Source: Bacillus bingmayongensis
Lineage (GTDB): Bacteria; Bacillota; Bacilli; Bacillales; Bacillaceae_G
Direction: 5' to 3'
NCBI RefSeq assembly: GCF_000299035.1
Contig: NZ_AKCS01000005.1
Span: 124,001 to 188,000 of the forward strand
DNA: 64,000 nucleotides
This document shows, piece after piece, positions 1-64,000 of this stretch (positions are counted from its first letter, which is position 1; the number at the start of each line of letters is the position of its first letter). A program made the translations under genes and the position numbers. Under the pieces are notes generated by a model. It saw only the letters and a program-made list of their open reading frames with translations. It was not told where the DNA came from and made no database searches.

Positions 1-256
1 TCCCAACTGGTAAACCACCATAAAGCGTACCAATTAAAAAAGGGATCTGTCTTAAGTCATGAACGCAATTTTCATCGATGTATATAGGGTATTTCATGCA
101 TAAAATCAGTGGTACACTGGTACATATAATAATAAGAATCTTTTTGTATTTTTTTAAAAACATTCCGTTATTATATATAAAATAAAAAACAAAGACGCTA
201 CTTAAAATATAAAGCAAATTATTTAATACGTTTTGATTGATATATATAAAATTCAT
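1..256 (-). CDS. Sensor histidine kinase with 5TMR_LYT sensor, N-terminal part
   Basis: The gene runs off the left edge, so only about 85 N-terminal residues are visible. The ATG at 256 is preceded by GAGG eight bases upstream. The fragment is very hydrophobic with at least two membrane segments, followed by DLRQIPFLIGTLYGG. That arginine-containing loop is the hallmark of the 5TM receptor (5TMR_LYT) sensor found in LytS and in KinB-like sporulation kinases. In Bacillus such a sensor normally sits in front of a HisKA/HATPase module, which would lie outside the window. The sensor domain is seen; the kinase part is inferred. Confidence 0.6.
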   Translation of the reverse strand, partial: MNFIYINQNVLNNLLYILSSVFVFYFIYNNGMFLKKYKKILIIICTSVPLILCMKYPIYIDENCVHDLRQIPFLIGTLYGGLPVG

Positions 257-357
257 CTAGCATGCCTCATTATTGTAGTTTTCAGTACTATAAGTATTAT
301 ACAGAAAAAATGTAACTTCTTCATGTATTAATTATTTTACTACAATGAGGAGGTTTG

Positions 358-1227
358 TTACTTTTTCATACTTAGTTTGTTACGAGTAGATGCCCATTCT
401 AAATAAAACTCTTTAACTGATGCATAACGCTGATTCCTATTTTTTTCTACCGCACGAGATACTACGTCATACAGTTCTTTTCCTGCTTCCCATTTAGCTC
501 CTCCTAAGAGTGCAAAAGCGATCGCTCCCATATTAAATACATTCGTTTTCCCATCAATTACTGCGCCTAATTCGAATTCCTCTGGTGACATAAATCGTGA
601 TGACCCCCAAAGTCTTCCCATTGTATTGATATAAGGTTTCTTTTTATATAAGTCGATATCACAAATCTTCATTGTATTTGTTTCAAAATCATATAAAATG
701 CTACCGTCATAAAAATCAATTGCTACATAATTTTTTCTTTCAACATGAACATGGAAAGAAAAAATATGATCTAGTGAAATAAGACGTTCTTCAACTGATA
801 ACTGTTTATAGCGATAAAATGGGGAATCTGGATTACTATATTTCGCTGGTGGTGGAAATGACCAATGTGAATGAAGGCAGTCCCCGTTAAACCAATTAAA
901 GATTGCCACATAGCCATTCGGTACTTCAAAATGGTCTACTAATTCAACTAAATGGTTATGTTTTAAGTCTTCATAAATTAACATAGCTTGTTTTAAATTC
1001 GCAATTGCATCAACTGGATCTCCTGTATACTCTATTGTCTTTGCCCCAGCAAATTTAACAAAACTTTTCTTTCCTTCCTTTTCAATACCAAAGCAAATAT
1101 TTCCTGAATCTTGTTGATCAAAAACTGCAAATACTTTACCAAGGTTTACAAGCCAACTGAAGTCTTGTTGTTCTTTTAATTGAAAAGTGACGTCATCTAA
1201 ATGAATTGTAATAGGAATTTCGTTCAT
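358..1227 (-). CDS. Serine/threonine protein kinase-like protein
   Basis: The 289-residue protein has a diverged protein-kinase fold. SFVKFAGA supplies the likely ATP-binding lysine, VAIDFYDGSILYD replaces the usual HRD catalytic loop, and KICDIDLY stands where DFG is expected. A C-terminal helical lobe follows. The start is placed at the internal Met (ATG at 1227) because AAGAGGTG sits just upstream; the longer reading to 1263 lacks such a site. The missing canonical HRD and DFG make the activity uncertain, so it may act on small molecules or be a pseudokinase. It is a single minus-strand gene with no obvious partner. Confidence 0.6.
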   Translation of the reverse strand: MNEIPITIHLDDVTFQLKEQQDFSWLVNLGKVFAVFDQQDSGNICFGIEKEGKKSFVKFAGAKTIEYTGDPVDAIANLKQAMLIYEDLKHNHLVELVDHFEVPNGYVAIFNWFNGDCLHSHWSFPPPAKYSNPDSPFYRYKQLSVEERLISLDHIFSFHVHVERKNYVAIDFYDGSILYDFETNTMKICDIDLYKKKPYINTMGRLWGSSRFMSPEEFELGAVIDGKTNVFNMGAIAFALLGGAKWEAGKELYDVVSRAVEKNRNQRYASVKEFYLEWASTRNKLSMKK

Positions 1228-1356
1228 TTTACACCTCTTATTTTGTATAATCAGATTAAACATTAATATATTCGAGGGAAATAATGAAAGTCCTGTTTCG
1301 ATTAGTTAAAAAAGATTGCTTATAAAGTTAGATACTGAGTATGAAAGGAGCAAAAG

Positions 1357-1884
1357 ATGGATAAAGAAATTATCATTGAACCATATAATTCAAATTGGCA
1401 TACGGAATTTATGAAAGAGAAAGAAAAATTTATCACATTACTAAAAAAGGAAATTTTAGCGATTAAACATATTGGAAGTACGTCAATAGAAGGTTTAGGT
1501 GCAAAGCCACTTATAGATATGATGATAGGTGTAGAAAATTTAAATGTAGTTAATCGGTGGATAGACCCACTTCAAACAATAGGGTATGAATATGTATTTC
1601 ATAAAGAATTCCCAAATAGGCGTTTTTTTAGAAAAGGGAAGTGGAGAGCGGGTACGCATCATTTACATGTCTATATGTATGAAAGTGAGGAATGGAATAA
1701 TAACCTGCTATTTCGTGAGTTTCTGAGAAAGAATGAGTGGGCTCGTGCAGAATATAGACAAGTAAAGCAGGACCTCGCTGCGAAATATCCATTTGATCGA
1801 GTTGCATATACAAAGGGAAAATCTCCATATATTGAAAAAATCATTTCATTAGCACAAGGGAAATTAGATGAAAGCGCTAATTAA
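1357..1884 (+). CDS. GrpB family protein (UPF0157)
   Basis: The 175-residue protein carries the GrpB/UPF0157 signature HIGSTSIEGLGAKPLIDMM near residues 38-56, which belongs to the nucleotidyltransferase fold. The EPYNSNW start and a C-terminal AYTKGKSPYIEKII are also typical of the family. The ATG is preceded by AAAGGAG. Function in Bacillus is not established; members resemble small-molecule nucleotidyltransferases. A second, diverged copy lies at 16255-16779, which is common in this group. Confidence 0.85.
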   Translation: MDKEIIIEPYNSNWHTEFMKEKEKFITLLKKEILAIKHIGSTSIEGLGAKPLIDMMIGVENLNVVNRWIDPLQTIGYEYVFHKEFPNRRFFRKGKWRAGTHHLHVYMYESEEWNNNLLFREFLRKNEWARAEYRQVKQDLAAKYPFDRVAYTKGKSPYIEKIISLAQGKLDESAN

Positions 1885-2054
1885 GTATAGTTTCTTCTCT
1901 TATTTAATGAAATGATACATTTTATAGAGTGACCTGATAACTGGATAGGAATATAGCTGATGTATTAATATGTTGTTAAAAATCTTATCTCTAAGTAAGA
2001 GATTCCCGTGAACACGTTAGTTAGCAGGAATCTCTACTTCCAAATGGGGATAGT

Positions 2055-2378
2055 TCAAGGGTTTGTATACCTCATCCATCCACTCTCCGATCGTTTCGCT
2101 TTATACTTACCGTAAGACAAAAGTTTCATTGCTGAACGAATAGCTGCGTGAAAAATTAAACTTATCTTCCATTCTTCCTCCATTTCATTAGGATAGGACG
2201 TGGACTCGTAAACATAATAGGCAGCCATGATGCACGGGATTACTTGCTCCGGCTCAAATTCATATGCAGCTACATCATCAATAATCAAATCAATGATGCA
2301 GTGGTTCCCATCTTTAACTTTTTTCTGGAGTAACTTTTTTACCGCTTCTGGTACTAATTCTAATACCTCGTCTTTCAT
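2055..2378 (-). CDS. Conserved hypothetical protein, 107 aa
   Basis: The start is set at the internal ATG (2378) because AGGTGA lies upstream; the longer frame to 2441 has no such site. The protein is acidic and helical, beginning MKDEVLELVPEAVKKLLQK and containing VIPCIMAAYYVYEST, and it ends in a basic tail. No signal peptide or membrane segment is visible. I do not recognise the family and no function can be assigned. It is monocistronic and converges with the GrpB gene. Confidence 0.5.
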   Translation of the reverse strand: MKDEVLELVPEAVKKLLQKKVKDGNHCIIDLIIDDVAAYEFEPEQVIPCIMAAYYVYESTSYPNEMEEEWKISLIFHAAIRSAMKLLSYGKYKAKRSESGWMRYTNP

Positions 2379-2708
2379 AACAATCACCTCATTCTTTATC
2401 ATGTCCAAACAGCTTGGAAAAATATGAACGTCTTGTATCAAATTGGGTGAAATTTGAATCTTAATTTCGCAGGTTGAATAGAAGCTTAAACATAACGTGT
2501 AAGCTTCTTGAATTCATTTTATTACTGTTTTCTAATAATAATCGCTTCTTCCATCAATAATGGATACTCGAGTAGTAACGCCGATGGAAGAGGGGAATAA
2601 TCATACAGAATCAGAGGTAGCAAGTATTCTTGATGGGCCACCGAAAAGAGAATGCCACTTACTTGTTATTTATTAGTAAATGATATCAGTAAAAATTATT
2701 AAAAATGA
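2379..2708. other. Intergenic stretch with a possible gene remnant
   Basis: No convincing gene is present. A 38-codon plus-strand reading frame at 2560-2676 (beginning MDTRVVTPMEEGNNH, ending LLVIY) has no ribosome binding site and is probably a relic or noise. Confidence 0.3.
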
Positions 2709-2741
2709 AAAAAGCCCTGAAAAAAATCCAGGGCTTTTTTC
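2709..2741 (-). terminator. Intrinsic terminator for the 51-aa gene
   Basis: AAAAAAGCCCTG and CAGGGCTTTTTT form a GC-topped hairpin with a T-run on the minus strand, directly after the stop codon of the small minus-strand gene. Confidence 0.75.
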
Positions 2742-2895
2742 ATTTTTTCTTCGGTCTTTCAGCACGAATAACAGCGTCATTCGTTGGTGTGTTAGGTACA
2801 AAATTGCCATGGCTGTCGATACTGTGCGCTTCTTTATCGTATTGTCCGTTAGCATTACGCTTCTTTGTTGTAAACGGGTTTTGATTGTGTCCCAT
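2740..2895 (-). CDS. Small hydrophilic protein, 51 aa
   Basis: The ATG at 2895 follows a perfect GGAGGTGA. The product starts MGHNQNPFTTKKRNANGQYD and is rich in Asn, Lys and Asp, with no hydrophobic segment. Such short, polar, unstructured proteins are frequent in spore-formers and some are spore constituents, but that role is only an inference here. A much longer frame upstream to 3459 is open by chance and lacks a start signal. Confidence 0.6.
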   Translation of the reverse strand: MGHNQNPFTTKKRNANGQYDKEAHSIDSHGNFVPNTPTNDAVIRAERPKKK

Positions 2896-3175
2896 GATTG
2901 TCACCTCCAATAAGCGTAGTATGCGCCAACAAGAACGTGTTTTGTCAAAAAGAAAGTTCACAAAAAGTGGAAAAGTGGTTGTAAACATCATCGATTCATA
3001 GTGCATTAGACTAAAAAGATTAAAACGATGAACAAAACATACACTTTTTGTATCCCTTAAAGAAATGAATAAATTTTTTATAAAATAATATGAGACTACA
3101 CTTACGAAGTAATCTGTATTAAATAGTTCCTTTTGTACAAAATAGGTACGAATCTTAATAAGAGGAGGATAATTT

Positions 3176-3301
3176 ATGACTAATCGAAATGATAATCGAA
3201 AACGCAAAAACAAATATCCGAATAACCTAAAAAACGATACTGAATTCTCAAAAGATGTAAACATTAGAAGTGAAGTAACCAAAAAAGATTTAAATAAATA
3301 A
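3176..3301 (+). CDS. Small basic hydrophilic protein, 41 aa
   Basis: The ATG is preceded by AAGAGGAGGA. The product starts MTNRNDNRKRKNKYPNN and is highly charged and Asn/Lys rich, without membrane segments. It is diverged from and similar in style to the 51-residue neighbour and to the 47-residue product at 23030. Function is unknown; a spore-associated role is possible. A strong terminator follows at 3375. Confidence 0.5.
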   Translation: MTNRNDNRKRKNKYPNNLKNDTEFSKDVNIRSEVTKKDLNK

Positions 3302-3374
3302 TGTTTAAATTGAGAATATAATTGAGAGTAATTATAGAAATTAACACAGTATTTAATTAGTCCTGAGCATAGAG

Positions 3375-3427
3375 AAAAAGAAAAGATGTGCAAGCTGACG
3401 TGAGCTTGTACATCTTTTCTTTTTTTG
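3375..3427 (+). terminator. Intrinsic terminator
   Basis: AAAAGATGTGCAAGCT pairs with AGCTTGTACATCTTTT around a short loop, followed by a long T-run. It closes the 41-aa gene. The A-run on the left means it could also work on the minus strand. Confidence 0.7.
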
Positions 3428-3680
3428 ATTAATCTAGTCATAAGGGTTTCTTGATTCAAATTCTACACCATTGCTATTTCAAATTTCATTTACCGTATTT
3501 TTACAATAAAAATAAATTATGTATTTATTCCACATGGTTGCCATCATTGAATTAGAAATAACTAATATATTGCAAACGATTCTAATTCAAAAGAGTATGC
3601 ATGAAAAAGTTGTAGTATGGAATTATATTGCATAAAGGGTTTATAAAACATTATTGAACAAAAGAATGGGGAATTTTATC

Positions 3681-4526
3681 ATGAAACTAACACCAGAACA
3701 ACGGATTCAATTACATGGATTTAATAACCTCACAAAATCATTAAGTTTTAACATGTATGATATTTGCTATACAAAAACAAAAGAAGAACGAGAAGCTTAT
3801 ATAGAATACATAGATGAACAATATAATGCAGACAGACTAACCAAGATTTTGAAAAATGTCTCGGACATTATAGGAGCACATGTACTAAATATTGCTAAAC
3901 AAGACTATGTACCACAAGGGGCAAGCGTAACTATATTAGTATCAGAAGGCCCGGTGGTAGAAGTGCCAACGGAATCATTCACTGAATCTCCTGGACCTCT
4001 TCCTGATTCGGTTGTCATGCAGTTAGATAAAAGTCATATAACGGTTCATACCTATCCTGAATATCATCCAGATGAGGGAATCAGCACTTTTAGAGCAGAT
4101 ATTGATGTAGCTACATGCGGTGAAATCTCACCTCTTAAGGCATTAAATTATCTTATCCATTCATTTGATACAGATATTATGACAATCGATTACCGTGTTC
4201 GGGGATTTACAAGAGATATAACAGGTAACAAATTATTTATTGATCACGAAATAAGTTCCATCCAAAATTACATTCCAAATAACGTGAAAAATCTCTATGA
4301 TATGATTGATGTTAATGTCTATCAAGAGCATATCTTTCATACAAAATGTAAACTAAAAGAATTTGACTTAAACAATTATCTATTTGGATATACACAAGAA
4401 AAATTATCCGTAAAAGAACAAGAGGAAATTACAAAAAAATTAAAAACAGAAATGGATGAAATATTTTACGGTAAAAACATGAATCATGGATTAATTGAAG
4501 AGGATTTGGACGATAATTCTTTTTGA
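3681..4526 (+). CDS. speD: S-adenosylmethionine decarboxylase proenzyme, E. coli type
   Basis: This pyruvoyl enzyme makes decarboxylated SAM for spermidine synthesis. The 281-residue sequence follows the long E. coli SpeD class: [13 protein letters not shown] at the start, [12 protein letters not shown] with the serine at which the proenzyme self-cleaves into beta and alpha chains, [18 protein letters not shown] with the catalytic cysteine, and [10 protein letters not shown]. The start is placed at the ATG at 3681 (GGGG upstream) rather than the in-frame TTG at 3654. The usual Bacillus SpeD is the short class of about 126 residues, so this is probably a second decarboxylase. No speE is adjacent. 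A terminator follows. Confidence 0.93.
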
Positions 4527-4575
4527 AGAACTACAAATAATTCATAAGCAGATTTAGCGATTGATTAGGGAAATA

Positions 4576-4630
4576 CCAATAGAAAAATCCTTGCTAGTAC
4601 ATGAAACATAGCGAAGGCTTTTTCTATTGG
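4576..4630 (+). terminator. Terminator after speD
   Basis: CCAATAGAAAAATCCTTGCTA pairs imperfectly with TAGCGAAGGCTTTTTCTATTGG, with a T-rich 3' arm. Confidence 0.55.
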
Positions 4631-4743
4631 TTAACTTTTGAAAGAAAAGATGAATGTAAAAAATGTTTTAAAGGTATATCCATTTTTATTTACATAATTT
4701 TCGTTATTCGTAGTAAATCTTTGAAACTCTAAAATATAAACAC

Positions 4744-5181
4744 TTATTTTCCAGCATATACTTTGGGACAATCAGAACTCGTTGGTTGATAGAAACAATG
4801 TTCTTTGTATTGTCCTGCTAATGTCTGATTCCACCAAACAGGCGGACAATTTCCTGTGGGATTAAAAAACCAAAGAGAATTGGTTGCGGGATGTCCTCTC
4901 CAGTATTCCAGACATTTTCTTGCCAGCTCTTTATCAACTTCTCTTGCACGTTGATAAAAATATCCTTTTGTCACAGCTTCGAATGAATAACTTCCGCCTT
5001 GTTGTTGGTACACCATTTGTTGAATATTTGTAATTCCTTTAAAGTCTAGACAATTGCACATCACTCTGTTCACACCTACATTTCCAACATCCAGCATCCC
5101 TTGTTGTCCTTCTCCTTCTGCTTCCGCTCTCATTAGACGAGCTAACAAGTCCACATCAGTTTCTGTGTAAGCAATTCTCAT
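4744..5181 (-). CDS. cwlJ: Spore cortex-lytic cell wall hydrolase, CwlJ type
   Basis: The 145-residue protein consists of a single SleB/CwlJ hydrolase domain: DVDLLARLMRAEAEGEGQQG at the start with the conserved glutamates, GNVGVNRV, FEAVTKGYFYQRAR and a C-terminal SHCFYQP-like KEHCFYQPTSSDCP. It has no signal peptide, as in CwlJ, which is made in the mother cell and sits in the coat to degrade cortex during germination. The ATG at 5181 follows GGAGG. The usual partner gerQ is not adjacent, which fits the second, monocistronic CwlJ copy known in the B. cereus group. Confidence 0.88.
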   Translation of the reverse strand: MRIAYTETDVDLLARLMRAEAEGEGQQGMLDVGNVGVNRVMCNCLDFKGITNIQQMVYQQQGGSYSFEAVTKGYFYQRAREVDKELARKCLEYWRGHPATNSLWFFNPTGNCPPVWWNQTLAGQYKEHCFYQPTSSDCPKVYAGK

Positions 5182-5498
5182 TAATATTCCTCCATTCTCT
5201 TTACAAATATATGTAAAGAGAATTAAAAACACGAATTTAAAGTTCACGCAAATAGGCAATTTCACGCACCGTATTTATAAGAGAATAAAATAATTTAAAC
5301 CGCTAAGCCAATATAAATATCTATTTTCCGTAAATACCACATTTTTTATTCTAATAGTTGCTAAAAAAAAAGTTGAAACTGAAAAATTAAAACATTTATT
5401 TGAAGAAGCAATCACTATATTTTTGCTATTTATTTCTAAAAAGAATTCTTAATTCATTCTCGTTTTTTATTTCGTTTTCATAAAGGGAAATATAAATC
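5182..5498. other. Intergenic region, divergent promoters likely
   Basis: AT-rich DNA between the divergently transcribed cwlJ and the GDSL remnant. I see no gene, hairpin or repeat that stands out. Confidence 0.4.
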
Positions 5499-5513
5499 AT
5501 GGAGGAGAAAGGA

Positions 5514-5925
5514 ATGAAAATAGCGTTATTTGGAGACAGCTTAACTGAGGGAAGACCAGGCATTTCCTTTTGCAAAATATTAAGAGGTCAATTTCCAAAC
5601 GATACGTTTTATAACTTAGGAAAACCTGGAGAAACAGTAACAAGTTTATATAATCGAATCAAACAGTGTAAAGATGCAACCAGCGGTATCAAACCAAGAA
5701 GGGTTTACTGAACAATATCAAAAAGTTCTTGAAAAGATTCTTAATAGGTCAAAAAAAGTAGTTGTAGTATCACCTAAAAACATATGAACTAGGAAAAGCT
5801 ATTTGTTCATTGTCTCAAGAATATAAAAACGTATATTATCTTGATTTACACAAAGAATTTACAGAAACACTTGCAAATCGGAATAGCTCTGAATATGTTA
5901 CAACAAAACCAATTAGAGTAATTGC
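5514..5925 (+). pseudogene. GDSL/SGNH esterase remnant with frameshifts and deletion
   Basis: A good start (GGAGGAGAAAGG then ATG) opens MKIALFGDSLTEGRPGISF, the block I motif of SGNH lipases with nucleophile Ser. The frame ends at 5711, but the next frame continues the family sequence (QPAVSNQEGFTEQYQKVLEK then VVVVSP). A third frame carries LGKAICSLSQEYKNVYYLDL and SSEYVTTKPIRVI. Blocks II and III and the C-terminal Asp-His pair are missing. At least two frameshifts and one internal deletion are therefore needed, so it is not functional. It joins a foreign SDR fragment in frame. Confidence 0.8.
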
Positions 5926-6235
5926 GGAAACGTATGGTATTAAGGTGAGTGTATTATGTCCAACCTTTGTGGATACTCCCATATTCCAAAAAGCAGAAGC
6001 AATTAACATGGCTAGGGCACTCATTATGGAACAATTAAAAGTGAATAAGCCAATAACAGCAGAGAAGTTTGCAAAAATTGCCCTTAAAGGTATAGAGCGA
6101 AATCAATTGATTATTTGTCCAATGCCTTTAAGAAAAACAATCGATATATGTTTTACACTCTTTCCGTTTCTTCATAAAAAACTAATGCGTTTTGTTTGTT
6201 GTATTGCTCGTAAAGCAAAAATGAAAATGGAATAA
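5926..6235 (+). pseudogene. C-terminal fragment of a short-chain dehydrogenase
   Basis: After IRVI the reading frame switches to the C-terminal third of a classical SDR: ETYGIKVSVLCPTFVDTPIF (the VxPGxVxTP region after the catalytic Tyr-Lys), then an alpha-helical tail ending in basic residues. The Rossmann fold and active site are absent. The fragment is fused in frame to the GDSL remnant without its own start, which indicates a deletion that joined two neighbouring genes. Confidence 0.75.
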
Positions 6236-6261
6236 ATAATTTGATTATTTTTACTTTTCGA

Positions 6262-6290
6262 TTTACAATATCAAGCACCTGTGATAATAT
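6262..6290 (+). promoter_or_regulatory. Likely sigma-A promoter of the T-box leader
   Basis: TTTACA at 6262-6267 and TAATAT at 6285-6290 are 17 bases apart. This would start transcription about ten bases before T-box stem I. Confidence 0.5.
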
Positions 6291-6307
6291 GTTAAAAAAT
6301 TACATGC

Positions 6308-6585
6308 GATGAAGAGAAGAGTAAATAAAATAAATTCTTCACAGAGAGCTCCATTAGCTGAAAAGGAGCAAGAATTTTTTATTGAACCAAGCCTCTGAGC
6401 ATCACACAGGAACCTAAAAAAGGGGATGGTGTGACGGGAGCTCCCGTTATAGAGCTAAGGTATAAGCATTTTTGAAATGTCGTACCTGATAAGATTAATA
6501 TGGTGACATATTAATAAACTGGGGTGGCACCGCGATGATAAATCTCGCCCCCAAGACTTTAACGTCTTGGGGGTGGGATTTTTTT
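6308..6585 (+). promoter_or_regulatory. T-box riboswitch upstream of an MFS transporter
   Basis: T-box leaders bind uncharged tRNA and switch a terminator to an antiterminator. Stem I is closed by GATG (6308) and CATC (6400), and AGTA of the loop-E motif is at 6320. The T-box core TGGGGTGGCACCGCG is at 6519-6534. The terminator stem CCCCCAAGAC / GTCTTGGGGG lies at 6548-6573, followed by a T-run to 6585. The specifier lies in GAACCAAGC at 6384-6392. CCA (Pro, 6387) and CAA (Gln, 6388) are both possible registers. The TGGC bulge calls for a tRNA with discriminator G, which by recall fits tRNA-Gln better than tRNA-Pro. The element is certain; the amino acid is not. Confidence 0.93.
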
Positions 6586-6637
6586 ATTGGACAAAATTAA
6601 AACGACTAAAAAAATTTATTAGAAGAGAGATAATAAA

Positions 6638-7882
6638 ATGAAAAAAACATTAGAATCATGGAAATATCCAACACTTTTATTGTCTGGAATCGGCATTGCG
6701 AATCTTGGTGCATGGATCTATTTAATCGCACTGAATATTGTTATTTATAACATGGGAGGTTCACCTTTAGCGGTAGCTACATTATACGTTATTAGGCCAT
6801 TGGCTACGTTATTTACAAATGCATGGACGGGCAGCATAATAGATCGTTTAAATAAACGTAAATTAATGATTCATCTTGATATATATCGTGCATTATTCAT
6901 TGCTGTTATACCCTTACTTCCATCTATTTGGCTCATTTATGTGATAGTTTTCTTTATCAGTATGGCTAGCGCAATATATGAGCCAACAGCTATGACATAT
7001 ATGACAAAATTGATTCCATCAGAGCAAAGGCAACGCTTTAATTCACTTCGTAGTTTAATAGGGTCTGGAGCATCTCTCATTGGACCTGCAATAGCGGGGA
7101 TGCTTTTAATGACCAGCACACCAGGATTTGCTATATATATGAATGCTATCGCTGTATTTGTATCAGGATTAATTACATTACTTATGCCTAACATTGAGAA
7201 AGAAAACTTTTTTGATGCATCCAATAGTAAATTGTCTCTTACATTATTAAAAAAAGATTGGAATACTGTTTTAAACTTTAGTAGGCGATACGTATACATT
7301 GTATTAATCTACTTTTTATTTCATGGAATGATGGTATTAGTCGCCGCGATGGATTCGCTTGAATTATCTTTTTCTAAAGAAATTCTTTCATTATCAGATA
7401 GTCAATATGGATTTCTAGTAAGTATTGCTGGTATTGGCTTTATTGTCGGAGCCCTAGTAAACACCATTTTCACAAAGAAATTAGCTACTTCATTTTTAAT
7501 TGGTACAGGGTCATTATTCATCTCAGTTGGATATATGGTTTATGCTTTCTCAAATCATTTTTTTATGGCAGCTATCGGTTTCTTTATCCTATCCTTTTCT
7601 ATGGCTTTTGCAAATACAGGATTTTATACATTTTATCAAAACAATGTACCTGTAAATATGATGGGGAGAGTGGGGAGTATGTATGAATTACTTATAGCAA
7701 TCCTCTCCATTCTTATAACCATTGTTTTTGGCATTGCTACAAAATTCATTTCCATTCAAGTGATAGTGATTGCTGGTGCATTTATAATGCTATTCATAAC
7801 AATTGTTTTATGTGTATTAAATTTATTACCATCAAAGACAAAATTTTATTCGTCTCATCCATTAAGTTCTAAAGAAATTTGA
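6638..7882 (+). CDS. MFS transporter under T-box control
   Basis: The 414-residue membrane protein has about twelve hydrophobic segments and the MFS loop 2-3 signature in the form GSIIDRLNKRKLM (around residues 68-80). It resembles the MFS_3/DHA3 exporter group that includes macrolide and siderophore efflux proteins. The ATG is preceded by AGAGAGAT. It is the only gene behind the T-box, so its transcription should rise when one tRNA is uncharged. Two readings fit: an amino acid (or analogue) transporter, or an efflux pump for an inhibitor of an aminoacyl-tRNA synthetase. The substrate cannot be read from sequence. Confidence 0.85.
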   Translation: MKKTLESWKYPTLLLSGIGIANLGAWIYLIALNIVIYNMGGSPLAVATLYVIRPLATLFTNAWTGSIIDRLNKRKLMIHLDIYRALFIAVIPLLPSIWLIYVIVFFISMASAIYEPTAMTYMTKLIPSEQRQRFNSLRSLIGSGASLIGPAIAGMLLMTSTPGFAIYMNAIAVFVSGLITLLMPNIEKENFFDASNSKLSLTLLKKDWNTVLNFSRRYVYIVLIYFLFHGMMVLVAAMDSLELSFSKEILSLSDSQYGFLVSIAGIGFIVGALVNTIFTKKLATSFLIGTGSLFISVGYMVYAFSNHFFMAAIGFFILSFSMAFANTGFYTFYQNNVPVNMMGRVGSMYELLIAILSILITIVFGIATKFISIQVIVIAGAFIMLFITIVLCVLNLLPSKTKFYSSHPLSSKEI

Positions 7883-7954
7883 AATAGAGAGAGTTATCGT
7901 TTAAATATTGAAGGTATTAAGGAAAAAAATCACTTAAAAACGAGGAATGATATC

Positions 7955-8074
7955 ATGCTAAAAATGAAGAAAGAAATTGATAAGGCTATAAAAGAAATCA
8001 CTGACAAGGTAGAGTTTTCAGGGGTTGTATTAATGAAAGATGAGAATGATGAAAAGGTTAGAAAAAATTTTTAA
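7955..8074 (+). pseudogene. N-terminal stub of a beta-lactamase-type serine hydrolase
   Basis: A 39-codon frame reads MLKMKKEIDKAIKEITD, then VEFSGVVLMKDENDE, which matches the start of class-C beta-lactamase-like serine hydrolases. It stops before the SxxK motif. GAGGAATG lies upstream. The rest of the gene is missing, and the following 500 bases contain only hints of other relics. Confidence 0.55.
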
Positions 8075-8588
8075 CATATTATAGCTATTTAGGATGGATT
8101 TTATGGAAGTTCGATCATACAGACTAGAAGCTAATAAATACTGGCTAGTTAGTATGTATCTAAATTCTCTAAGGTTTGAATGCTTCTATATCAGGAAATT
8201 TGAAATATAAATCATAGAAATATAAAAAGACGTGCTAATCTAAAAGTACGCCTTTTTATATTCGATTTTTTAAATTGTTTTATAAGAATAGATGCGTAGT
8301 TGAGCAATTTAACACTTGTAATAAAAATAATAGAAATTTTCTCGTTTAAAATTAATTTTATTATTGATATTCTGAATATTAAAATGTAATATAGAAAAGC
8401 ATGTGTATTAAAATGATTATTTTAGATAAAAGAAGTGTATCTAATTGATTATGGGCAATGTTTTAACGATTATACATATGAATCTTAAAGTTTATCTAAA
8501 TGTAAAATATGAAAATAAACTTACTAGAGTTTAAAATAATCAACAATGCATACAGTTTCACTGTAAAAGTTATATGGAGGTTTCAGGA
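8075..8588. other. Intergenic region with relics and a hairpin
   Basis: A short frame near 8087 (YLGWILWKFDHTD) looks like the tail of a lost membrane protein. A terminator-like hairpin AAAAAGACGTGCT / AGTACGCCTTTTT occupies 8223-8259. The rest is very AT-rich promoter-type DNA before the YrrS-like gene. Confidence 0.4.
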
Positions 8589-9326
8589 ATGGGAAATGAA
8601 AGTAGGTTTCAAGAAAAACAACAAATTCGTCGACAACGCGGTTTTGTGAATATTGGATTAAGTTTAGTGTTATTGACAGTTGGCATGATATCTTATCAAT
8701 TATTTTTCACTACTCAAACAAAAGGAAAAGAGCATCCAGAAGAGAAAAAAGTAGCCCAAATAGCATCTAAAGAGGAGAAAAACAATAAATTAGATGATCG
8801 AGAAACAAAACAATCAGAAGAAGAATTATCAAAAGAACAAGAAAACAAAGAGATTGAAAAACAAAAATTAATAGAACAGCAAAATCAAGAAACAGAAAGC
8901 TCAAAAGTAAATGTAAAAGAACAACAGAACAATGAAAATCAAGTAAAAAAACAAGAAGAACAACAGAATAATACAATTGAAGAGCAGAAGGCTAATGAAG
9001 AGGAAATAAATAAAAATCAACCAGACAAAAATGCAGATCAAACAGAACAAAATAAGCAATGGAAGCCAATTGGTACAGAGCAAGGGACAAAACCTGCCAT
9101 GCAATTTAAAGAGGGAACGACAGATTGGAATGAGATGAAAAAAGCAATTTCCTATGCTGTTGATGTTCCTGAATCACAACTCATTTATGATTTTATCGGA
9201 AATAATGGAACGAATAAAGCTTACGGTAATGTGCGAGATAAGCAAAGCAATAAAAAATATAAAGTATATATTGATTGGGTAGAAAATAAGGGGTGGAAAC
9301 CAGTATCTGTTCAGGCTGTGAAATAA
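8589..9326 (+). CDS. YrrS family protein (DUF1510), single-pass membrane
   Basis: The 245-residue protein has a short cytoplasmic N-terminus (RQRG), one membrane segment (about residues 16-38), a long Glu/Lys/Gln-rich low-complexity linker (about 45-155), and a C-terminal DUF1510 domain with TTDWNEMKKAISYAVDV and WVENKGWKPV. This is the architecture of B. subtilis YrrS, encoded next to a penicillin-binding protein, but no PBP gene is here. The start is at 8589, eight bases after GGAGG. The linker is longer than in the usual YrrS. The domain faces outside; function is unknown. Confidence 0.8.
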   Translation: MGNESRFQEKQQIRRQRGFVNIGLSLVLLTVGMISYQLFFTTQTKGKEHPEEKKVAQIASKEEKNNKLDDRETKQSEEELSKEQENKEIEKQKLIEQQNQETESSKVNVKEQQNNENQVKKQEEQQNNTIEEQKANEEEINKNQPDKNADQTEQNKQWKPIGTEQGTKPAMQFKEGTTDWNEMKKAISYAVDVPESQLIYDFIGNNGTNKAYGNVRDKQSNKKYKVYIDWVENKGWKPVSVQAVK

Positions 9327-9378
9327 CTATAACGAACTATATTCTACTGTTTGTTTAGCAATAAATTATAACTAGTAA

Positions 9379-9421
9379 AACACTATTCTTTTTATTAAAT
9401 CAAAAGAATAGTGTTTTTTCT
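9379..9421 (+). terminator. Terminator after the YrrS-like gene
   Basis: AAACACTATTCTTTT pairs with AAAAGAATAGTGTTTT, ending in TTTTTT. Confidence 0.75.
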
Positions 9422-9527
9422 GTTCAGTTTTTCTTTTAAAATGTAATAAATGTTTAATGTTTTTGTATATCCAACAAAAAACAATGAATATAATTTTTAT
9501 TATTATAGTATGGAATTGGAGGATAAT

Positions 9528-9983
9528 ATGGAGATTATTCTCATTATTTTTATCGTAATTTTAATACAAAGAAAAGAATGGAAAGTAAAAAAAAATCGAC
9601 TTTGGTTCGTTCCAGCTTTACTTCTATACGTTACGAGTCAATCGATTATGAATATGAAATCGATCACTTTATGGGAAAGTGTAATCTTTCTTTCCAATTT
9701 CTCAATTGGTTTAGGTATCGGTGTTATAAGGGGAAGAGTATTAACCTTTCGATTAGATAGTGAAACAGGAAATGTGTTACGAAAAGGAACTTGGCTAAGC
9801 ACTATTATTTTATTGTCTATTTTAATTGCAAAACTTTTTATTAAGCAAAGTGTGTTTTCTAATAGTACACAGTATACATTAAACGTACTAACAAATACTT
9901 TTTTATGTATGACACTTGGTACCGCTATTAGTAGAAGCTATTATATATGGAGGAAATATCGAGAATTAACAAATGAGATATAA
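9528..9983 (+). CDS. Membrane protein, possibly CcdC/DUF1453-like
   Basis: The 151-residue protein has four or five hydrophobic segments with a soluble loop IRGRVLTFRLDSETGNVLRK between segments two and three. That RGR plus D-x2-G-x-V pattern resembles DUF1453/CcdC-like proteins, but I am not sure of the family. The start is at 9528 because TTGGAGGAT precedes it; upstream readings from 9450 lack a site. No partner genes for cytochrome c assembly are nearby. Confidence 0.55.
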   Translation: MEIILIIFIVILIQRKEWKVKKNRLWFVPALLLYVTSQSIMNMKSITLWESVIFLSNFSIGLGIGVIRGRVLTFRLDSETGNVLRKGTWLSTIILLSILIAKLFIKQSVFSNSTQYTLNVLTNTFLCMTLGTAISRSYYIWRKYRELTNEI

Positions 9984-10060
9984 AAATATATCATTCCATG
10001 ATTAGTAAATATTAAAATGGAGATACTAATATACATTGAATGCATATGACAAGGGATGAT

Positions 10061-10570
10061 ATGATGATTTATATATATACTGACTTTGGCGGAACACATA
10101 CAACTTCACTTGCAGCAGCATACCATTTAAATAAACTTCCAACCAATCGAAGGCTGACTAAAGAAGAAATTTTAAATGTGGACTATTTTAATAAACTCAA
10201 AACTTCCGATATGGGAAAAATCATTTTTCGCGGGCGAGATGAAGAAGGAAATCCGGTTTACACAGTAGGGCACGGGACATGCAAGATAGTTGTTCCAGCT
10301 ATGAAAAATTTAGGGGAGATTCTTCAACATCAATATCAAAACAATGAAAAAATCATTTTTTCAAATACATCACCAACAGTTCCGCTTCCTATGACGTTAG
10401 GGGGATTGTTTTCAAGAAGGTTGCATATTGATTTTATTGGTGTTCCATTACTTGTATGGGGAGCGAAATTGTGTTGTGATAATATACAACGACTTGTTAG
10501 TTATACAAAAGAGGCTGGAAGAATGACTAACGATTATGTTGTTATTTTAGATAATGAGACTTTCAAATAA
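10061..10570 (+). CDS. DUF3189 family protein
   Basis: The 169-residue protein begins MMIYIYTDFGGTHTTSLAAA, the conserved opening of DUF3189, where GGTHTT looks like a nucleotide- or metal-binding loop. HGTCKIV and LPMTLGGLFSRRL are also family blocks. Starts at 10061 or 10064 fit AAGGG equally well. The function of the family is unknown. It shares a bidirectional terminator with the convergent gene that follows. Confidence 0.75.
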   Translation: MMIYIYTDFGGTHTTSLAAAYHLNKLPTNRRLTKEEILNVDYFNKLKTSDMGKIIFRGRDEEGNPVYTVGHGTCKIVVPAMKNLGEILQHQYQNNEKIIFSNTSPTVPLPMTLGGLFSRRLHIDFIGVPLLVWGAKLCCDNIQRLVSYTKEAGRMTNDYVVILDNETFK

Positions 10571-10604
10571 AAAATGCAGGATTGCAATATATCCTGCATT
10601 TTTT
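10571..10604. terminator. Bidirectional terminator between convergent genes
   Basis: AAAAAATGCAGGAT and ATCCTGCATTTTTT form a symmetrical hairpin with A- and T-runs on both sides. Confidence 0.85.
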
Positions 10605-11303
10605 CTATATCAACTCGACTTTTTTTCGAATGACAATCTTATCAATCTCGTCTTCTTCATCACCAATATATAAGCCACGTTCTTTTAAATATGTTTCAAA
10701 ATATAAATCTGCTTCTGCACGTTCATCATAAGGTTTTACAGATAAAACAAACCCTAATTTATTTTGTTCCTCTAAATGCGAAGTAGAGATATAAGCCGGA
10801 GTATTATGACGTAAAAAAAGCTCCTTAACAGGAATTATCATATCCTTCATTAGTTTTGATAGCATGCTCATTTCAAAATCAAAGTTAAATCGTTCAATAC
10901 TAGATAGATCAGCAAATACAACCCCGATAAAGCCGGTATTAAATACTTCTTGAAATTCGGCGTCTTGATTGTCGTAAAAATTCTTTTCGATTAAGTAGTT
11001 TTTAAAATAAGCAACACCATCAGCTTGTTCGAAAGGCTTTGTTGAAAGAACAAAGCCGATTTTTTTTTGTTTATGTAAATACACACAAGACATATGTGCA
11101 GATATATTATGCTCTTTAAATAAAGAACTTGTTGCTCCTGCAAGACCATCTAATACATGATGGACAATTTGTAACTTTTTACGGGCGAAATAATAGGATT
11201 TTTTTTGTAGTTCCAATGTATCAATAAACACAGAACCGATAAAGCCTGTATTTGAGATAGTAGGTGTATGCTTTTTTCTTCCTCTGCGCTTGTTTTGAGC
11301 CAT
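10605..11303 (-). CDS. Uncharacterised protein with two internal repeats
   Basis: The 232-residue protein is built from two homologous halves. Each starts with NTGFIG(S/V)VF(I/A)D, contains SxLF or ELF plus HN(I/T), and ends with K(I/L)GFVLSxKP(F/Y). The first spans roughly residues 17-110 and the second 122-215. A basic N-terminus (NKRRGRKKH) precedes them. No signal peptide or membrane segment is seen, and I do not recognise the family. The start at 11303 has AAGGG 12 bases upstream; the ATG at 11315 is too close to that site. A near-consensus LexA box lies 40 bases upstream, suggesting DNA-damage control. Confidence 0.6.
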   Translation of the reverse strand: MAQNKRRGRKKHTPTISNTGFIGSVFIDTLELQKKSYYFARKKLQIVHHVLDGLAGATSSLFKEHNISAHMSCVYLHKQKKIGFVLSTKPFEQADGVAYFKNYLIEKNFYDNQDAEFQEVFNTGFIGVVFADLSSIERFNFDFEMSMLSKLMKDMIIPVKELFLRHNTPAYISTSHLEEQNKLGFVLSVKPYDERAEADLYFETYLKERGLYIGDEEDEIDKIVIRKKVELI

Positions 11304-11341
11304 TGTAAAAATCATCCCTTCAAGTACGATTGAAATAAAAA

Positions 11342-11355
11342 AGAACGTTTGTTCG
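11342..11355 (-). promoter_or_regulatory. Putative LexA (DinR) operator
   Basis: On the minus strand the site reads CGAACAAACGTTCT, matching 13 of 14 positions of the Bacillus consensus CGAACRNRYGTTYC. It lies just downstream of an AT-rich -10-like TATAAAT and upstream of the duplicated-domain gene. Confidence 0.6.
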
Positions 11356-11414
11356 TATATTTATATTTTACTATTTAATCGCTATAAAGTAAAGGGATTT
11401 TAACCAAAAAACAA

Positions 11415-11445
11415 TAAAAAAGACACCTTTTAAAAGGTGTCTTTA
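11415..11445. terminator. Hairpin terminator
   Basis: AAAAAAGACACCTTTT pairs with AAAAGGTGTCTTT. It can serve the small minus-strand gene at 11491. Confidence 0.65.
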
Positions 11446-11490
11446 ACGTGATAGGGAACAGGTTTCAACCCACTTTATTTGTAATTTATA

Positions 11491-11595
11491 TTATGAAACA
11501 GAGACAAGTTCTTCTGCATCGTCTACATCTAAATGACAATCCATTGTACGTACATCTTGATCTTCATGACTTCCGAAATAAATAGTAATTTTCAT
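11491..11595 (-). CDS. Small acidic protein, 34 aa
   Basis: The ATG at 11595 follows AAAGGAGCG. The product begins MKITIYFGSHEDQDVRTMDC and is acidic, with a beta-strand-like N-terminus and no membrane segment. A clear promoter and a 12-bp palindrome sit upstream, so it is very likely expressed. It is too short to assign a family; a peptide regulator is possible but unproven. Confidence 0.55.
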   Translation of the reverse strand: MKITIYFGSHEDQDVRTMDCHLDVDDAEELVSVS

Positions 11596-11631
11596 ATGTA
11601 TCGCTCCTTTATTCTAGGAATACCTAAAATA

Positions 11632-11682
11632 ATTACTAGTAATGTTACTGCCTATTATATACCACTTTTTCCATTTCGACAA
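11632..11682 (-). promoter_or_regulatory. Promoter with palindromic operator for the 34-aa gene
   Basis: On the minus strand TTGTCG (11682-11677) and TATAAT (11659-11654) are 17 bases apart. The perfect palindrome ATTACTAGTAAT at 11632-11643 lies about where transcription begins, a typical repressor position. Confidence 0.6.
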
Positions 11683-11706
11683 TCTTATCCAGTTTATAAT
11701 TTTATT

Positions 11707-11735
11707 TTGTAAATATTAAGAATTTTTGTTACGAT
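11707..11735 (+). promoter_or_regulatory. Likely sigma-A promoter of the leader/MFS unit
   Basis: TTGTAA at 11707-11712 and TACGAT at 11730-11735 are 17 bases apart, about 30 bases upstream of the leader ORF. Confidence 0.5.
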
Positions 11736-11765
11736 GCTCTTAATTAAATGTAAGGAGGAATTAGC

Positions 11766-11822
11766 ATGTTAGAAACTTTAAAAACATTCTCAAATGAAGG
11801 AAGAGGAGTGAAAGGCATTTAA
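11766..11822 (+). CDS. Leader peptide, 18 aa, upstream of MFS
   Basis: The frame MLETLKTFSNEGRGVKGI has an excellent AAGGAGG site seven bases before the ATG. It is followed within 60 bases by the MFS start. Codons 12-15 form the 5' arm of a hairpin whose 3' arm can instead pair with the MFS Shine-Dalgarno region. The length, position and overlap match leader peptides of translational attenuators such as those before erm and cat genes. No canonical arrest motif is recognisable. Confidence 0.65.
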   Translation: MLETLKTFSNEGRGVKGI

Positions 11823-11875
11823 GCTAACTTAACACTCCTGCTTCCGCAAAGAATATAAAAATTGGAAAGTAGGAG
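11799..11875 (+). promoter_or_regulatory. Translational attenuator: two mutually exclusive hairpins
   Basis: Segment 1 (11799-11810, GGAAGAGGAGTG) pairs with segment 2 (11833-11845, CACTCCTGCTTCC) through 12 base pairs with one bulge. Segment 3 (11864-11875, GGAAAGTAGGAG), which contains the MFS ribosome binding site, is a near copy of segment 1. It pairs with the same segment 2 through 11 base pairs with one bulge. Only one pairing can exist at a time. There is no T-run, so control would act on translation, not termination. Confidence 0.65.
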
Positions 11876-11880
11876 AACGT

Positions 11881-13086
11881 TTGAATAAGTATACGCTGGC
11901 AAATCATAATATTTCTATTTTATTTTGGGTCCATTTTTTTGGAACAATTAGCTTTTTACAAGCCGTTATGACATTGTTTTATGTAGAAAGAGGATTAACT
12001 CCTTCAAATATTTTCATTATATTAATGTGCTGGAGTGGAGCGGTTCTAATTGGAGAAGTACCAGCAGGCGTTTTTGCAGATCGTTTCGGTTTAAAACTCT
12101 CTTTTATAACAGGTGCTTGCATAAAGATTATAAGTATTTCTATTTTGTTCTTTGCCGATAATATATGGCTATTTTGTTTATATAGCTTATTAAATGGTTT
12201 ATCAGTCACTTTCTTCTCAGGTGCTGATGAAGCTTTAATATATGAATCTTTAAAAGAAACAAATGAAGAACATCTTATGGATAAAGCTATGGGCAAAATT
12301 CAATCAGCGAGCTTTATTTCAATGTTGATTGCCGTGATTTTTGGATCTTATTTTGCTAAAGATTTAAAGGAAGAGCAATTTCTAATTTTAATTACACTTG
12401 GATTGCTATTCCATTTCGTTGAATTGATTTTACTTCTATTCATAAAAAATCCGGCGGCGGGATTTGAATATAATGAGTCGTCGTATTCACAAGTGGTTGA
12501 TGGAATAAAAGTTATTCAAAAAGCACCACAATTACTCATCATGTTCTTAAATATATCACTTGTATTTATTCCAGCAAGTGCTGTTTTTGACAACTATGAT
12601 CAACTACTTTTAAAAAATGCAGGAGTTCCCGTTTTTGCTATTGGTATATTGTATGCAGTTGCTGCAATAGGCGGATATTTTGCATCCATTTCTATAGGAT
12701 GGTTAACCCAAAAATTCTCTCGTATATTTTTATTGAATTTTTCAGGCGCATTAGCTGTCGGAGGTTTACTATTAGCAGCGTGCTTTGGAAATACGTTATG
12801 GATCGTCTTAGGTGCATTTATTATATTACGATTTGTAAGAGCAATAAGATATCCGATTTATTCACAGCTGAGTAATGATATAATTCCATCACATGTACGC
12901 GCAACAACAATTTCATTGTTATCAGTACTTGATTCTGTGCTGGATTTAATTATTTTTGGTACGTTATCTTTACTTGCTGTATACGGATTACCTGTTATGT
13001 TTATTGGATGTGCTATAATTGTACTAATAGGTTCTTGCTTACCAATTAAAGGTATAAGGGAAGTACCTAAAAATATTGAATTGTAA
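11881..13086 (+). CDS. MFS transporter behind an attenuator
   Basis: The 401-residue protein has about twelve hydrophobic segments and the MFS signature GVFADRFGLKLSF (about residues 63-75). DEALIYESLKE follows segment 4. It begins with TTG seven bases after AGGAG. The fold suggests proton-driven efflux of a drug-like compound. The leader peptide and hairpins upstream favour an antibiotic that acts on the ribosome, but the substrate cannot be named. It is monocistronic with its own terminator. Confidence 0.82.
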   Translation: MNKYTLANHNISILFWVHFFGTISFLQAVMTLFYVERGLTPSNIFIILMCWSGAVLIGEVPAGVFADRFGLKLSFITGACIKIISISILFFADNIWLFCLYSLLNGLSVTFFSGADEALIYESLKETNEEHLMDKAMGKIQSASFISMLIAVIFGSYFAKDLKEEQFLILITLGLLFHFVELILLLFIKNPAAGFEYNESSYSQVVDGIKVIQKAPQLLIMFLNISLVFIPASAVFDNYDQLLLKNAGVPVFAIGILYAVAAIGGYFASISIGWLTQKFSRIFLLNFSGALAVGGLLLAACFGNTLWIVLGAFIILRFVRAIRYPIYSQLSNDIIPSHVRATTISLLSVLDSVLDLIIFGTLSLLAVYGLPVMFIGCAIIVLIGSCLPIKGIREVPKNIEL

Positions 13087-13100
13087 ATCGTATTAAATAG

Positions 13101-13147
13101 ACCATCCTTTAAGGTATATTCAAACCTTAAAGGATGGTTATTTTTTA
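13101..13147 (+). terminator. Terminator after the MFS gene
   Basis: ACCATCCTTTAAGGT pairs with ACCTTAAAGGATGGT, followed by a T-rich stretch. Confidence 0.8.
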
Positions 13148-13288
13148 TCAAAACATAAGCTATGCAATTATCCATTATATAGACTGCATACTTTTGTTAC
13201 AAAACCTTAATAACATATTTATACGCACTTAAATTTTACCGTGTAATATATATAAATAGAGTACAAAACTAGGAGTTAAAATATTACT

Positions 13289-14184
13289 ATGAAAAAAGCA
13301 TTTTTTACTACGACCATTTGCTTCTTGATAGGAATAAGCATCGCCATTCTACAGCAAATAAATGAAAAAAAGTATACAAAAGCTAAGAATCAATCAAGTA
13401 ACGTAATAACTATTTCTCATAGAGGAGCATCCGCATATGCTCCAGAACATACAATACCAGCCTACAAATTAGGCCAACAATTAAAAGGGGATTATATAGA
13501 AATAGATCTTCAAATGACAAAAGATGGGCACTTAATTGCTATGCATGATGAAACATTAAATCGAACAACAAATGGATTAGGACTTGTTAAAGATCATACA
13601 TTAGAAGAAATAAAAAGACTTGATGCTGGTAGCTTTTTAATAAAAAATATCCTAATTTAGCAAAAGGAGAATTTAAGGACGTAAAAGTACCAACACTTGA
13701 AGAAGTTATTCAAACGTTTGGACATGATGCTCGTTATTATATCGAGACAAAATCACCAGAGGACTATCCCGGAATGGAGGAAAAACTGTTAGAAACACTT
13801 AATCGATACCAATTAAGTGATCCGACCATTGTAAAAGAAAAGGTAATTATACAGTCATTTAGTAAAGAAAGCTTAGAAAAAATTCATAGTCTAAATTCTA
13901 GTATTCCTCTGGTACAACTATTAACGTATAAAAAAGCAGCAGGACTGACAAATACAGAATTAGAAGATTATAAAAGTTACTGCATCGGTTTAGGAATGAA
14001 TTATAAAGCACTTGATGCTGAAGTTATTCAAAAGATACATAATCAAGGGTTAAAAGTTCATCCATTTACAGTGGATAAAGAGGAAGATATGGAAAAATTG
14101 ATTGGATGGGGTGTAAATGGCATGTTTACAAATTATCCGGATCGTTTACAGTATGTAATTTCAAGATTTTATAAAAAATATTAA
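13289..14184 (+). pseudogene. Glycerophosphodiester phosphodiesterase, frameshifted
   Basis: The first frame carries a membrane anchor (residues 5-22) and the GDPD start [24 protein letters not shown] and [12 protein letters not shown], with catalytic His and metal-binding Glu-Asp. It stops at 13660. The next frame resumes immediately with [17 protein letters not shown] (catalytic Glu and Lys) and VHPFTVDKEEDM, and reaches 14184. A single missing T in the T-run at 13634-13638 (AGCTTTTTAAT, expected six T) restores one protein of about 297 residues. This is either a very recent loss or a sequencing error. The intact enzyme would hydrolyse glycerophosphodiesters outside the membrane. Confidence 0.85.
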
Positions 14185-14185
14185 T

Positions 14186-14223
14186 AAAAATGCCATATTA
14201 AAATTATAATATGGCATTTTTAT
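14186..14223 (+). terminator. Terminator after GDPD
   Basis: AAAAATGCCATATTA pairs with TAATATGGCATTTTT. Confidence 0.8.
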
Positions 14224-14253
14224 TTCAGTTTTGTTCCTCAATAATGGAATAGA

Positions 14254-14283
14254 TTAACATAAATTCAAAAAATATATTATAAT
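14254..14283 (+). promoter_or_regulatory. Sigma-A promoter of the leader/esterase unit
   Basis: TTAACA at 14254-14259 and a perfect TATAAT at 14278-14283 are 18 bases apart. This places the transcript start near 14290 and gives a leader RNA of about 180 bases. Confidence 0.65.
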
Positions 14284-14334
14284 AAATAGTGGGCTAAAAC
14301 CCCTTATTCATTTCTTATAAGGAGAGTGCTTATC

Positions 14335-14364
14335 ATGATTATTAAGTTCATTCGTTTCCGTTAA
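14335..14364 (+). CDS. Leader peptide MIIKFIRFR with macrolide-arrest motif
   Basis: A nine-codon frame has AAGGAGAG upstream and ends Arg-Phe-Arg-stop. Arg/Lys-X-Arg/Lys (+X+) is the best documented macrolide-dependent ribosome arrest pattern, as RLR in the ErmD leader. With Phe8 in the P site and Arg9 in the A site, the leading edge of a stalled ribosome would reach about 14371-14374. That overlaps the 5' arm of the terminator at 14368-14375. The ATAAGG part of the leader ribosome binding site can itself pair with CCTTAT at about 14302. Confidence 0.7.
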   Translation: MIIKFIRFR

Positions 14365-14367
14365 TTT

Positions 14368-14436
14368 AAGGTACATTACATTTATACTCATTCATTTTTT
14401 TAGTGAATTTTGGGTTGTTTGGGTGTACCTTTTTTA
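14368..14436 (+). terminator. Attenuator terminator upstream of the hydrolase
   Basis: AAGGTACA (14368-14375) pairs with TGTACCTT (14424-14431), followed by T and A runs. An inner hairpin ACTCATTCA / TGAATTTTGGGT extends the structure. The 5' arm begins four bases after the leader stop codon, so a ribosome held on the last codons would block it and let transcription continue into the hydrolase gene. Confidence 0.65.
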
Positions 14437-14471
14437 AAATGACCAAATTCGAATGAAATGAGGAATGAATC

Positions 14472-15326
14472 ATGAATGAAAAGATAAATAAAATTAATGG
14501 AATTGATATATGCACAGAGAGTTTTGGAAACCCCAATCATCCAGCGATTTTACTGATTATGGGCGCAATGTGTTCAATGGTTTACTGGGATGAAGAATTC
14601 TGCCAAAGGTTAGCCGATAAAGGGTTATATGTTATTCGATACGATCATCGTGATGTTGGCCGTTCTGTTACCTACGAGCCAGGAAGTTCTCAGTATACTG
14701 TGGTAGACATGGCGGATGATGCTGTTGGAGTGCTCGATGCATACGATATTAATCAAGCACATATTGTTGGCATGTCTTTGGGAGGTATGATTTCTCAAAT
14801 TATCGCAGTAAGGCACCCTCAAAGAGTTCTAACGATGACTTTGATTGCATCAAGTATTTATGGGTCTGATGAGAACAATCGAAATTTACCTCCAATGGAT
14901 GAAAAAATTCTTGCTTATCATGCGAATAGAAGTAATTTGGATTGGACAGATAACGAATCTGTTGTGAATTATTTAGTTAGAGGATCAGCATTACTATGTG
15001 GGCTAAAGCATAAATTTGATGAACAAAGAGTTACGAACCAGGTAACAAAAGAAGTAAAACGAGCAAATAATCTACTCAGTATGTTTAATCATGCACTGCT
15101 TAAAGGTGATGATTACTATGAGGGGAAATTAAAAGAAATAAATATACCTGCGCTAGTTATTCATGGCACAGAAGATACGGTACTTCCGTATGAGCATGCT
15201 TTGGCTCTTGTTAATGAAATTCCTAATGCATCGTTACTACCACTAGAGGGAACCGGTCATGAAATTCATTTCGACGATTGGGCTAATATGATTAACGCTA
15301 TATTGGAACACACTTCAAGAGTATAA
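14472..15326 (+). CDS. Alpha/beta hydrolase resembling macrolide esterases
   Basis: The 284-residue protein is a complete cytoplasmic alpha/beta hydrolase. GAMCSMVYW supplies the oxyanion-hole region, GMSLGG the nucleophile Ser102, HGTEDTVLP Asp235, and GTGHEIH His263. YDHRDVGRS and VLDAYDINQAHIVG are typical of the RdmC/EstT-like branch, which includes serine macrolide esterases of the EstT type. Cyclising this assignment on the upstream leader would be unsafe, but the RFR leader and attenuator independently point to macrolide induction. The ATG follows GAGG. It could instead be another carboxylesterase or haloperoxidase-like enzyme. Confidence 0.75.
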   Translation: MNEKINKINGIDICTESFGNPNHPAILLIMGAMCSMVYWDEEFCQRLADKGLYVIRYDHRDVGRSVTYEPGSSQYTVVDMADDAVGVLDAYDINQAHIVGMSLGGMISQIIAVRHPQRVLTMTLIASSIYGSDENNRNLPPMDEKILAYHANRSNLDWTDNESVVNYLVRGSALLCGLKHKFDEQRVTNQVTKEVKRANNLLSMFNHALLKGDDYYEGKLKEINIPALVIHGTEDTVLPYEHALALVNEIPNASLLPLEGTGHEIHFDDWANMINAILEHTSRV

Positions 15327-15344
15327 GCATTATAAAATCAATAC

Positions 15345-15384
15345 AGACAATCTAAGAAAGTTTGCTACTTTTTTAGATTGTCTA
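15345..15384 (+). terminator. Hairpin after the hydrolase gene
   Basis: AGACAATCTAA pairs with TTAGATTGTCT. There is no T-run right after it, so termination strength is uncertain. Confidence 0.4.
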
Positions 15385-15404
15385 TTCAAAACCAACACAA
15401 AATA

Positions 15405-15439
15405 AAAAAAGAACCCAGATAATATCTGGATTCTTTTTT
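15405..15439. terminator. Bidirectional terminator
   Basis: AAAAAAAGAACCCAGAT pairs with ATCTGGATTCTTTTTT between the convergent hydrolase and DUF2306-like genes. Confidence 0.7.
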
Positions 15440-15512
15440 ACTTCACTTTACTCATCCATTTTTATTGAATAATCAATAGCGATTCTACTTTTTCAGAGAT
15501 TAATAATGCTTT

Positions 15513-15980
15513 TTACTCGTTTGTATGTTTCTTATATTTTTTTACTACATTTATTATAAGTGGGGCACCGATCAATGTAGGTAAAAACCAAAACCATAGT
15601 TTAGGAAGTAAATTTAAAATCGGTATAGAATTCCCTATGTTCACTAGAAGAGCTGTTACAGCACCTATATATGAACCTAGCATACCTCTAATGTGATGGT
15701 GAATCCAATTTTTCCAGCGTGTCTTTCTCGCAAGGTAGCCATAAATAGCAAATGAGTAAGAAAAAAGTGCGACATAAAACAAATAAGCAATCTCATTCCA
15801 ATGTAAAATAGATAAGATAACTGCAGTAATGAATACTACAACATAAGATGCGTGGTAAATTTCACCCCATTCTGTATGAGTTCCTTTTCTCTTTTTTACA
15901 GACATTGCGATCGCTCCTGAAATTAAACAAATGGTTCCAAATAAAATATGAATTATTAAAAGTATGTGAAAGATATCCAA
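15513..15980 (-). CDS. Membrane protein, DUF2306-like
   Basis: The 155-residue protein has four membrane segments. The first two helices contain HILFGTICLISGAIAM and, after a KKRKGTHTEWGEIYH loop, a second segment. This His-rich pattern is like DUF2306 and related heme-protein-like membrane families. The start is TTG at 15980 with GGAGG upstream. No partner is evident and the function is unknown. Confidence 0.6.
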   Translation of the reverse strand: MDIFHILLIIHILFGTICLISGAIAMSVKKRKGTHTEWGEIYHASYVVVFITAVILSILHWNEIAYLFYVALFSYSFAIYGYLARKTRWKNWIHHHIRGMLGSYIGAVTALLVNIGNSIPILNLLPKLWFWFLPTLIGAPLIINVVKKYKKHTNE

Positions 15981-16056
15981 TAAATTTCCTCCTTTGTCAT
16001 TTTAATATTTTTGATTTAAAATATAGCCTTGATTCGACTTAATATATTGAAATTAA

Positions 16057-16254
16057 GGTGTTTCTAGAACATCTTCTACCTATAATAATTCTCATCATAC
16101 TTTGTTAGCTGATGTAATTTAAAATATACATTTAAAAGAACGAGGTATAAAAACAGAACCTGCTTTTGAAAAAGTTCTAGGGATTGATGGAGATCCGTAT
16201 GAACAACTTATTTTATTAGAAAAAAATGAAATTACGGTAAGGAGGCAGACGATA
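16057..16254 (+). pseudogene. Unidentified gene remnant running into the GrpB gene
   Basis: An open frame in phase with the downstream ATG reads TSSTYNNSHHTLLADVI, an in-frame TAA at 16120, then HLKERGIKTEPAFEKVLGI and DGDPYEQLILLEKN. The amino acid pattern is protein-like, yet no start is present. I do not recognise the parent family. It is probably the C-terminus of a gene lost by deletion. Confidence 0.4.
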
Positions 16255-16779
16255 ATGGCTGAAAAAACAAGAATAATAGAAATTATGCCTTATAACCCTG
16301 AATGGAAAACGGAATATAAGAAAATTAAAAAGATGATTGAAGGTTATATCGGTGATTTAATTTTACGAATTGAACATGTAGGGAGCACTTCTATTGAAGG
16401 TTTAGCAGCGAAACCGATTATTGATATTGATGTAATTATAGATAGTTACGATATTTTACCAGTCATCATACAACGATTAGAAAAAGAAGGCTATCAACAT
16501 CAAGGGAATCTAGGAGTTGAAGGACGTGAAGCTTTCCAAAGAACCTATAAAGATGATTTCATGAAGTATCACCTTTATGTTTGTCCAAAGGATGGGAAAG
16601 GTTATTTAGAACATATCGCGTTACGGGATTATTTATCAGCTAACGAGGCTGCACGAAAAGAATATGAAGAACTGAAATATCGATTGGTGGAAAATTATCG
16701 ATATGATATTGATGGTTATTGTGAGGGGAAAACAGATTTTATAAGGAAAATTTTAAATAAAACACTTTACAGTGAATAA
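16255..16779 (+). CDS. GrpB family protein (UPF0157), second copy
   Basis: The 174-residue protein has HVGSTSIEGLAAKPIIDIDV at about residues 41-60 and KTDFIRKIL at the end, the GrpB hallmarks. GGAGG precedes the ATG. It is clearly diverged from the copy at 1357, so it is a separate lineage and not a recent duplication. The role is unknown. Confidence 0.85.
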   Translation: MAEKTRIIEIMPYNPEWKTEYKKIKKMIEGYIGDLILRIEHVGSTSIEGLAAKPIIDIDVIIDSYDILPVIIQRLEKEGYQHQGNLGVEGREAFQRTYKDDFMKYHLYVCPKDGKGYLEHIALRDYLSANEAARKEYEELKYRLVENYRYDIDGYCEGKTDFIRKILNKTLYSE

Positions 16780-16802
16780 GGGGTACGGAAACGATTCGCA
16801 GA

Positions 16803-16994
16803 TTGAGAATTCGGTTTGTTGACTTAGCAGGTACTAAAATTATAGAAAATAGAAAGCCAATTGATTCCTTAACTGAAACAGTTCAAGCTGGAAAGCATGT
16901 TAAAAGAAAAGATGCATTCAGTGTAACTGGAAATGCTCTATATGAAATTTATTATACTGATTTTACATCTGGAACAAAGGCAAAATTAGTATAA
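16803..16994 (+). pseudogene. Possible gene fragment, 63 codons
   Basis: The frame from a TTG reads RIRFVDLAGTKIIENRKPID and ends TDFTSGTKAKLV. It looks like real beta-rich protein sequence but has no ribosome binding site and starts abruptly 23 bases after GrpB. It is likely the tail of a lost gene; the family is not recognised. Confidence 0.35.
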
Positions 16995-17030
16995 TATATT
17001 ACTGATATGATAGTTCATATTTATAAATCA

Positions 17031-17063
17031 AAAGTCCTCTTCCAATAAAGAAGAGGACTTTTC
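17031..17063 (-). terminator. Terminator after MocR gene 1
   Basis: AAAAGTCCTCTTC and GAAGAGGACTTTTC form the stem, at the end of the minus-strand MocR gene. Confidence 0.75.
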
Positions 17064-18508
17064 TATGATTCCATTAACTCTCGAATCATTTTACTTAATT
17101 GGTAGATTCCTTTTGTAAGATCTTCTATAGGTGCATAGCCATACGATAGTCGAATATGCTGATCGGATTCTTCTTCATAAATACGCCCTGGGTTAAGAAG
17201 TATTCCGTTAGATACTGCTTTTGAAAATAGTTTTCTCATTGGAATTTTAGGTTGTATCTTTAGCCATATAAAAAATCCTCCGCTAGGAATAACCCACGTT
17301 GCGATGTCTTTACAATACATATTTAATGCTTGAATCATCACGTTTCTTCGCTCTTTTAACTGCAATCTCACAGATTCTACATGCCGCTCATATAACCCAC
17401 TAGATAACCATTCCGCAGCAACTCTTTGTGATAAAGAACTAGAACCATAATCCGTTTGCATTTTTATATCTGATAATCGTTCAATTACAGGTTCAGGACC
17501 AATAATCCATCCGATCCTTAAACCTGGACTTAGCGTCTTTGATAAACTACCTATATGTAATACATGTCCATGTTTATCCATTGCTTTTAATGGGAGAGGA
17601 GATGGTTCATCAATCCATAACTCACGGTAAATATCATCTTCAATTATAGGGAGTTGTTCTTTCTCACATACTTTGATAAGTTCTTTCCGCCGAACTTCTG
17701 TCATTACAGTTCCTGTTGGATTATGAAAACTAGGAATAGAATATAAAATAGTTTTCTCTCCAGTGTATTTATTTCGTCTAGATAAATTATTTGGTATAAT
17801 CCCTTGATGGTCCATTGATACCCCTGATAAATGCATTCCTGCTGACTGGAATACATGAAGCGAATAGAGGTAAGAAGGTTGTTCAAGTAAAACTGTGGAT
17901 CCCTTCTGTAGAAGACCAACAGATATCAATTGTAAAGCTTGTAAGGCTCCAGAGACAATTAATATTGAAGATGAAGAAACATGAATTCCAAATGATTTTA
18001 CATAATTACTAATAGCTTCACGTAAAGGTAGAAACCCCTTTGGTTCTTCGTATCCGAAAACAGTAAGCTTTTTAGATACTTCTTGTATGACTAACTGCAT
18101 TGTTTCTAATGGGAAAATATCAGAAGCAAGTTCGCCTTTACTAAGATGAATGAATTGTTTATTTGATTCGGCCTCATTAATTTCTTGAACCATTAATTTA
18201 CTAGGTTTATGTAAACCTGCTTTCACATACTCGTTCCAATTAGGCGGGGGATCAGTTGCTAATAATGACCATGTATTATTCGTTACAATTGTCCCCATGC
18301 CCATTTGCCCTCTAATTAAGCCGTCTGCCATTAGTTCTTCTAATGCTGTAATCACCGTACTTCGATTTACATGAAACAACTTTGCTAGTTTTCGTTGGCT
18401 TGGGATTTTACTTCCAATGGGCCATTCACCGTTTGCAATTTTTTCTTTCATATAATCAATAATCTGTTGGTATTTTGGAAGATGTTTATCCCATTTGTTA
18501 TTGTCCAT
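17063..18508 (-). CDS. MocR family regulator (GntR HTH plus aminotransferase fold), pair 1
   Basis: The 481-residue protein has a GntR winged helix at about residues 10-80 (GSKIPSQRKLAKLFHVNRST, then LEELMADGLIRG). A class I aminotransferase-like domain from about residue 115 has the PLP-binding lysine in GSLSKTLSPGLRIGW. MocR proteins use PLP or an amine adduct as effector. It is transcribed away from an EamA transporter gene 150 bases off. B. subtilis ycxCD, ydfCD and ydeKL show the same arrangement, so the transporter is the likely target. AGGGGAG precedes the ATG. Confidence 0.9.
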   Translation of the reverse strand: MDNNKWDKHLPKYQQIIDYMKEKIANGEWPIGSKIPSQRKLAKLFHVNRSTVITALEELMADGLIRGQMGMGTIVTNNTWSLLATDPPPNWNEYVKAGLHKPSKLMVQEINEAESNKQFIHLSKGELASDIFPLETMQLVIQEVSKKLTVFGYEEPKGFLPLREAISNYVKSFGIHVSSSSILIVSGALQALQLISVGLLQKGSTVLLEQPSYLYSLHVFQSAGMHLSGVSMDHQGIIPNNLSRRNKYTGEKTILYSIPSFHNPTGTVMTEVRRKELIKVCEKEQLPIIEDDIYRELWIDEPSPLPLKAMDKHGHVLHIGSLSKTLSPGLRIGWIIGPEPVIERLSDIKMQTDYGSSSLSQRVAAEWLSSGLYERHVESVRLQLKERRNVMIQALNMYCKDIATWVIPSGGFFIWLKIQPKIPMRKLFSKAVSNGILLNPGRIYEEESDQHIRLSYGYAPIEDLTKGIYQLSKMIRELMES

Positions 18509-18548
18509 GCTAAAAAACTCCCCTTATTCATCATAAAAGTACAAAGTG

Positions 18549-18575
18549 GTTGGTTTTTTCCATAAATAACTGGTT
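18549..18575. promoter_or_regulatory. Candidate MocR operator: direct repeats 20 bp apart
   Basis: TTGGTT at 18550 and CTGGTT at 18570 start exactly 20 bases apart in the divergent promoter region. MocR dimers such as GabR bind direct repeats at this kind of helical spacing. Confidence 0.4.
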
Positions 18576-18662
18576 GAAGACATTGTATCAACTATTGAAT
18601 ATGATGGAAAGAAATAATTGGTAAAAGAAAATTGGTTGGCTTTTAAGAGAGGGAGGAAAGAA

Positions 18663-19574
18663 ATGCAGAACAAAAAATGGGATTTTCGTATTTTATCTGC
18701 ACACGGTCTTACTATTATTCTTTGGGGAACAGCCTTTCCAGTGATTCGTTTTGGACTTGAGGCATTTTCACCAGAACATCTAACATTATTGCGTTTGCTA
18801 ATAGCTTCTTTTGTGTTACTTATCTTTGCAGTTATAAATAAAATGCGTTTACCAGAATTAAAAGACATACCCGCAATTTTCATATTAGGTGGCCTAGGGT
18901 TTACTGTATATCATCTCGCATTAAATTGTGGAGAAAAAAGTGTTGCTGCTGGACCAGCGAGTCTAATTATATCAGTTACTCCTATATTTACTGCAATTCT
19001 TGCACTTATATTTTTTGGTGAAAAATTAAGATTAAGTGGATGGATTGGCGGTGTAATTAGCATGATTGGAGTAGCCTTTTTATCATTAGGTGGTGGAGAT
19101 CTACTACAATTAAATAGCGGAGTACTATTTATACTATTAGCAGCATTTTCAGAAAGTCTATTTTTTGTTTTCCAGAAATCATATTTGAAAAAATACGGAT
19201 TTTTGGCATTTACAACCTATACAATCTGGGCTGGAACTTTATTTATGCTTATCTTTTTACAAGGAATCCATCAAGAAATAATAAAAGCCCCTATAGAAGC
19301 GACTCTTAGCGCTGTGTATTTAGGTCTTTTTCCAACTGTATTACCCTATATAGCATTAGCTTACATTACATCTCATTCAGGTGCTTCCGAAGCAACAAGT
19401 TCTCTTTATTTAACACCAGTGATTGCAGGTTTTGTAGCTTGGATTTGGTTAGGAGAAATACCAACTTTCATGGCCATAATCGGAGGGGGTATTACCATGC
19501 TTGGAGTTTTAATTACTCATATAAAATCTATAAATACTCGTGAAGAAAGAACGGAAAAAATCCAATCACTTTAA
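18663..19574 (+). CDS. EamA/DMT family transporter, pair 1
   Basis: The 303-residue protein has ten predicted membrane segments in two EamA repeats. ILWGTAFPVIRFGLEAF opens the first, and SEATSSLYLTPVIAGFVAWI belongs to the end of the second. The start is at 18663, after GGGAGG; the longer frame from 18618 has no site. Members export amino acids, metabolites or drugs. The divergent MocR regulator suggests an amine or amino acid substrate. Confidence 0.85.
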   Translation: MQNKKWDFRILSAHGLTIILWGTAFPVIRFGLEAFSPEHLTLLRLLIASFVLLIFAVINKMRLPELKDIPAIFILGGLGFTVYHLALNCGEKSVAAGPASLIISVTPIFTAILALIFFGEKLRLSGWIGGVISMIGVAFLSLGGGDLLQLNSGVLFILLAAFSESLFFVFQKSYLKKYGFLAFTTYTIWAGTLFMLIFLQGIHQEIIKAPIEATLSAVYLGLFPTVLPYIALAYITSHSGASEATSSLYLTPVIAGFVAWIWLGEIPTFMAIIGGGITMLGVLITHIKSINTREERTEKIQSL

Positions 19575-19668
19575 ACAGGTTCTTACATTTTTTAGTCTTA
19601 ATTTAAAAAGGGAAATACCACAGTTCGCTGAATATAGAAAGAAGATTACAGATTGGAGGTTTTTTAGA

Positions 19669-19710
19669 ATGTCAAATAATCTATTTTGCAAAAGGGATGT
19701 TATAAGATGA
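19669..19710 (+). CDS. Upstream mini-ORF coupled to GNAT, 13 aa
   Basis: MSNNLFCKRDVIR has a perfect TTGGAGG site and its TGA overlaps the ATG of the next gene (ATGA). The GNAT gene itself has a poor ribosome binding site. This suggests translational coupling; the peptide may have no function. Confidence 0.4.
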   Translation: MSNNLFCKRDVIR

Positions 19711-20165
19711 ACATACAATTAAAAATTGTAACAAGAGAAAACTGGGAAGAAGCACTGAAATTACAAGTATCTAAGGAACAATGTCAGTTTGTACCAGCTG
19801 TAGCTGTATCAATTGCAAAAGTATATATTAAACCAGATGGTGACAATGTAGAATATATCCCATTTGCTATATACGATAACGATGTTATGGTTGGTTTTGT
19901 TATGCATGCCTTTGAACCAAACACATCGGACATGTATTGGATTAACGGATTTATGATCGATGAGAATTACCAAAGAAAAGGATATGGTAAAGCAGCCCTA
20001 TCTGAAATGATTAGATGGATTACTAATCGTTTTTCTCAGTGCAAAGAAATTCGACTAACTGTTCATAAAGAGAACATTCCAGCAAAAATGTTATATGAAG
20101 GCTCTGGTTTTGTAGATATTGGTCATGTTTATGATGGAGAACAAGTATATCGTTTATTTGTTTAA
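19707..20165 (+). CDS. GNAT acetyltransferase, diamine/spermidine (BltD-like)
   Basis: The 152-residue protein has the acetyl-CoA loop ENYQRKGYGKAALSEMI (about residues 87-103) and VHKENIPAKMLYEGSGF near the C-terminus. The overall pattern (VSKEQCQFV, IPFAIYDNDVMVGFVMHA) resembles BltD/PaiA-type polyamine N-acetyltransferases. The start at 19707 overlaps the stop of a mini-ORF that carries the strong ribosome binding site. Confidence 0.78.
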   Translation: MNIQLKIVTRENWEEALKLQVSKEQCQFVPAVAVSIAKVYIKPDGDNVEYIPFAIYDNDVMVGFVMHAFEPNTSDMYWINGFMIDENYQRKGYGKAALSEMIRWITNRFSQCKEIRLTVHKENIPAKMLYEGSGFVDIGHVYDGEQVYRLFV

Positions 20166-20195
20166 CTTTAATTAAGAAAAGGCGTGAAACAAAGT

Positions 20196-20534
20196 ATGAA
20201 ATTTAACGAAGTAAAAATCGAAATATATATTCCAGAAGAATACATTGAAACTCTGCGAGATGAACTAAATAAAGTTCATGCTTGTAAGGTAGGAAATTAT
20301 GATCATTGTCTATCTTACAGCACTGTTAAAGGATATTGGAGGCCGCTAGAAAACTCATTACCTTATAATGGAGAAGTTGGTCAAATATGCGAAGGCCAAG
20401 AATGTAAAGTAGAAATAAGGTGCAAACAAGAAATTGTAAAAGACGCACTTGCGGTTATTCATCGAATTCACCCTTACGAAACACCTATGATTTATATTAT
20501 CCCACTATTAAATGAGTATTTTGAACAAGTGTAA
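20196..20534 (+). CDS. Stand-alone NIF3 insert-like (PII-like fold) protein
   Basis: The 112-residue protein has the YqfO/NIF3 insert-domain pattern: VKIEIYIPEEYIETLRDELN, then GNYDHCLSYSTVKGYWRPLE, GEVGQI and HPYETPMIYIIPL. The insert domain folds like PII and CutA proteins and here stands alone without the NIF3 metal-binding domains. A GTG at 20184 is an alternative start. The role is unknown. Confidence 0.75.
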   Translation: MKFNEVKIEIYIPEEYIETLRDELNKVHACKVGNYDHCLSYSTVKGYWRPLENSLPYNGEVGQICEGQECKVEIRCKQEIVKDALAVIHRIHPYETPMIYIIPLLNEYFEQV

Positions 20535-20622
20535 TTGGTTATAGAAGAACAAAAAATAATAATAAAGATTTAATAAAAATAAATGCTATAAAACAGTTAC
20601 TACAAAAGGAGGGGAATCTTAA

Positions 20623-21069
20623 TTGAAAACAAAATTTCATCATATTGTAAGAGGGATAATTATAAAGGATAAAAAGCTTTTAATAGCAAATTACAAAGGG
20701 CATCATTTTTTTCTACCAGGTGGTCATGTTGAATTAGGAGAACCTGCAGAATGTGCATTAATTCGAGAATTTAAAGAAGAAATAGGTATAGATTGTGAAG
20801 TTAAGCGCTTTTTAGGAGTGATTGAAAACCAGTGGCAAGATAGCGAGACACTTCATTATGAAATTAACCATGTTTTCGAAGTCGATAGTAACGACCTACA
20901 TAGTGATATAGCACCGATTTCTAAAGAGTCTCACCTGGCTTTTCATTGGATCATTCCTAATAATAAAAATCTAATTACATATAAAATAATGCCCGAACCT
21001 TCTGTTCAAAGATTAATAGAAAAGGTACAAAAAGAAGATTTATCAAATTGTTGGATTAGCAATTTATAA
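20623..21069 (+). CDS. Nudix hydrolase
   Basis: The 148-residue protein contains a full Nudix box GGHVELGEPAECALIREF followed by KEEIGI (about residues 36-58), which binds Mg2+ for hydrolysis of nucleoside diphosphate derivatives. Translation starts at TTG after AGGAGGGG. The substrate cannot be inferred. A hairpin at 21089 follows. Confidence 0.85.
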   Translation: MKTKFHHIVRGIIIKDKKLLIANYKGHHFFLPGGHVELGEPAECALIREFKEEIGIDCEVKRFLGVIENQWQDSETLHYEINHVFEVDSNDLHSDIAPISKESHLAFHWIIPNNKNLITYKIMPEPSVQRLIEKVQKEDLSNCWISNL

Positions 21070-21542
21070 AGTATTAAGGATGGATATTGGGTACTTAAGT
21101 GTTAATAAAAGTACTTCATAAGTACCCAGCTTATTCTTAATAACCACTAAAGAAAGCTATAATCACGATCAAGTAAAATAACTGATTCGCCTCGATTGTA
21201 TGAAAGAAATAAACCTCAGCCCATGTTCCTACAAAGAATGTAAGATTACTTCCTATATTTACAAATGAAAAATTCATATGAATTTAAATACCATTGTCTA
21301 ATTTCATATTTTTAAATTCTCTCTTATCATTTCGTTTATAAAGATGAATCCAACATACAAGCTATCTAAAAATAGGCACCCGAACAAGTTACACTACCCA
21401 GTAAAAACTCATATTTTGTTGTTGTACGTATTGAAATTAGTTTATTGTCCTATGTTACGCAGATTAAACATGCAAAAAATATAGAAAAGCATCGATGAAT
21501 TTTGCTGGATAGAAGCTTAATTTATAAACGGAGGTCATAAAA
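21070..21542. other. Intergenic region with hairpin and membrane-protein relic
   Basis: GGGTACTTA / TAAGTACCC at 21089-21127 forms a hairpin after the Nudix gene. A minus-strand frame 21137-21277 (starting MNFSFVNIGSNLTFFVGTWA) looks like a two-helix membrane-protein tail but lacks a ribosome binding site. The rest should hold the bacteriocin promoter; I could not pick a clear one. Confidence 0.4.
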
Positions 21543-21788
21543 ATGAATGAGTTTCAACAAGAACTACAATCATTAAACCTAAATGATTATCAGTCTGGAA
21601 ATGTTGTGTATTGGGATCAACAAAACCAATATCCATATTATTATGTTCAAGAAGGTGCTCGTCAATTCGGTGGTTGTGGACGTTGCGGTGGTTGCGGACG
21701 TTGTGGCGGATGTGGACGTTGTGGTGGATGTTTCAGATGTTTCGGCTGTTTTGGCTGTTTTGGTTGCTGGAGCTGGTGGTTCATTTAA
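21543..21788 (+). CDS. Heterocycloanthracin/sonorensin family bacteriocin precursor
   Basis: The 81-residue precursor has a leader (MNEFQQELQSLNLNDYQSG, then YWDQQNQYPYYYVQE) and a Cys-x-x repeat core. The core is four GGCGRC-like units, then FRC and FGC repeats, ending CWSWWFI. This is the thiazole/oxazole-modified (TOMM) precursor type described from B. anthracis and B. cereus as strain-variable. Core cysteines would be cyclised by a cyclodehydratase complex that is not in this window. In this group it is encoded elsewhere. GGAGGT precedes the ATG and a strong terminator follows. Confidence 0.9.
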   Translation: MNEFQQELQSLNLNDYQSGNVVYWDQQNQYPYYYVQEGARQFGGCGRCGGCGRCGGCGRCGGCFRCFGCFGCFGCWSWWFI

Positions 21789-21814
21789 GTTCGAAACATA
21801 GGTAACGTTTTATA

Positions 21815-21865
21815 TGAAAGAAAAGTGCATATACATGATTGAATTGCAAAAGCACTTTTCTTTCA
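21815..21865 (+). terminator. Terminator after the bacteriocin precursor
   Basis: GAAAGAAAAGTGC pairs with GCACTTTTCTTTC around a 23-base loop. Confidence 0.75.
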
Positions 21866-21953
21866 CTTTGTAGAATAGACAAATTAAAGGATAGTTTCTG
21901 TTTCCAACGAATTTAATATTTGATATAGATTTCATATAGAGGTGAACAATACA

Positions 21954-22976
21954 TTGGATACATATCAGAAATTAGTTTCATGGATAGAAGATATAAAAGA
22001 ACGGAATTGTAGTTCTGCAGCAGCACTTTGTATTATGAAAGATAATAAAATAGTACTAGAATATTATAGTGGTAACCATTCAAACTCTCCAAATAGTCCA
22101 AAGGTAACCGTTTCTTCACAATTTAATGTCGCTTCCGCTAGAAAGAGTTACTTAGGTTTAGCAGTTGCTTATGCACTATATGAAGGAAAAATAAAGCATC
22201 TCGACGACTATGCAGCAGATTACTTTGAAGACTATAACAAAAATTTGCTTGGTAAGACAACCATAAGACATTTAGTAACCCATTCACATGGTTTAAATGA
22301 GAATAGAGACGGAACTATTTATCGAGAATTTGAGTCTGGACAAGGATGGGCATATAGAGATATTAACATACGTATGATGACACACCTTATTTATCAACTA
22401 TATAATAAAAGCTTTCCTGAGTTATTAAAAGAACGAATTTTTATACCTGCAGGCTTTAAAGAGACTGGATGGAGAACAAAGTATCACGAAAATTTGGTAA
22501 AGATAATAGTAAATCCTCATGAAGAAGGAGTATGTAGTACTGGGATATTAGATGACGGAACAGAAAAGAATCTTTTTGTTTCTGCCAGAGAATTTGCCTA
22601 TTGGGGGAATTTGCATTTAAATAAAGGGTATATTAATAGAAAACAAATTGTACCGAAAGAGGTCATTGAAATCGCAACAAGTGTCCAAAGTCCAACATAT
22701 CAAAATAGAGATTTACCACAAAACGGATGCTTTTGGTACGTTCAAAACACACCAGCTTTACAAAGCGAACTTGGTGAAAGGGTCCCTAAAGGTTCCTATC
22801 AAATATTGGGCATTACAGGGCCCACCATTTTAGTTATTCCCGAGTATAATGTTGTCGTTGCTAAAATGTATAACAAAAGATATAACTATGGGGGAGACAA
22901 GTATCTGTATTATTTACGAGAATTTAGCAATTTAGTCGCTGATATATTTGCAAAACGATCTTTTACATACCAGTAA
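21954..22976 (+). CDS. Beta-lactamase-family serine hydrolase
   Basis: The 340-residue protein has the class C/penicillin-binding fold motifs. The SxxK motif is SARK (about residue 61), LVTHSHGL follows, and YRD stands in place of the usual Tyr-x-Asn. No signal peptide is seen, so it is probably cytoplasmic. Translation most likely starts at TTG (21954), eight bases after AGGTGA; the GTG at 21942 overlaps that site. Its role may be esterase or peptidase rather than drug resistance. The replaced Asn makes beta-lactamase activity unlikely. Confidence 0.72.
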   Translation: MDTYQKLVSWIEDIKERNCSSAAALCIMKDNKIVLEYYSGNHSNSPNSPKVTVSSQFNVASARKSYLGLAVAYALYEGKIKHLDDYAADYFEDYNKNLLGKTTIRHLVTHSHGLNENRDGTIYREFESGQGWAYRDINIRMMTHLIYQLYNKSFPELLKERIFIPAGFKETGWRTKYHENLVKIIVNPHEEGVCSTGILDDGTEKNLFVSAREFAYWGNLHLNKGYINRKQIVPKEVIEIATSVQSPTYQNRDLPQNGCFWYVQNTPALQSELGERVPKGSYQILGITGPTILVIPEYNVVVAKMYNKRYNYGGDKYLYYLREFSNLVADIFAKRSFTYQ

Positions 22977-23029
22977 AAATATTTAAATTAGGGTATAACT
23001 ACTTTTATACAGAAAAGGAGTGAACCCTT

Positions 23030-23173
23030 ATGAAAAAACAAACTAATAGAAGTAAAAAACAAAACATCAAAGACACAAGCATTGAGCAAAACGCGATTTA
23101 TAGTGATCCAAAAGACGCGTCAAATATGCAAACCGTCCCGCAACCAAAAGATTATGAGGAAATCGAATATTAA
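23030..23173 (+). CDS. Small hydrophilic protein, 47 aa
   Basis: AAAGGAG precedes an ATG that opens MKKQTNRSKKQNIKDTSIEQ, ending KDYEEIEY. It is polar, with a basic N-terminus and acidic C-terminus, and has no hydrophobic part. It is of the same style as the small products at 2740 and 3176. A spore-associated role is possible but not shown. Confidence 0.5.
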   Translation: MKKQTNRSKKQNIKDTSIEQNAIYSDPKDASNMQTVPQPKDYEEIEY

Positions 23174-23327
23174 TTTTTGCTTTTTATAAGACTTTTTTAT
23201 GAAAGAAAAATACATCTTAAGCCTCATAAAAATAAAGACATCATCTGGTACTATATGTATATAAGCATTTGAAAATGTCTTATCTTAACACAGCTTTTCT
23301 ACAATAAATCCGTATATAATCTAATTG

Positions 23328-23362
23328 ACAAAAAGGCGCTTCTGAACGAAGTGTCTTTTTGT
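23328..23362 (+). terminator. Hairpin terminator
   Basis: ACAAAAAGGCGCTTC pairs with GAAGTGTCTTTTTGT in the 300-base gap before the OFA transporter. Confidence 0.6.
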
Positions 23363-23477
23363 TTATTTTATATAATAACTCTAATTTAATTTCCAGTTTG
23401 AAATCTGTATCTTGCATATCATCATGGATATACTAAATTGTGATAAATCATGTCATGATAAGAGAGGGACAGTTCGC

Positions 23478-24683
23478 ATGAAACAAGCATCTGTAAATCC
23501 ATGGCTTATTGTCCTAGGCACAATTATTGTGCAAATTGGTCTTGGAACGATTTATACATGGAGTTTGTTTAATCAACCTTTAGTAAGTAAATTTGGCTGG
23601 GAACTTCATGCTGTGGCTATAACTTTCTCAATTACCAGCTTTTCTTTATCGTTTTCAACTTTATTTGCAGGTAAATTACAACAAAGGATGGGACTTCGTA
23701 AACTTATCGCAACCGCAGGAATTGTTCTTGGGATTGGATTAATACTTAGTTCACAAGTTTCCTCATTATCATTACTTTATTTACTAGCTGGTGTCGTGGT
23801 AGGTTATGCAGATGGTACAGCCTATATCACATCATTATCAAATTTAATTAAATGGTTTCCAAATCGTAAAGGTTTAATTTCTGGTATTTCAGTTTCAGCA
23901 TACGGAATGGGAAGTTTAATTTTTAAATACGTAAATGGCAGGCTAATTGATACAGTTGGTGTATCGGAAGCTTTTTTATATTGGGGCATAATCGTTTTGA
24001 TTATAGTACTTGCGGGATCTTTCTTCTTACGTGAAGCCGCTACGAATGAAACAGTATCATCTGAAACTGTAAGTAGTGATTATTCAACTAGAGAAATGTT
24101 ACGTACAAAACAAGTGTATTTATTATTTTTCATGCTATTTACATCGTGCATGAGTGGCTTATATTTAATCGGTATGGTAAAAGATATCGGAGTTCAACTC
24201 GTAGGCCTTAGTGCAGCAACCGCGGCAAATGCAGTTGCAATGATTGCGATTTTTAATACTGTGGGCCGAATTGTTCTTGGAACATTATCAGATAAAATAG
24301 GTCGATTGAAAATTGTTTCAGCAACTTTTATAATAATTGGCTTATCTGTTTTTACACTCAGTTTTATGAATGTAAACTACGCGATTTATTTTACTTGTGT
24401 TGCAAGTGTTGCATTCTGTTTCGGAGGAAATATTACCATATTTCCCGCAATTGTTGGTGATTTCTTCGGTTTAAAAAATCATAGTACAAATTATGGAATC
24501 GTATATCAAGGATTTGGCTTTGGAGCACTTGCAGGTTCGTTTATTGGAGCGTTGTTAGGTGGATTTCAGCCAACTTTCATTACAATCGGTATACTATGTA
24601 TTATATCCTTTATTATCGCCATTTTAATTCGACCTCCGAGCAAAGAGAAAGAGACACAAAAATTATATCGAAAAGTAGCTTAA
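23478..24683 (+). CDS. MFS transporter, OFA (oxalate/formate antiporter) family
   Basis: The 401-residue protein has twelve membrane segments and OFA landmarks: IGLGTIYTWSLFNQPL in helix 1, GYADGTAYITSLSNLIKWFP with NRKGLISG in the helix 4-5 region, and FFGLKNHSTNYGIVYQGFGF in the C-half. Related proteins carry small carboxylates such as oxalate, formate, lactate or pyruvate. The start is at 23478 after GAGAGGGA; the longer frame from 23412 is not supported. No catabolic partner gene is adjacent. Confidence 0.85.
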   Translation: MKQASVNPWLIVLGTIIVQIGLGTIYTWSLFNQPLVSKFGWELHAVAITFSITSFSLSFSTLFAGKLQQRMGLRKLIATAGIVLGIGLILSSQVSSLSLLYLLAGVVVGYADGTAYITSLSNLIKWFPNRKGLISGISVSAYGMGSLIFKYVNGRLIDTVGVSEAFLYWGIIVLIIVLAGSFFLREAATNETVSSETVSSDYSTREMLRTKQVYLLFFMLFTSCMSGLYLIGMVKDIGVQLVGLSAATAANAVAMIAIFNTVGRIVLGTLSDKIGRLKIVSATFIIIGLSVFTLSFMNVNYAIYFTCVASVAFCFGGNITIFPAIVGDFFGLKNHSTNYGIVYQGFGFGALAGSFIGALLGGFQPTFITIGILCIISFIIAILIRPPSKEKETQKLYRKVA

Positions 24684-24705
24684 TCCCTATAGAATTTGCT
24701 GTAAT

Positions 24706-24734
24706 AAAGAGCCCTTCCTATTAGGGCTCTTTTT
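24706..24734. terminator. Bidirectional terminator
   Basis: AAAGAGCCC / GGGCTCTTTTT between the convergent OFA transporter and the membrane-protein gene. Confidence 0.8.
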
Positions 24735-25173
24735 AGAGAGATTTAAATTTTTTATTCCCAGTTGCTTTATAAATAATATAATTCACACTATGGTACGTTA
24801 CACCAAATAAAAACAAAAACGATATAAATAAAATAAGAGTTATTAAACAACCTCCAATATCTCCATCAATATTTGCATCTGCATTTGAAAAATTCCAGTC
24901 CTTAACTTTGCTGATAATATACCCTAGAATATAGGATAACACAAAGCAAATTATAAAAGCCAAAGCAAGGTACACTGTAAATTCTCGATGCGATATTGAA
25001 TCCACTATGTAACAACCAAATGCCACAAATGCAAATAAAAAACTTAAAATAAATAATACTTTAAAGCATTTTTTGATGTTAACCCAACATTGAATTGAAA
25101 ATTCCCTAAACGTTCTCCGGTTATGTCGTTTCTTTTTACGTCTTTTCTTTTTATGGGGTTTCATTTCATCCAT
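24733..25173 (-). CDS. Membrane protein with polybasic N-terminus
   Basis: The protein of about 146 residues starts with an extremely basic stretch (KPHKKKRRKKKRHNRR) followed by three hydrophobic segments separated by a short acidic loop (NADANIDGDIGG). The start is uncertain: TTG at 25179, ATG at 25173 and ATG at 25164 all lack a strong site. I do not recognise the family. The basic head could bind nucleic acid or lipid head groups. Confidence 0.5.
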   Translation of the reverse strand: MDEMKPHKKKRRKKKRHNRRTFREFSIQCWVNIKKCFKVLFILSFLFAFVAFGCYIVDSISHREFTVYLALAFIICFVLSYILGYIISKVKDWNFSNADANIDGDIGGCLITLILFISFLFLFGVTYHSVNYIIYKATGNKKFKSL

Positions 25174-25320
25174 CCACAATCATTTTTTCTACTATTATAT
25201 CTTTAAATAAGAACAATAGATATCCTTAATATTCCATATAATAAAATTTTAAATTTACTAGCAAGGGAATACAACACTTTATATAGAACTGTATACTGGA
25301 AATCTACTAAGGAGGTTTAT

Positions 25321-25632
25321 ATGAAAAAAGTAACTGTAACTTACGTATTACTTTATGATGAGCTTCGAGAAAAAGTATTGATGGTGAAAAATACAGGAGC
25401 AAATGTTTCTTATTTTACTTTACCAGGCGGCGCAGTTGAGGTTGGTGAAACGTTAGAAGAAGCAGCAATTCGCGAAGTAAAAGAAGAAACAGGGTTAGAT
25501 ATAGAGGTAGAAGGAATTTTCTCAATAAGTGAAGCATTTTTTGAAGAAAAAGGGCACCATGCTATTTTTATTAACTTTGTTGGGAAAATTACAGGTGGAG
25601 AAATACATATATCAAGACCCGAAGAAATCTAG
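25321..25632 (+). CDS. Nudix hydrolase, probably truncated
   Basis: The 103-residue product has an intact Nudix box GGAVEVGETLEEAAIREV then KEETGL and a good GGAGG start. It ends right after HISRPEEI, where related proteins continue for 30-50 residues with another strand and helix. No continuation is found in the other frames, so the C-terminus was probably lost by deletion. Activity is doubtful. Confidence 0.7.
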   Translation: MKKVTVTYVLLYDELREKVLMVKNTGANVSYFTLPGGAVEVGETLEEAAIREVKEETGLDIEVEGIFSISEAFFEEKGHHAIFINFVGKITGGEIHISRPEEI

Positions 25633-25790
25633 GAGTAAAAAAATAAAGCAGACTTGCTAGATACTTTTAAACTTCATTTTCATCAAACTCTTACAAATTT
25701 GTAATATTTATGTCACCTTCTTGAATGGTACCCCAAAATACTTCTTTTATATACTTAAAATAAATTTACTAAAAGAGAGAGGAAAAGAAA

Positions 25791-25886
25791 ATGCACGAAG
25801 TAATTGGGGAAGTAGTTGTTGGTCTTTGTGAATTCGTTTTTGAGGTTTTTGCTTATGGAGATGCAGATGAAGAGGAAAAGGAGTAA
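25791..25886 (+). CDS. Small protein, 31 aa
   Basis: AGAGAGGAAAAG precedes MHEVIGEVVVGLCEFVFEVF, followed by an acidic tail (DADEEEKE). It is amphipathic or weakly hydrophobic, and could be a membrane-surface peptide. A strong terminator lies about 75 bases downstream. The family is unknown. Confidence 0.45.
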   Translation: MHEVIGEVVVGLCEFVFEVFAYGDADEEEKE

Positions 25887-25961
25887 TTCCATCTGAATTG
25901 ATTGATTCATAAGATTATTAGATATCTATATACAGCATCTTTTCTTGTTCATCTTCAGATA

Positions 25962-25997
25962 AAAAAGCGCACCATCTATTTTATTGGTGCGCTTTTT
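25962..25997. terminator. Bidirectional terminator
   Basis: AAAAAGCGCACC / GGTGCGCTTTTT between the 31-aa gene and the convergent erythromycin-esterase-family gene. Confidence 0.8.
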
Positions 25998-26000
25998 GCT

Positions 26001-27332
26001 TTATTTAATTCGCGAAGGACTAATATGCTCTAACCAGAGTATACCATCATAATGTTGATTAGGAATCATATATTCAGGCCATATTCCCCAATATTGTCCT
26101 ATAATCTGTGAGTACATCCAGGACGTTTCAGGACGATTCTTCTCATCTTTTAAATTTACAAATACTTGCGGATGTTGAGCGGATCTCAAAATTTCTTCAA
26201 TACTATTTGCCTGATGTTTATCAATTACATATTCAATCTTATCGTTCTGGTCATTTAAACTACTTCCACTATATGCATATAACCCTACGGAATACATTTG
26301 ATCTTTCAAGTACTTCGGTAAAACATCGATCATATTAGGATATTTTTTGGTGTACGGAAAACCCATAATCATTTTAGAATTCTGTTTTCTTATGTGGTAA
26401 TTATGCCCCCATACAATTATTTTTTTATTCTTAAACTGCATTTCACTTAACCATGCTAAATTTTGTCCCATTTTTTGATCACGAGAATAAAATGTATAAT
26501 CCATACCAGGTTTTTCTTTCACCTCATATGAAATATGTGTTTTGAGTGTATCAATTCGAATATTAATTGTTTTTTCTAGAAGGTTTACATCATAGGATTC
26601 ATTAGAAACTACTTGTTGTAATTCATTCTTATGTTGTTGGATAAATTCTTTTACTCTTTCATATTTACTTAAAAGAGGTTTCTGCATTGTTTGGAACTCT
26701 TCATAAGAAGAGACAGAACGATATTTCACAATTTCTTTTTCTGCTTCTACGAGTAGTTTCCCTATTTCAGGATCCAATTTACTAATCCATTCATTTGCAA
26801 ATGTTGCAAAAGTAGCAGTTGAAGCATTCCACGGGATATTTATATCGAATCCCGTTAAAATAAGGGGCGTTCCTTTTTCTTTCTGTTCTTTTATATATTG
26901 AAATAATTCTTCTAGATCTTCTGTATGCCATACTCCATAAATAGCTTTCTTCATTGCTTGCTCAGCTGTTAAATCATCTATGTTTTGATATACAGCATTC
27001 GCTTCTGCAAAGCCTGATTCAAACGCAATCACATCATATCCCATTTCTTCATGTAAATATTTAATCATCCGGACTTTTGATTGATTCATTTCGGTTGAAC
27101 CATGAGTAGATTCACCTAGTAAGACAATACGTTTGTCTTGTAAAGTTTGTTTTAAAAATGACAAATCCTCAGTAGTACTAGCAGTCGGTTCCTGTAATTT
27201 GACTGCATGTTCACCAACCCATTTCTGCCACTTTTGTTGATCTGCAGGCAGTTCTTCAGCAGATGCTACTGTCGAAAACGTTGTTAGTACAAATAAAGTA
27301 GTTACTAATCCTTTTTTCCATTTCGAAAACAC
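26001..27332 (-). CDS. Secreted erythromycin esterase family protein
   Basis: The 443-residue protein has a signal peptide (basic MFSKWKKG, hydrophobic core, cleavage after ASA at about residue 25). The mature part is an Ere/ChaN-like esterase domain: IVLLGESTHGSTEMNQ (about 69-84), FESGFAEAN, GVWHTEDLEEL, and WGHNYHIRK with the catalytic-type His. GTG is the start, seven bases after AGGAGG. Ere enzymes hydrolyse the macrolactone ring. B. cereus members (Bcr135/Bcr136) exist, but many relatives act on other substrates. It is monocistronic, and no leader ORF is visible upstream. Confidence 0.85.
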   Translation of the reverse strand: MFSKWKKGLVTTLFVLTTFSTVASAEELPADQQKWQKWVGEHAVKLQEPTASTTEDLSFLKQTLQDKRIVLLGESTHGSTEMNQSKVRMIKYLHEEMGYDVIAFESGFAEANAVYQNIDDLTAEQAMKKAIYGVWHTEDLEELFQYIKEQKEKGTPLILTGFDINIPWNASTATFATFANEWISKLDPEIGKLLVEAEKEIVKYRSVSSYEEFQTMQKPLLSKYERVKEFIQQHKNELQQVVSNESYDVNLLEKTINIRIDTLKTHISYEVKEKPGMDYTFYSRDQKMGQNLAWLSEMQFKNKKIIVWGHNYHIRKQNSKMIMGFPYTKKYPNMIDVLPKYLKDQMYSVGLYAYSGSSLNDQNDKIEYVIDKHQANSIEEILRSAQHPQVFVNLKDEKNRPETSWMYSQIIGQYWGIWPEYMIPNQHYDGILWLEHISPSRIK

Positions 27333-27586
27333 ACATACCCCTCCTAAATTTTTATAAACCTTATCGCATAAATCTAATCATCTATGATTCATTTAAACAA
27401 AATAGGAACAATTAAATTTATATATTTATACTAACGGGTGGAGTTTATACAAATCAAGAAGAAAAGGGCGATGATTCTATTTAATTTAAAAATTCTATAA
27501 ATTCAAAGGTGTAAAAAGAATCGTCGGAAGAGAACTCTAGGAAAAATGCTACATAGCTGCCACAAAACGATAGATAACAATAGATG

Positions 27587-27598
27587 GAACATTTGTTC
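27587..27598 (+). promoter_or_regulatory. Weak LexA-like dyad before the endonuclease gene
   Basis: GAACATTTGTTC keeps the GAAC-N4-GTTC core but matches the 14-base Bacillus consensus at only about 11 positions. It lies 65 bases upstream of the HTH-LAGLIDADG gene. Confidence 0.3.
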
Positions 27599-27647
27599 TT
27601 TTATATGATATAAAGGAAGGGGCGCAGCACTTAATTTATATCTTTGA

Positions 27648-28940
<1,293 letters not shown>

Positions 28941-29351
28941 TTAACGCTCTAATTTCACTCTCATTTTTTGCACAGATGGTGGACAAATCAAATTGTGTTC
29001 TAGAATCTTTTTATTAATCATTCGAACTAACTTAGCTGCTTCCTTTGAACTTATATTCTTCTCTTCTAGTTTTTCTTTTAAATGATCAATTTCCCTTGAA
29101 AGCTCAATCCACCTAGGTAAAACACGATTATCTTTCAATGTTTTATAAAGTTGTTTTTCAGGATTATACGAAAGGCTTTTATCAATATTAAGTGGTTTGC
29201 CTTTTCCAGGTAGGTCATCAAAATCTCCTGATTTTTCTGCTCGCTTAACGATAGAACTAATATGATCTTCATACGTGAAATCCCAAACCGTCTCATCCTT
29301 TACTAAAATCTCCTGATTTTTTAACTCTTTATCTAAATCTTTTTGATCCAT
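28941..29351 (-). CDS. DnaJ-related DUF1992 protein
   Basis: The 136-residue protein has the DUF1992 core SGDFDDLPGKGKPLNID and YKTLKDNRVLPRWIELSREI (about residues 40-90), found in DNAJC28-like proteins, but no J domain. GAGGAGG precedes the ATG at 29351. It follows the Fes-like esterase with only 21 bases between them, so the two are probably co-transcribed. The function is unknown. Confidence 0.82.
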   Translation of the reverse strand: MDQKDLDKELKNQEILVKDETVWDFTYEDHISSIVKRAEKSGDFDDLPGKGKPLNIDKSLSYNPEKQLYKTLKDNRVLPRWIELSREIDHLKEKLEEKNISSKEAAKLVRMINKKILEHNLICPPSVQKMRVKLER

Positions 29352-29372
29352 ATTTTTCCTCCTCATTTCTTT

Positions 29373-30566
29373 TTAAGATAGCGCTCTTGAATTATTTAAT
29401 GCTAATAAACCCTCAGCAAGTTGTTCTCGCCACCAGATTTCGTCATGACCGCCTTGGAATTCACTATAGGTAATTTGATATTCTTTTTCTTTAAGTGTCT
29501 TATATAAGCTTCTATTAGCTTTTAAAAGCGGTTCATTCTCAAGGGTGCCAGCTGCCATATACATACGAAGTCGTAACGTATTATTCATTGATAAAAATTC
29601 TTTCTCAACCCAAGGAAGATTTTCTTCATACCCGTCTTTTTTCCAATGTACAGAACCTGACAATGACAGCACATTTCCGAAAATATGAGGATTCTGAAGT
29701 ACTGCATAAAACGCTGCTAGACCACCGAGGCTTAAGCCAGCAATTGTTATATGCGATGGATCCTTGTGTACATGATATTTCGTTTGAATCCAAGGAAGTA
29801 GCTCTTCTGTTAAAAATGAGTTCATTTTGTAGTTGTAGGTAAGCTCATTCAATCGATCTACATGATCAATCCCAACAACAATACACGAAGGAATCTTTTG
29901 TGTATGAATGAAATAATCAAGTGTTGCTGGTGCTGAAAGATTTTGCATAAATGAGTTTCCATCGAATGTGATGATAAGTTCTTGAAGGCTGGATGTAAGA
30001 GAATAATCATGAGGTGTGTAAATATATAACTTTCGTGTATTACCTAAAATAAAGCTGTAAAAAGAATATGTTTCAACTTCTCCCTGAGGATTATAATTTT
30101 TAGGAAATCTTTTATCGTACGACATTTCTATTCCTATCTCTAAAACAGCTGCTCTATCTGTTCCTTCTCCAAATATATTACTGTTAAATGGATCTAACTG
30201 ATATTGTTCACTACGCGCTACCCAATTGTGTTCAAAATAATCATTAACTGAAAAGTGATAGGTAGAAATAAACTTTTCATTCGTTCGAAACGTTTTGTAC
30301 CATAAATTCGTGTCTGAAAGTCGTTCTAGTTGATTAGAATTAAGGTCCCAACCAGGGTAACTACCAAACACATATACATTTTCTGTTTCTTTATCCCCTA
30401 ACCATATGTAAGTAATAAGATGATACTGATCATTCATTGGACAAGATTCTATAAGTGGCGTCTCATTTGCTTTGATTTTATCTAAAAATGTATGAAAAGC
30501 TTGTGTATCTCCATTACTTAATTGACCTGTAAGTTCTGCTATCTTAGGGCTTAGTATTGATTTCAT
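29373..30566 (-). CDS. Enterochelin esterase-like (Fes-type) hydrolase
   Basis: The 397-residue protein has an N-terminal immunoglobulin-like Fes domain (YIWLGDKETENVYVFGSYPG) and a C-terminal esterase domain with ITIAGLSLGGLAAFYA (nucleophile Ser about 284), AAGTLENEP and GGHDEIWWREQL (His). Fes enzymes hydrolyse catecholate trilactone siderophores inside the cell. Bacillus uses BesA for bacillibactin, so this could be an esterase for a foreign siderophore or an unrelated ester. No Fur box is evident. GGGGGGAAGAGG precedes the ATG. Confidence 0.8.
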   Translation of the reverse strand: MKSILSPKIAELTGQLSNGDTQAFHTFLDKIKANETPLIESCPMNDQYHLITYIWLGDKETENVYVFGSYPGWDLNSNQLERLSDTNLWYKTFRTNEKFISTYHFSVNDYFEHNWVARSEQYQLDPFNSNIFGEGTDRAAVLEIGIEMSYDKRFPKNYNPQGEVETYSFYSFILGNTRKLYIYTPHDYSLTSSLQELIITFDGNSFMQNLSAPATLDYFIHTQKIPSCIVVGIDHVDRLNELTYNYKMNSFLTEELLPWIQTKYHVHKDPSHITIAGLSLGGLAAFYAVLQNPHIFGNVLSLSGSVHWKKDGYEENLPWVEKEFLSMNNTLRLRMYMAAGTLENEPLLKANRSLYKTLKEKEYQITYSEFQGGHDEIWWREQLAEGLLALNNSRALS

Positions 30567-30660
30567 TCCTCTTCCCCCCTTTACGTATTACATTACTTCT
30601 TCTTTCTTAATAAATAAATTCCTATATAAATAAGGTACTAATGTTGTATATTTTATGAAC

Positions 30661-30697
30661 AGAAAAAACACACAATCAATATAATCTGTGTGTTTCC
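30661..30697 (-). terminator. Terminator after the YxiJ-like gene
   Basis: AAACACACAG / TTGTGTGTTTTTT on the minus strand. Confidence 0.6.
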
Positions 30698-30701
30698 ATT
30701 C

Positions 30702-31073
30702 TTACTCAGCAAGGTAGTAAAGTAATAATTTACGTGCTTTCTCATAATACATATAGTCTCTATAGAATAATAGGTAATTTTCAATATGTTTCTCTAGAAA
30801 ACAAAATTGCTTAAATCGCTCAAAAAATGATACGCGAAGTAACTGAATTTGATGCAACGGAATTTTTTCTATCTTTCCATTTAGGACATAACTTAAAGTT
30901 CCTGCAATATTCATCCAGTAGATATTAAGGTCAGCACTTAAACAATCAGATTCATCAAATTTTTCTTTGAAATCTTTACGCATTTTACGTACATCACGAT
31001 ATGGAAATGGCTGATGTAAAGAATCATGTAGTTTCTGTAACTCTTCAAAAATTACTTTTTTTCCTAGTATCAA
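30702..31073 (-). CDS. YxiJ-like family protein
   Basis: The 123-residue helical protein contains LHDSLHQPFPYRDVRKM, ADLNIYWMNIAGTLSYVL and KARKLLLYYL, the landmarks of the YxiJ-like family. In B. subtilis YxiJ lies in an LXG-toxin region and may be an immunity-type protein. Here it follows a patatin gene by 19 bases with no LXG toxin nearby. The start is TTG after GGGGTGA. The immunity idea is inference only. Confidence 0.65.
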   Translation of the reverse strand: MILGKKVIFEELQKLHDSLHQPFPYRDVRKMRKDFKEKFDESDCLSADLNIYWMNIAGTLSYVLNGKIEKIPLHQIQLLRVSFFERFKQFCFLEKHIENYLLFYRDYMYYEKARKLLLYYLAE

Positions 31074-31092
31074 CTGTTCACCCCTATAGTTA

Positions 31093-31944
31093 TCATTTCT
31101 CTATCCATTCTAATAACCGCTCATACTGATTCTTGGCATCCTGATATCCAAGATTATATAAATTAACAAGCTTATCTTTATTTCTTTCAATCCCACTTAC
31201 AGGAAGCTGCATACTTGGTTGAATTACAAAAAAGTTTTCTTTTTGTTCATCTGAAGACATATAAGAAACGGTTTCATTATAAAACCGATAATGCTCTACT
31301 AAAAGCTCAGCTACTTTCGGATATCGTCTATATAAATATTTTGCCATCGGTGAAAACTTATTACGTTTTTTCTCATATCCTTCTGGCTTTGTCATAATAA
31401 CAATGTTCTTTTGAAATCCATCTTTTTGTGCTTTTCGAATAGGAATAGGATCAATGATTCCCCCGTCTAAAAGTTTTTTACCATCATAGTCCACAGCCGG
31501 AGCAATAAATGGTACAGAACTTGATGCACGAATGATTTTTAATATATCATCCCCGTGCTCTTGCTTATTATAATAGACAGCTTGTCCTGTCTCACAATCA
31601 GTTGTGCCAATTACAAACTGCTCATTTGTATTTAAAAAAGTTTGAAAATCAAACGGTACAATTTTATTAGGCACTTCATCAAAGAGAAAGTCCATACCAA
31701 ACAATTCCCGTTTTCGTATTAAGTTTCGATAAGATATGTAACGATAATCAGACACTAATTCTGTATTTACTTTTTTATTTCTCCCTTTTTGGCGAGATAG
31801 GTACGTTGCGCCCATACATGCTCCAGCCGATACTCCAACTACATATGGAAAAAATAAATCATTCTCCATAAAGTATTCAAGTACTCCCGCCGAATATAAC
31901 CCTTTCATGCCTCCGCCTTCTAATACTAAACCGATGTTTTTCAT
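31093..31944 (-). CDS. Patatin-like phospholipase
   Basis: The 283-residue protein has all patatin motifs: LEGGGMKGLYSAGVLEYF (oxyanion hole, residues 8-25), GVSAGACMG (nucleophile Ser about 40) and LLDGGIIDPIP (catalytic Asp about 155). It hydrolyses phospholipid or lipid esters with a Ser-Asp dyad. There is no signal peptide. It resembles the YjjU group. GAGGGAG precedes the ATG. The YxiJ-like gene follows at 19 bases, suggesting a two-gene unit. Confidence 0.9.
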   Translation of the reverse strand: MKNIGLVLEGGGMKGLYSAGVLEYFMENDLFFPYVVGVSAGACMGATYLSRQKGRNKKVNTELVSDYRYISYRNLIRKRELFGMDFLFDEVPNKIVPFDFQTFLNTNEQFVIGTTDCETGQAVYYNKQEHGDDILKIIRASSSVPFIAPAVDYDGKKLLDGGIIDPIPIRKAQKDGFQKNIVIMTKPEGYEKKRNKFSPMAKYLYRRYPKVAELLVEHYRFYNETVSYMSSDEQKENFFVIQPSMQLPVSGIERNKDKLVNLYNLGYQDAKNQYERLLEWIEK

Positions 31945-32132
31945 GTATACTCCCTCTGCACTTGTTTCTTGATTTTATTAATTATATTTTAGCATAAGAT
32001 ATTATGATGAAGTGTTAATAAAATCATTGCATTTGCTTTAAAAAGCTCTTACTGCATTGTAAGAATCTCTTAGTCTATAACGTGATACAATAAAAGAAAC
32101 TCATTCCATAGATCATAAAGGAGGAATTTCAT

Positions 32133-32510
32133 ATGGGTTTATTCAGTGGTATTTTAGGAAATGCATCTGATACAAATACAGAAAATGTCGAGCGTGACTT
32201 ACAAAGGATTATGCTTGATCATGAACAAATTGAGTATGCATATAAATTGATTCGAGACTTAATTGTATTTACAAATCGACGAATGATTTTAGTAGATAAA
32301 CAAGGTGTAACTGGTAAGAAAACAGAATATCATTCTATTCCATATAAAAGCATTACACAATTTAGCATCGAAACAGCAGGTCATTTTGATTTAGATGCAG
32401 AACTTAAAATTTGGGTATCTAGTATGCACGAACCGATTACAAAAGAATTTAAAGATGATGATAGTATTTTAAGTGTCCAAAAAGCATTAGTAAAATATAC
32501 AACAAAATAA
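32133..32510 (+). CDS. PH domain-containing protein (bPH type)
   Basis: The 125-residue protein is a single bacterial PH domain: LIRDLIVFTNRRMILVDKQG (about residues 40-59) and YHSIPYKSITQFSIETAGHF are characteristic, followed by strands and a C-terminal helix. AAAGGAGG precedes the ATG. The role is unknown in Bacillus. Confidence 0.82.
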   Translation: MGLFSGILGNASDTNTENVERDLQRIMLDHEQIEYAYKLIRDLIVFTNRRMILVDKQGVTGKKTEYHSIPYKSITQFSIETAGHFDLDAELKIWVSSMHEPITKEFKDDDSILSVQKALVKYTTK

Positions 32511-32686
32511 TAACTTGTATTTTTATGCAAAATTAAAAGTATTAACCCCGTATTTTTTGGAACAACATGCATTATTTTCTTTTAAAAATACAAAAACATT
32601 TTACTTTATTGTATTTTATAGGACCAAAATAAAGGGATATACGATACAGATTTACTCTGTTTTATCTATCCCTTTAAAAACTATTT

Positions 32687-33160
32687 TTATAATGCCTTCT
32701 GATAATAAACAAGTGTTGTATTATCATTCAACTTCTTTTTTAACCCCGTCTTAATGTAACCTATTTTTTCATATAGATAACAATTACGTTCTTCTTCTAA
32801 AATTGTAGCCAATTCCCAACTAGTTGCTTGTGGAAACATCTTCTCTATTAAAACGAGTACTTTTTGAGCTATCCCTTTCCCTTGATAATTAGGCAGAATA
32901 AACATAGGACTTATCCAGAATTGCGTCGTCTTTTCTTTCCAAAATACACAAATAGCTCCCACGAGAATATTATCAACTAATATTTTATATAATCCACCGG
33001 TAGGATTGTTTATTCTTGCAATTACTTTCTCAATCGTTTCATTAGCAGGATTCGTTTTATAGTCCTTATATTTTTCTAATAACGGCATAAATGCCTCTAC
33101 TTGAATATTAAAAATAGATTCTGCATCAAAATCTATCGCTCTTTCTAGTGTTATTTCCAT
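32687..33160 (-). CDS. GNAT family N-acetyltransferase
   Basis: The 157-residue protein has the acetyl-CoA loop LPNYQGKGIAQKVLVLIEKM (about residues 88-107) and a C-terminal YLYEKIGYIKTG. It lies seven bases after bstA in a likely three-gene minus-strand unit. The substrate is unknown. Confidence 0.82.
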   Translation of the reverse strand: MEITLERAIDFDAESIFNIQVEAFMPLLEKYKDYKTNPANETIEKVIARINNPTGGLYKILVDNILVGAICVFWKEKTTQFWISPMFILPNYQGKGIAQKVLVLIEKMFPQATSWELATILEEERNCYLYEKIGYIKTGLKKKLNDNTTLVYYQKAL

Positions 33161-33167
33161 AACAATT

Positions 33168-33689
33168 TTACCACCCTAATCGTTCCCGCAAAGAAGTAAT
33201 ATGTGCAGTATGATGACGACCGTGCCACGCATATAATCCGATTGCCACATTAAGTCTTGTTTCACCTGATTCTGGGTGATTAAAAGTTTTCTCAAGATCT
33301 GCCTGTTCTAAAGAGTTTAATAAATTTATCCATCTTTTATGTAGTGAATCTAATAATACAAGGGAAACGTCTACAGGTAATTTTGAATCAGGGAGCTCTG
33401 CCCATTTCTCCTCCATATACGGTTTAATTGTCGGGTTATTTTCTGTAAGTGCTAATTTAAAACGAATATAACTGTTCATATGACTATCAACAACATGATG
33501 AACAACTTGCCTTACTGTCCATCCGCCAGTTCGATATGGTGTATCTAACTGCTCTTTATCTAAATCTTTAATTGCCTTTGTTAGTTCTGTAGGGAGATTT
33601 TTAATTTCTTGAATCCACTTTTCTACCATTTCCTCCGTAACATTTCCTTCATGAGTAAACTTCCCAATTGGATAACGTAAGTCCTTCAT
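33168..33689 (-). CDS. bstA: Bacillithiol transferase BstA (YfiT), DinB family
   Basis: The 173-residue protein matches B. subtilis YfiT: LRYPIGKF at the start, [34 protein letters not shown], and [10 protein letters not shown] near the end. The histidines in HHV and in WHGRHH form the metal site. The enzyme conjugates bacillithiol to electrophiles in detoxification. The ATG at 33689 follows AAGGGG; the longer frame to 33746 overlaps the upstream GNAT gene. Confidence 0.88.
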
Positions 33690-33724
33690 TATAGTGTTCC
33701 CCTTTTGTTTTAAAATTTCTTTTA

Positions 33725-34243
33725 TCATATTGTAGTATGTTTCCAAACGTAATGAATGAAATTAATCTTTTGACCATTTAGCTCTAAAACTGTTTTATCA
33801 ATTGCGGCACCTGAAAAACCGCTTTTTTCTAATACGATTTGTGAAGCAATGTTATTATTGGTTGTCTTTGCATGAATTTCAGTAATTTGATTGTTTACTG
33901 CTTGATTTAGAAGTAATTGAATGGCCTTAGTTGCAATTCCTTTTCCAATAAAAGCTTCTCCTACACGATAACCAAGATATCCCAATTGTTTATCTTTCTC
34001 TATATCTACTAAGTTTATTCGACCAACAATGGTCTTTTCCATATTCCGTATGAGATAGAAGGAGGAAATGCCTTCTTTTTGTTCCTTTAACAATGTCTCG
34101 TGTTTGCACTGAAACGTCTCATACACATAGTAATCATCACCACGACTTGGTACCGTCTTTTCAAAAAAGGTTCTGTTATAACACTCAAAAGCAAACAACT
34201 CTTCCGCATCTTGTTCCTTTAATTTTTCTATGTATATTTCCAT
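33725..34243 (-). CDS. GNAT acetyltransferase, RimJ/RimL type
   Basis: The 172-residue protein has [20 protein letters not shown] (about residues 92-111) and [13 protein letters not shown], typical of RimJ/RimL-like enzymes that acetylate protein N-termini or small amines. It is the first gene of a probable operon with bstA and a second GNAT. AAGGAATGAG precedes the ATG. Confidence 0.82.
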
Positions 34244-34268
34244 TCATGACTCATTCCTTTTTGATCAA

Positions 34269-34301
34269 TTAACTATTATAAATTCGACATTTAATAGTTA
34301 A
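34269..34301. repeat. Inverted repeat between FAD oxidoreductase and GNAT genes
   Basis: TTAACTATTA (34269-34278) and TAATAGTTAA (34292-34301) are perfect 10-base arms around a 13-base centre. It could be an operator for the GNAT/bstA unit or a weak terminator. Confidence 0.45.
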
Positions 34302-34333
34302 CTTCCTTCTGCTTGTAGTAGGATTAACCTCCT

Positions 34334-35656
34334 CTATTTCTGTCGAGCCGTAAGAATAGCAAACCATACCTTAGGATGAAAAAGATGTAGAGGACTACGA
34401 ATAAGGTTCATTACCCGAACCAAACGAATATAAATGTCTGTATTACTTGCGGAAAGTTGATATATTTTTTTCGTATACCATTGTTGAAATGGTTGTATAA
34501 AAGTTTTTTTTCCTTTTATCTTGGGATGGCGAAATGCTTCTGTTGTTACCATTTCCCAAGGAGTTGCAATAATCTTAGAAATACGCTTATAAAATTCTCG
34601 AGTAAAACCATTATGTAGCGATGTTGTTTTCATTAAACTCATTTGTAGCTCTACAGCTTCCATAGCAGCGACAGAAATTCCTTGTCCAAAAACTGGATCA
34701 AAGCGACAGTGAGCATCTCCAATTACTAAAAATCCTTCTGGCATATTTTTCACTAAATCAAATCGCCGACGTACTTGATAAGGAATCTTATGTATTTTTA
34801 TATCTGTAATCGGTTCTGCTTGTTCAAGAAAATGAATGACATCTGGTGCAGGTAACTTATGAGCAAATGCAAGGAATTCTTCATCTGTTTTTGGTGCATT
34901 CTCATTGGCGTATCCGCTAAAAGTCACGAAATATCGATTGTCTTCAATAGTTTGAATAAAGGCACCATAAGGATTTTCAGGAAAGCTAGGAGAAATAAGT
35001 AAATTGCACCAATCAGGGCGTTCATTCTGTTTTAGACGGAATACCCTAGTCGCGTAAAATAATTGAATCCATACTTTTTCTTCTTTTACTTCTATTCCAT
35101 GTATTTCTAACCACTCTATATTTTTCGAACCAAATCCACTTGCATCCACAACTAGATCTGCTTGGAAATTTTCTTTGTTTCCTGTTTTCATGCACCGTAC
35201 TTTTACTCCAGAGATTTTGTTATGCTGTCGATCTACTATTAATTGTTCAACCATTGTTTCATACTTTGTTGTAATATTAGTTACTTGACTCATTCTTTGT
35301 TGTATATGCCACTCAAGCATAGGACGACTTTGTTGAACCGCATTCAAATCCCCAATAAATGGTTGTTTCCATAAACCAAAATGATGCCATTTCAAATCTC
35401 CCGTAAAATTATTTACAATGCCACCATCTTCTTTTAATTGGGTCGTAATTGCAGGAAATAATTTCTCAATTGCTACTTCACCACCCTTTAATAACACATG
35501 CGGATGATGACTTTGAGGTACTCTTTTTCGAGGGCTTTTTTCACGCCATTCTTCGCCTGCTTCTAAAATAATTACTTCTTGAAAAAAATCAGATAAAGCT
35601 TTTGCTGCTAGTTTTCCAGCTATACTACCACCAATAACTATTGCTTTTTCTAACAT
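34334..35656 (-). CDS. FAD-dependent oxidoreductase/monooxygenase
   Basis: The 440-residue protein opens with the dinucleotide-binding fold AIVIGGSIAGKLAAKALSDF followed by an acidic strand end (LEAGEEW). It later has GDAHCRFDPVFGQGISVAAM, which contacts FAD in squalene-epoxidase and tryptophan-halogenase-like flavoproteins. It is probably a hydroxylase, epoxidase or halogenase-like enzyme acting on a hydrophobic compound. GGGAGG precedes the ATG. It is a single gene; no biosynthetic cluster is adjacent. Confidence 0.78.
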   Translation of the reverse strand: MLEKAIVIGGSIAGKLAAKALSDFFQEVIILEAGEEWREKSPRKRVPQSHHPHVLLKGGEVAIEKLFPAITTQLKEDGGIVNNFTGDLKWHHFGLWKQPFIGDLNAVQQSRPMLEWHIQQRMSQVTNITTKYETMVEQLIVDRQHNKISGVKVRCMKTGNKENFQADLVVDASGFGSKNIEWLEIHGIEVKEEKVWIQLFYATRVFRLKQNERPDWCNLLISPSFPENPYGAFIQTIEDNRYFVTFSGYANENAPKTDEEFLAFAHKLPAPDVIHFLEQAEPITDIKIHKIPYQVRRRFDLVKNMPEGFLVIGDAHCRFDPVFGQGISVAAMEAVELQMSLMKTTSLHNGFTREFYKRISKIIATPWEMVTTEAFRHPKIKGKKTFIQPFQQWYTKKIYQLSASNTDIYIRLVRVMNLIRSPLHLFHPKVWFAILTARQK

Positions 35657-35757
35657 TTTTTACCTCCCGAAAGATATTTCCGCTACTTTCATGATGCGAA
35701 AATATGATTTTTTATTTTCCTTTGTATTCTCCTGGCATATTAATAGAATCATAAAAT

Positions 35758-35797
35758 AAAAAATCCTGCTATAAAATTTCACAGCAGGATTTTTTTA
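35758..35797. terminator. Hairpin terminator
   Basis: AAATCCTGCT / AGCAGGATTT with T-runs on both strands, between uppP and the FAD oxidoreductase gene. Confidence 0.65.
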
Positions 35798-35933
35798 TCA
35801 ACATTTATTCATCTTTCCCATTCATTACAAGTACTGCGTAAACAAATAACTAACATGTAATTATGTTTCACCAGCAAGCCCCATCATAAAATAAGTTTAC
35901 TGCTTGACTGTGCTTCTTAAAATTTCTTCCTCC

Positions 35934-36713
35934 TTAAAATACGCCAGTGAACTGTAAAGTTAAAATTAAAGCACCTAGAGCCCATACATAATACGCGAAA
36001 ACTTTAAGGGAATGCTGTTTTAAGTATTGGATCATCCAAGATACTGCAATATATCCGAAAAATGCCGCAGATAAAGTACCAACGATTAACGATGTAGTTG
36101 AAATGGTTTCAGCTTTCCCTTGGAATACGTCCACAGATTGTAAAACGATAGCTCCAACGATAGCAGGCGTTGATAATAAGAATGAAAAATATGCCGCTGT
36201 TTCACGATCTAATTTTCTCCAAAGTGCAGCGACAATTGTCATACCAGAACGAGAGATTGCTGGAAAAATAGCAAACGCTTGAAACGAACCAATAATGAAA
36301 GCATCTTGATATGTAATGTCATCCATTTTCTTACGTCCATTTTTTTGTTTCTCTGCCATATATAAAAACAAACCTGTCACTAAAAATTCCCACCCAATTG
36401 TTACACCTGTTTTTGAAATCTCTTCAAAGAAGTCTTTAAATAATAGACCGATAACGACCGCTGGAATTGTTCCAATAACAAGTAAGAAAGTAAGTTTTGA
36501 AAATGGATTTTTAATTAAATAGATAAACTCTTTTTTATAATAAATAAACACTGCTAGCAATGTACCAATATGAAGCATCGTGTCTAAGAAAAGACCAGCT
36601 TCATCTAAGTTAAATAAATGTCTTCCTAAATACAAGTGACCGGTACTGCTTATAGGTAAAAATTCCGTTAACCCCTGAATAATTCCTAATATAAAGGCTT
36701 CTAACCAGTTCAT
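35934..36713 (-). CDS. uppP: Undecaprenyl-diphosphatase UppP (BacA type)
   Basis: The 259-residue membrane enzyme recycles undecaprenyl pyrophosphate for cell-wall synthesis and gives bacitracin tolerance. GIIQGLTEFLPISSTGHLYL at the start has the catalytic Glu, and FPAISRSGMTIVAALWR in the second repeat has the key Ser/Arg. About eight hydrophobic segments are present. AAAGGAGAT precedes the ATG. A PAP2-type phosphatase with the same likely role is at 51966. Confidence 0.93.
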   Translation of the reverse strand: MNWLEAFILGIIQGLTEFLPISSTGHLYLGRHLFNLDEAGLFLDTMLHIGTLLAVFIYYKKEFIYLIKNPFSKLTFLLVIGTIPAVVIGLLFKDFFEEISKTGVTIGWEFLVTGLFLYMAEKQKNGRKKMDDITYQDAFIIGSFQAFAIFPAISRSGMTIVAALWRKLDRETAAYFSFLLSTPAIVGAIVLQSVDVFQGKAETISTTSLIVGTLSAAFFGYIAVSWMIQYLKQHSLKVFAYYVWALGALILTLQFTGVF

Positions 36714-36815
36714 GGTGATCTCCTTTCTTGTTTGCTTGTACCAGTATATGTTTATTTTTACCTGTTATGAAAGAAAGGAAAAGGAATACGAGGTATAGGG
36801 ATTTTTCAGACAAAA

Positions 36816-36838
36816 AAAGAGCGCATACACGCTCTTAA
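36816..36838. terminator. Small hairpin
   Basis: AAAGAGCG / CGCTCTTA upstream of uppP, probably ending transcription of a neighbouring unit. Confidence 0.4.
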
Positions 36839-36957
36839 TATACTGAAATTTGTTTTCCTTTGAAACTAACGGCTCCTTGTTTATGCAGTAATATTACAAC
36901 GATACCGCATTTTCCTTAATTTCGTATTTAAACTAACCTTCTCTGTTTGCTCAAAAA

Positions 36958-36999
36958 GAAAAAACCGAAATCTATCTGCGATTTCGGTTTTTTCTTTTT
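36958..36999. terminator. Terminator near the DinB gene
   Basis: AAAAACCGAAATC / GATTTCGGTTTTTTC, strong and nearly symmetrical, downstream of the minus-strand DinB gene. Confidence 0.75.
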
Positions 37000-37047
37000 T
37001 ATAAACGATTAAACCTTTTTCAAAACGGTAGGGCTTTTTTTATTTTG

Positions 37048-37506
37048 TTACTTTTTCGCTTCTATAATACGTTTCATCGCTTTCATTTGACCGATATGAT
37101 CTGCTTCATGGTACAGCATCATACCGTAAAGCTCACCTACCGTTCCTAATCCTAAGAATGGCTCTGAAAGTTTCTTTTCAAATGATTCTTCCGGAATTCC
37201 ATTAATGCGCTGTGCTTGTTCTTGCAATTGAGACATTAACACTTCTAATGAAGGTCCTTCTGTTTTCCATTCAGATGGTCTTGTGCCATATCCAAACAGA
37301 CCAGAATATTCACTTGGCAAATGCTTAAACTCTTTTCCAAACATGAAAGACTCTGCTGCAGTTAACACGTGACCAATATGCCAACGGATTGTGTTGTTGA
37401 AGCCCTCCGGCTGCTTATCCGCAGTTTTTGCATCCAACGTTTCCATAAATTTAACTAATGCTCCACGGGTTAATTCAAATTGTTTTAAACCTACTGTTCT
37501 ATTCAC
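37048..37506 (-). CDS. DinB superfamily protein
   Basis: The 152-residue four-helix protein has TIRWHIGHVLTAAE (about residues 39-52) and MLYHEADHIGQMKAM near the end; these histidines bind a metal in DinB/YfiT proteins. Many members are thiol transferases that use bacillithiol, while others are of unknown use. Translation starts at GTG after AAAGGAAA. Confidence 0.82.
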   Translation of the reverse strand: MNRTVGLKQFELTRGALVKFMETLDAKTADKQPEGFNNTIRWHIGHVLTAAESFMFGKEFKHLPSEYSGLFGYGTRPSEWKTEGPSLEVLMSQLQEQAQRINGIPEESFEKKLSEPFLGLGTVGELYGMMLYHEADHIGQMKAMKRIIEAKK

Positions 37507-37690
37507 TCTATCGTTTCCTTTCTTATGTACAGTTTATTTAAATCTACCAGAAACAATCACGAAATACATCTAATATGCTTAACGAACTCCAACTAGGTGG
37601 TCTTTTGCTATTGATTGTTTTTTACTTCTAAACGAGAATACATAGTAAATAAACATAAAAAAGATACCCTCACGAGTGCCTCTCTCCGAT

Positions 37691-37882
37691 TTAAACTACT
37701 TTCTTACACAATGTTTTAGTTATTACAAATAACATGAAACTGTTGATTAATAAGCCTGCTAAATTTACATAAAAAAGGTTTGTTCTTGCGAAATTATACA
37801 AACCCATTAAAGTAAAACCAAGAAAAATAAGTGAAGCAATTATAAGTGCTACTGTTTTTTGTTTATCTTTATTCGCATGCAT
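37691..37882 (-). CDS. Small membrane protein, 63 aa, two TM segments
   Basis: AGGAGGAAT precedes an ATG that opens MHANKDKQKTVALIIASLIF. Two hydrophobic segments are linked by ARTNLFYVN, and a KTLCKKVV tail faces the cytoplasm. The strong start makes it a real gene; the family is not recognised. Confidence 0.6.
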   Translation of the reverse strand: MHANKDKQKTVALIIASLIFLGFTLMGLYNFARTNLFYVNLAGLLINSFMLFVITKTLCKKVV

Positions 37883-38041
37883 TTTATTCCTCCTAAAATT
37901 AGTATTTTATTTCAATCAATTGTGTATGAATAATAAAGTCGTTTAATTATATTCTTACAAATACAATAACCATCTATCTGTTTAACGAAAAAAACATGAC
38001 CTTAATATAGTACTAAGATCATGTTTTAAATTGCTCTTATT

Positions 38042-38416
38042 TTATTTATAAAATACCTTATCAACATTATACTTCGCTTGAAGCTCATTAATAATATATG
38101 TTTCGTAAATTTCTCTTTCCGTTGGATCTTCTACAATACATACATCAATGCGGTATACTTCATCACGATGTGCTTTAATTGGTGAAACATTGTCTTCAAA
38201 ATGCTTTTTAATACGCTGTCTTATTTTACGTGCTTTCCCAACAAAGAGAAGTTCGTCATTAATATTATAAAACATAAAAATGCCGCCTTTATCTCTTGGG
38301 AACAAGTGGAAATCGATGAATCCATGAATTGGAGTAATTCTTGGCTCATCTCCTTTTATCACTTGTTTTCTTTCTGTTATAGAAACATCAACTGCAGGTA
38401 TATCAATTTTAATCAA
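38042..38416 (-). CDS. GIY-YIG nuclease family protein
   Basis: The 124-residue protein carries a GIY-YIG-like domain at about residues 43-110. GGIFMFYNI stands for GIY, LLFVGKARKIRQRIKKHF for YIG plus the Arg helix, and E in PTEREIYETYIINEL. It resembles UvrC-type N-terminal domains and small stand-alone nucleases. The start is TTG at 38416. The first Tyr of the GIY motif is replaced by Phe (GIFMFY), so activity is uncertain. Confidence 0.78.
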   Translation of the reverse strand: MIKIDIPAVDVSITERKQVIKGDEPRITPIHGFIDFHLFPRDKGGIFMFYNINDELLFVGKARKIRQRIKKHFEDNVSPIKAHRDEVYRIDVCIVEDPTEREIYETYIINELQAKYNVDKVFYK

Positions 38417-38544
38417 GTTACTTCACGTCCTCTTTTATTATAAAGGTAAATAATAGCACAAGTATGTAAGAAAAGCTATTCGTGTTGATTATAAATGCAA
38501 TTTAATTAGATTTGTACAAACGATTTGCTAAAAAACAACTTTTA

Positions 38545-39114
38545 CTATCTACTAAATATTATAGGTATATCTTTTATGCATTTTCTCCAAATCATATGAT
38601 CATATGATTTACCCCAATAATCCTTTAGCAAAAAGTTAGGCTCTCCAAATTTTTTCTTCCATATTTTCTGTGCGTTAGTATATCCGCTATCCAAACAGAA
38701 TTCTTTAATCCCTCTACCTAATAAGGTAAGGAGTACCACATTTAAAAGTAAATTTCCGATGCCGCGTCTTTGATAATTCGGAAGTACAAATAAAGTACCT
38801 AGTTCATACAAGTCTTTTAATGCGCCATCTGTGCAACTATTAATAAGTTTACTGGATGGACCAAATTCAATTGTGCCGATAATTTTATTACAACGTTTAT
38901 CTACAGCTATCAAAAAATATCGATTTTTCCCATCGTTATCAAAGTCACATTTCAAGTACTGCTTTTTAGTTTCAAGTTCATTTTCTATGTCATCAGCCAA
39001 CTCCGATAAACCTTCTCTAGCAAACGTATCCATAATGACTGTATGAAACAATTGATTTAACTCTTCATAATCTTCAATGGTTGGTCTTCTTATCCCAACG
39101 TTATAGTTATACAT
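38545..39114 (-). CDS. GNAT family N-acetyltransferase
   Basis: The 189-residue protein has LYELGTLFVLPNYQRRGIGN then LLLNVVLL (about residues 108-135), the acetyl-CoA binding loop. AAGGAG precedes the ATG. The N-terminus (IRRPTIEDYEELNQLFH) is typical of GNAT enzymes. The substrate is unknown. Confidence 0.8.
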   Translation of the reverse strand: MYNYNVGIRRPTIEDYEELNQLFHTVIMDTFAREGLSELADDIENELETKKQYLKCDFDNDGKNRYFLIAVDKRCNKIIGTIEFGPSSKLINSCTDGALKDLYELGTLFVLPNYQRRGIGNLLLNVVLLTLLGRGIKEFCLDSGYTNAQKIWKKKFGEPNFLLKDYWGKSYDHMIWRKCIKDIPIIFSR

Positions 39115-39276
39115 TTATGGCAACTCCTTAATCCTTTAAAATTCTATGTGTAATTGTTTTATGTTTTTGATGCTATCTATTTCAAAATTACAATCCATAT
39201 AGCTTTTCTCCAACATACTCAAAATTCCCTCTGCACATATAAAATTTACTACGGACATTGTAGAAAGAAACAACAA

Positions 39277-39311
39277 AAAAGATTAGGTAGTTATTCCTAA
39301 TCTTTTTTGTT
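39277..39311. terminator. Hairpin terminator
   Basis: AAAAAAGATTAGG / CCTAATCTTTTTT just after the DadA-like gene. Confidence 0.75.
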
Positions 39312-39325
39312 TCTAGATCTAATAA

Positions 39326-40441
39326 CTATTCAATTGCACCAGCTACATCATAATGACTTAAATCTAATTCTATCGGTTGTCCTAAAGCAAGTTTCGCAAG
39401 TTCAGAACCTAAGTATGGACCCGCTGTTAATCCAGAAGCACCTAGACCATTCGCAACTAGTATACCTTTAAACTTCGGTAACGGACCAATGACTGGGAGA
39501 AATCCTGGTGTAAATGGTCTAAAACCAACTCTCGTTTCCAGCATCGTACTATTTTCTAACCCTGGTGCCACAGACAATGCCTTATCAAAGACTTCATGTA
39601 AACCACCCGCTGTAACACGATAATCAAGACCAGTATCATTTTCATGTGTTGCTCCCACAACTACACGGCCATCTTCAAAGGTTAAAATATACTGATCGTT
39701 TGGCGGCATAACAACTGGCCAGCTTTCAGTATTCATATTTGGCATATGTAAATGAACAATTTGTGCTTTTTGGAAAGTCACAAGAAAGTTAACCCCAAGT
39801 GGTTTTAGCAATTCATTTGCCCACGCTCCTGCTGTAACAATCACTTGATCTGCCGTTACTGTTTCACCATTTACAGTAACACCTTTGACATGATTATTTT
39901 CATGAACTAAAACAGCATCGCCTTTTATAAAAATAGCACCATGCTTTTTCGCAGCATTTACGAGAGACTGACGAAGCGCTCTTCCATTTACTCGAGCAGC
40001 ACCACTTATATGTACTGCAGCATATTCTTCAGATAATGGCGGGAATAAACTATTTGTTTCCTCTGGCGATAGACGAGTGATTTCACCGATTTCCGGAGCA
40101 TCCTCACGTCGCTTATACGCTCGCTCCTCCATTTGATCTAACTTTTTATCATCTGTATGTAAGCTAATAGCACCTACCCGGTTATACCCTGTATCTGTTT
40201 CGCCGTCATCTTCTAATTGCTGAATTAAAGAAGCATAATATCGCGCCCCGCCTTTGGCAATTTTGTACCAAGCTTGATTACGACGCTGTGAAAGCCAAGG
40301 ACATACAATTCCTGCCGCCGCATCCGTTGCTTGCCCTAAATCCTGACGGTCAACTAATGTAATATGAGCTCCTGTCTTAGCAAGGTGATAAGCAGTAGAC
40401 GCTCCTAAAATTCCAGCTCCAACTACAATATACGATTTCAT
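39326..40441 (-). CDS. FAD-dependent amino acid oxidase/dehydrogenase (DadA/GlyOX-like)
   Basis: The 371-residue DAO-family flavoprotein starts YIVVGAGILGASTAYHLA with the FAD-binding GxGxxG and LVDR acidic strand. GIVCPWLSQRRN, VTAGAWAN and a C-terminal GFRPFTPGFLPVIG followed by NGLGASGLTAGP are also typical. It would oxidise a D-amino acid, glycine or a secondary amine, in the cytoplasm or at the membrane. The start is at 40441 after AAGGTG. It is monocistronic between two terminators. Confidence 0.85.
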   Translation of the reverse strand: MKSYIVVGAGILGASTAYHLAKTGAHITLVDRQDLGQATDAAAGIVCPWLSQRRNQAWYKIAKGGARYYASLIQQLEDDGETDTGYNRVGAISLHTDDKKLDQMEERAYKRREDAPEIGEITRLSPEETNSLFPPLSEEYAAVHISGAARVNGRALRQSLVNAAKKHGAIFIKGDAVLVHENNHVKGVTVNGETVTADQVIVTAGAWANELLKPLGVNFLVTFQKAQIVHLHMPNMNTESWPVVMPPNDQYILTFEDGRVVVGATHENDTGLDYRVTAGGLHEVFDKALSVAPGLENSTMLETRVGFRPFTPGFLPVIGPLPKFKGILVANGLGASGLTAGPYLGSELAKLALGQPIELDLSHYDVAGAIE

Positions 40442-40640
40442 TTCAAACACCTTTTCTTATTCATTCTTTTAAGTTTTATTTACTGTATAAAGGTTCTACA
40501 CATTTTAGATGCTGTAAAAAAGCAACTCTCATAAATCCTGAACCATATTCAGTATACTTGAAGGAGAGGTTTTTTCAACTTTTTCATTCTATTAATTTTG
40601 TCATCATTATGTATTTTAATATCGAAAATCGAATTTCATA

Positions 40641-40694
40641 AAAAAACATATCCTTGATTCCTTATTTATAACATGAAATCAAGGATATGTTTTA
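40641..40694. terminator. Long hairpin terminator
   Basis: AAACATATCCTTGATT / AATCAAGGATATGTTT, a 16-base perfect stem in the 350-base gap downstream of the YdeI-like gene. Confidence 0.75.
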
Positions 40695-40801
40695 CATCTT
40701 GAGATTAAACATACATATCTACTATTAATGGGGCATGGAGACTGCAATCTTTAAAAAGTTAGGTCATTTTGACATACTCCAGTTCCACTACTGAAACTTC
40801 T

Positions 40802-41452
40802 TTATTTCTTCTTTCTGCGGAATAAATCAAGTGACTTATATCCTTGTGAAAGGATTTCAATCATTTGCTGCTCACGCTTTTCACGTGTTTGTTGCTGCTT
40901 TGCTGAGAATATGTGACGTGCCCAATCTTTTTGATATCCTGGTGTTAAACCTTGATAAAACAGAAGTTCATTTGGGTGATCAGCTAATAATGCTTCTACA
41001 TCTTTAATATTCTCTACATAATCAGCAACACATTGACTAGCAGCAGATGTTTTCTTAATTTTCTTTTTTTCGCGTTTCAAACCAACGACAGTAAAGACAT
41101 CATCCATACTTACCATTCGTGCGAACTTGATATCACTATTATCTACGTATCCATCTTCTCCAACGTTCATTGCTGGAAATATTTCATCTCTGTGAATAAA
41201 AGTTTCATAACGAGTGTTACCTTTTTTCGGATAAGCAAAAAATAAATAGCCTTTTTCAAGTAATAGTTGTTTATTAAGAATAAGTTGCGTGTGCTGTACC
41301 ATCTCATCAATTGTTTCTACAAAAACGAAAATAGCATCATGATCGTTTGAAAGAGTAGTTGCTTGTTTAGTAAAGACATCGTAATCTTCCGGTTGGTTGA
41401 CAACCACCATATTTGTATATTTGTTAAGATTTAATTTATCGATAATTGTCAT
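40802..41452 (-). CDS. YdeI/OmpD-associated family protein
   Basis: The 216-residue cytoplasmic protein has an N-terminal alpha/beta domain and a C-terminal helical domain. The latter ends in GLTPGYQKDWARHIFSAKQQ then TREKREQQMIEIL, the signature of the YdeI/OmpD-associated (bacteriocin-protection) family. In this group the N-terminus resembles a DUF3052-like part. AGAAGGAG precedes the ATG. The bacteriocin-protection label rests on E. coli work and may not apply here. Confidence 0.75.
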   Translation of the reverse strand: MTIIDKLNLNKYTNMVVVNQPEDYDVFTKQATTLSNDHDAIFVFVETIDEMVQHTQLILNKQLLLEKGYLFFAYPKKGNTRYETFIHRDEIFPAMNVGEDGYVDNSDIKFARMVSMDDVFTVVGLKREKKKIKKTSAASQCVADYVENIKDVEALLADHPNELLFYQGLTPGYQKDWARHIFSAKQQQTREKREQQMIEILSQGYKSLDLFRRKKK

Positions 41453-41498
41453 TGCTGGCTCCTTCTTTCAATTCAAGTTTTCATTATATTTTATTATT

Positions 41499-41682
41499 TC
41501 ATAGCACAATATTACTATAGGAAGTATCACCAGTAAATCGAAAAAAACTACGCTTTAAAAGAGTCATATCACCAACCTTAGCAACTCTCCCCGCAACATC
41601 GGTATCATTAATTACCTTTATTAACGCATTCTTTAATATCCCTTGAAGTGTTGCAGCAGTTCCATGTTCGTCACTCCTTCAT
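41499..41682 (-). pseudogene. C-terminal remnant of an unidentified gene
   Basis: The minus-strand frame reads DEHGTAATLQGILKNALIKV then GRVAKVGDMTLLKRSFFRFT and ends SYSNIVL. The sequence is protein-like but has no in-frame start. A short ATG frame with GGAGTGA upstream (MELLQHFKGY) overlaps it in another phase. The parent family is not recognised. Confidence 0.35.
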
Positions 41683-41684
41683 TC

Positions 41685-41700
41685 ATATACTCGAGTATAT
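41685..41700. repeat. 16-bp perfect palindrome
   Basis: ATATACTCGAGTATAT is perfectly symmetrical and lies just upstream of the minus-strand remnant. It looks like an operator of a dimeric repressor whose target gene has decayed. Confidence 0.45.
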
Positions 41701-41908
41701 AAAGAGATATATTAAAATGTCTTTTTATTTATTAATAGTCAATTATAGAATAAAACATGTAAGCAACAAAAGCTTTCAAAGATTTTAAAGGATTATACTG
41801 TTTTGATTATGAGTATTTTTTCTTAACAACTTCCCGTTTTGGGAGAGCATTTTTAAAAAGTGAATATAGGGATGAAGGTATTATAACTATAGAGAGGAAG
41901 TGGAACCT

Positions 41909-42247
41909 TTGAAACTAAACCATATCAATCTAACGGTCACTGACGTTAACGCTGCTCGAAAGTTCTTGGAGAAATATTTCAACCTACAAACTAAGAGTAC
42001 GCATGGCGATTCATTCGCTGTACTGTTAGACGAAGATGGATTATTGCTCGCTTTGATGAAAGGTACTCAGGTCAGTTACCCGAAATCCTTTCATATAGGT
42101 TTTTCGCAGGAGAGTGAAGAACGGGTGAACGAGATCTATCAACACTTGAAGAATGATGGATTTGATGTAAAACCGCCAAAAAGGACTCATCGCTGGACAT
42201 TCTATGTTAAAGCCCCAGGTGGATTTAACATAGAGGTGTTTAGTTAA
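41909..42247 (+). CDS. VOC (glyoxalase/bleomycin resistance) family protein
   Basis: The 112-residue single-domain VOC protein opens with KLNHINLTVTDVNAARKFLE with a metal-type His and ends APGGFNIEVFS with the terminal metal-binding Glu. The start is TTG at 41909, ten bases after AGAGG; the GTG at 41900 is too close to that site. Its base composition is somewhat richer in GC than the neighbours, which may indicate a recent arrival. The substrate is unknown. Confidence 0.8.
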   Translation: MKLNHINLTVTDVNAARKFLEKYFNLQTKSTHGDSFAVLLDEDGLLLALMKGTQVSYPKSFHIGFSQESEERVNEIYQHLKNDGFDVKPPKRTHRWTFYVKAPGGFNIEVFS

Positions 42248-42280
42248 ATGAAGATATTCAATGATCGTTCAATAGCAGAA

Positions 42281-42318
42281 TATTTTAAAATGTAATCTTA
42301 AGATTACATTTTAAAATA
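42281..42318. repeat. 38-bp perfect palindrome without loop
   Basis: The left half TATTTTAAAATGTAATCTT is the exact reverse complement of the right half. It starts 34 bases after the VOC stop codon. It has no T-run and is followed 100 bases later by a normal terminator. Confidence 0.8.
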
Positions 42319-42421
42319 ATATGAATGGACATCCCTCCTGACTCATGACATACTGGTTATTCATTGGACTTCTTTGGTTTGCTATACAGAGATACCAAAA
42401 TACAACTTAGATATTTGAATC

Positions 42422-42466
42422 AAAAAAATCCAATTCTAACCTATATGTGGTTAGAATTGGATTTTT
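42422..42466 (+). terminator. Hairpin terminator
   Basis: AAAATCCAATTCTAACC / GGTTAGAATTGGATTTT with a T tail. Confidence 0.75.
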
Positions 42467-42865
42467 CATATCTATTTTACTTCACATGTTTTTTTCAAAA
42501 TGTTGGCGGTATCCCATGCCAATCAAGCTAGTGAAAAGAAATACCCCATTGTCATCAATCTAACAGAACAGGTTGCCCCAAAAACGATAAAAATGAACAA
42601 AATTCTCATAGATAACTGTGGATAGATAATAATTTTGTTTTGTGAGCATTTCAAAATATTAGCAAGGTGGACGGGGTTATTCATTATTTAAGTTGATGGA
42701 CAGGTGACGATACCCCAAAGAGAAGTTTCATTACCTTTTCCATCTATCAATTTAAGAATCTATACAAAAAAGAGGAAAAAGAAAATCTCAATCCCCCAGA
42801 ATTCTTGTCCAATCACTCTTTTTATATAATTCATAAGTTAATAATAAAGGGAGGGGAATCCTATA
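42467..42865. other. Intergenic region without recognisable genes
   Basis: About 400 bases of mixed composition. A locally more GC-rich part around 42660-42720 (AAGGTGGACGGGG, CAGGTGACGATACCCC) looks like a gene or element relic, but no open frame of useful length survives. Confidence 0.3.
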
Positions 42866-43318
42866 GTGACTTTACTACAATTAATTAGACCATCCGCATT
42901 TAGAGCTGTAAAAGCATTTAACCAGAATGTAATTATTGAACGATTTCAACAGATTACGTATGAAACTAAACAATTTGATTTAAAAAATGAATATAATATA
43001 TCCGATTCAACCTTTGTTCCTCAAAGAAAGGGAGTATATATTATTACTGCAGGTGCAGCATTTCTTGCTAAATTTCCTTTTGATACTTCTCGTACTACAA
43101 CAATGTTAATACGTGTAAATGATATTGATATCGTCAAAGAAGATCACCATTTTGTGCCAGAATTAGCTGGACGACCTTATGCCGTAAGAATAAGTACTAT
43201 TCTACAATTAAATAAAAGGGATAAAGTCCAAGTATGGACAATTATTAGCGGAGGAAATATGACTATTTTGAATAACGAAGGAACACATTTTGAAGCAGCT
43301 AGATTTTCATCTCCATAA
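42866..43318 (+). CDS. C1q/TNF-like beta-sandwich protein
   Basis: The 150-residue protein has a C1q-like pattern. NISDSTFVPQRKGVYIITAG opens the domain, TTMLIRVNDIDI lies in the middle, and YAVRISTILQLNKRDKVQVW precedes FEAARFS at the end. In the B. cereus group such domains occur at the tips of BclA-type exosporium fibres and in small exosporium or spore-surface proteins. No collagen-like repeat is attached here. Translation starts at GTG after GGGAGGGG. A spore-surface role is inferred. Confidence 0.65.
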   Translation: MTLLQLIRPSAFRAVKAFNQNVIIERFQQITYETKQFDLKNEYNISDSTFVPQRKGVYIITAGAAFLAKFPFDTSRTTTMLIRVNDIDIVKEDHHFVPELAGRPYAVRISTILQLNKRDKVQVWTIISGGNMTILNNEGTHFEAARFSSP

Positions 43319-43387
43319 AATTGCATCATTGTATCAGTATAATCACAATTAACTAAAAATATTTTTTTTCTTTTTAATTATAAAAAG

Positions 43388-43418
43388 AAAAAAGAGCTTT
43401 TTTCAAAGCTCTTTTTTC
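43388..43418. terminator. Bidirectional terminator
   Basis: AAAAAAGAGCTTT / AAAGCTCTTTTTT between the convergent C1q-like and 72-aa genes. Confidence 0.8.
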
Positions 43419-43425
43419 TATCTAA

Positions 43426-43644
43426 TTATTCAATACGAAGTGCTAAAATATCTCTACAATCTAAAACAATCACAGTTCCTGGTTCTGTTACATTATCTAC
43501 AAAAGTTGCACAAAAATTTTCCATATTGAAATTAACAAAAATAACGTCTTCGATTGTATTTCCACTTAAAAAAATATCTACTTCTGTACCTAATGGTAAA
43601 GTTACTAACTGTTCACATACGCATTTTTCATGACGATGAGACAT
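43426..43644 (-). CDS. Small beta-rich protein, 72 aa, possibly spore-associated
   Basis: AAGGAGGTG precedes MSHRHEKCVCEQLVTLPLGT. Alternating hydrophobic strands (VDIFLSGNTIEDVIFVNF, VIVLDCRDILALRIE) and four cysteines suggest a compact beta-barrel, like an Sm fold or a coat/exosporium protein. It sits beside a C1q-like gene and behind a duplicated 56-base repeat. The family is not firmly recognised. Confidence 0.6.
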   Translation of the reverse strand: MSHRHEKCVCEQLVTLPLGTEVDIFLSGNTIEDVIFVNFNMENFCATFVDNVTEPGTVIVLDCRDILALRIE

Positions 43645-43668
43645 TTAAAAACACCTCCTTCTAGAAAT

Positions 43669-43780
43669 ATTGAATTCATTATATTCTATGTTTAAATACA
43701 AGAATTACTTGTTTCATAGTCTATATTGAACTCATTATATTCTATGTTTAAATACAAGAATTGCTTGTTTCATAGTCTAT
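43669..43780 (-). repeat. Tandem 56-bp direct repeat with internal dyad
   Basis: Two copies (43669-43724 and 43725-43780) differ at only two bases. Each contains the dyad CTATG...ACAAG-N5-CTTGT...CATAG and, on the minus strand, a TATAAT-like element. The repeat lies directly upstream of the 72-aa gene, so it is probably a duplicated promoter/operator. Confidence 0.75.
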
Positions 43781-43984
43781 ATTTCAAAGAAGTGGTATTT
43801 CACTATCCTATACAAGATTTCATACAAAAAAAGAGACCAAAAAAATCGCAAAGATCTTTAGAATCCCCGCTATAACAACAATGTATAAAATCATGTATAT
43901 AAATTGGACAAGTACAAAGGAATAACGGTATTTTTTATACCATTATTCTTAGGTTTTTTACTTTTCATTAAAATATATGTCTCT

Positions 43985-44158
43985 CCTAACTGTTTTGTAA
44001 AGTTTTCGATGATTCTACAATATCAACTGTTTGTATCACTTTCGCAAAGGTCACTAATCGATGCATTCTGATAAACCAAGGTAAATCTTTTAAAATATAT
44101 TCATCAATTCCTGTTAGTTCGTATAAGCAATGATTAATCTGCACAGATAATAATGTAT
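43985..44158 (-). pseudogene. C-terminal remnant of a phosphotransferase-like gene
   Basis: The minus-strand frame reads INHCLYELTGIDEYILKDL then PWFIRMHRLVTFAKVIQT and ends SSKTLQNS. The WFIRMHRL pattern resembles the C-terminal helices of aminoglycoside phosphotransferase-fold kinases. There is no start codon or upstream catalytic region, so only the tail survives. Confidence 0.4.
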
Positions 44159-44433
44159 AAGTTCTCTATGATTGTATTTTTCACTCTTTTCGGCCTTATC
44201 TATGTACATTTATTTATTTTTTAGTTATATTATGGTTATTGAATGATTACGAAATTTAATCTTTCGCTTATAAAAAGATCTGTATTTTTTATATCCATAA
44301 CAACACTACAAAATGTATGAAAATCCATTTGTCGAATGAATTCTACACGGAAGGAGGATTGTTGGTTGTTCATCAGGATATAAAAATCAGTTTTCTTTCA
44401 TTAAGAACGCTGATAAAAAATACAGGAGGCGAC

Positions 44434-45741
44434 ATGATGTTTCGTACGATTTCAAACTTTATGAGAGTAGCTGAGATAAGAAGGAAGATCCTTTTTACAC
44501 TTGCGATGTTAATTGTTTTTCGAATTGGCACGTTTATACCAGTTCCTCATACTAACGCAGAGGTATTAAAAGTACAAGATCAAGCCAATGTTTTAGGTAT
44601 GCTTAATGTATTTGGCGGAGGAGCTTTGCAAAACTTCTCAATCTTTGCTGTAGGTATCACGCCATACATTACAGCTTCCATCATTGTACAGCTGTTACAG
44701 ATGGATGTTGTACCAAAATTTACAGAGTGGGCAAAGCAGGGTGAAATGGGCCGCAAAAAATCAGCTCAATTTACCCGATACTTTACAATCATTCTCGCAT
44801 TCATTCAAGCCATCGGAATGTCTATTGGCTTTAACAATATAGCAGGCGGACAGTTAATTTCTAATCCAGGCTGGACTACATATTTATTTATCGCTACAGT
44901 GCTAACTGCTGGTACTGCATTTTTACTTTGGTTAGGTGAGCAAATTACTGCAAACGGCGTAGGTAACGGAATTTCAATGCTTATCTTTGCAGGACTTGTT
45001 GCGGCAATTCCCAATGTAGTAAATCAGATTTATTTACAGCAATTCCAAAATGCCGGAGATCAACTCTTTATGCATATTGTCAAAATCGTATTGATTGGAT
45101 TAGTTATTTTAGCAATCGTTGTCGGTGTTATCTATATTCAACAGGCAATTCGAAAAATACCTATTCAATATGCAAAAGCTGTTTCAGGGAATAATCAATA
45201 TCAAGGAGCGAAAAATACTCATTTACCTCTTAAAGTAAATAGTGCTGGTGTAATCCCAGTAATCTTTGCTTCTGCATTTCTCATGACACCGCGGACAATC
45301 GCACAGCTTTTCCCGGACTCTAATGTTTCCAAATGGTTAAGTACAAATCTAGATTTTGCACACCCATTTGGCATGACACTTTATGTTGGTCTCATTATTG
45401 CTTTCACATACTTCTATGCATTTATTCAAGTAAATCCTGAGCAAATGGCGGAGAACTTGAAAAAACAAAATGGATATGTTCCAGGCATTCGTCCGGGTAA
45501 ATCAACAGAACAATATGTAACAAAGATTTTATATCGTTTAACGTTTATTGGTGCCATCTTCCTAGGCGCTATCTCAATTTTACCACTTGTATTCACGAAG
45601 GTTGCTACTTTACCACCTTCTGCTCAAATTGGTGGTACAAGTTTACTTATCATTGTAGGGGTAGCACTAGAAACAATGAAGACATTAGAAAGTCAGCTTG
45701 TAAAACGTCATTACAAAGGATTTATAAAGAAAGTAAACTAA
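44434..45741 (+). CDS. secY: Second SecY translocase subunit (SecY2)
   Basis: The 435-residue protein is a full SecY with ten membrane segments: IRRKILFTLAMLIVFRIGTF at the start, NVFGGGALQNFSIFAVGITP, SGNNQYQGAKNTHLPLKVNS in the loop before helix 7, and GIRPGKSTEQYV near the C-terminus. AGGAGGCGAC supports the ATG at 44434; upstream frame from 44317 is extra. It lies outside any ribosomal protein operon, without secE, secG, secA2 or accessory Asp genes, so it is a paralogue of the housekeeping gene. It could form an alternative channel for selected substrates. Confidence 0.93.
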   Translation: MMFRTISNFMRVAEIRRKILFTLAMLIVFRIGTFIPVPHTNAEVLKVQDQANVLGMLNVFGGGALQNFSIFAVGITPYITASIIVQLLQMDVVPKFTEWAKQGEMGRKKSAQFTRYFTIILAFIQAIGMSIGFNNIAGGQLISNPGWTTYLFIATVLTAGTAFLLWLGEQITANGVGNGISMLIFAGLVAAIPNVVNQIYLQQFQNAGDQLFMHIVKIVLIGLVILAIVVGVIYIQQAIRKIPIQYAKAVSGNNQYQGAKNTHLPLKVNSAGVIPVIFASAFLMTPRTIAQLFPDSNVSKWLSTNLDFAHPFGMTLYVGLIIAFTYFYAFIQVNPEQMAENLKKQNGYVPGIRPGKSTEQYVTKILYRLTFIGAIFLGAISILPLVFTKVATLPPSAQIGGTSLLIIVGVALETMKTLESQLVKRHYKGFIKKVN

Positions 45742-45771
45742 TGCTTTGTACATACAAACTCAATATAATGG

Positions 45772-45804
45772 TCCCCTCCCGTTTTATATACGAGAGGGGT
45801 TTTC
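45772..45804 (+). terminator. Terminator after secY2
   Basis: CCCCTCCCG / CGAGAGGGG followed by TTTTC. Confidence 0.75.
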
Positions 45805-45926
45805 ATGTTGCTTTATAAAATAGTTTATATAAATGTTGAGTTATCAGAAAGACTTTGTTTTCTTTTTTGAAAAAAGATATTTCATCCTCTGATATTGCTT
45901 TATATTCACTTAATTCTTCTTACTAT

Positions 45927-46631
45927 TCAGTAAGCCTTTTTCATAAATAAAGCTGTCCACAGTCCAGAGACACCAAATACTGTATTTGATTGATTTATCT
46001 CTTTCATTCTACGTATTTCTACCTCAGAAAAGTCTCTAAAGATGGCTCTAAGTTTTTCAGCTGTAAATCCTAATCCACCTTTAAGACTTTGTAGTTTGTA
46101 TACTTCCCAATCCGTTATGTCTGCCCCACCTAATTCTCCACCCTGAACAAAACAAGTGATTGCAAAATAACCACCTGGTTTTAAAGCCTTGTTCACCAAA
46201 TTTATATAATTCATTCTTCTGTGTGGTGCAATATGATGAAAGCATCCTGAATCATACACAATATCGTATGTACCCTCTTCAATTTCTAAGTCAAAGATAT
46301 TGTTATTAATAAAATTTACATTTTTTTCTTTTGCACGTTCGGTTGCCCATTGAATTGATTCCTGTGATAAATCTACTGCATCAACTAAGCATCCTTTTTC
46401 AGCAAAGTAAATTGCATTTCTGCCTGGACCGCATCCAAGTTCTAGAACTTTTCCTGGATTAAGTAATTTTTTCTTGAAATAATTAACTAGGTTCTCATCT
46501 GGTTTATTAGTGAAAAAGGGTACTCCTTTTTCACGATTTGAATAAAAATCATCCCAAAATTGAGTTGGTTCACGTAATAATGAATCTAACATATTTAATA
46601 AATCTTCATAACTACTAATTGTTTCTTTCAC
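45927..46631 (-). CDS. Class I SAM-dependent methyltransferase
   Basis: The 234-residue protein has motif I VLELGCGPGRNAIYFA (about residues 60-75), VDAVDLS (motif post-I acidic) and YDIVYDSGCFHHI, followed by LKPGGYFAITCF. It resembles thiol or tellurite-type small-molecule methyltransferases. Translation starts at GTG after AAGGGG. The substrate is unknown. Confidence 0.82.
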   Translation of the reverse strand: MKETISSYEDLLNMLDSLLREPTQFWDDFYSNREKGVPFFTNKPDENLVNYFKKKLLNPGKVLELGCGPGRNAIYFAEKGCLVDAVDLSQESIQWATERAKEKNVNFINNNIFDLEIEEGTYDIVYDSGCFHHIAPHRRMNYINLVNKALKPGGYFAITCFVQGGELGGADITDWEVYKLQSLKGGLGFTAEKLRAIFRDFSEVEIRRMKEINQSNTVFGVSGLWTALFMKKAY

Positions 46632-47381
46632 AATAACCCCTTCTTTCCAATTAAATCTTACATTCTAATTGTACTAATAATTAGAATAATTCGTGTTTCT
46701 TTAGGATTAACAACACTTTAAATCCAAATAGATTTAAACTCTCTACATATGCCTATTTATGCTAATTTAACACGCATAAAGATACCTAATTTTATTTTTA
46801 TATTACTTTAAAAGTATTTACCTCACTCTTTCTTAAAATCCAATCAAACAATTAGAAATGTCCTTAGAACCAGAATGTAATTCTGTTTTTTCGGAATTAT
46901 CTTTACGATTATTACGACAATATTGCAAATGGAGTGGATATACATTCTCATTAAATAAAGATGTTTCTTTGATTATTTACATAAATTCTATTACCAGTAG
47001 TAAGAAAATGAGCACATTTCTTACTGAAATATCACCAATTTGTATCAAGCTGATCCTTTGCAGTCCTCAAAAATAAAATTTAGCTTATTATATTTTGCTA
47101 TAAGCAATGTAGCTCATTTTTCGTTTTTAAGGTAACTTGTTTTCTTAGCTTGATAGGCATGTGACCGTACTCCTTATAAATAAAAAAATCCTTTTTGGAT
47201 TTTTTAGGTTCGTAGATATGTTGAATTTCGATATTGTTACATAATGTAAACCTTACAAAAATAGAATACACATATAAAGTTCTCAACCACCCTCTCTCTC
47301 AAATAGGATGATTGAGAAAAAGAGAGGATAAAAACGGGAAAAAGAAGACTTTATTGATTAAGAAAGGATTGGTGAAGAACC
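46632..47381. other. 750-base region with no convincing large gene
   Basis: A 72-codon plus frame at 46858 has no ribosome binding site and odd composition. A 20-codon minus frame at 47098-47160 (MPIKLRKQVTLKTKNELHCL) does have AAGGAGT upstream and may be a short peptide gene or relic. A hairpin AAAAAAATCC / GGATTTTTTA lies near 47185. Otherwise nothing stands out. Confidence 0.3.
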
Positions 47382-47846
47382 ATGAATCAAGTAAGTGATA
47401 AAATCCGAACATACTTTGAGGAGTTCAATCGGGCGCATAATGCGTTTGAGCCAGATCTTCTGGCTCCTCATGTAAGTAATCCCCTGGTGGGTGCCGATCC
47501 TAGTGGCGCTCTTCAGATAGTCTCAAAAGAAGATTATCTGGCAGGGACTGAAAAAAGTCAGGAATACTTACATTCCTTGGGTTTTCAATTCGTCAAAACG
47601 ACCCCAGTTGAAGAGATTCCTCTCAATCCTTACTATACAATGGTGAAAACAAAGGGTACGATGCGCCTTGAAAAAATCCCGGGTCAACCAATAGATCTGA
47701 TCCACGATACTATTTACATCTTGTACATTAAAGATGAAAAACCAAAAATGGTATTTACTCTTTCTCACGAGGACCCTATGAAAATGGCGGAAGAGCAGCA
47801 TGGTATATCCTACAATGGTCAAAGTTCATGGGATGATATGCTGTAA
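47382..47846 (+). CDS. NTF2-like (SnoaL-like) protein
   Basis: The 154-residue cone-shaped fold protein begins with a helix (IRTYFEEFNRAHNAFEPDLL) followed by VSNPLVGADPSG and curved strands (YYTMVKTKGTMRL, TIYILYIKDEKPKMVFTL), as in the NTF2/SnoaL superfamily. GGTGAAG precedes the ATG. Its base composition is visibly richer in GC than the surroundings, a sign of possible transfer. The substrate is unknown. Confidence 0.62.
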   Translation: MNQVSDKIRTYFEEFNRAHNAFEPDLLAPHVSNPLVGADPSGALQIVSKEDYLAGTEKSQEYLHSLGFQFVKTTPVEEIPLNPYYTMVKTKGTMRLEKIPGQPIDLIHDTIYILYIKDEKPKMVFTLSHEDPMKMAEEQHGISYNGQSSWDDML

Positions 47847-47981
47847 ATATAACTAAATACCTTGTTACCGAAAATACCCCTTTAGATAATTTTATCCAAA
47901 GGGGTGAAGTTGAATTTTATTTTAAACTAACATTTAATTTATATAACTTTGAAAAACAGCAGTATACATATTAAAAACTAT

Positions 47982-48446
47982 TTAATTACATATCAATTCC
48001 ATTGTCATAAACACACTATTTGGATCCTCTTTATATTCCGAAAACGGTTTGCAATATTGAAATCCTATACTTGTATACAAATTTCTAGCTGGTTTGAATA
48101 CATCCATAGATCCTGTTTCTAAACTTAACCTCTGGTAACCACGTCGCTTTGCTTCCTCAATTATATGTTGAAGAAGCCGCTTCGCAACACCCTTTCTTAA
48201 ATGTAAAGAAGCAGTTTTCATTGATTTTATTTCTCCATGTTGGCTATTGAGTTCTTTAAGTGCGCAGCATCCAACTAAATCATTTTCTTCCCATGCACTC
48301 CAAAATGTAATATCTTCTTTCCGCAATCCGTCTAAATCTAGAGCATGTCTGCTTTCTGGAGGAGAATGTAGTGCCATGCTTTGCAGATGATCCATCAATA
48401 ATTTTTCTACTTCAGTACCAGTTAAATCATCTATTTTTATCTCCAT
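47982..48446 (-). CDS. GNAT family N-acetyltransferase
   Basis: The 154-residue protein has SLHLRKGVAKRLLQHIIEEA (about residues 84-103) and FKPARNLYTSIGFQYCKPF, like the PhnO/YjaB or ElaA-type GNAT group. AGGGGAG supports the ATG at 48446; the frame from 48503 is longer but lacks a site. Confidence 0.82.
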   Translation of the reverse strand: MEIKIDDLTGTEVEKLLMDHLQSMALHSPPESRHALDLDGLRKEDITFWSAWEENDLVGCCALKELNSQHGEIKSMKTASLHLRKGVAKRLLQHIIEEAKRRGYQRLSLETGSMDVFKPARNLYTSIGFQYCKPFSEYKEDPNSVFMTMELICN

Positions 48447-48660
48447 AAGACTCCCCTTATTATCAAGATTTCCCTTACTTTTTATAAATTCATAAACAAA
48501 CATACTAACTTTTTTAATTGATGCTTGCGCTCTAACTCCAAGAGGAGCACTTGTTATTCTCTAGCGGTTCTTCTTTAATACCGGAAATCATAACATCTAG
48601 CATTTCCCCCCCCTTTTATTCAAGTTGTTTAATGGGATTGGAAAAGCCTCATGAATCCTC

Positions 48661-49190
48661 TCATAACTTATATAAATCAAGCGGCTGTATTTGTACAAAA
48701 CGGTTATTCCATACAGATTCATGATGCTCTATAATTTGCTCTGCGCTGAGTTGGTTACTATTTAATGTACTATGCGCGCTTTTTACTAGTAAATTATGCT
48801 GATAACCCTTACTATAGGCGATTCGTATTGTCGTATCTAAACAAAATTCAGTTTGAGCCCCCACGAAAATCAGTTGTTCGATACCTAATTTTTTTAATGT
48901 TTCCTCTAAAGTAGTTTGATAGAAGGAGTCCCATGTGATTTTCTCGATTACAATATCACTAGTTTCTCGGTACAGCCCTTTATGTAATTCCCAAGCGTAC
49001 TTACCCTTTGCCATTTCATTTGATGGATTTTGGTCTGTATGCTGGATGAAAATAACCGGTACAGCCTTGGTTTTTGCCCAGTTAATGACCATATTTACAT
49101 TCTCAAGCAACTGTTCATGCTGATATAAGTAATTTTTTCTTCTGAAAAAAAGATTTCTTGCAAATCGATAACAATTAATGCTTGTTTCAC
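48661..49190 (-). pseudogene. Isochorismatase-family cysteine hydrolase, frameshifted
   Basis: The N-terminal frame starts at GTG 49190 (GGGGAG upstream) and reads KQALIVIDLQEIFF with catalytic Asp. A second frame takes over with YQHEQLLENVNMVINWAKTK and carries VIEKITWDSF (Lys) and GAQTEFCLDTT (nucleophile Cys) to 48661. One extra A in the A6 run (GAAGAAAAAATTAC, expected seven A) joins them into a normal 175-residue enzyme. All catalytic residues are intact. This suggests a sequencing error or a very recent loss. Confidence 0.8.
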
Positions 49191-49270
49191 ATGTATCTCC
49201 CCTATCCGTTTGTTGAATTAAAATTTTTATTGCCCTTTAATATATATTATCTATCTTCTACTTCACACTT

Positions 49271-49303
49271 CAAAAGAGCCCTATTATATACAGGGCTCTT
49301 TTA
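49271..49303. terminator. Hairpin terminator
   Basis: AAAAGAGCCCT / AGGGCTCTTTT. Confidence 0.75.
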
Positions 49304-49437
49304 TTAAAATGATATATAATTATAACATATAAAAAGTTCTAACTCTATCTAATAGTTTGTTTTTTCTGTTATTTATAGGTGCGTTAAGTTTCTATAAAAG
49401 TATTATTCTTCAATTTCATAACTAACATTCAATCATG

Positions 49438-50355
49438 TTACGTTTCTTTTTTCAATAATCCCCCCTGTTTAAAGTACACTTTAAGTGTAGAACGATTTGC
49501 TAAAAATACACCGATTAAGATTAAGCATGCTCCAATCCCCATTACTGGATTAATCGGTTCTCCTAAAAATACATATCCGGTAATAACAGCAATTAATGGA
49601 GATACATACAGCCAAGTTGATGGGAATACTGGATTGGTCTTTGACAAGAGCCAATAATATAGTCCATGCCCACCAATTGATCCTACAAATATAAGATATA
49701 AAATCGGCCACCGTACGCTCCAAGAGGTTAATATAGCTAGATTGGGTTGTTCTATGAGAATAGAAGCAATCAGCAGAAAAATTCCGCCGTAAAACATTTG
49801 AATTCCATTTATGAAAAACGGTGATACTTTCGGTAAGTCTGAAAGTATTTCTTTTGAACGGATGGAGCCTATTCCGTAAAATAATTCACCGACTAATATG
49901 ATAAGGCAAGCAATACTCCATATGAAAGTAAGTTGCTGGTGCATTCCAGGTAAGGAGATACCGCTCACTCCTATAAGCGCTATGATTAAGGCAAAGAGCT
50001 GTTCCCTTTGTAGTTTTGTTTTATTTCTCCTCGATTGTAGTAATAAGATCATCATCGGTCCTGTTGCAGAAAGAACAGCTGCTAATCCTGAAGAAATATG
50101 CTGTTCTGCCCAATATAATGTTGCGAACGTCATAAAAGTTAAACAAAAACCAGCATACATAATCCGTTTAGATAACAAGTACGGCGTAACATCTTTTCGC
50201 TTTAACATAAATATGATAATGAGAATAATACCTGCTAAAAAGAAACGAATTCCCGCCGAGAATAATGGCGGGGCCCCCGCTTCAATCCCAATTTTTATCG
50301 TTAAAAATGTTGTCCCGAAAATGATACAAATCAAAATATAATTTAAAATGACCAT
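49438..50355 (-). CDS. EamA/DMT family transporter, pair 2
   Basis: The 305-residue protein has ten hydrophobic segments. IIFGTTFLTIKIGIEAGAPP opens the first EamA repeat, and STWLYVSPLIAVITGYVFLG closes the second. AAGGAGGAAA precedes the ATG. It is divergent from a MocR regulator gene 147 bases away, which is the likely controller. Confidence 0.87.
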   Translation of the reverse strand: MVILNYILICIIFGTTFLTIKIGIEAGAPPLFSAGIRFFLAGIILIIIFMLKRKDVTPYLLSKRIMYAGFCLTFMTFATLYWAEQHISSGLAAVLSATGPMMILLLQSRRNKTKLQREQLFALIIALIGVSGISLPGMHQQLTFIWSIACLIILVGELFYGIGSIRSKEILSDLPKVSPFFINGIQMFYGGIFLLIASILIEQPNLAILTSWSVRWPILYLIFVGSIGGHGLYYWLLSKTNPVFPSTWLYVSPLIAVITGYVFLGEPINPVMGIGACLILIGVFLANRSTLKVYFKQGGLLKKET

Positions 50356-50402
50356 TCTGTTTCCTCCTTTTCATTCTTGAAATGAGTATAGAAGAAACAG
50401 TG

Positions 50403-50431
50403 TATAACAGTACATTAAGGTATATAACAGT
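50403..50431. promoter_or_regulatory. Candidate MocR operator: TATAACAGT repeats 20 bp apart
   Basis: Two identical TATAACAGT copies (50403-50411 and 50423-50431) in direct orientation start exactly 20 bases apart, in the divergent promoter region of pair 2. Confidence 0.55.
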
Positions 50432-50502
50432 TAAATGAATTTTTATTTGATTGTAGATATTATTTCAGTTTTAATAAAAGAAAAAGAAATCCAGGTGAAA
50501 TC

Positions 50503-51939
50503 ATGAAGATTGTACTGCATAAAAAATCTAATATCCCAATCTACCAACAAATCTACATGCAAATTGTTCAGCGTATTCAAAATGGCATGTTAGCAGAAGC
50601 TGAGCCCCTCCCTTCTCTACGTAGCATGGCAGATGACTTGAAAATAAGTGTATTAACAGTTCGTAAAGCATATAAATGGCTCGAAACAAAAGGTTTTGTA
50701 CATATTCAACAAGGGAAAGGTGTTTATATAAAAAGAAACGAAAATCATAATCCAAAGACGCCTGAACCATATAAATGGCAACATTTGAAAACAGTTAATG
50801 TCGCGAGATCTCAACATGTACTAAGTGGACATAGAAAGTATTATGATTTTTCACAAGCAATCCTTTATCCTCGTCTATTACCTAATCCATTTCTTTCAAA
50901 TGAAATGCAAAAAATAATAAATAGAGATCAAATGATATTAGCCACTTACGGACCTGTCCAGGGAGATGAGGAACTACGCATAGAAATCACAAAATATTTA
51001 AAGGATTATCAAGATTTAACGATTAATCCAGCCCAAGTATTAATTACTAGTGGTGCCCAGCAAGGGATTGACTTAATTGCTCAAACGCTATTAAAGCCAG
51101 GAGATATAGTATTGGTAGAAAGCCCATGCTACGGTGCAGCGATTGATGTATTTGTAAATAAAGGCGTGCAAGTCATACCAATTGAACTTGATGAACAAGG
51201 GATTCGTTCTGATTTAATCGATGAAGTTTGTCAAAACAAAAAACCAGTTTTATTATATGTGAATCCTACCATCCAAAACCCTACTGGAACTGTAATGAGT
51301 AAACATAGAAGGGCTGAACTTGTAGAACTAGCAGAGTTGTATCAATTTTTTATAATTGAGGATGATTCTTTTGGAGAAATATATTTCGAAGAAGTTAAAC
51401 TCCCAACTCCACTTAAACACTTAGATACAAATGGTCATGTCATTTACTTAAAGGGATTTAGTAAAACATTAGCACCAGGACTTCGCATTGCAGCATTAGT
51501 GACAGAAGGACCAATCTTTGACTGGCTATACGCAGTAAAAGCTTCAATGGATATAGGGAGTCCACTATTGACTCAAAAAGCCATTCTCCCTTTTTTACGA
51601 GCTGAGAGAATGAAAAACCATTTAGAAAAACTACGCACTGCCTTACAAGTTCGACGTGACACGGCAATAAAGATACTTTCTCCTTTAACAGATACAATTT
51701 ATTTTCAAAAGCCGCAAGGTGGTTTTAATTTATGGATCAAACTCCCTGATTCAATAGATTCTTTTGCATTACTTGAAAAGGCAAATGAATCTAACGTTTC
51801 TTTTTTACCTGGAATTGCTTGTTATGTTCATGAATCACAACATAATCATTTACGTATCAGTTATTCAATGTTAAGTGAACAAGATTTAATTGTTGGACTA
51901 CAAAGACTTTATAAAATTATTTATGATTTTCAAAAATGA
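50503..51939 (+). CDS. MocR family regulator (GntR HTH plus aminotransferase fold), pair 2
   Basis: The 478-residue protein has a GntR winged helix (residues 10-78; LPSLRSMADDLKISVLTVRK) and an aminotransferase-like domain with GAQQGIDLIAQ, NPTIQNPTG and the PLP lysine in YLKGFSKTLAPGLRIA. It is oriented away from the EamA gene. PLP-dependent control of that transporter is inferred from the MocR family. Confidence 0.9.
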   Translation: MKIVLHKKSNIPIYQQIYMQIVQRIQNGMLAEAEPLPSLRSMADDLKISVLTVRKAYKWLETKGFVHIQQGKGVYIKRNENHNPKTPEPYKWQHLKTVNVARSQHVLSGHRKYYDFSQAILYPRLLPNPFLSNEMQKIINRDQMILATYGPVQGDEELRIEITKYLKDYQDLTINPAQVLITSGAQQGIDLIAQTLLKPGDIVLVESPCYGAAIDVFVNKGVQVIPIELDEQGIRSDLIDEVCQNKKPVLLYVNPTIQNPTGTVMSKHRRAELVELAELYQFFIIEDDSFGEIYFEEVKLPTPLKHLDTNGHVIYLKGFSKTLAPGLRIAALVTEGPIFDWLYAVKASMDIGSPLLTQKAILPFLRAERMKNHLEKLRTALQVRRDTAIKILSPLTDTIYFQKPQGGFNLWIKLPDSIDSFALLEKANESNVSFLPGIACYVHESQHNHLRISYSMLSEQDLIVGLQRLYKIIYDFQK

Positions 51940-51967
51940 AAGAGGGGGAATCTATCCCCCTCTTTTT
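51939..51967. terminator. Bidirectional terminator
   Basis: AAAGAGGGGGA / TCCCCCTCTTT between the convergent MocR and PAP2 genes. Confidence 0.8.
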
Positions 51968-52520
51968 ATCTCATTGATGTTGTTAACGATGTGTATGTAT
52001 TTATTATCCAAGTGACAAAAGGCTTCAATGTATATGTATTCTTATCAACCACTATACTAATTAAACTGCCCATAAAAGCACTTCCAATAATATCAAATGG
52101 ATAATGATGTCCTACCCAAATACGTGAAAAACCTGTCAAAATGGCTAATACCCACATAATAGAACCAACTAAGCGGTCTCGAAGTAAAACGGAAGTCGCT
52201 ATAGCAAAAGCTAATGCCGTATGTTTACTTGGAAATGAAGAATTTTTCATTGCCGGGATAAGTAAACGAACATCACGTGAAATAAATGGGCGCGGCTTGA
52301 AGTAAAAGCGCTGAATGATCCGGTTTACAAATAAAGTGAGTCCTGCCGAAACACCAGCATACAATATAACTTTTTTGTATACATTACTTCTAAACCACAT
52401 AAAAATTAGCATGAAAAGGTACACATATCGAGCTTTCTGAGAAATTAACACCATAATCGTATCCATTGCAGCATTACGTTTAGCAAGACGATTAATAACC
52501 TTAAATAGCATATAATTCAT
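51966..52520 (-). CDS. PAP2 phosphatase, BcrC-like undecaprenyl-diphosphatase
   Basis: The 184-residue membrane protein has the three PAP2 motifs: RFYFKPRPF (KxxxxxxRP type), SSFPSKHTALAFA (PSKH in place of PSGH) and SRIWVGHHYPFDI. Five to six hydrophobic segments are present. By analogy with BcrC/YwoA it would dephosphorylate undecaprenyl pyrophosphate outside the membrane and give bacitracin tolerance. AAAGGAGAA precedes the ATG. Confidence 0.85.
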   Translation of the reverse strand: MNYMLFKVINRLAKRNAAMDTIMVLISQKARYVYLFMLIFMWFRSNVYKKVILYAGVSAGLTLFVNRIIQRFYFKPRPFISRDVRLLIPAMKNSSFPSKHTALAFAIATSVLLRDRLVGSIMWVLAILTGFSRIWVGHHYPFDIIGSAFMGSLISIVVDKNTYTLKPFVTWIINTYTSLTTSMR

Positions 52521-52610
52521 TACAAATGTTCTCCTTTATCTCTGAATCTGAAACGGTATATACATATCATTCCCTTTCCAAAGACAAACATGTAACTGTA
52601 AATCCAAGTT

Positions 52611-52955
52611 GTGGACATATCTAGTCAGCGTATAGGACTCGGTCGCTCAATTTTTCGTACAACCGTCAAGTTTCTTCCACAGGAAATTGCTCACTTCTGC
52701 ATATGGTGCTTAATTCTTTCGACTAATCTTTTGGAGATTACTGTTCTGACTATTCTTAGTGCCGTAAATCTTGTTGCTTTCATATATTTATTAAGTCAAC
52801 TGATGAATAAAAAGAGAAAAACGCTCTATGACTGGATTGCAGGAACGAAAGCAATTTCCAAATGGCAAGTCAGTAAACATTTGTATGCACCAAAAGTCAA
52901 GATGGTCCCCACAATCCATAAACCATCCCACCAACAAAGAACGCTAAAGCTATAG
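52611..52955 (+). pseudogene. RDD family membrane protein fragment
   Basis: The frame reads DISSQRIGLGRSIFRTTVKF then a hydrophobic pair and RKTLYDWIAGTKAI. These are the middle Arg and the final D-x-x-A-G-T of RDD proteins. The N-terminal third with the first Arg is missing and there is no ribosome binding site. Its C-terminal 20 codons overlap a well-supported small gene on the other strand. Confidence 0.6.
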
Positions 52956-52998
52956 CCATGGCAATAAAAACAAGAATTACATTTTTATTATTTTCCAT
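52897..52998 (-). CDS. Small single-pass membrane protein, 33 aa
   Basis: TAAGGAGACA precedes MENNKNVILVFIAMAIALAF. One hydrophobic segment ends in GGMVYGLWGPS. The start is strong and the codons read as membrane protein. It overlaps the tail of the RDD fragment on the opposite strand, showing that tail is not constrained. The function is unknown. Confidence 0.6.
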   Translation of the reverse strand: MENNKNVILVFIAMAIALAFFVGGMVYGLWGPS

Positions 52999-53045
52999 AA
53001 AATTGTCTCCTTATAATTTTTTATTCTGTTCAATGTTTCAAAGTA

Positions 53046-53083
53046 AAAAACCTTTAGTCATAATTATGGCTAAAGGTTACTGT
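53046..53083 (-). terminator. Terminator after the CHRD gene
   Basis: AACCTTTAGCCAT / ATGACTAAAGGTT on the minus strand with a T-run. Confidence 0.7.
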
Positions 53084-53131
53084 CATCATACTTAACATAA
53101 AGAAAAAGGTCGACTCTAAAATTACAGATGA

Positions 53132-53548
53132 TTACGAATGATACACTTGTTTAATTTGACCTCGTATTTCACCATCTGGATGGTTTTCTGTATGAACATT
53201 TACATACGTATTTCTATCTTCCATTTCTCTTGCAAGATCTAATAAAGACATCCCTTGTAAAGGTCCGACAAGATCGCTTTCTGTAATTATCCCCGTTACC
53301 ACCACTCTATCGACACTAATACCAGGTGTAACTGGCCCAAAAAGAAATGCGACAACATCGCCTTCTTCACCCCTCATTCCTAAATGAATATGAGCAACTG
53401 TTAGCTTGTCTATGTCATTGACAACCAATTTAAATCGAAGTCTCGTAAAGTCATTGTTAAATTTAAATTGCGCTATACCACAAGCATCTGTTCTTACGGG
53501 AGGCACTTCTTCCCGCCCTGTTAATTTAGCAAAAAAACATTTAGACAT
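53132..53548 (-). CDS. CHRD domain protein
   Basis: The 138-residue protein is one CHRD domain: FFAKLTGREEVPPVRTDACG (residues 4-23), TVAHIHLGMRGEEGDVVAFL, and YVNVHTENHPDGEIRGQIKQ at the end with the conserved histidines. There is no signal peptide. In B. cereus relatives such proteins are often spore-associated, but this is not visible in the sequence. The start could also be GTG at 53560. Confidence 0.88.
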   Translation of the reverse strand: MSKCFFAKLTGREEVPPVRTDACGIAQFKFNNDFTRLRFKLVVNDIDKLTVAHIHLGMRGEEGDVVAFLFGPVTPGISVDRVVVTGIITESDLVGPLQGMSLLDLAREMEDRNTYVNVHTENHPDGEIRGQIKQVYHS

Positions 53549-53733
53549 AATATGGTCCACTTCCCTATTTATTTAATACTATATTTATATTCACTTAATG
53601 AAAAATGGCTTGTTCGCTTTCACTATAAAAAGGTATTTGGCTCATATGATAACTATCTGTATACTAAGATGCACTTTTAACAAGGCGAATCATATAGTGT
53701 TTTAAACAATTCCTAATAAAGTAGGTGAAGACT

Positions 53734-53949
53734 ATGCCCTCTGTTGTCGGAAATCTTGTCGTTCAAAATAGTAACGGTTCTTTTAACTTAGGTGATTTTT
53801 ATAACGTTTCTCCGAAAGAGAATACAAAAGCTTATAACGGTTCAGGCTCATCAAATGTTGCTTTTATTACTAATACCTTTAACGGTGTGAGTGCAACGAA
53901 TACATTTGATTCTGATGTTGCAGACCAAAATCAAGTTGGAACAGCATGA
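53734..53949 (+). CDS. GerPF-like spore germination protein
   Basis: The 71-residue protein begins MPSVVGNLVVQNSNGSFNLG, then FYNVSPKENTKAYNGSGSSN, and ends DSDVADQNQVGTA. This is the pattern of GerPF/GerPA and related small coat proteins that let germinants pass to the inner membrane. GTAGGTGA precedes the ATG. It is single, not in the six-gene gerP operon, so it is a paralogue. A strong bidirectional terminator follows. Confidence 0.85.
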   Translation: MPSVVGNLVVQNSNGSFNLGDFYNVSPKENTKAYNGSGSSNVAFITNTFNGVSATNTFDSDVADQNQVGTA

Positions 53950-53980
53950 TGATGTAGTAAAAGCATTTACAAAACCGAAA

Positions 53981-54030
53981 AATGAAGGATAAAACACCTT
54001 ATATGTAATGTGTTTTATCCTTCATTTTAT
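53981..54030. terminator. Strong bidirectional terminator
   Basis: AATGAAGGATAAAACAC / GTGTTTTATCCTTCATT, a 17-base perfect stem between convergent genes. Confidence 0.85.
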
Positions 54031-54058
54031 TTTAACATTTTATAAAAACGATATAATA

Positions 54059-54937
54059 TCACCGTTCGCTTATAGCGTTCTCTTCAAAATATTTTCCCCA
54101 ATCAGGTTGTCTTCCGTCAATATCTCTAAATCCATATTCCCTCGCTAACTCCCATGAGCTAAGTGCTTTTCCTGTTTTATTATGAACATTCGAATCACTT
54201 GCTAAAGCAGCGATTGCCCTTCCAATAAAGAAAGGTGTTTCGGATGCGATAAAGTGGGGCTCTTTCTTTGCACCTTCTTGCCAATTTTCCTCCGTTACAC
54301 CAAACAAATCTAACATAGCTTCAGAACGGAGGAAGCCAGGGCTTACCGCAACAGCAGTAATATGATGTTTCTTTAAATCTTTCGCCATCGCTTCCGCTAA
54401 GTGAATTGTTGAGATTTTCGCTAAACTATAATATAGATTTCCACGGTATTGATAATCTACACCATCTGTAATTTCAATGACAAGCCCTTTCTTATTCTTC
54501 ACCATAAGCGGTACACCATAATAACTTGTCATCATATGCGAATGGACGGCACGCTGTTGCATCAACAATCCGTTATGTAAGTTATGCTCCCAAAAAGGGT
54601 TTCCCCATTCAGTAAGTGGATCTCCACCCCAGACATCATTTACTAAAATATCAAGCTGCCCGTTTTGTTCTACTTGAATTCTTTCAAAGAGTGCTTTTAT
54701 ATCTTCTTCGACTGTATGATCAACGCGAACAGCAATCCCTTTTCCTTCTTACTTTGTAACTAGTTCTGCTGTTTCTTCAATCGTTTCCGTTCTTCCCATT
54801 GATGATAAATTACCTTTTGTACTTCTTCCTGTTACATATACAGTTGCTCCAGCTTCACCCAGCATCATTGCAATACCTCTTCCAGCACCGCGTGTTGCAC
54901 CGGCTACGACTGCAACTTTTCCTTGTAATGGTTTCAT
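54059..54937 (-). pseudogene. Short-chain dehydrogenase with in-frame stop
   Basis: The frame from ATG 54937 reads KVAVVAGATRGAGRGIAMML (NAD(P)-binding TGxxxGxG variant) and VTGRSTKG, then reaches TAA at 54751-54749. The same frame continues without shift through GKGIAVRVDHT, LDILVNDVWGG and YRGNLYYSLAKIS (YxxxK active site) to 54059. One nonsense codon (for instance CAA to TAA) splits an otherwise normal protein of about 292 residues. Unlike the homopolymer cases this is a substitution. Confidence 0.82.
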
Positions 54938-54955
54938 ATAAAATTCTCCTTAATG

Positions 54956-55296
54956 TTAATTTTTTAATTGAATCAATTTAGGTACATGCTCACGATCATA
55001 TTTTTTTGTATGTTTCTCTCCATCTGGAGTAACAAATTGTAGCGTAATCTTACCACAAACACCAGTGTAAAATTTGAACCCGCCTTGTGAATTTGAAATA
55101 GCACGTTCCTTATTTGTAATCGAATCTTCATAAATTTTTACATCTGCAAAAGGTAAGTTGTTATGATCTACAACAGTTGCTTTTATAAGCATAGCAACCG
55201 CTGTACATTGTTCTCTTTCTTTATTGTATATCACAATTGCTATCGCTCCGGTTCCTACGACAATACATATCAACAAGGTATTATGTTTTTCTTCAT
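54956..55296 (-). pseudogene. Membrane-anchored carboxypeptidase-regulatory-like protein, frameshifted start
   Basis: ATG 55296 follows GGAGG and reads MKKNII before stopping. The other frame gives HNTLLICIVVGTGAIAIVIY (anchor) then a beta-sandwich domain with ATVVDHNNLPFADVKIYEDS and SNSQGGFKFYTG. One extra A in the A5 run (AAGAAAAACAT) would fuse them as MKKKHNTLL. The domain is like carboxypeptidase regulatory or Cna-B folds. The 106-codon frame from 55276 has no site of its own. Confidence 0.65.
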
Positions 55297-55318
55297 AATA
55301 AACCTCCTATATGAAGGA

Positions 55319-56692
55319 TTAGTCTTTCTTAAAATGGAAATCTACATCATTCACTTGTTTCATTTCTTCAATTATTTTATGGATACCTTCTTCAATTTTG
55401 TTTTCTTTCACATTTGATACATTTAATTTTAAAAGCTTTTCTTTATGGAAAGAAGCCAAATAATTTTTATCAACAGTCTCTATAAATACTTGATTTTGCC
55501 TTAATTTTTTAATAAGCATTTCCGTAATAATATTTTTTTGTAATGATAAACACGTATGTATTCCTATTTTGTTCCCTGTTTTATATGTAAATAGATGTTG
55601 ATTTTCTTTATAAGCTTTTTCTAATGCTCTAAATAATGCCCTGGATCTATTAAAATAAGACAATCGAATTTTTTGTTTATGCCGTTCAAACATCCCGCTT
55701 TTTATGTAAATTTCCAACGCAGCTTGTGAGATCATTGAACTATCAATATCTAATATTTTTTTATATGTATGAAAATCCTCTGCAATAGAAGGAGGAATGA
55801 CTGCCACGCCTACTCGTAATCCAGGGAACATAACCTTTGAATAACTTTTTAAATAGATTACATGTGAGGAATTATCGTAACTATATAGTGGATTTTCCTT
55901 TTGATTTTGTTCTAAATCTGCTAAATAATCATCTTCTACTATAAATACATTGTATTTCTTTGCGAGAGAAATAATCTTTTCTTTTTCTGTCTTAGAATAT
56001 GAAGTGCCAAGTGGATGATGAAATCTTGGAATTGTATAAAAGAACTTAATTTTTCCCGTTTCGAATATCCTTTCTAACTCAATTAAATCAATACCTTCAG
56101 CAGTACGTTTTATACCCATTACAGGGATTCCATTTGTTTCTAGATATTCAATGTATAGATGATAACTAGGTTGTTCAATAAGCACTGCTTTATTTTGATT
56201 TGGAAATGGTATCGAAGTTAATATTGCTAGTGCTTGCTGGACTCCTGAGGTGATAAAGATGTTTTCTTCTTTTGTGAAAACTTGATAGTTTGCTAGTTGT
56301 TTTTGCACAACTGAAATTAAAGATGGTAACCCTTTAGGTGTACCGTATATAAACAAATCATTCTTATACGTATCAATCGCTTTATTAATACAATGCTGAA
56401 AATCTAAGTAAGGAAATACATCAGGATCCGGAGCTGACGAAACAAAGTCAATATTTTCCGTTTCATCTACTTCATAATTCGCCGTTTTCTTCACTACATA
56501 ATATCCACTTTGAGGTACGGAATAAATAATATGACGTTTCTCTAATTCATGAAGCGCACGTATAATTGTTGCTTTATTGCACTGATATTGTGTCACAAGT
56601 GAACGTATCGACGGTAATTTCTTTCCTTCTTTTATCTCTCCTTTTTGGATCATGCTTTCTAAATCATTTAATATATTTAAATATTTATACAT
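55319..56692 (-). CDS. MocR family regulator (GntR HTH plus aminotransferase fold), pair 3
   Basis: The 457-residue protein has a GntR winged helix (about residues 8-72; LPSIRSLVTQYQCNKATIIR) and an aminotransferase-like domain with GVQQALAILTS, YTIPRFHHPLG and the PLP lysine in YLKSYSKVMFPGLRVGV. GGAGG precedes the ATG. It diverges from an EamA gene 124 bases away. Confidence 0.9.
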   Translation of the reverse strand: MYKYLNILNDLESMIQKGEIKEGKKLPSIRSLVTQYQCNKATIIRALHELEKRHIIYSVPQSGYYVVKKTANYEVDETENIDFVSSAPDPDVFPYLDFQHCINKAIDTYKNDLFIYGTPKGLPSLISVVQKQLANYQVFTKEENIFITSGVQQALAILTSIPFPNQNKAVLIEQPSYHLYIEYLETNGIPVMGIKRTAEGIDLIELERIFETGKIKFFYTIPRFHHPLGTSYSKTEKEKIISLAKKYNVFIVEDDYLADLEQNQKENPLYSYDNSSHVIYLKSYSKVMFPGLRVGVAVIPPSIAEDFHTYKKILDIDSSMISQAALEIYIKSGMFERHKQKIRLSYFNRSRALFRALEKAYKENQHLFTYKTGNKIGIHTCLSLQKNIITEMLIKKLRQNQVFIETVDKNYLASFHKEKLLKLNVSNVKENKIEEGIHKIIEEMKQVNDVDFHFKKD

Positions 56693-56713
56693 GATTATCC
56701 TCCATATCTATTT

Positions 56714-56790
56714 TGTACCGGTACAGTTTATATTTGTTCACATTGTAGCACTGACTCAGAAAGATTACCATGTACATATACTGGCCAGTA
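56714..56790. promoter_or_regulatory. Two 12-bp palindromes in the pair 3 promoter
   Basis: TGTACCGGTACA (56714-56725) and TACTGGCCAGTA (56779-56790) are perfect palindromes in the divergent region. They are candidate operator sites for the adjacent MocR protein or another regulator. Confidence 0.45.
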
Positions 56791-56816
56791 ACAAATTGAC
56801 TATATGAGGTGAAATT

Positions 56817-57755
56817 ATGAAAAATACAACGAAAGCATATTTAGCCGCATTACTATATGCATTTATTATTGGTTTTTCATTTATGTTTGTGAAATTAGCA
56901 TTAACAGTTACAAGCGCTCTTGATACACTTGCTCATCGTTTTACGGTTGCTTTTTTAATAGCAACTATTCCTGTCATATTTGGTTTTGTAAAACTAAATA
57001 TTTCATCCAAAACCATACTTGCAATTTTGCCAATAGCAATATTTTATCCTGCACTATTTTTCGCTTTTCAAGCTTTCGGTTTAGTATATACCAGCTCATC
57101 TGAAGCTGGTATTATACAAGCTGCTATACCTATATTTACAATGATTTTAGCTTCTTACTTTTTAAAAGAATATACAAATGCATGGCAAAAAATATCTGTA
57201 CTCATTTCTGTAATGGGCATCATTTATATATTTGTAATGAATGGTATGAAGACTCATGAAACTAGCTTTATTGGCATTATACTTATTCTGCTATCGGCAT
57301 TATCATCTGCTTGCTACAATGTATTAGCCCGGAAAATGACAAAGAGATTCAAGTTAATAGACTTAACATATATGATGACAACGATTGGTTTTCTTAGCTT
57401 CAATTTAATAGCTGTCATTGAGCATATGAATAAAGGTACAGTAAATGTATACTTTAAACCATTTACAAACGGGACATTTCTTATATCCATTTTATATTTA
57501 GGATTATTGTCTTCCTTGCTAACAGCATTCTTACTCAATTATTCATTGTCTTATATTGAAGCAGCTAAAATGAGTGTTTTTAGTAATCTATCTACACTTA
57601 TTACAATTATTGCAGGAGTATTATTCTTACACGAACAAATTGCATATTATCATATCGTTGGAGCCATGATGATCATACTTGGTATAGTAGGAACAAACTT
57701 TTTGGGTAAAAAAGGAATCCATAATAAAGAAAAGAATATCTCTATTAATGACTAA
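56817..57755 (+). CDS. EamA/DMT family transporter, pair 3
   Basis: The 312-residue protein has ten hydrophobic segments in two EamA repeats (FIIGFSFMFVKLALTVTSAL, then SYIEAAKMSVFSNLSTLITI). GAGGTGA precedes the ATG. The M3 peptidase gene starts 18 bases after its stop, so the two are probably co-transcribed under the divergent MocR. That suggests export or import linked to peptide turnover. Confidence 0.87.
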   Translation: MKNTTKAYLAALLYAFIIGFSFMFVKLALTVTSALDTLAHRFTVAFLIATIPVIFGFVKLNISSKTILAILPIAIFYPALFFAFQAFGLVYTSSSEAGIIQAAIPIFTMILASYFLKEYTNAWQKISVLISVMGIIYIFVMNGMKTHETSFIGIILILLSALSSACYNVLARKMTKRFKLIDLTYMMTTIGFLSFNLIAVIEHMNKGTVNVYFKPFTNGTFLISILYLGLLSSLLTAFLLNYSLSYIEAAKMSVFSNLSTLITIIAGVLFLHEQIAYYHIVGAMMIILGIVGTNFLGKKGIHNKEKNISIND

Positions 57756-57773
57756 AAAAGTGAGGGATATTTC

Positions 57774-59461
57774 ATGCAGCAATCGATAACTATCAATATT
57801 AGTAATATAGATGAATTAATAAAAGAATTGGATGTTCTATTGAACACATCAATATCTTCTAGTCAAGAACTTAAGAATTGGTTAATAAAACAATCACAGA
57901 CTTTACATTTTATCAATGAACAACTCATGCAACATTATATTGCCTTTCAACGAAATACGAATGATATAGAGGCAAAAGAAACTTTTGACTTTGATCAAAA
58001 ACACGTACAGCCTATATTAAAGCGTTATAAAAGTCTATTAGACCAAAAGTATTATGAATCACCCTATCGTTCGCAATTAAATCCTTCTCAGTTTGGGTTC
58101 TTAGATTCAAAAATTCAAAACACTAGAGAACTCTATAGCGAAGAAAATATTAGTTTAGAAATTACTGAAGATGAGTTAATAACAAGATATTTTGAAATCA
58201 CTGGTAACCTCACTTCTATATGGAACGGTGAAGAAGTAAATCTTTCTGAATTAAGTGTCTATCTACAGGACTCAGATCGAAACGTTCGTCAAAAAGCAAT
58301 GACTGCTATCTCTGAAAAATTTCTATCCGTAGAAAATGAAATTCAAGAAATCTTAAACCAGTTAATTATTCTTCGAACAAAAAAAGCTAGGAATGTTGGT
58401 TTAACGAATTATCGTGACTACATGTTTAAAAAATATGAGCGCTTTGATTACTCTGTCGAGCAATGCAATCAATTTGCCGAATCGATTCGTAAATACGTCG
58501 TGCCACTTCAAGAAAAAATGCATAAACAAATACAGGAAAATCTTCAAGTAGATACATTACGTCCGTGGGATATACAGGCTATGTCTACAGATCACAAACC
58601 TTTACAGCCTGTAAAAAATGAAAATGAATTAATAGAAAAAAGTAAGCTACTTTTCTCAAGGATAGATACAGGTTTTACAACCCTTCTAGACAAAATGCAT
58701 AACCATTTAGATTTAGAAAGCAGAAAAGGAAAAGCACCTGGTGGATTTTGTGAGTATTTGCCCGCATCTAAATTATCATTTATTTTTATGAACCTAACAA
58801 AAACACAAGCTGACGTAGTTGTTTTCTTACATGAAATGGGCCACTGTATCCATCATGATTTAATGAAAGATATTTCCATACATCAATATCAACATTTACC
58901 AATGGAGACTGCTGAATTAGCAAGTATGACAATGGAACTATTTACAATGGACAAATGGGATATTTTTTATAGTAATAAAGAAGATTTCAAACAAGCTAAG
59001 CAAGAACAATTAACACAAATTGTAGAGTATTTACCAATTACGCTTATCATCGATCAATTTCAACACTGGTTGTATGAGAATCCAAATCATACTACCGAAG
59101 AACGAAATGCTAAGTTTTTAGAGTTCTCTACAACATATAATTCAAGCGTAGTAAATACAAATGGGTATGAAAATTGGATAGTCGCACAATGGTTATCTGT
59201 CCTGCATATTTTTGAAGTACCTTTTTATTATATTGAGTATGCAATTGCACAAATTGGAGCTCTGCAAATGTATAAACAGTACAAAGAAAATCCACAACAA
59301 GCGCTAGAAAACTATAAAAAGCTTTATCTTTAGGTAGTTCTAAATCTGTAAAAGAAGTATATGAAACAGCTGGAATTCGATTTGATTTTTCTGATGAAAC
59401 AATAAAAGAAGTTATGTGTTTTGTAGAAGAAGAATTACAGTTACTAGAAAAATATAAGTAA
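57774..59461 (+). pseudogene. M3 family oligoendopeptidase, frameshifted near the end
   Basis: The main frame (519 residues) holds the zinc site VVFLHEMGHCIHHDLM (HExxH at about residue 353) and ETAELASMTMEL with the third ligand Glu. It stops at 59333 in KKLYL. The next frame continues KALSLGSSKSVKEVYETAGI then FDFSDETIKEV to 59461. One extra A in the A5 run at 59317-59321 gives a normal oligoendopeptidase F of about 562 residues. The catalytic part is unaffected, so it may be active even if the frameshift is real. It is cytoplasmic and degrades short peptides. Confidence 0.88.
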
Positions 59462-59493
59462 TTAAAAATACGTTGCACTGTATTACCCTATCT

Positions 59494-59523
59494 TTAGACC
59501 CTAATATTAATATTAGGGTCTAA
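59494..59523. terminator. 30-bp perfect palindrome, bidirectional terminator
   Basis: TTAGACCCTAATATT and its exact complement AATATTAGGGTCTAA meet without a loop, between convergent peptidase and hydrolase genes. Confidence 0.6.
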
Positions 59524-59656
59524 GTTGATTACTATAAGTTTACATAATGAAATTATAGTAATTACATATTCTCTTTCATGAAGTAAATTTAATGCTCGGC
59601 AACAGTTTGTAAAGAAATGCAGCGATCATCCTCAACAAAAGCACCAAAACTATCAA

Positions 59657-60592
59657 TTAAATCTCCATTACCCATTTTCCGATAAATTGGATAGTATCAT
59701 GCGCAATTTTATTTCTTTTAAGAACGATACCTGCATGTCCACAGTTATATATATATCTGGTTGGTTTTCCCCATGTTTCCCATAAATAATCAGTATCTTC
59801 ACCTAAAACATATTGGTCATTTTTTCCAGAAATCAATAAAATATGTTCTTTATCAATCACTGGTAACGCTTGACTAGGTTCTGTAATCTTCCAAAATCGT
59901 TTTAATTCTTCATATGTAACTCCATGATGTTCTAAATCTTTTCTAATATATTTTCCTGGAACTGTATTCCAAATTGAATAAGAAAGTCTATTTGCATAAA
60001 ATACAGATACCAATCCGTCAATTTCTGATTCAACCAACGATGTTAAATTGGTAATAAATCCACCTAAACTTACACCAATTAGAATAACTGGCCCTTTTTT
60101 ATTTGCCTTAATCCATTGTATTAAAGCCCTCAAATCAACTACTGCTTGCTGTGTAGATTTTACGGTCCTTTCAATATTAGCACTTACCATAAATTCACCA
60201 CTGTACAATGAATCCTTTGGTTCCCTTTCAAAATGATAAGGAAGTGTAAAATAATACATGTTCCACGTTAAATCTAGCATTTTATCGTGAAATATTTTTT
60301 TTACACGCTCATTAGAATCCATTCGCCAGCCATGAACAAAGACTATATTTGGCGATTCTTTATTATGTATAAATGCTTCTCCTGTCACTATATCATTGCG
60401 TTGATCGTCCAATTGAATTGAACTTTTATATTTAAACTTACCAACTTCATAACGTTTATCTTCTGAACGAACCATATCAAATTCAATATCAATCTTATCT
60501 AAATTTATCTTATAAAAACTCTTTATATCCTCATTCAATATAACCACTGAATTTGAATTGTATTGAAATTCTTTACTTCTCTTCCTATGCAT
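59657..60592 (-). CDS. Alpha/beta hydrolase
   Basis: The 311-residue protein has VFVHGWRMDSNERVKK (oxyanion region), VILIGVSLGGFITNL (nucleophile Ser about 179), SGKNDQYVLGED (Asp) and YNCGHAGIVLK (His), a complete triad. It has no signal peptide. The N-terminus is uncertain because no ribosome binding site precedes MHRKRSKEF. At the C-terminus one missing A at 59675-59678 would extend the protein by about 30 residues (LIDSFGAFVEDDRCISLQ) to 59589. The substrate is unknown. Confidence 0.75.
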   Translation of the reverse strand: MHRKRSKEFQYNSNSVVILNEDIKSFYKINLDKIDIEFDMVRSEDKRYEVGKFKYKSSIQLDDQRNDIVTGEAFIHNKESPNIVFVHGWRMDSNERVKKIFHDKMLDLTWNMYYFTLPYHFEREPKDSLYSGEFMVSANIERTVKSTQQAVVDLRALIQWIKANKKGPVILIGVSLGGFITNLTSLVESEIDGLVSVFYANRLSYSIWNTVPGKYIRKDLEHHGVTYEELKRFWKITEPSQALPVIDKEHILLISGKNDQYVLGEDTDYLWETWGKPTRYIYNCGHAGIVLKRNKIAHDTIQFIGKWVMEI

Positions 60593-60843
60593 ATCTTATA
60601 AGGCGCATAAATCTATAACTTTCGAAAAGAACAAAATAATACCCTCCAGTTTGTTGCCAAGCAATACAGAAACGAGAATTAAGCGAATATAAAGCGACTT
60701 ATATCATAAAAGAATATTTTTCACTTATTTATCAATCTTTACAAAAAGACCCCAAAGGATTAATAAAGATATTGTTTCGTCTGTTCAATCTCTTACAGAA
60801 AACGGACGAAAATCCTATAGGTATGAGAAAAAAACAGTCTTGT

Positions 60844-61668
60844 TTAAGGAAGCGGTGGATTATCCCATTCTTCGCGTTTCCAAGGTGCTTGGCGAGGGTC
60901 GCTATATTCGTTTGAATATAGGAGATAAGCTGGATCACCGTAATAAAACGTATCAGGATCAGTTAAATATTTTGTTACATCATCAATAGGATCATTGCTA
61001 TAGAGAATCCATGGTTGATTCGTTTGATCCCCTTCATCAAGACGTCCATTATTTTTTATAATATCTCCATTATAACGAATTTGAACTCCATCTTCTTTAT
61101 CCCATTTCATCGCATGAGCTCCTCCATCAACACCAATTAAGGGATGCCCATCATCTTTTGGGACTTCTGACCATAGCTTTATTTTATAACCGTTGTGACT
61201 CGATATAAGCAAATGTGTTGGAACGCCATTTTTCAAGTAAACAAAATACTTTTCCCAATCGTGTTCATGGTTATTAATCCAATCATTATCAGCATAATAA
61301 AGCCAATACTCATATATTTCATATTCTCCTTTTTTAGCAATATGAAAATAGACAGCTGGTTGTTGATTATTTGGACCCCGATTTGTTAATCCTGTTGATC
61401 CTATTCCTGTTACGGTATTTCCAATTTTGAAACGAATTTCATTTTCTTTATTATGTTCAATATCGTTATCATAAGACTGGAAACGAAAAGCGTGAGGGAA
61501 ATTTTTTTCCCCTGTATCCATCCAATCTGTTCCATCAAATTGAAGTGTTGCTAAATAAGCAGAAGGATTGGGAGCCGCTTCAACATTTGATGAAAGGATT
61601 CCAAAAGATCCCCCTATTGCAGAAAATGTTATGAATATCTTTTTAAGGAAATTCCGTTTGCTAAACAT
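60844..61668 (-). CDS. Secreted protein with HDWE motif (NPP1/Vps62-like)
   Basis: The 274-residue protein has a signal peptide (SKRNFLKKIFITFSAIGGSF; cleavage near VEAAP). The mature beta-rich domain contains YWLYYADNDWINNHEHDWEK and HLLISSHNGYKIKLW, then a GGAHAM turn. HEHDWE resembles the GHRHDWE core of NPP1/Nep1-like proteins and of the Vps62-related family. The N-terminal KRNFLKK is close to a Tat motif but lacks the Arg pair. AGGTGA supports the ATG at 61668. The function could be a toxin-like or wall-associated role, not proven. Confidence 0.6.
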   Translation of the reverse strand: MFSKRNFLKKIFITFSAIGGSFGILSSNVEAAPNPSAYLATLQFDGTDWMDTGEKNFPHAFRFQSYDNDIEHNKENEIRFKIGNTVTGIGSTGLTNRGPNNQQPAVYFHIAKKGEYEIYEYWLYYADNDWINNHEHDWEKYFVYLKNGVPTHLLISSHNGYKIKLWSEVPKDDGHPLIGVDGGAHAMKWDKEDGVQIRYNGDIIKNNGRLDEGDQTNQPWILYSNDPIDDVTKYLTDPDTFYYGDPAYLLYSNEYSDPRQAPWKREEWDNPPLP

Positions 61669-61735
61669 AATTTTTTCACCTACTTTATTTCGTATAACAA
61701 TACTATAATACATAAATTCAATTTTAAAATATGTA

Positions 61736-61780
61736 AATAAGCATAAAAGCTTTTTCATAAAGAAAACTTTTATGCTTATT
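61736..61780. terminator. Hairpin terminator
   Basis: AATAAGCATAAAAG / CTTTTATGCTTATT. Confidence 0.6.
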
Positions 61781-62093
61781 GTTTAATAGCTTATAGTTTT
61801 TTGCCATGCTAGTATTAGAATCTTCTAAACTATATTCATCGGCTATTCCTCTATTTACATTATCTGGTTCAGTAGTAACCTTATCACTATATATTGCCTT
61901 GTTTTTATGAGAATCATAATGTTGAGAATTTTTATATTAACTTTTGTCTGCTCCTTTTACATAAGAAGCTGATTTATTTTTATATGCATAATTCCAATAA
62001 TTAGCCAATCGTTGCACCACCCTCTTTTTTATGTTGGATATTTATTTCTGTTTAATTTTATAGGAATGCTCACATGTCTTAAACTGGATTCCA
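61781..62093 (-). other. Region with a decayed minus-strand coding trace
   Basis: A minus-strand frame reads RLANYWNYAYKNKSASYVKG, a stop at about 61940, then YDSHKNKAIYSDKVTTEPD and NRGIADEYSLEDSN. It is protein-like but broken and lacks a start. The family is not recognised. Confidence 0.35.
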
Positions 62094-62699
62094 TTACTGC
62101 TCTAAATTTTTTGCTGTTGGACTTACTTTTACTTCTTTTTCGTCTTTTAATGTTCCAAAAATCATATCAAAAAATGGATTTGAAACACCATACCAATAAT
62201 TTTCATTTTTAAAATGATGTAACAAATGTGTTTTTTTCAACCATCTTCCGAGCGGTGTACTAGGTTTAATGGATACATGAGCTATATAATGCTTCCATTC
62301 ATAAATTAGTAACATGACTGTTAATCCCATTGTAAAGGGAACCGTTAATTCAATTGAATGAACTATACTATAAAAAATAAGTGAAAGTACTACTGCATTG
62401 GGTATACTATACCAAAGTGGTAAAAATAGTAATTTTAAATTATTAGGATACAGATGATGATCGTAGTGTAGGCGTTTAATTAGCTTTAATAAAAATAAGT
62501 TCTTCGGAGGCTTCATATGAAAAAGAAAGCGATGTGTGAAATATTCCATAAATGCATACGTTACGACTCCAAGGAAAAATGAAAGAAATGTAAAAGCATT
62601 AACACCCATGTAAATAATATACAGAACAAAGACAAGTAAAGAAACGAACATTACTAGAATATCAAAATGAAAAAAAAAATCTCGGTAAACTTTTTTCAT
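62094..62699 (-). CDS. Fatty acid hydroxylase/sterol desaturase family protein
   Basis: The 201-residue membrane protein carries the di-iron His clusters of the family: HRFLFH (about 56-61), HYDHH (about 78-82), HYIAH (about 138-142) and HLLHH (about 159-163). Four hydrophobic segments surround them. It would hydroxylate or desaturate a lipid chain at the membrane. GGAGG precedes the ATG. Confidence 0.88.
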   Translation of the reverse strand: MKKVYRDFFFHFDILVMFVSLLVFVLYIIYMGVNAFTFLSFFLGVVTYAFMEYFTHRFLFHMKPPKNLFLLKLIKRLHYDHHLYPNNLKLLFLPLWYSIPNAVVLSLIFYSIVHSIELTVPFTMGLTVMLLIYEWKHYIAHVSIKPSTPLGRWLKKTHLLHHFKNENYWYGVSNPFFDMIFGTLKDEKEVKVSPTAKNLEQ

Positions 62700-63486
62700 G
62701 TAATACCTCCAATAAAGATTTATTTGATTTTTAGACTAATATACTTTTAGTATGGATAATATAATGCATAAGTTAACTAAAAAATGAAGAAAAAAATACT
62801 CGTCTTTATGAATATATTATAGTCCATATTTTCAAAATGTTAAGATTTTGAAAATATATATTTGGTAAATCATTTTTAACCAGCTAAAAATAATTATGAT
62901 TTATATACATTTATTGCTACAGAACACGCATTGTCCATCTGTAAAAGTATACTTTTATAGATACTCTGGTTGAACATTTGTATGAATTTTTTTAGGGTGC
63001 AACACATTTTGTCTTAGAACCAATAACTGTATACGCGTATCGCCTTAAGATAGGTAATTAATGTTTATAAAAACATAAAAAAGGAAGAGATTTATGTAAT
63101 GGAAAAACTCCAAGAGACCGTTAGGACAAATTAGTGAGAAACTGATATTAATGTGGGGCTAATTTAAGTGCTAAAATACATATAAAATATATGGTTATTA
63201 TTTATTATAAATATTATGGTTGTCCGCGTATGGATCATATATTCCCGTCAATGCTACGATTCTGTATCAATTTTTCGTAATTGAAGAACTAACGTTAAAA
63301 ACTCTTCTCTTATCAACATTGACAGTAGCTATAACATTGCTAATTCTTCTCCCCGTCCTGTTTAAAACAGGGAGAACTATTGCTAAACAAATAGATTAGG
63401 TTGTTACAAGGTAAAGGGAGTCCATTCTACTGGATTCCCTTTATTATTTCTTCTTTAATATCAACATTAATGTTTAACAGCGCGTA
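62700..63486. other. Long intergenic region with a membrane-protein relic
   Basis: At 63244-63399 a plus frame reads NATILYQFFVIEELTLKTLL then TVAITLLILLPVLFKTGRTI and AKQID. It looks like the last two membrane helices of a lost gene without a start. The rest (62750-63240) is very AT-rich, with no open frame or hairpin that stands out. Confidence 0.4.
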
Positions 63487-64000
63487 TTACTTAAAAATCT
63501 TTCGCAAAATTTTAATTTTGTTCCTATAAGGTGGAAATACCAATCCTAACTCTACTCTTGAACTTTTCTTTAAAATACTTTTACGATGTGTAAAAGAATC
63601 AAAACTATGTTTCTCATGATAGGCACCGAACCCTGCATTTCCTACTCCACCAAAAGGTAAGTGGAGATTAGCCATATGTGACATTGTATCGTTGACGCAC
63701 CCTCCTCCAAAAGAAATTCGTCCTAATATCTGTTTTTCAACATTTTTATTTTCAGTAAACACATACAAAGCTAACGGTTTAGGATGGTTGTTAACCATAT
63801 GAATGACCTCATCTAAATCATTGTAATCCATAATTGGTAAAATCGGTACGAAAATTTCTTCTTTCATAACTGCAGCATCCCATGAATTTACTTCAAGAAG
63901 TGTTGGTTCAATATATAAATGATTTCTAGATGAATTCCCACCAAATACTATATAATTTTGGTCTTGTTCTAATATAGAAATAAGTCTATCGAATTGTCTC
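63487..64000 (-). CDS. Aldehyde dehydrogenase, C-terminal part
   Basis: The gene enters from the right edge; about 170 C-terminal residues are visible. IEPTLLEVNSWDAAVMKEEI then FVPILP includes the EEIFGP-type cofactor region, and GRISFGGGCVNDTMSHMANL then PFGGVGNAGFGAYHEKHSFD are typical of the AldX/YwdH group. The catalytic Cys and Glu lie outside the window. It would oxidise aldehydes with NAD(P). Confidence 0.88.
   Translation of the reverse strand, partial: RQFDRLISILEQDQNYIVFGGNSSRNHLYIEPTLLEVNSWDAAVMKEEIFVPILPIMDYNDLDEVIHMVNNHPKPLALYVFTENKNVEKQILGRISFGGGCVNDTMSHMANLHLPFGGVGNAGFGAYHEKHSFDSFTHRKSILKKSSRVELGLVFPPYRNKIKILRKIFK

Follow-up and report, generated by a model that had tools for sequence, protein, structure and literature searches.

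The main text of the study that reported the macrolide esterases of Gram-positive bacteria (PMC12704417) does not seem to deal with what induces these enzymes in their natural hosts. An esterase gene in the window, by which we mean the whole stretch of 64,000 nucleotides of Bacillus bingmayongensis DNA that was analysed, offers a testable answer for one clade. The gene follows a promoter, a short leader open reading frame and a terminator (Table 1). A first-pass annotation had described the promoter, the leader MIIKFIRFR, a terminator four bases past the leader stop and a hydrolase with Ser102, Asp235 and His263 in place, and reading of the sequence confirmed each of these elements; the first base of the terminator 5' arm is the fourth base past the stop. 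We consider it very likely that the esterase gene is controlled by an attenuator of the tlrB (yxjB) type, with two locks, a stall of the kind caused by tylosin, a NusG-dependent pause and an inducer that is destroyed by the enzyme it induces.

Table 1. Features of the esterase locus, in positions of the window
Feature	Position	Strand	Basis or detail
Sigma-A-type promoter, TTAACA-18-TATAAT	14254..14283	+	-35 at 14254-14259, -10 at 14278-14283; sequence reading
Leader Shine-Dalgarno (SD) sequence AGGAGAG	14320..14326	+	Sequence; SD-like stretch ahead of most listed leaders
Leader ORF ATGATTATTAAGTTCATTCGTTTCCGTTAA, MIIKFIRFR*, nine codons	14335..14364	+	Sequence reading and relatives
Predicted stall, Phe8 in P site and Arg9 in A site	14356-14358 (Phe8), 14359-14361 (Arg9)	+	Analogy with the yxjB toeprint (PMC6851288)
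Translational lock, 5' arm: leader codons Phe5-Ile6-Arg7 (TTCATTCG)	14347..14354	+	Predicted pairing
Intrinsic terminator with U run	14368..14435	+	Predicted; 5' arm AAGGTACA at 14368-14375
Candidate NusG pause motif TTGTTT (TTNTTT)	14415..14420	+	Motif search
Translational lock, 3' arm CGAATGAA, immediately upstream of the esterase SD	14450..14457	+	Predicted pairing
Esterase SD (GAGGA, 14460-14464) and start codon	14460..14474	+	Predicted hairpin pairs 14464-14474 with 14334-14343
Alpha/beta-hydrolase macrolide esterase, 284 aa, Ser102/Asp235/His263	14472..15326	+	ORF, family and structure matches
Terminator-like hairpins 3' of the esterase, both strands	15405..15439	.	Simple terminator scan

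The esterase and its upstream region

The window enzyme scored 503.5 bits against the NCBIfam family NF052610 (alpha/beta fold macrolide esterase, macro_16_ester; cut-off 420). The EstT and EstX enzymes of Gram-negative bacteria belong to the same wider family, yet the window enzyme stayed below the family cut-offs of both, with 384.1 bits for EstT (NF041759; cut-off 450) and 308 bits for EstX, and also below those of the BCA, CBF and BRB subfamilies of NCBIfam. The best solved relative, matched over the full length with 448 bits, was 11tu, deposited as the macrolide esterase EstT; it has Ala at position 102, and the catalytic triad of the window enzyme is intact. The earlier assignment to the EstT type was not upheld: the enzyme is a member of the Gram-positive 16-membered-macrolide esterase family and not EstT itself. 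Gram-positive macrolide esterases (MLE) were reported from thousands of genomes by Zhou et al. (2025; PMC12704417), and MLE relatives, assayed after expression from a vector promoter, were active on 16-membered macrolides and not on 14- or 15-membered ones. With the MLE enzymes the window enzyme shares the family, the triad and the host groups (Bacillus, Paenibacillus and Brevibacillus among others; PMC12704417), and hydrolysis of 16-membered macrolides would be its expected activity. These scores, the intact triad and the activity of the relatives leave a slim chance to the alternative that, alpha/beta hydrolases being diverse, the window enzyme cleaves another ester and its link to macrolides is accidental.

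The gene upstream ends with a terminator-like hairpin of its own (14183-14224), and hence the leader-side hairpin is not merely the end of that gene. A motif count gave 11 promoter-like sites between 13500 and 16000 against 14.2 expected; as the number of sites was not above chance, the count was dropped as evidence for the promoter. A -10-like box (five or six of six bases) was, however, present 41-80 nt upstream of the leader in 31 of the 32 leader-bearing esterase loci described below, with a mean of 16.0 and a maximum of 22 in shuffled sequences. Transcription would start at about 14290, some 182 nt upstream of the esterase start, and the corresponding value for yxjB is 177 nt (PMC6851288). 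Just past this putative start, at 14291-14303, lies a GGGC...CCC stretch, and comparable GGG...CCC runs were noted by eye in several relatives; it may form an RNA-stabilising end, although the predicted fold of transcript 14288-14489 pairs these bases otherwise. A simple terminator scan of 13500-16000 did not list the long terminator at 14368-14435. At gathering scores, Rfam gave nothing at the leader, its single match in the window being a T-box leader at 6300-6555 (122 bits), upstream of a 414-residue ORF at 6638-7882. A glycerophosphodiester phosphodiesterase gene is split into two ORFs (13289-13660 and 13774-14184) and is therefore either interrupted or affected by a sequencing error.

The same leader ahead of esterase and rlmA genes

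Leaders were chosen by a pattern that requires an Arg-X-Arg end, and loci repeating a sequence already present were removed before counting. Thirty-two distinct esterase loci of Bacilli, the window and 31 others, carried a nine-residue leader close to M-I-I-x-F-I-R-x-R. Residue 8 was Leu in 31 of these leaders and Phe in the window alone; of the conserved Arg-Phe-Arg end that had been anticipated, Arg-X-Arg was thus kept throughout, and RFR proved peculiar to the window, the other 31 leaders ending in RLR. Elsewhere, residue 2 was Asn in one leader, residue 5 was Tyr in one and residue 6 was Met in two. One set of 16 esterase loci had the leader in all 16 cases; that of L016, seen by eye and also matched by the pattern, has a slightly different start. 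Named hosts of leader-bearing esterases were Paenibacillus, Brevibacillus, Ammoniphilus, Sutcliffiella and Bacillus arachidis. In the last of these, an esterase 80% identical to that of the window, with the leader MIIKFIRLR, lies at 4001-4855 of a plasmid typed as mobilizable (L048), and roughly 2 kb upstream of it is a transposase gene of the IS4 family.

The esterase tree was a quick one with SH-aLRT support only, and left out the pattern loci L113-L142 as well as L092, whose gene has one in-frame stop and was read up to that stop (214 aa); L092 was counted among the leaders. Among the tree rows at least 64% identical to the window esterase (n = 36, window counted), 31 had the leader and five lacked it (L029, L078, L111, L112 and L153), L029 keeping a similar leader start without the Arg-X-Arg end. 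With these and the 31 other distinct loci, the co-conservation of leader and hydrolase proposed for checking was borne out. Rows with the window-type leader (type A) fell into one set of 38 rows together with seven other rows; two Gram-negative estT rows inside this set sit on a long branch and their placement is unsure. No window-type leader was found upstream of the two Gram-negative estT copies L052 and L053. That all macrolide esterases carry this leader is ruled out, since type A was present in 31 of 126 distinct esterases.

In a search of 398 Bacilli genomes that tolerated two mismatches at most, the leader pattern occurred at 41 places, spread over 38 of the genomes, and the reversed pattern had no match. 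Fifteen of the places precede an esterase gene and 26 a gene for an RlmA-like 23S rRNA methyltransferase. For the ten of these 26 proteins that were scanned, the best NCBIfam match was always 23S rRNA guanine(745)-N1 methyltransferase, below its cut-off, and the 748 methyltransferases Erm(32), ChrB and MyrA ranked next, also below theirs; the Pfam family Zn_ribbon_RlmA was above its cut-off in four of four proteins scanned. The other 16 proteins were classed by eye from an N-terminal zinc ribbon and FD-x-x-K-x-GY motifs. The RlmA-like ORF is short in L127 and L169. Twenty-four rlmA leaders were compared further: L114 and L127, in which the ninth codon has no following stop, belong to the 41 places and not to these 24, and L169, where the ORF reads 95 aa, was kept among them. 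In two genomes (G025 and G261) an esterase and an rlmA gene are both present, each preceded by a leader of its own; in one more (G124) an esterase leader is accompanied by an altered rlmA leader.

Because the rlmA loci had been found with the esterase-leader pattern, similarity between the leader peptides does not count as a separate line of evidence. For the same reason the leader codons were excluded from an HMM that was built from the 24 rlmA post-leader stretches alone and run with all filters off. This HMM matched the window at 14369-14457 with E = 3.8e-6 (22.6 bits, bias-corrected by 14.8), and the next best place in the 64 kb had E = 0.76. Of the 31 other distinct esterase loci with the leader, it found 30 at E values of 0.014 or less, missing L012, and none of the loci with other leader types reached an E value below 0.08. 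We conclude from this comparison that the post-leader RNA of the window is in all appearance homologous to that of rlmA/tlrB leaders. One leader with its RNA seems to be common to esterase and rlmA/tlrB genes, and what is shared is the element and not the operon.

The yxjB gene of B. subtilis, renamed tlrB, codes for RlmA(II), and its leader peptide reads MIIQFIRYR; the authors of its analysis compared 180 leaders ahead of tlrB homologues (Yakhnin et al., 2019; PMC6851288). In the presence of tylosin, the yxjB toeprint corresponds to a ribosome that has Tyr in its P site and the final Arg in its A site (PMC6851288). Deletion of nusG nearly abolishes induction, and the NusG pause requires a T-rich sequence (PMC6851288). 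Shared between yxjB and the window are the nine-residue MII-x-F-I-R-x-R leader, the terminator followed by a U run, the T-rich pause motif, a predicted hairpin of leader codons that sequesters the SD and start, and the length of the leader region (177 versus about 182 nt). The controlled genes differ, a 23S rRNA G748 methyltransferase gene in yxjB and a macrolide esterase gene in the window, as do the leader residues Gln4 and Tyr8 of yxjB, which are Lys4 and Phe8 in the window (PMC6851288). If C54 is taken to open the Arg7 codon, the yxjB leader AUG lies at +36, and in this alignment C54, G61, G71 and G72 of yxjB correspond to C, G, G and G in the window (G71/G72 to G14370/G14371), and the leader-to-terminator spacing is therefore the same in both; the toeprint base U74 corresponds to an A. 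The mef(E)/mel attenuator of streptococci (PMC4335068) likewise combines a short leader peptide with macrolide-dependent transcription attenuation and controls other genes.

The idea of a drug-induced stall in the window leader is well supported by its homology to this experimentally worked-out system. That the leader instead senses a signal other than a macrolide, such as arginine shortage or any ribosome-slowing stress, is scarcely credible to us: it does end with two Arg codons, and classical attenuators use such codons, yet there are just two of them and no run. Moreover, no third gene type stood behind the leader at any of the 41 places, both downstream families act on 16-membered-macrolide resistance (PMC12704417, PMC6851288), and the tested homologue yxjB responds to tylosin (PMC6851288).

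Terminator, translational lock and predicted drug response

Positions 14362-14440 fold at -18.9 kcal/mol (z -3.75), and none of 200 shuffles folded as well. For the window transcript 14288-14489, the predicted fold is a nested hairpin with the terminator inside (z -2.20; 6 of 200 shuffles as good), whose helices join 14334-14343 to 14464-14474 at the esterase start and 14347-14354 to 14450-14457. In this model the 5' arm of the terminator would lie under the stalled ribosome and the leader codons would form an SD-sequestering hairpin, both as in the tlrB(yxjB)-type attenuator. Covariation was examined over the 32 esterase leaders with a named structure taken from the window itself. The lock helix was 96.5% paired and almost invariant, with both-sided changes in none of its eight pairs; both-sided changes were found in 7 of the 11 pairs of the outer terminator stem, and in the start-region helix no more than 71% of cells were paired. 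Taken as a whole, the named structure had 19 pairs with both-sided changes, a number reached by 46 of 500 shuffles and also by slid versions of the structure, which gave 20 and 21. Its covariation score, however, was higher than in all 500 shuffles and in the slid versions, and 70.8% of cells were paired as against at most 50.9% in the slid versions. RNAalifold predicted lock and terminator from the rlmA alignment alone, and neither of the two for the 32 esterase leaders (-0.6 kcal/mol). As it was uninformative on the esterase leaders, the named-structure counts, shuffled per-locus scans and the rlmA-only model were used.

In per-locus scans, all eight lock pairs (G-U allowed) could form in 28 of the 32 esterase leaders, as against a mean of 2.9 and a maximum of 8 in shuffled sequences, and in 22 of the 24 rlmA leaders (mean 0.9, maximum 4). 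A loose terminator criterion picked out 26 esterase leaders, three of which (L003, L013 and L021) have a terminator ending at a different T stretch, and all 24 rlmA leaders; in 20 shuffles the means were 5.9 and 6.1 and the maxima 11. The candidate NusG pause motif TTNTTT was present 45-85 nt past the stop codon in 30 of the 32 esterase leaders, where shuffles gave a mean of 6.0, and in 23 of the 24 rlmA leaders, where they gave 7.1.

We also considered that the stall opens the terminator only, with transcription attenuation alone controlling the gene and the bases near the esterase SD pairing by coincidence. The terminator of the window is indeed strong, and its 5' arm starts inside the expected footprint of the stalled ribosome. 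Against this reading, full lock pairing at the site directly upstream of the SD was possible in 26 of the 32 esterase leaders and in 22 of the 24 rlmA leaders, and six of the 32 esterase leaders failed the terminator criterion. In yxjB, moreover, disabling the terminator raised expression only about 2-fold (PMC6851288, its Table 1), and a translational fusion that includes the SD-sequestering hairpin of leader codons was at or below detection without tylosin (PMC6851288). Attenuation alone thus has, in our judgement, little prospect of being correct. The stalled ribosome covering the terminator arm, as envisaged in the first-pass annotation, gained support from the homology to yxjB, but the element appears to be the yxjB/tlrB tylosin attenuator placed ahead of a different gene and not a free-standing one, and a second, translational lock had been missed. 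Under control by both locks, translation would be the dominant step, as carried over from yxjB, and those esterase leaders in which no good terminator is present are consistent with termination being of minor importance.

In the mechanism that we propose, stalling, the identity of the drug, pausing and the action of both locks are transferred to the window from yxjB. Without drug, ribosomes would complete the nine-codon leader and depart, and RNA polymerase would either terminate at 14368-14435 or continue into a self-folding RNA, in which the leader codons and leader start would pair with the ribosome-binding region and start codon of the esterase. A tylosin-type 16-membered macrolide in the exit tunnel would halt the ribosome when Phe8 occupies the P site and Arg9 the A site. 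Because the halted ribosome would shield the 5' arms of both terminator and lock, transcription would go on and the esterase start would be open. A NusG-dependent pause near 14424-14426 would give the polymerase a delay sufficient for leader translation. The esterase would then cleave the drug that is its own inducer, and since the inducer would be destroyed the response should shut itself off, unlike that of rRNA methylation. Such feedback, presumed here for the window protein, would be unusual.

Arg-Leu-Arg is a stall motif in other macrolide leaders (ErmDL and the mef leader), and Leu or Phe in place of Tyr might give the esterase leaders a broader macrolide range that includes erythromycin, with induction also by drugs that are not cleaved. 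We regard this as unlikely, though as a reading to be weighed seriously: the authors of the yxjB study themselves suggest that drug specificity may shift as leaders diverge (PMC6851288), yet length, Ile3, Phe5, Ile6 and the RNA match leaders of the tylosin type, and among the 24 rlmA leaders, too, residue 8 is Leu in 9 and Phe in 5. Erythromycin neither induced yxjB at the doses tried nor gave a toeprint (PMC6851288), which makes a 16-membered drug of the tylosin type the more probable inducer. The macrolide inducer claimed earlier can accordingly be kept as a tylosin-type drug by homology to yxjB, with erythromycin an unlikely one. The natural variants with Tyr, Leu or Phe at position 8 allow the drug specificity of stalling to be compared.

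Other attenuator-like leaders of macrolide esterases

The enzyme family and the attenuator have each been published already, and what appears to be new is their combination. We did not find an esterase with a tylosin-type attenuator in print in full-text and passage searches of open-licence papers, in which the earlier statement that no leader-controlled macrolide esterase has been described also held. The words 'leader' and 'attenuat' have no occurrence in the main text of PMC12704417 or in the EstX paper PMC11214618; conversely, 'esterase' does not occur in the text of PMC6851288 or in the tlrB passages of a 2025 review (PMC12288461). In PMC12190993, 'leader peptide' and 'macrolide esterase' both occur, in unrelated passages. 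One natural sensor RNA would serve two unrelated resistance enzymes, and susceptibility tests without pre-exposure are predicted to be liable to miss the esterase. Beyond this locus, we find it plausible, if on balance slightly doubtful, that drug-sensing attenuators are exchangeable modules in Bacilli. One tylosin-sensing RNA would then control two unrelated enzymes, one shielding the ribosome and one destroying the drug; other esterase branches would have at least one and probably two attenuators of other kinds (one made of a MIIKW leader and an ACTCCG:CGGAGG lock, the other of a terminator just before the gene with a candidate leader ORF), and inducible, self-limiting drug destruction would be the rule for these enzymes.

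By pattern, the 126 distinct esterases comprised 31 of the window type (A), 31 of a terminator type (B), of which 17 came from a Paenibacillus-family sample, 22 of a MIIKW type (C) and 42 with none of these. These type labels follow the tree, with 17 changes against a shuffled mean of 68.1. The MIIKW-type leader reads MIIKW[IVM][RK]xR or close to it and lies about 77-98 nt upstream of the esterase (L036, L060, L065, L066, L070, L072-L074, L079, L081-L087 and L144-L149). All 22 of these loci contain CTCC and CGGAG elements by which the SD could be masked; this count was made without a chance control, and the arrangement looks like a separate translational attenuator. The MIIKW pattern had matches in 6 of 199 genomes, and five places were esterase loci by position; the sole place before a non-esterase gene (L174) looks like chance and was rejected. 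In type B, a TCGATTAC-like element is followed by a CACAGGC-type hairpin and a T run just before the SD, and a candidate small upstream ORF, MVCLHGNL-like, was seen by eye in some loci (L034, L035, L037-L041, L043, L045, L046, L055, L056, L077, L080, L093-L100, L102-L109 and L151).

Two further esterase loci had upstream or neighbouring features of their own. On plasmid pCXA of Exiguobacterium aurantiacum (L051), an esterase relative with 51% identity adjoins genes for an Mph(B)-family macrolide phosphotransferase and a TetR-family regulator, near a Tn3-family transposase gene, and is probably regulated by another route. In L032, an esterase locus outside the clade of the window, a candidate leader MCYFKFRLR (1177-1206) lies directly 5' of a terminator-like hairpin; it again has an Arg-Leu-Arg end, and its RNA is different.
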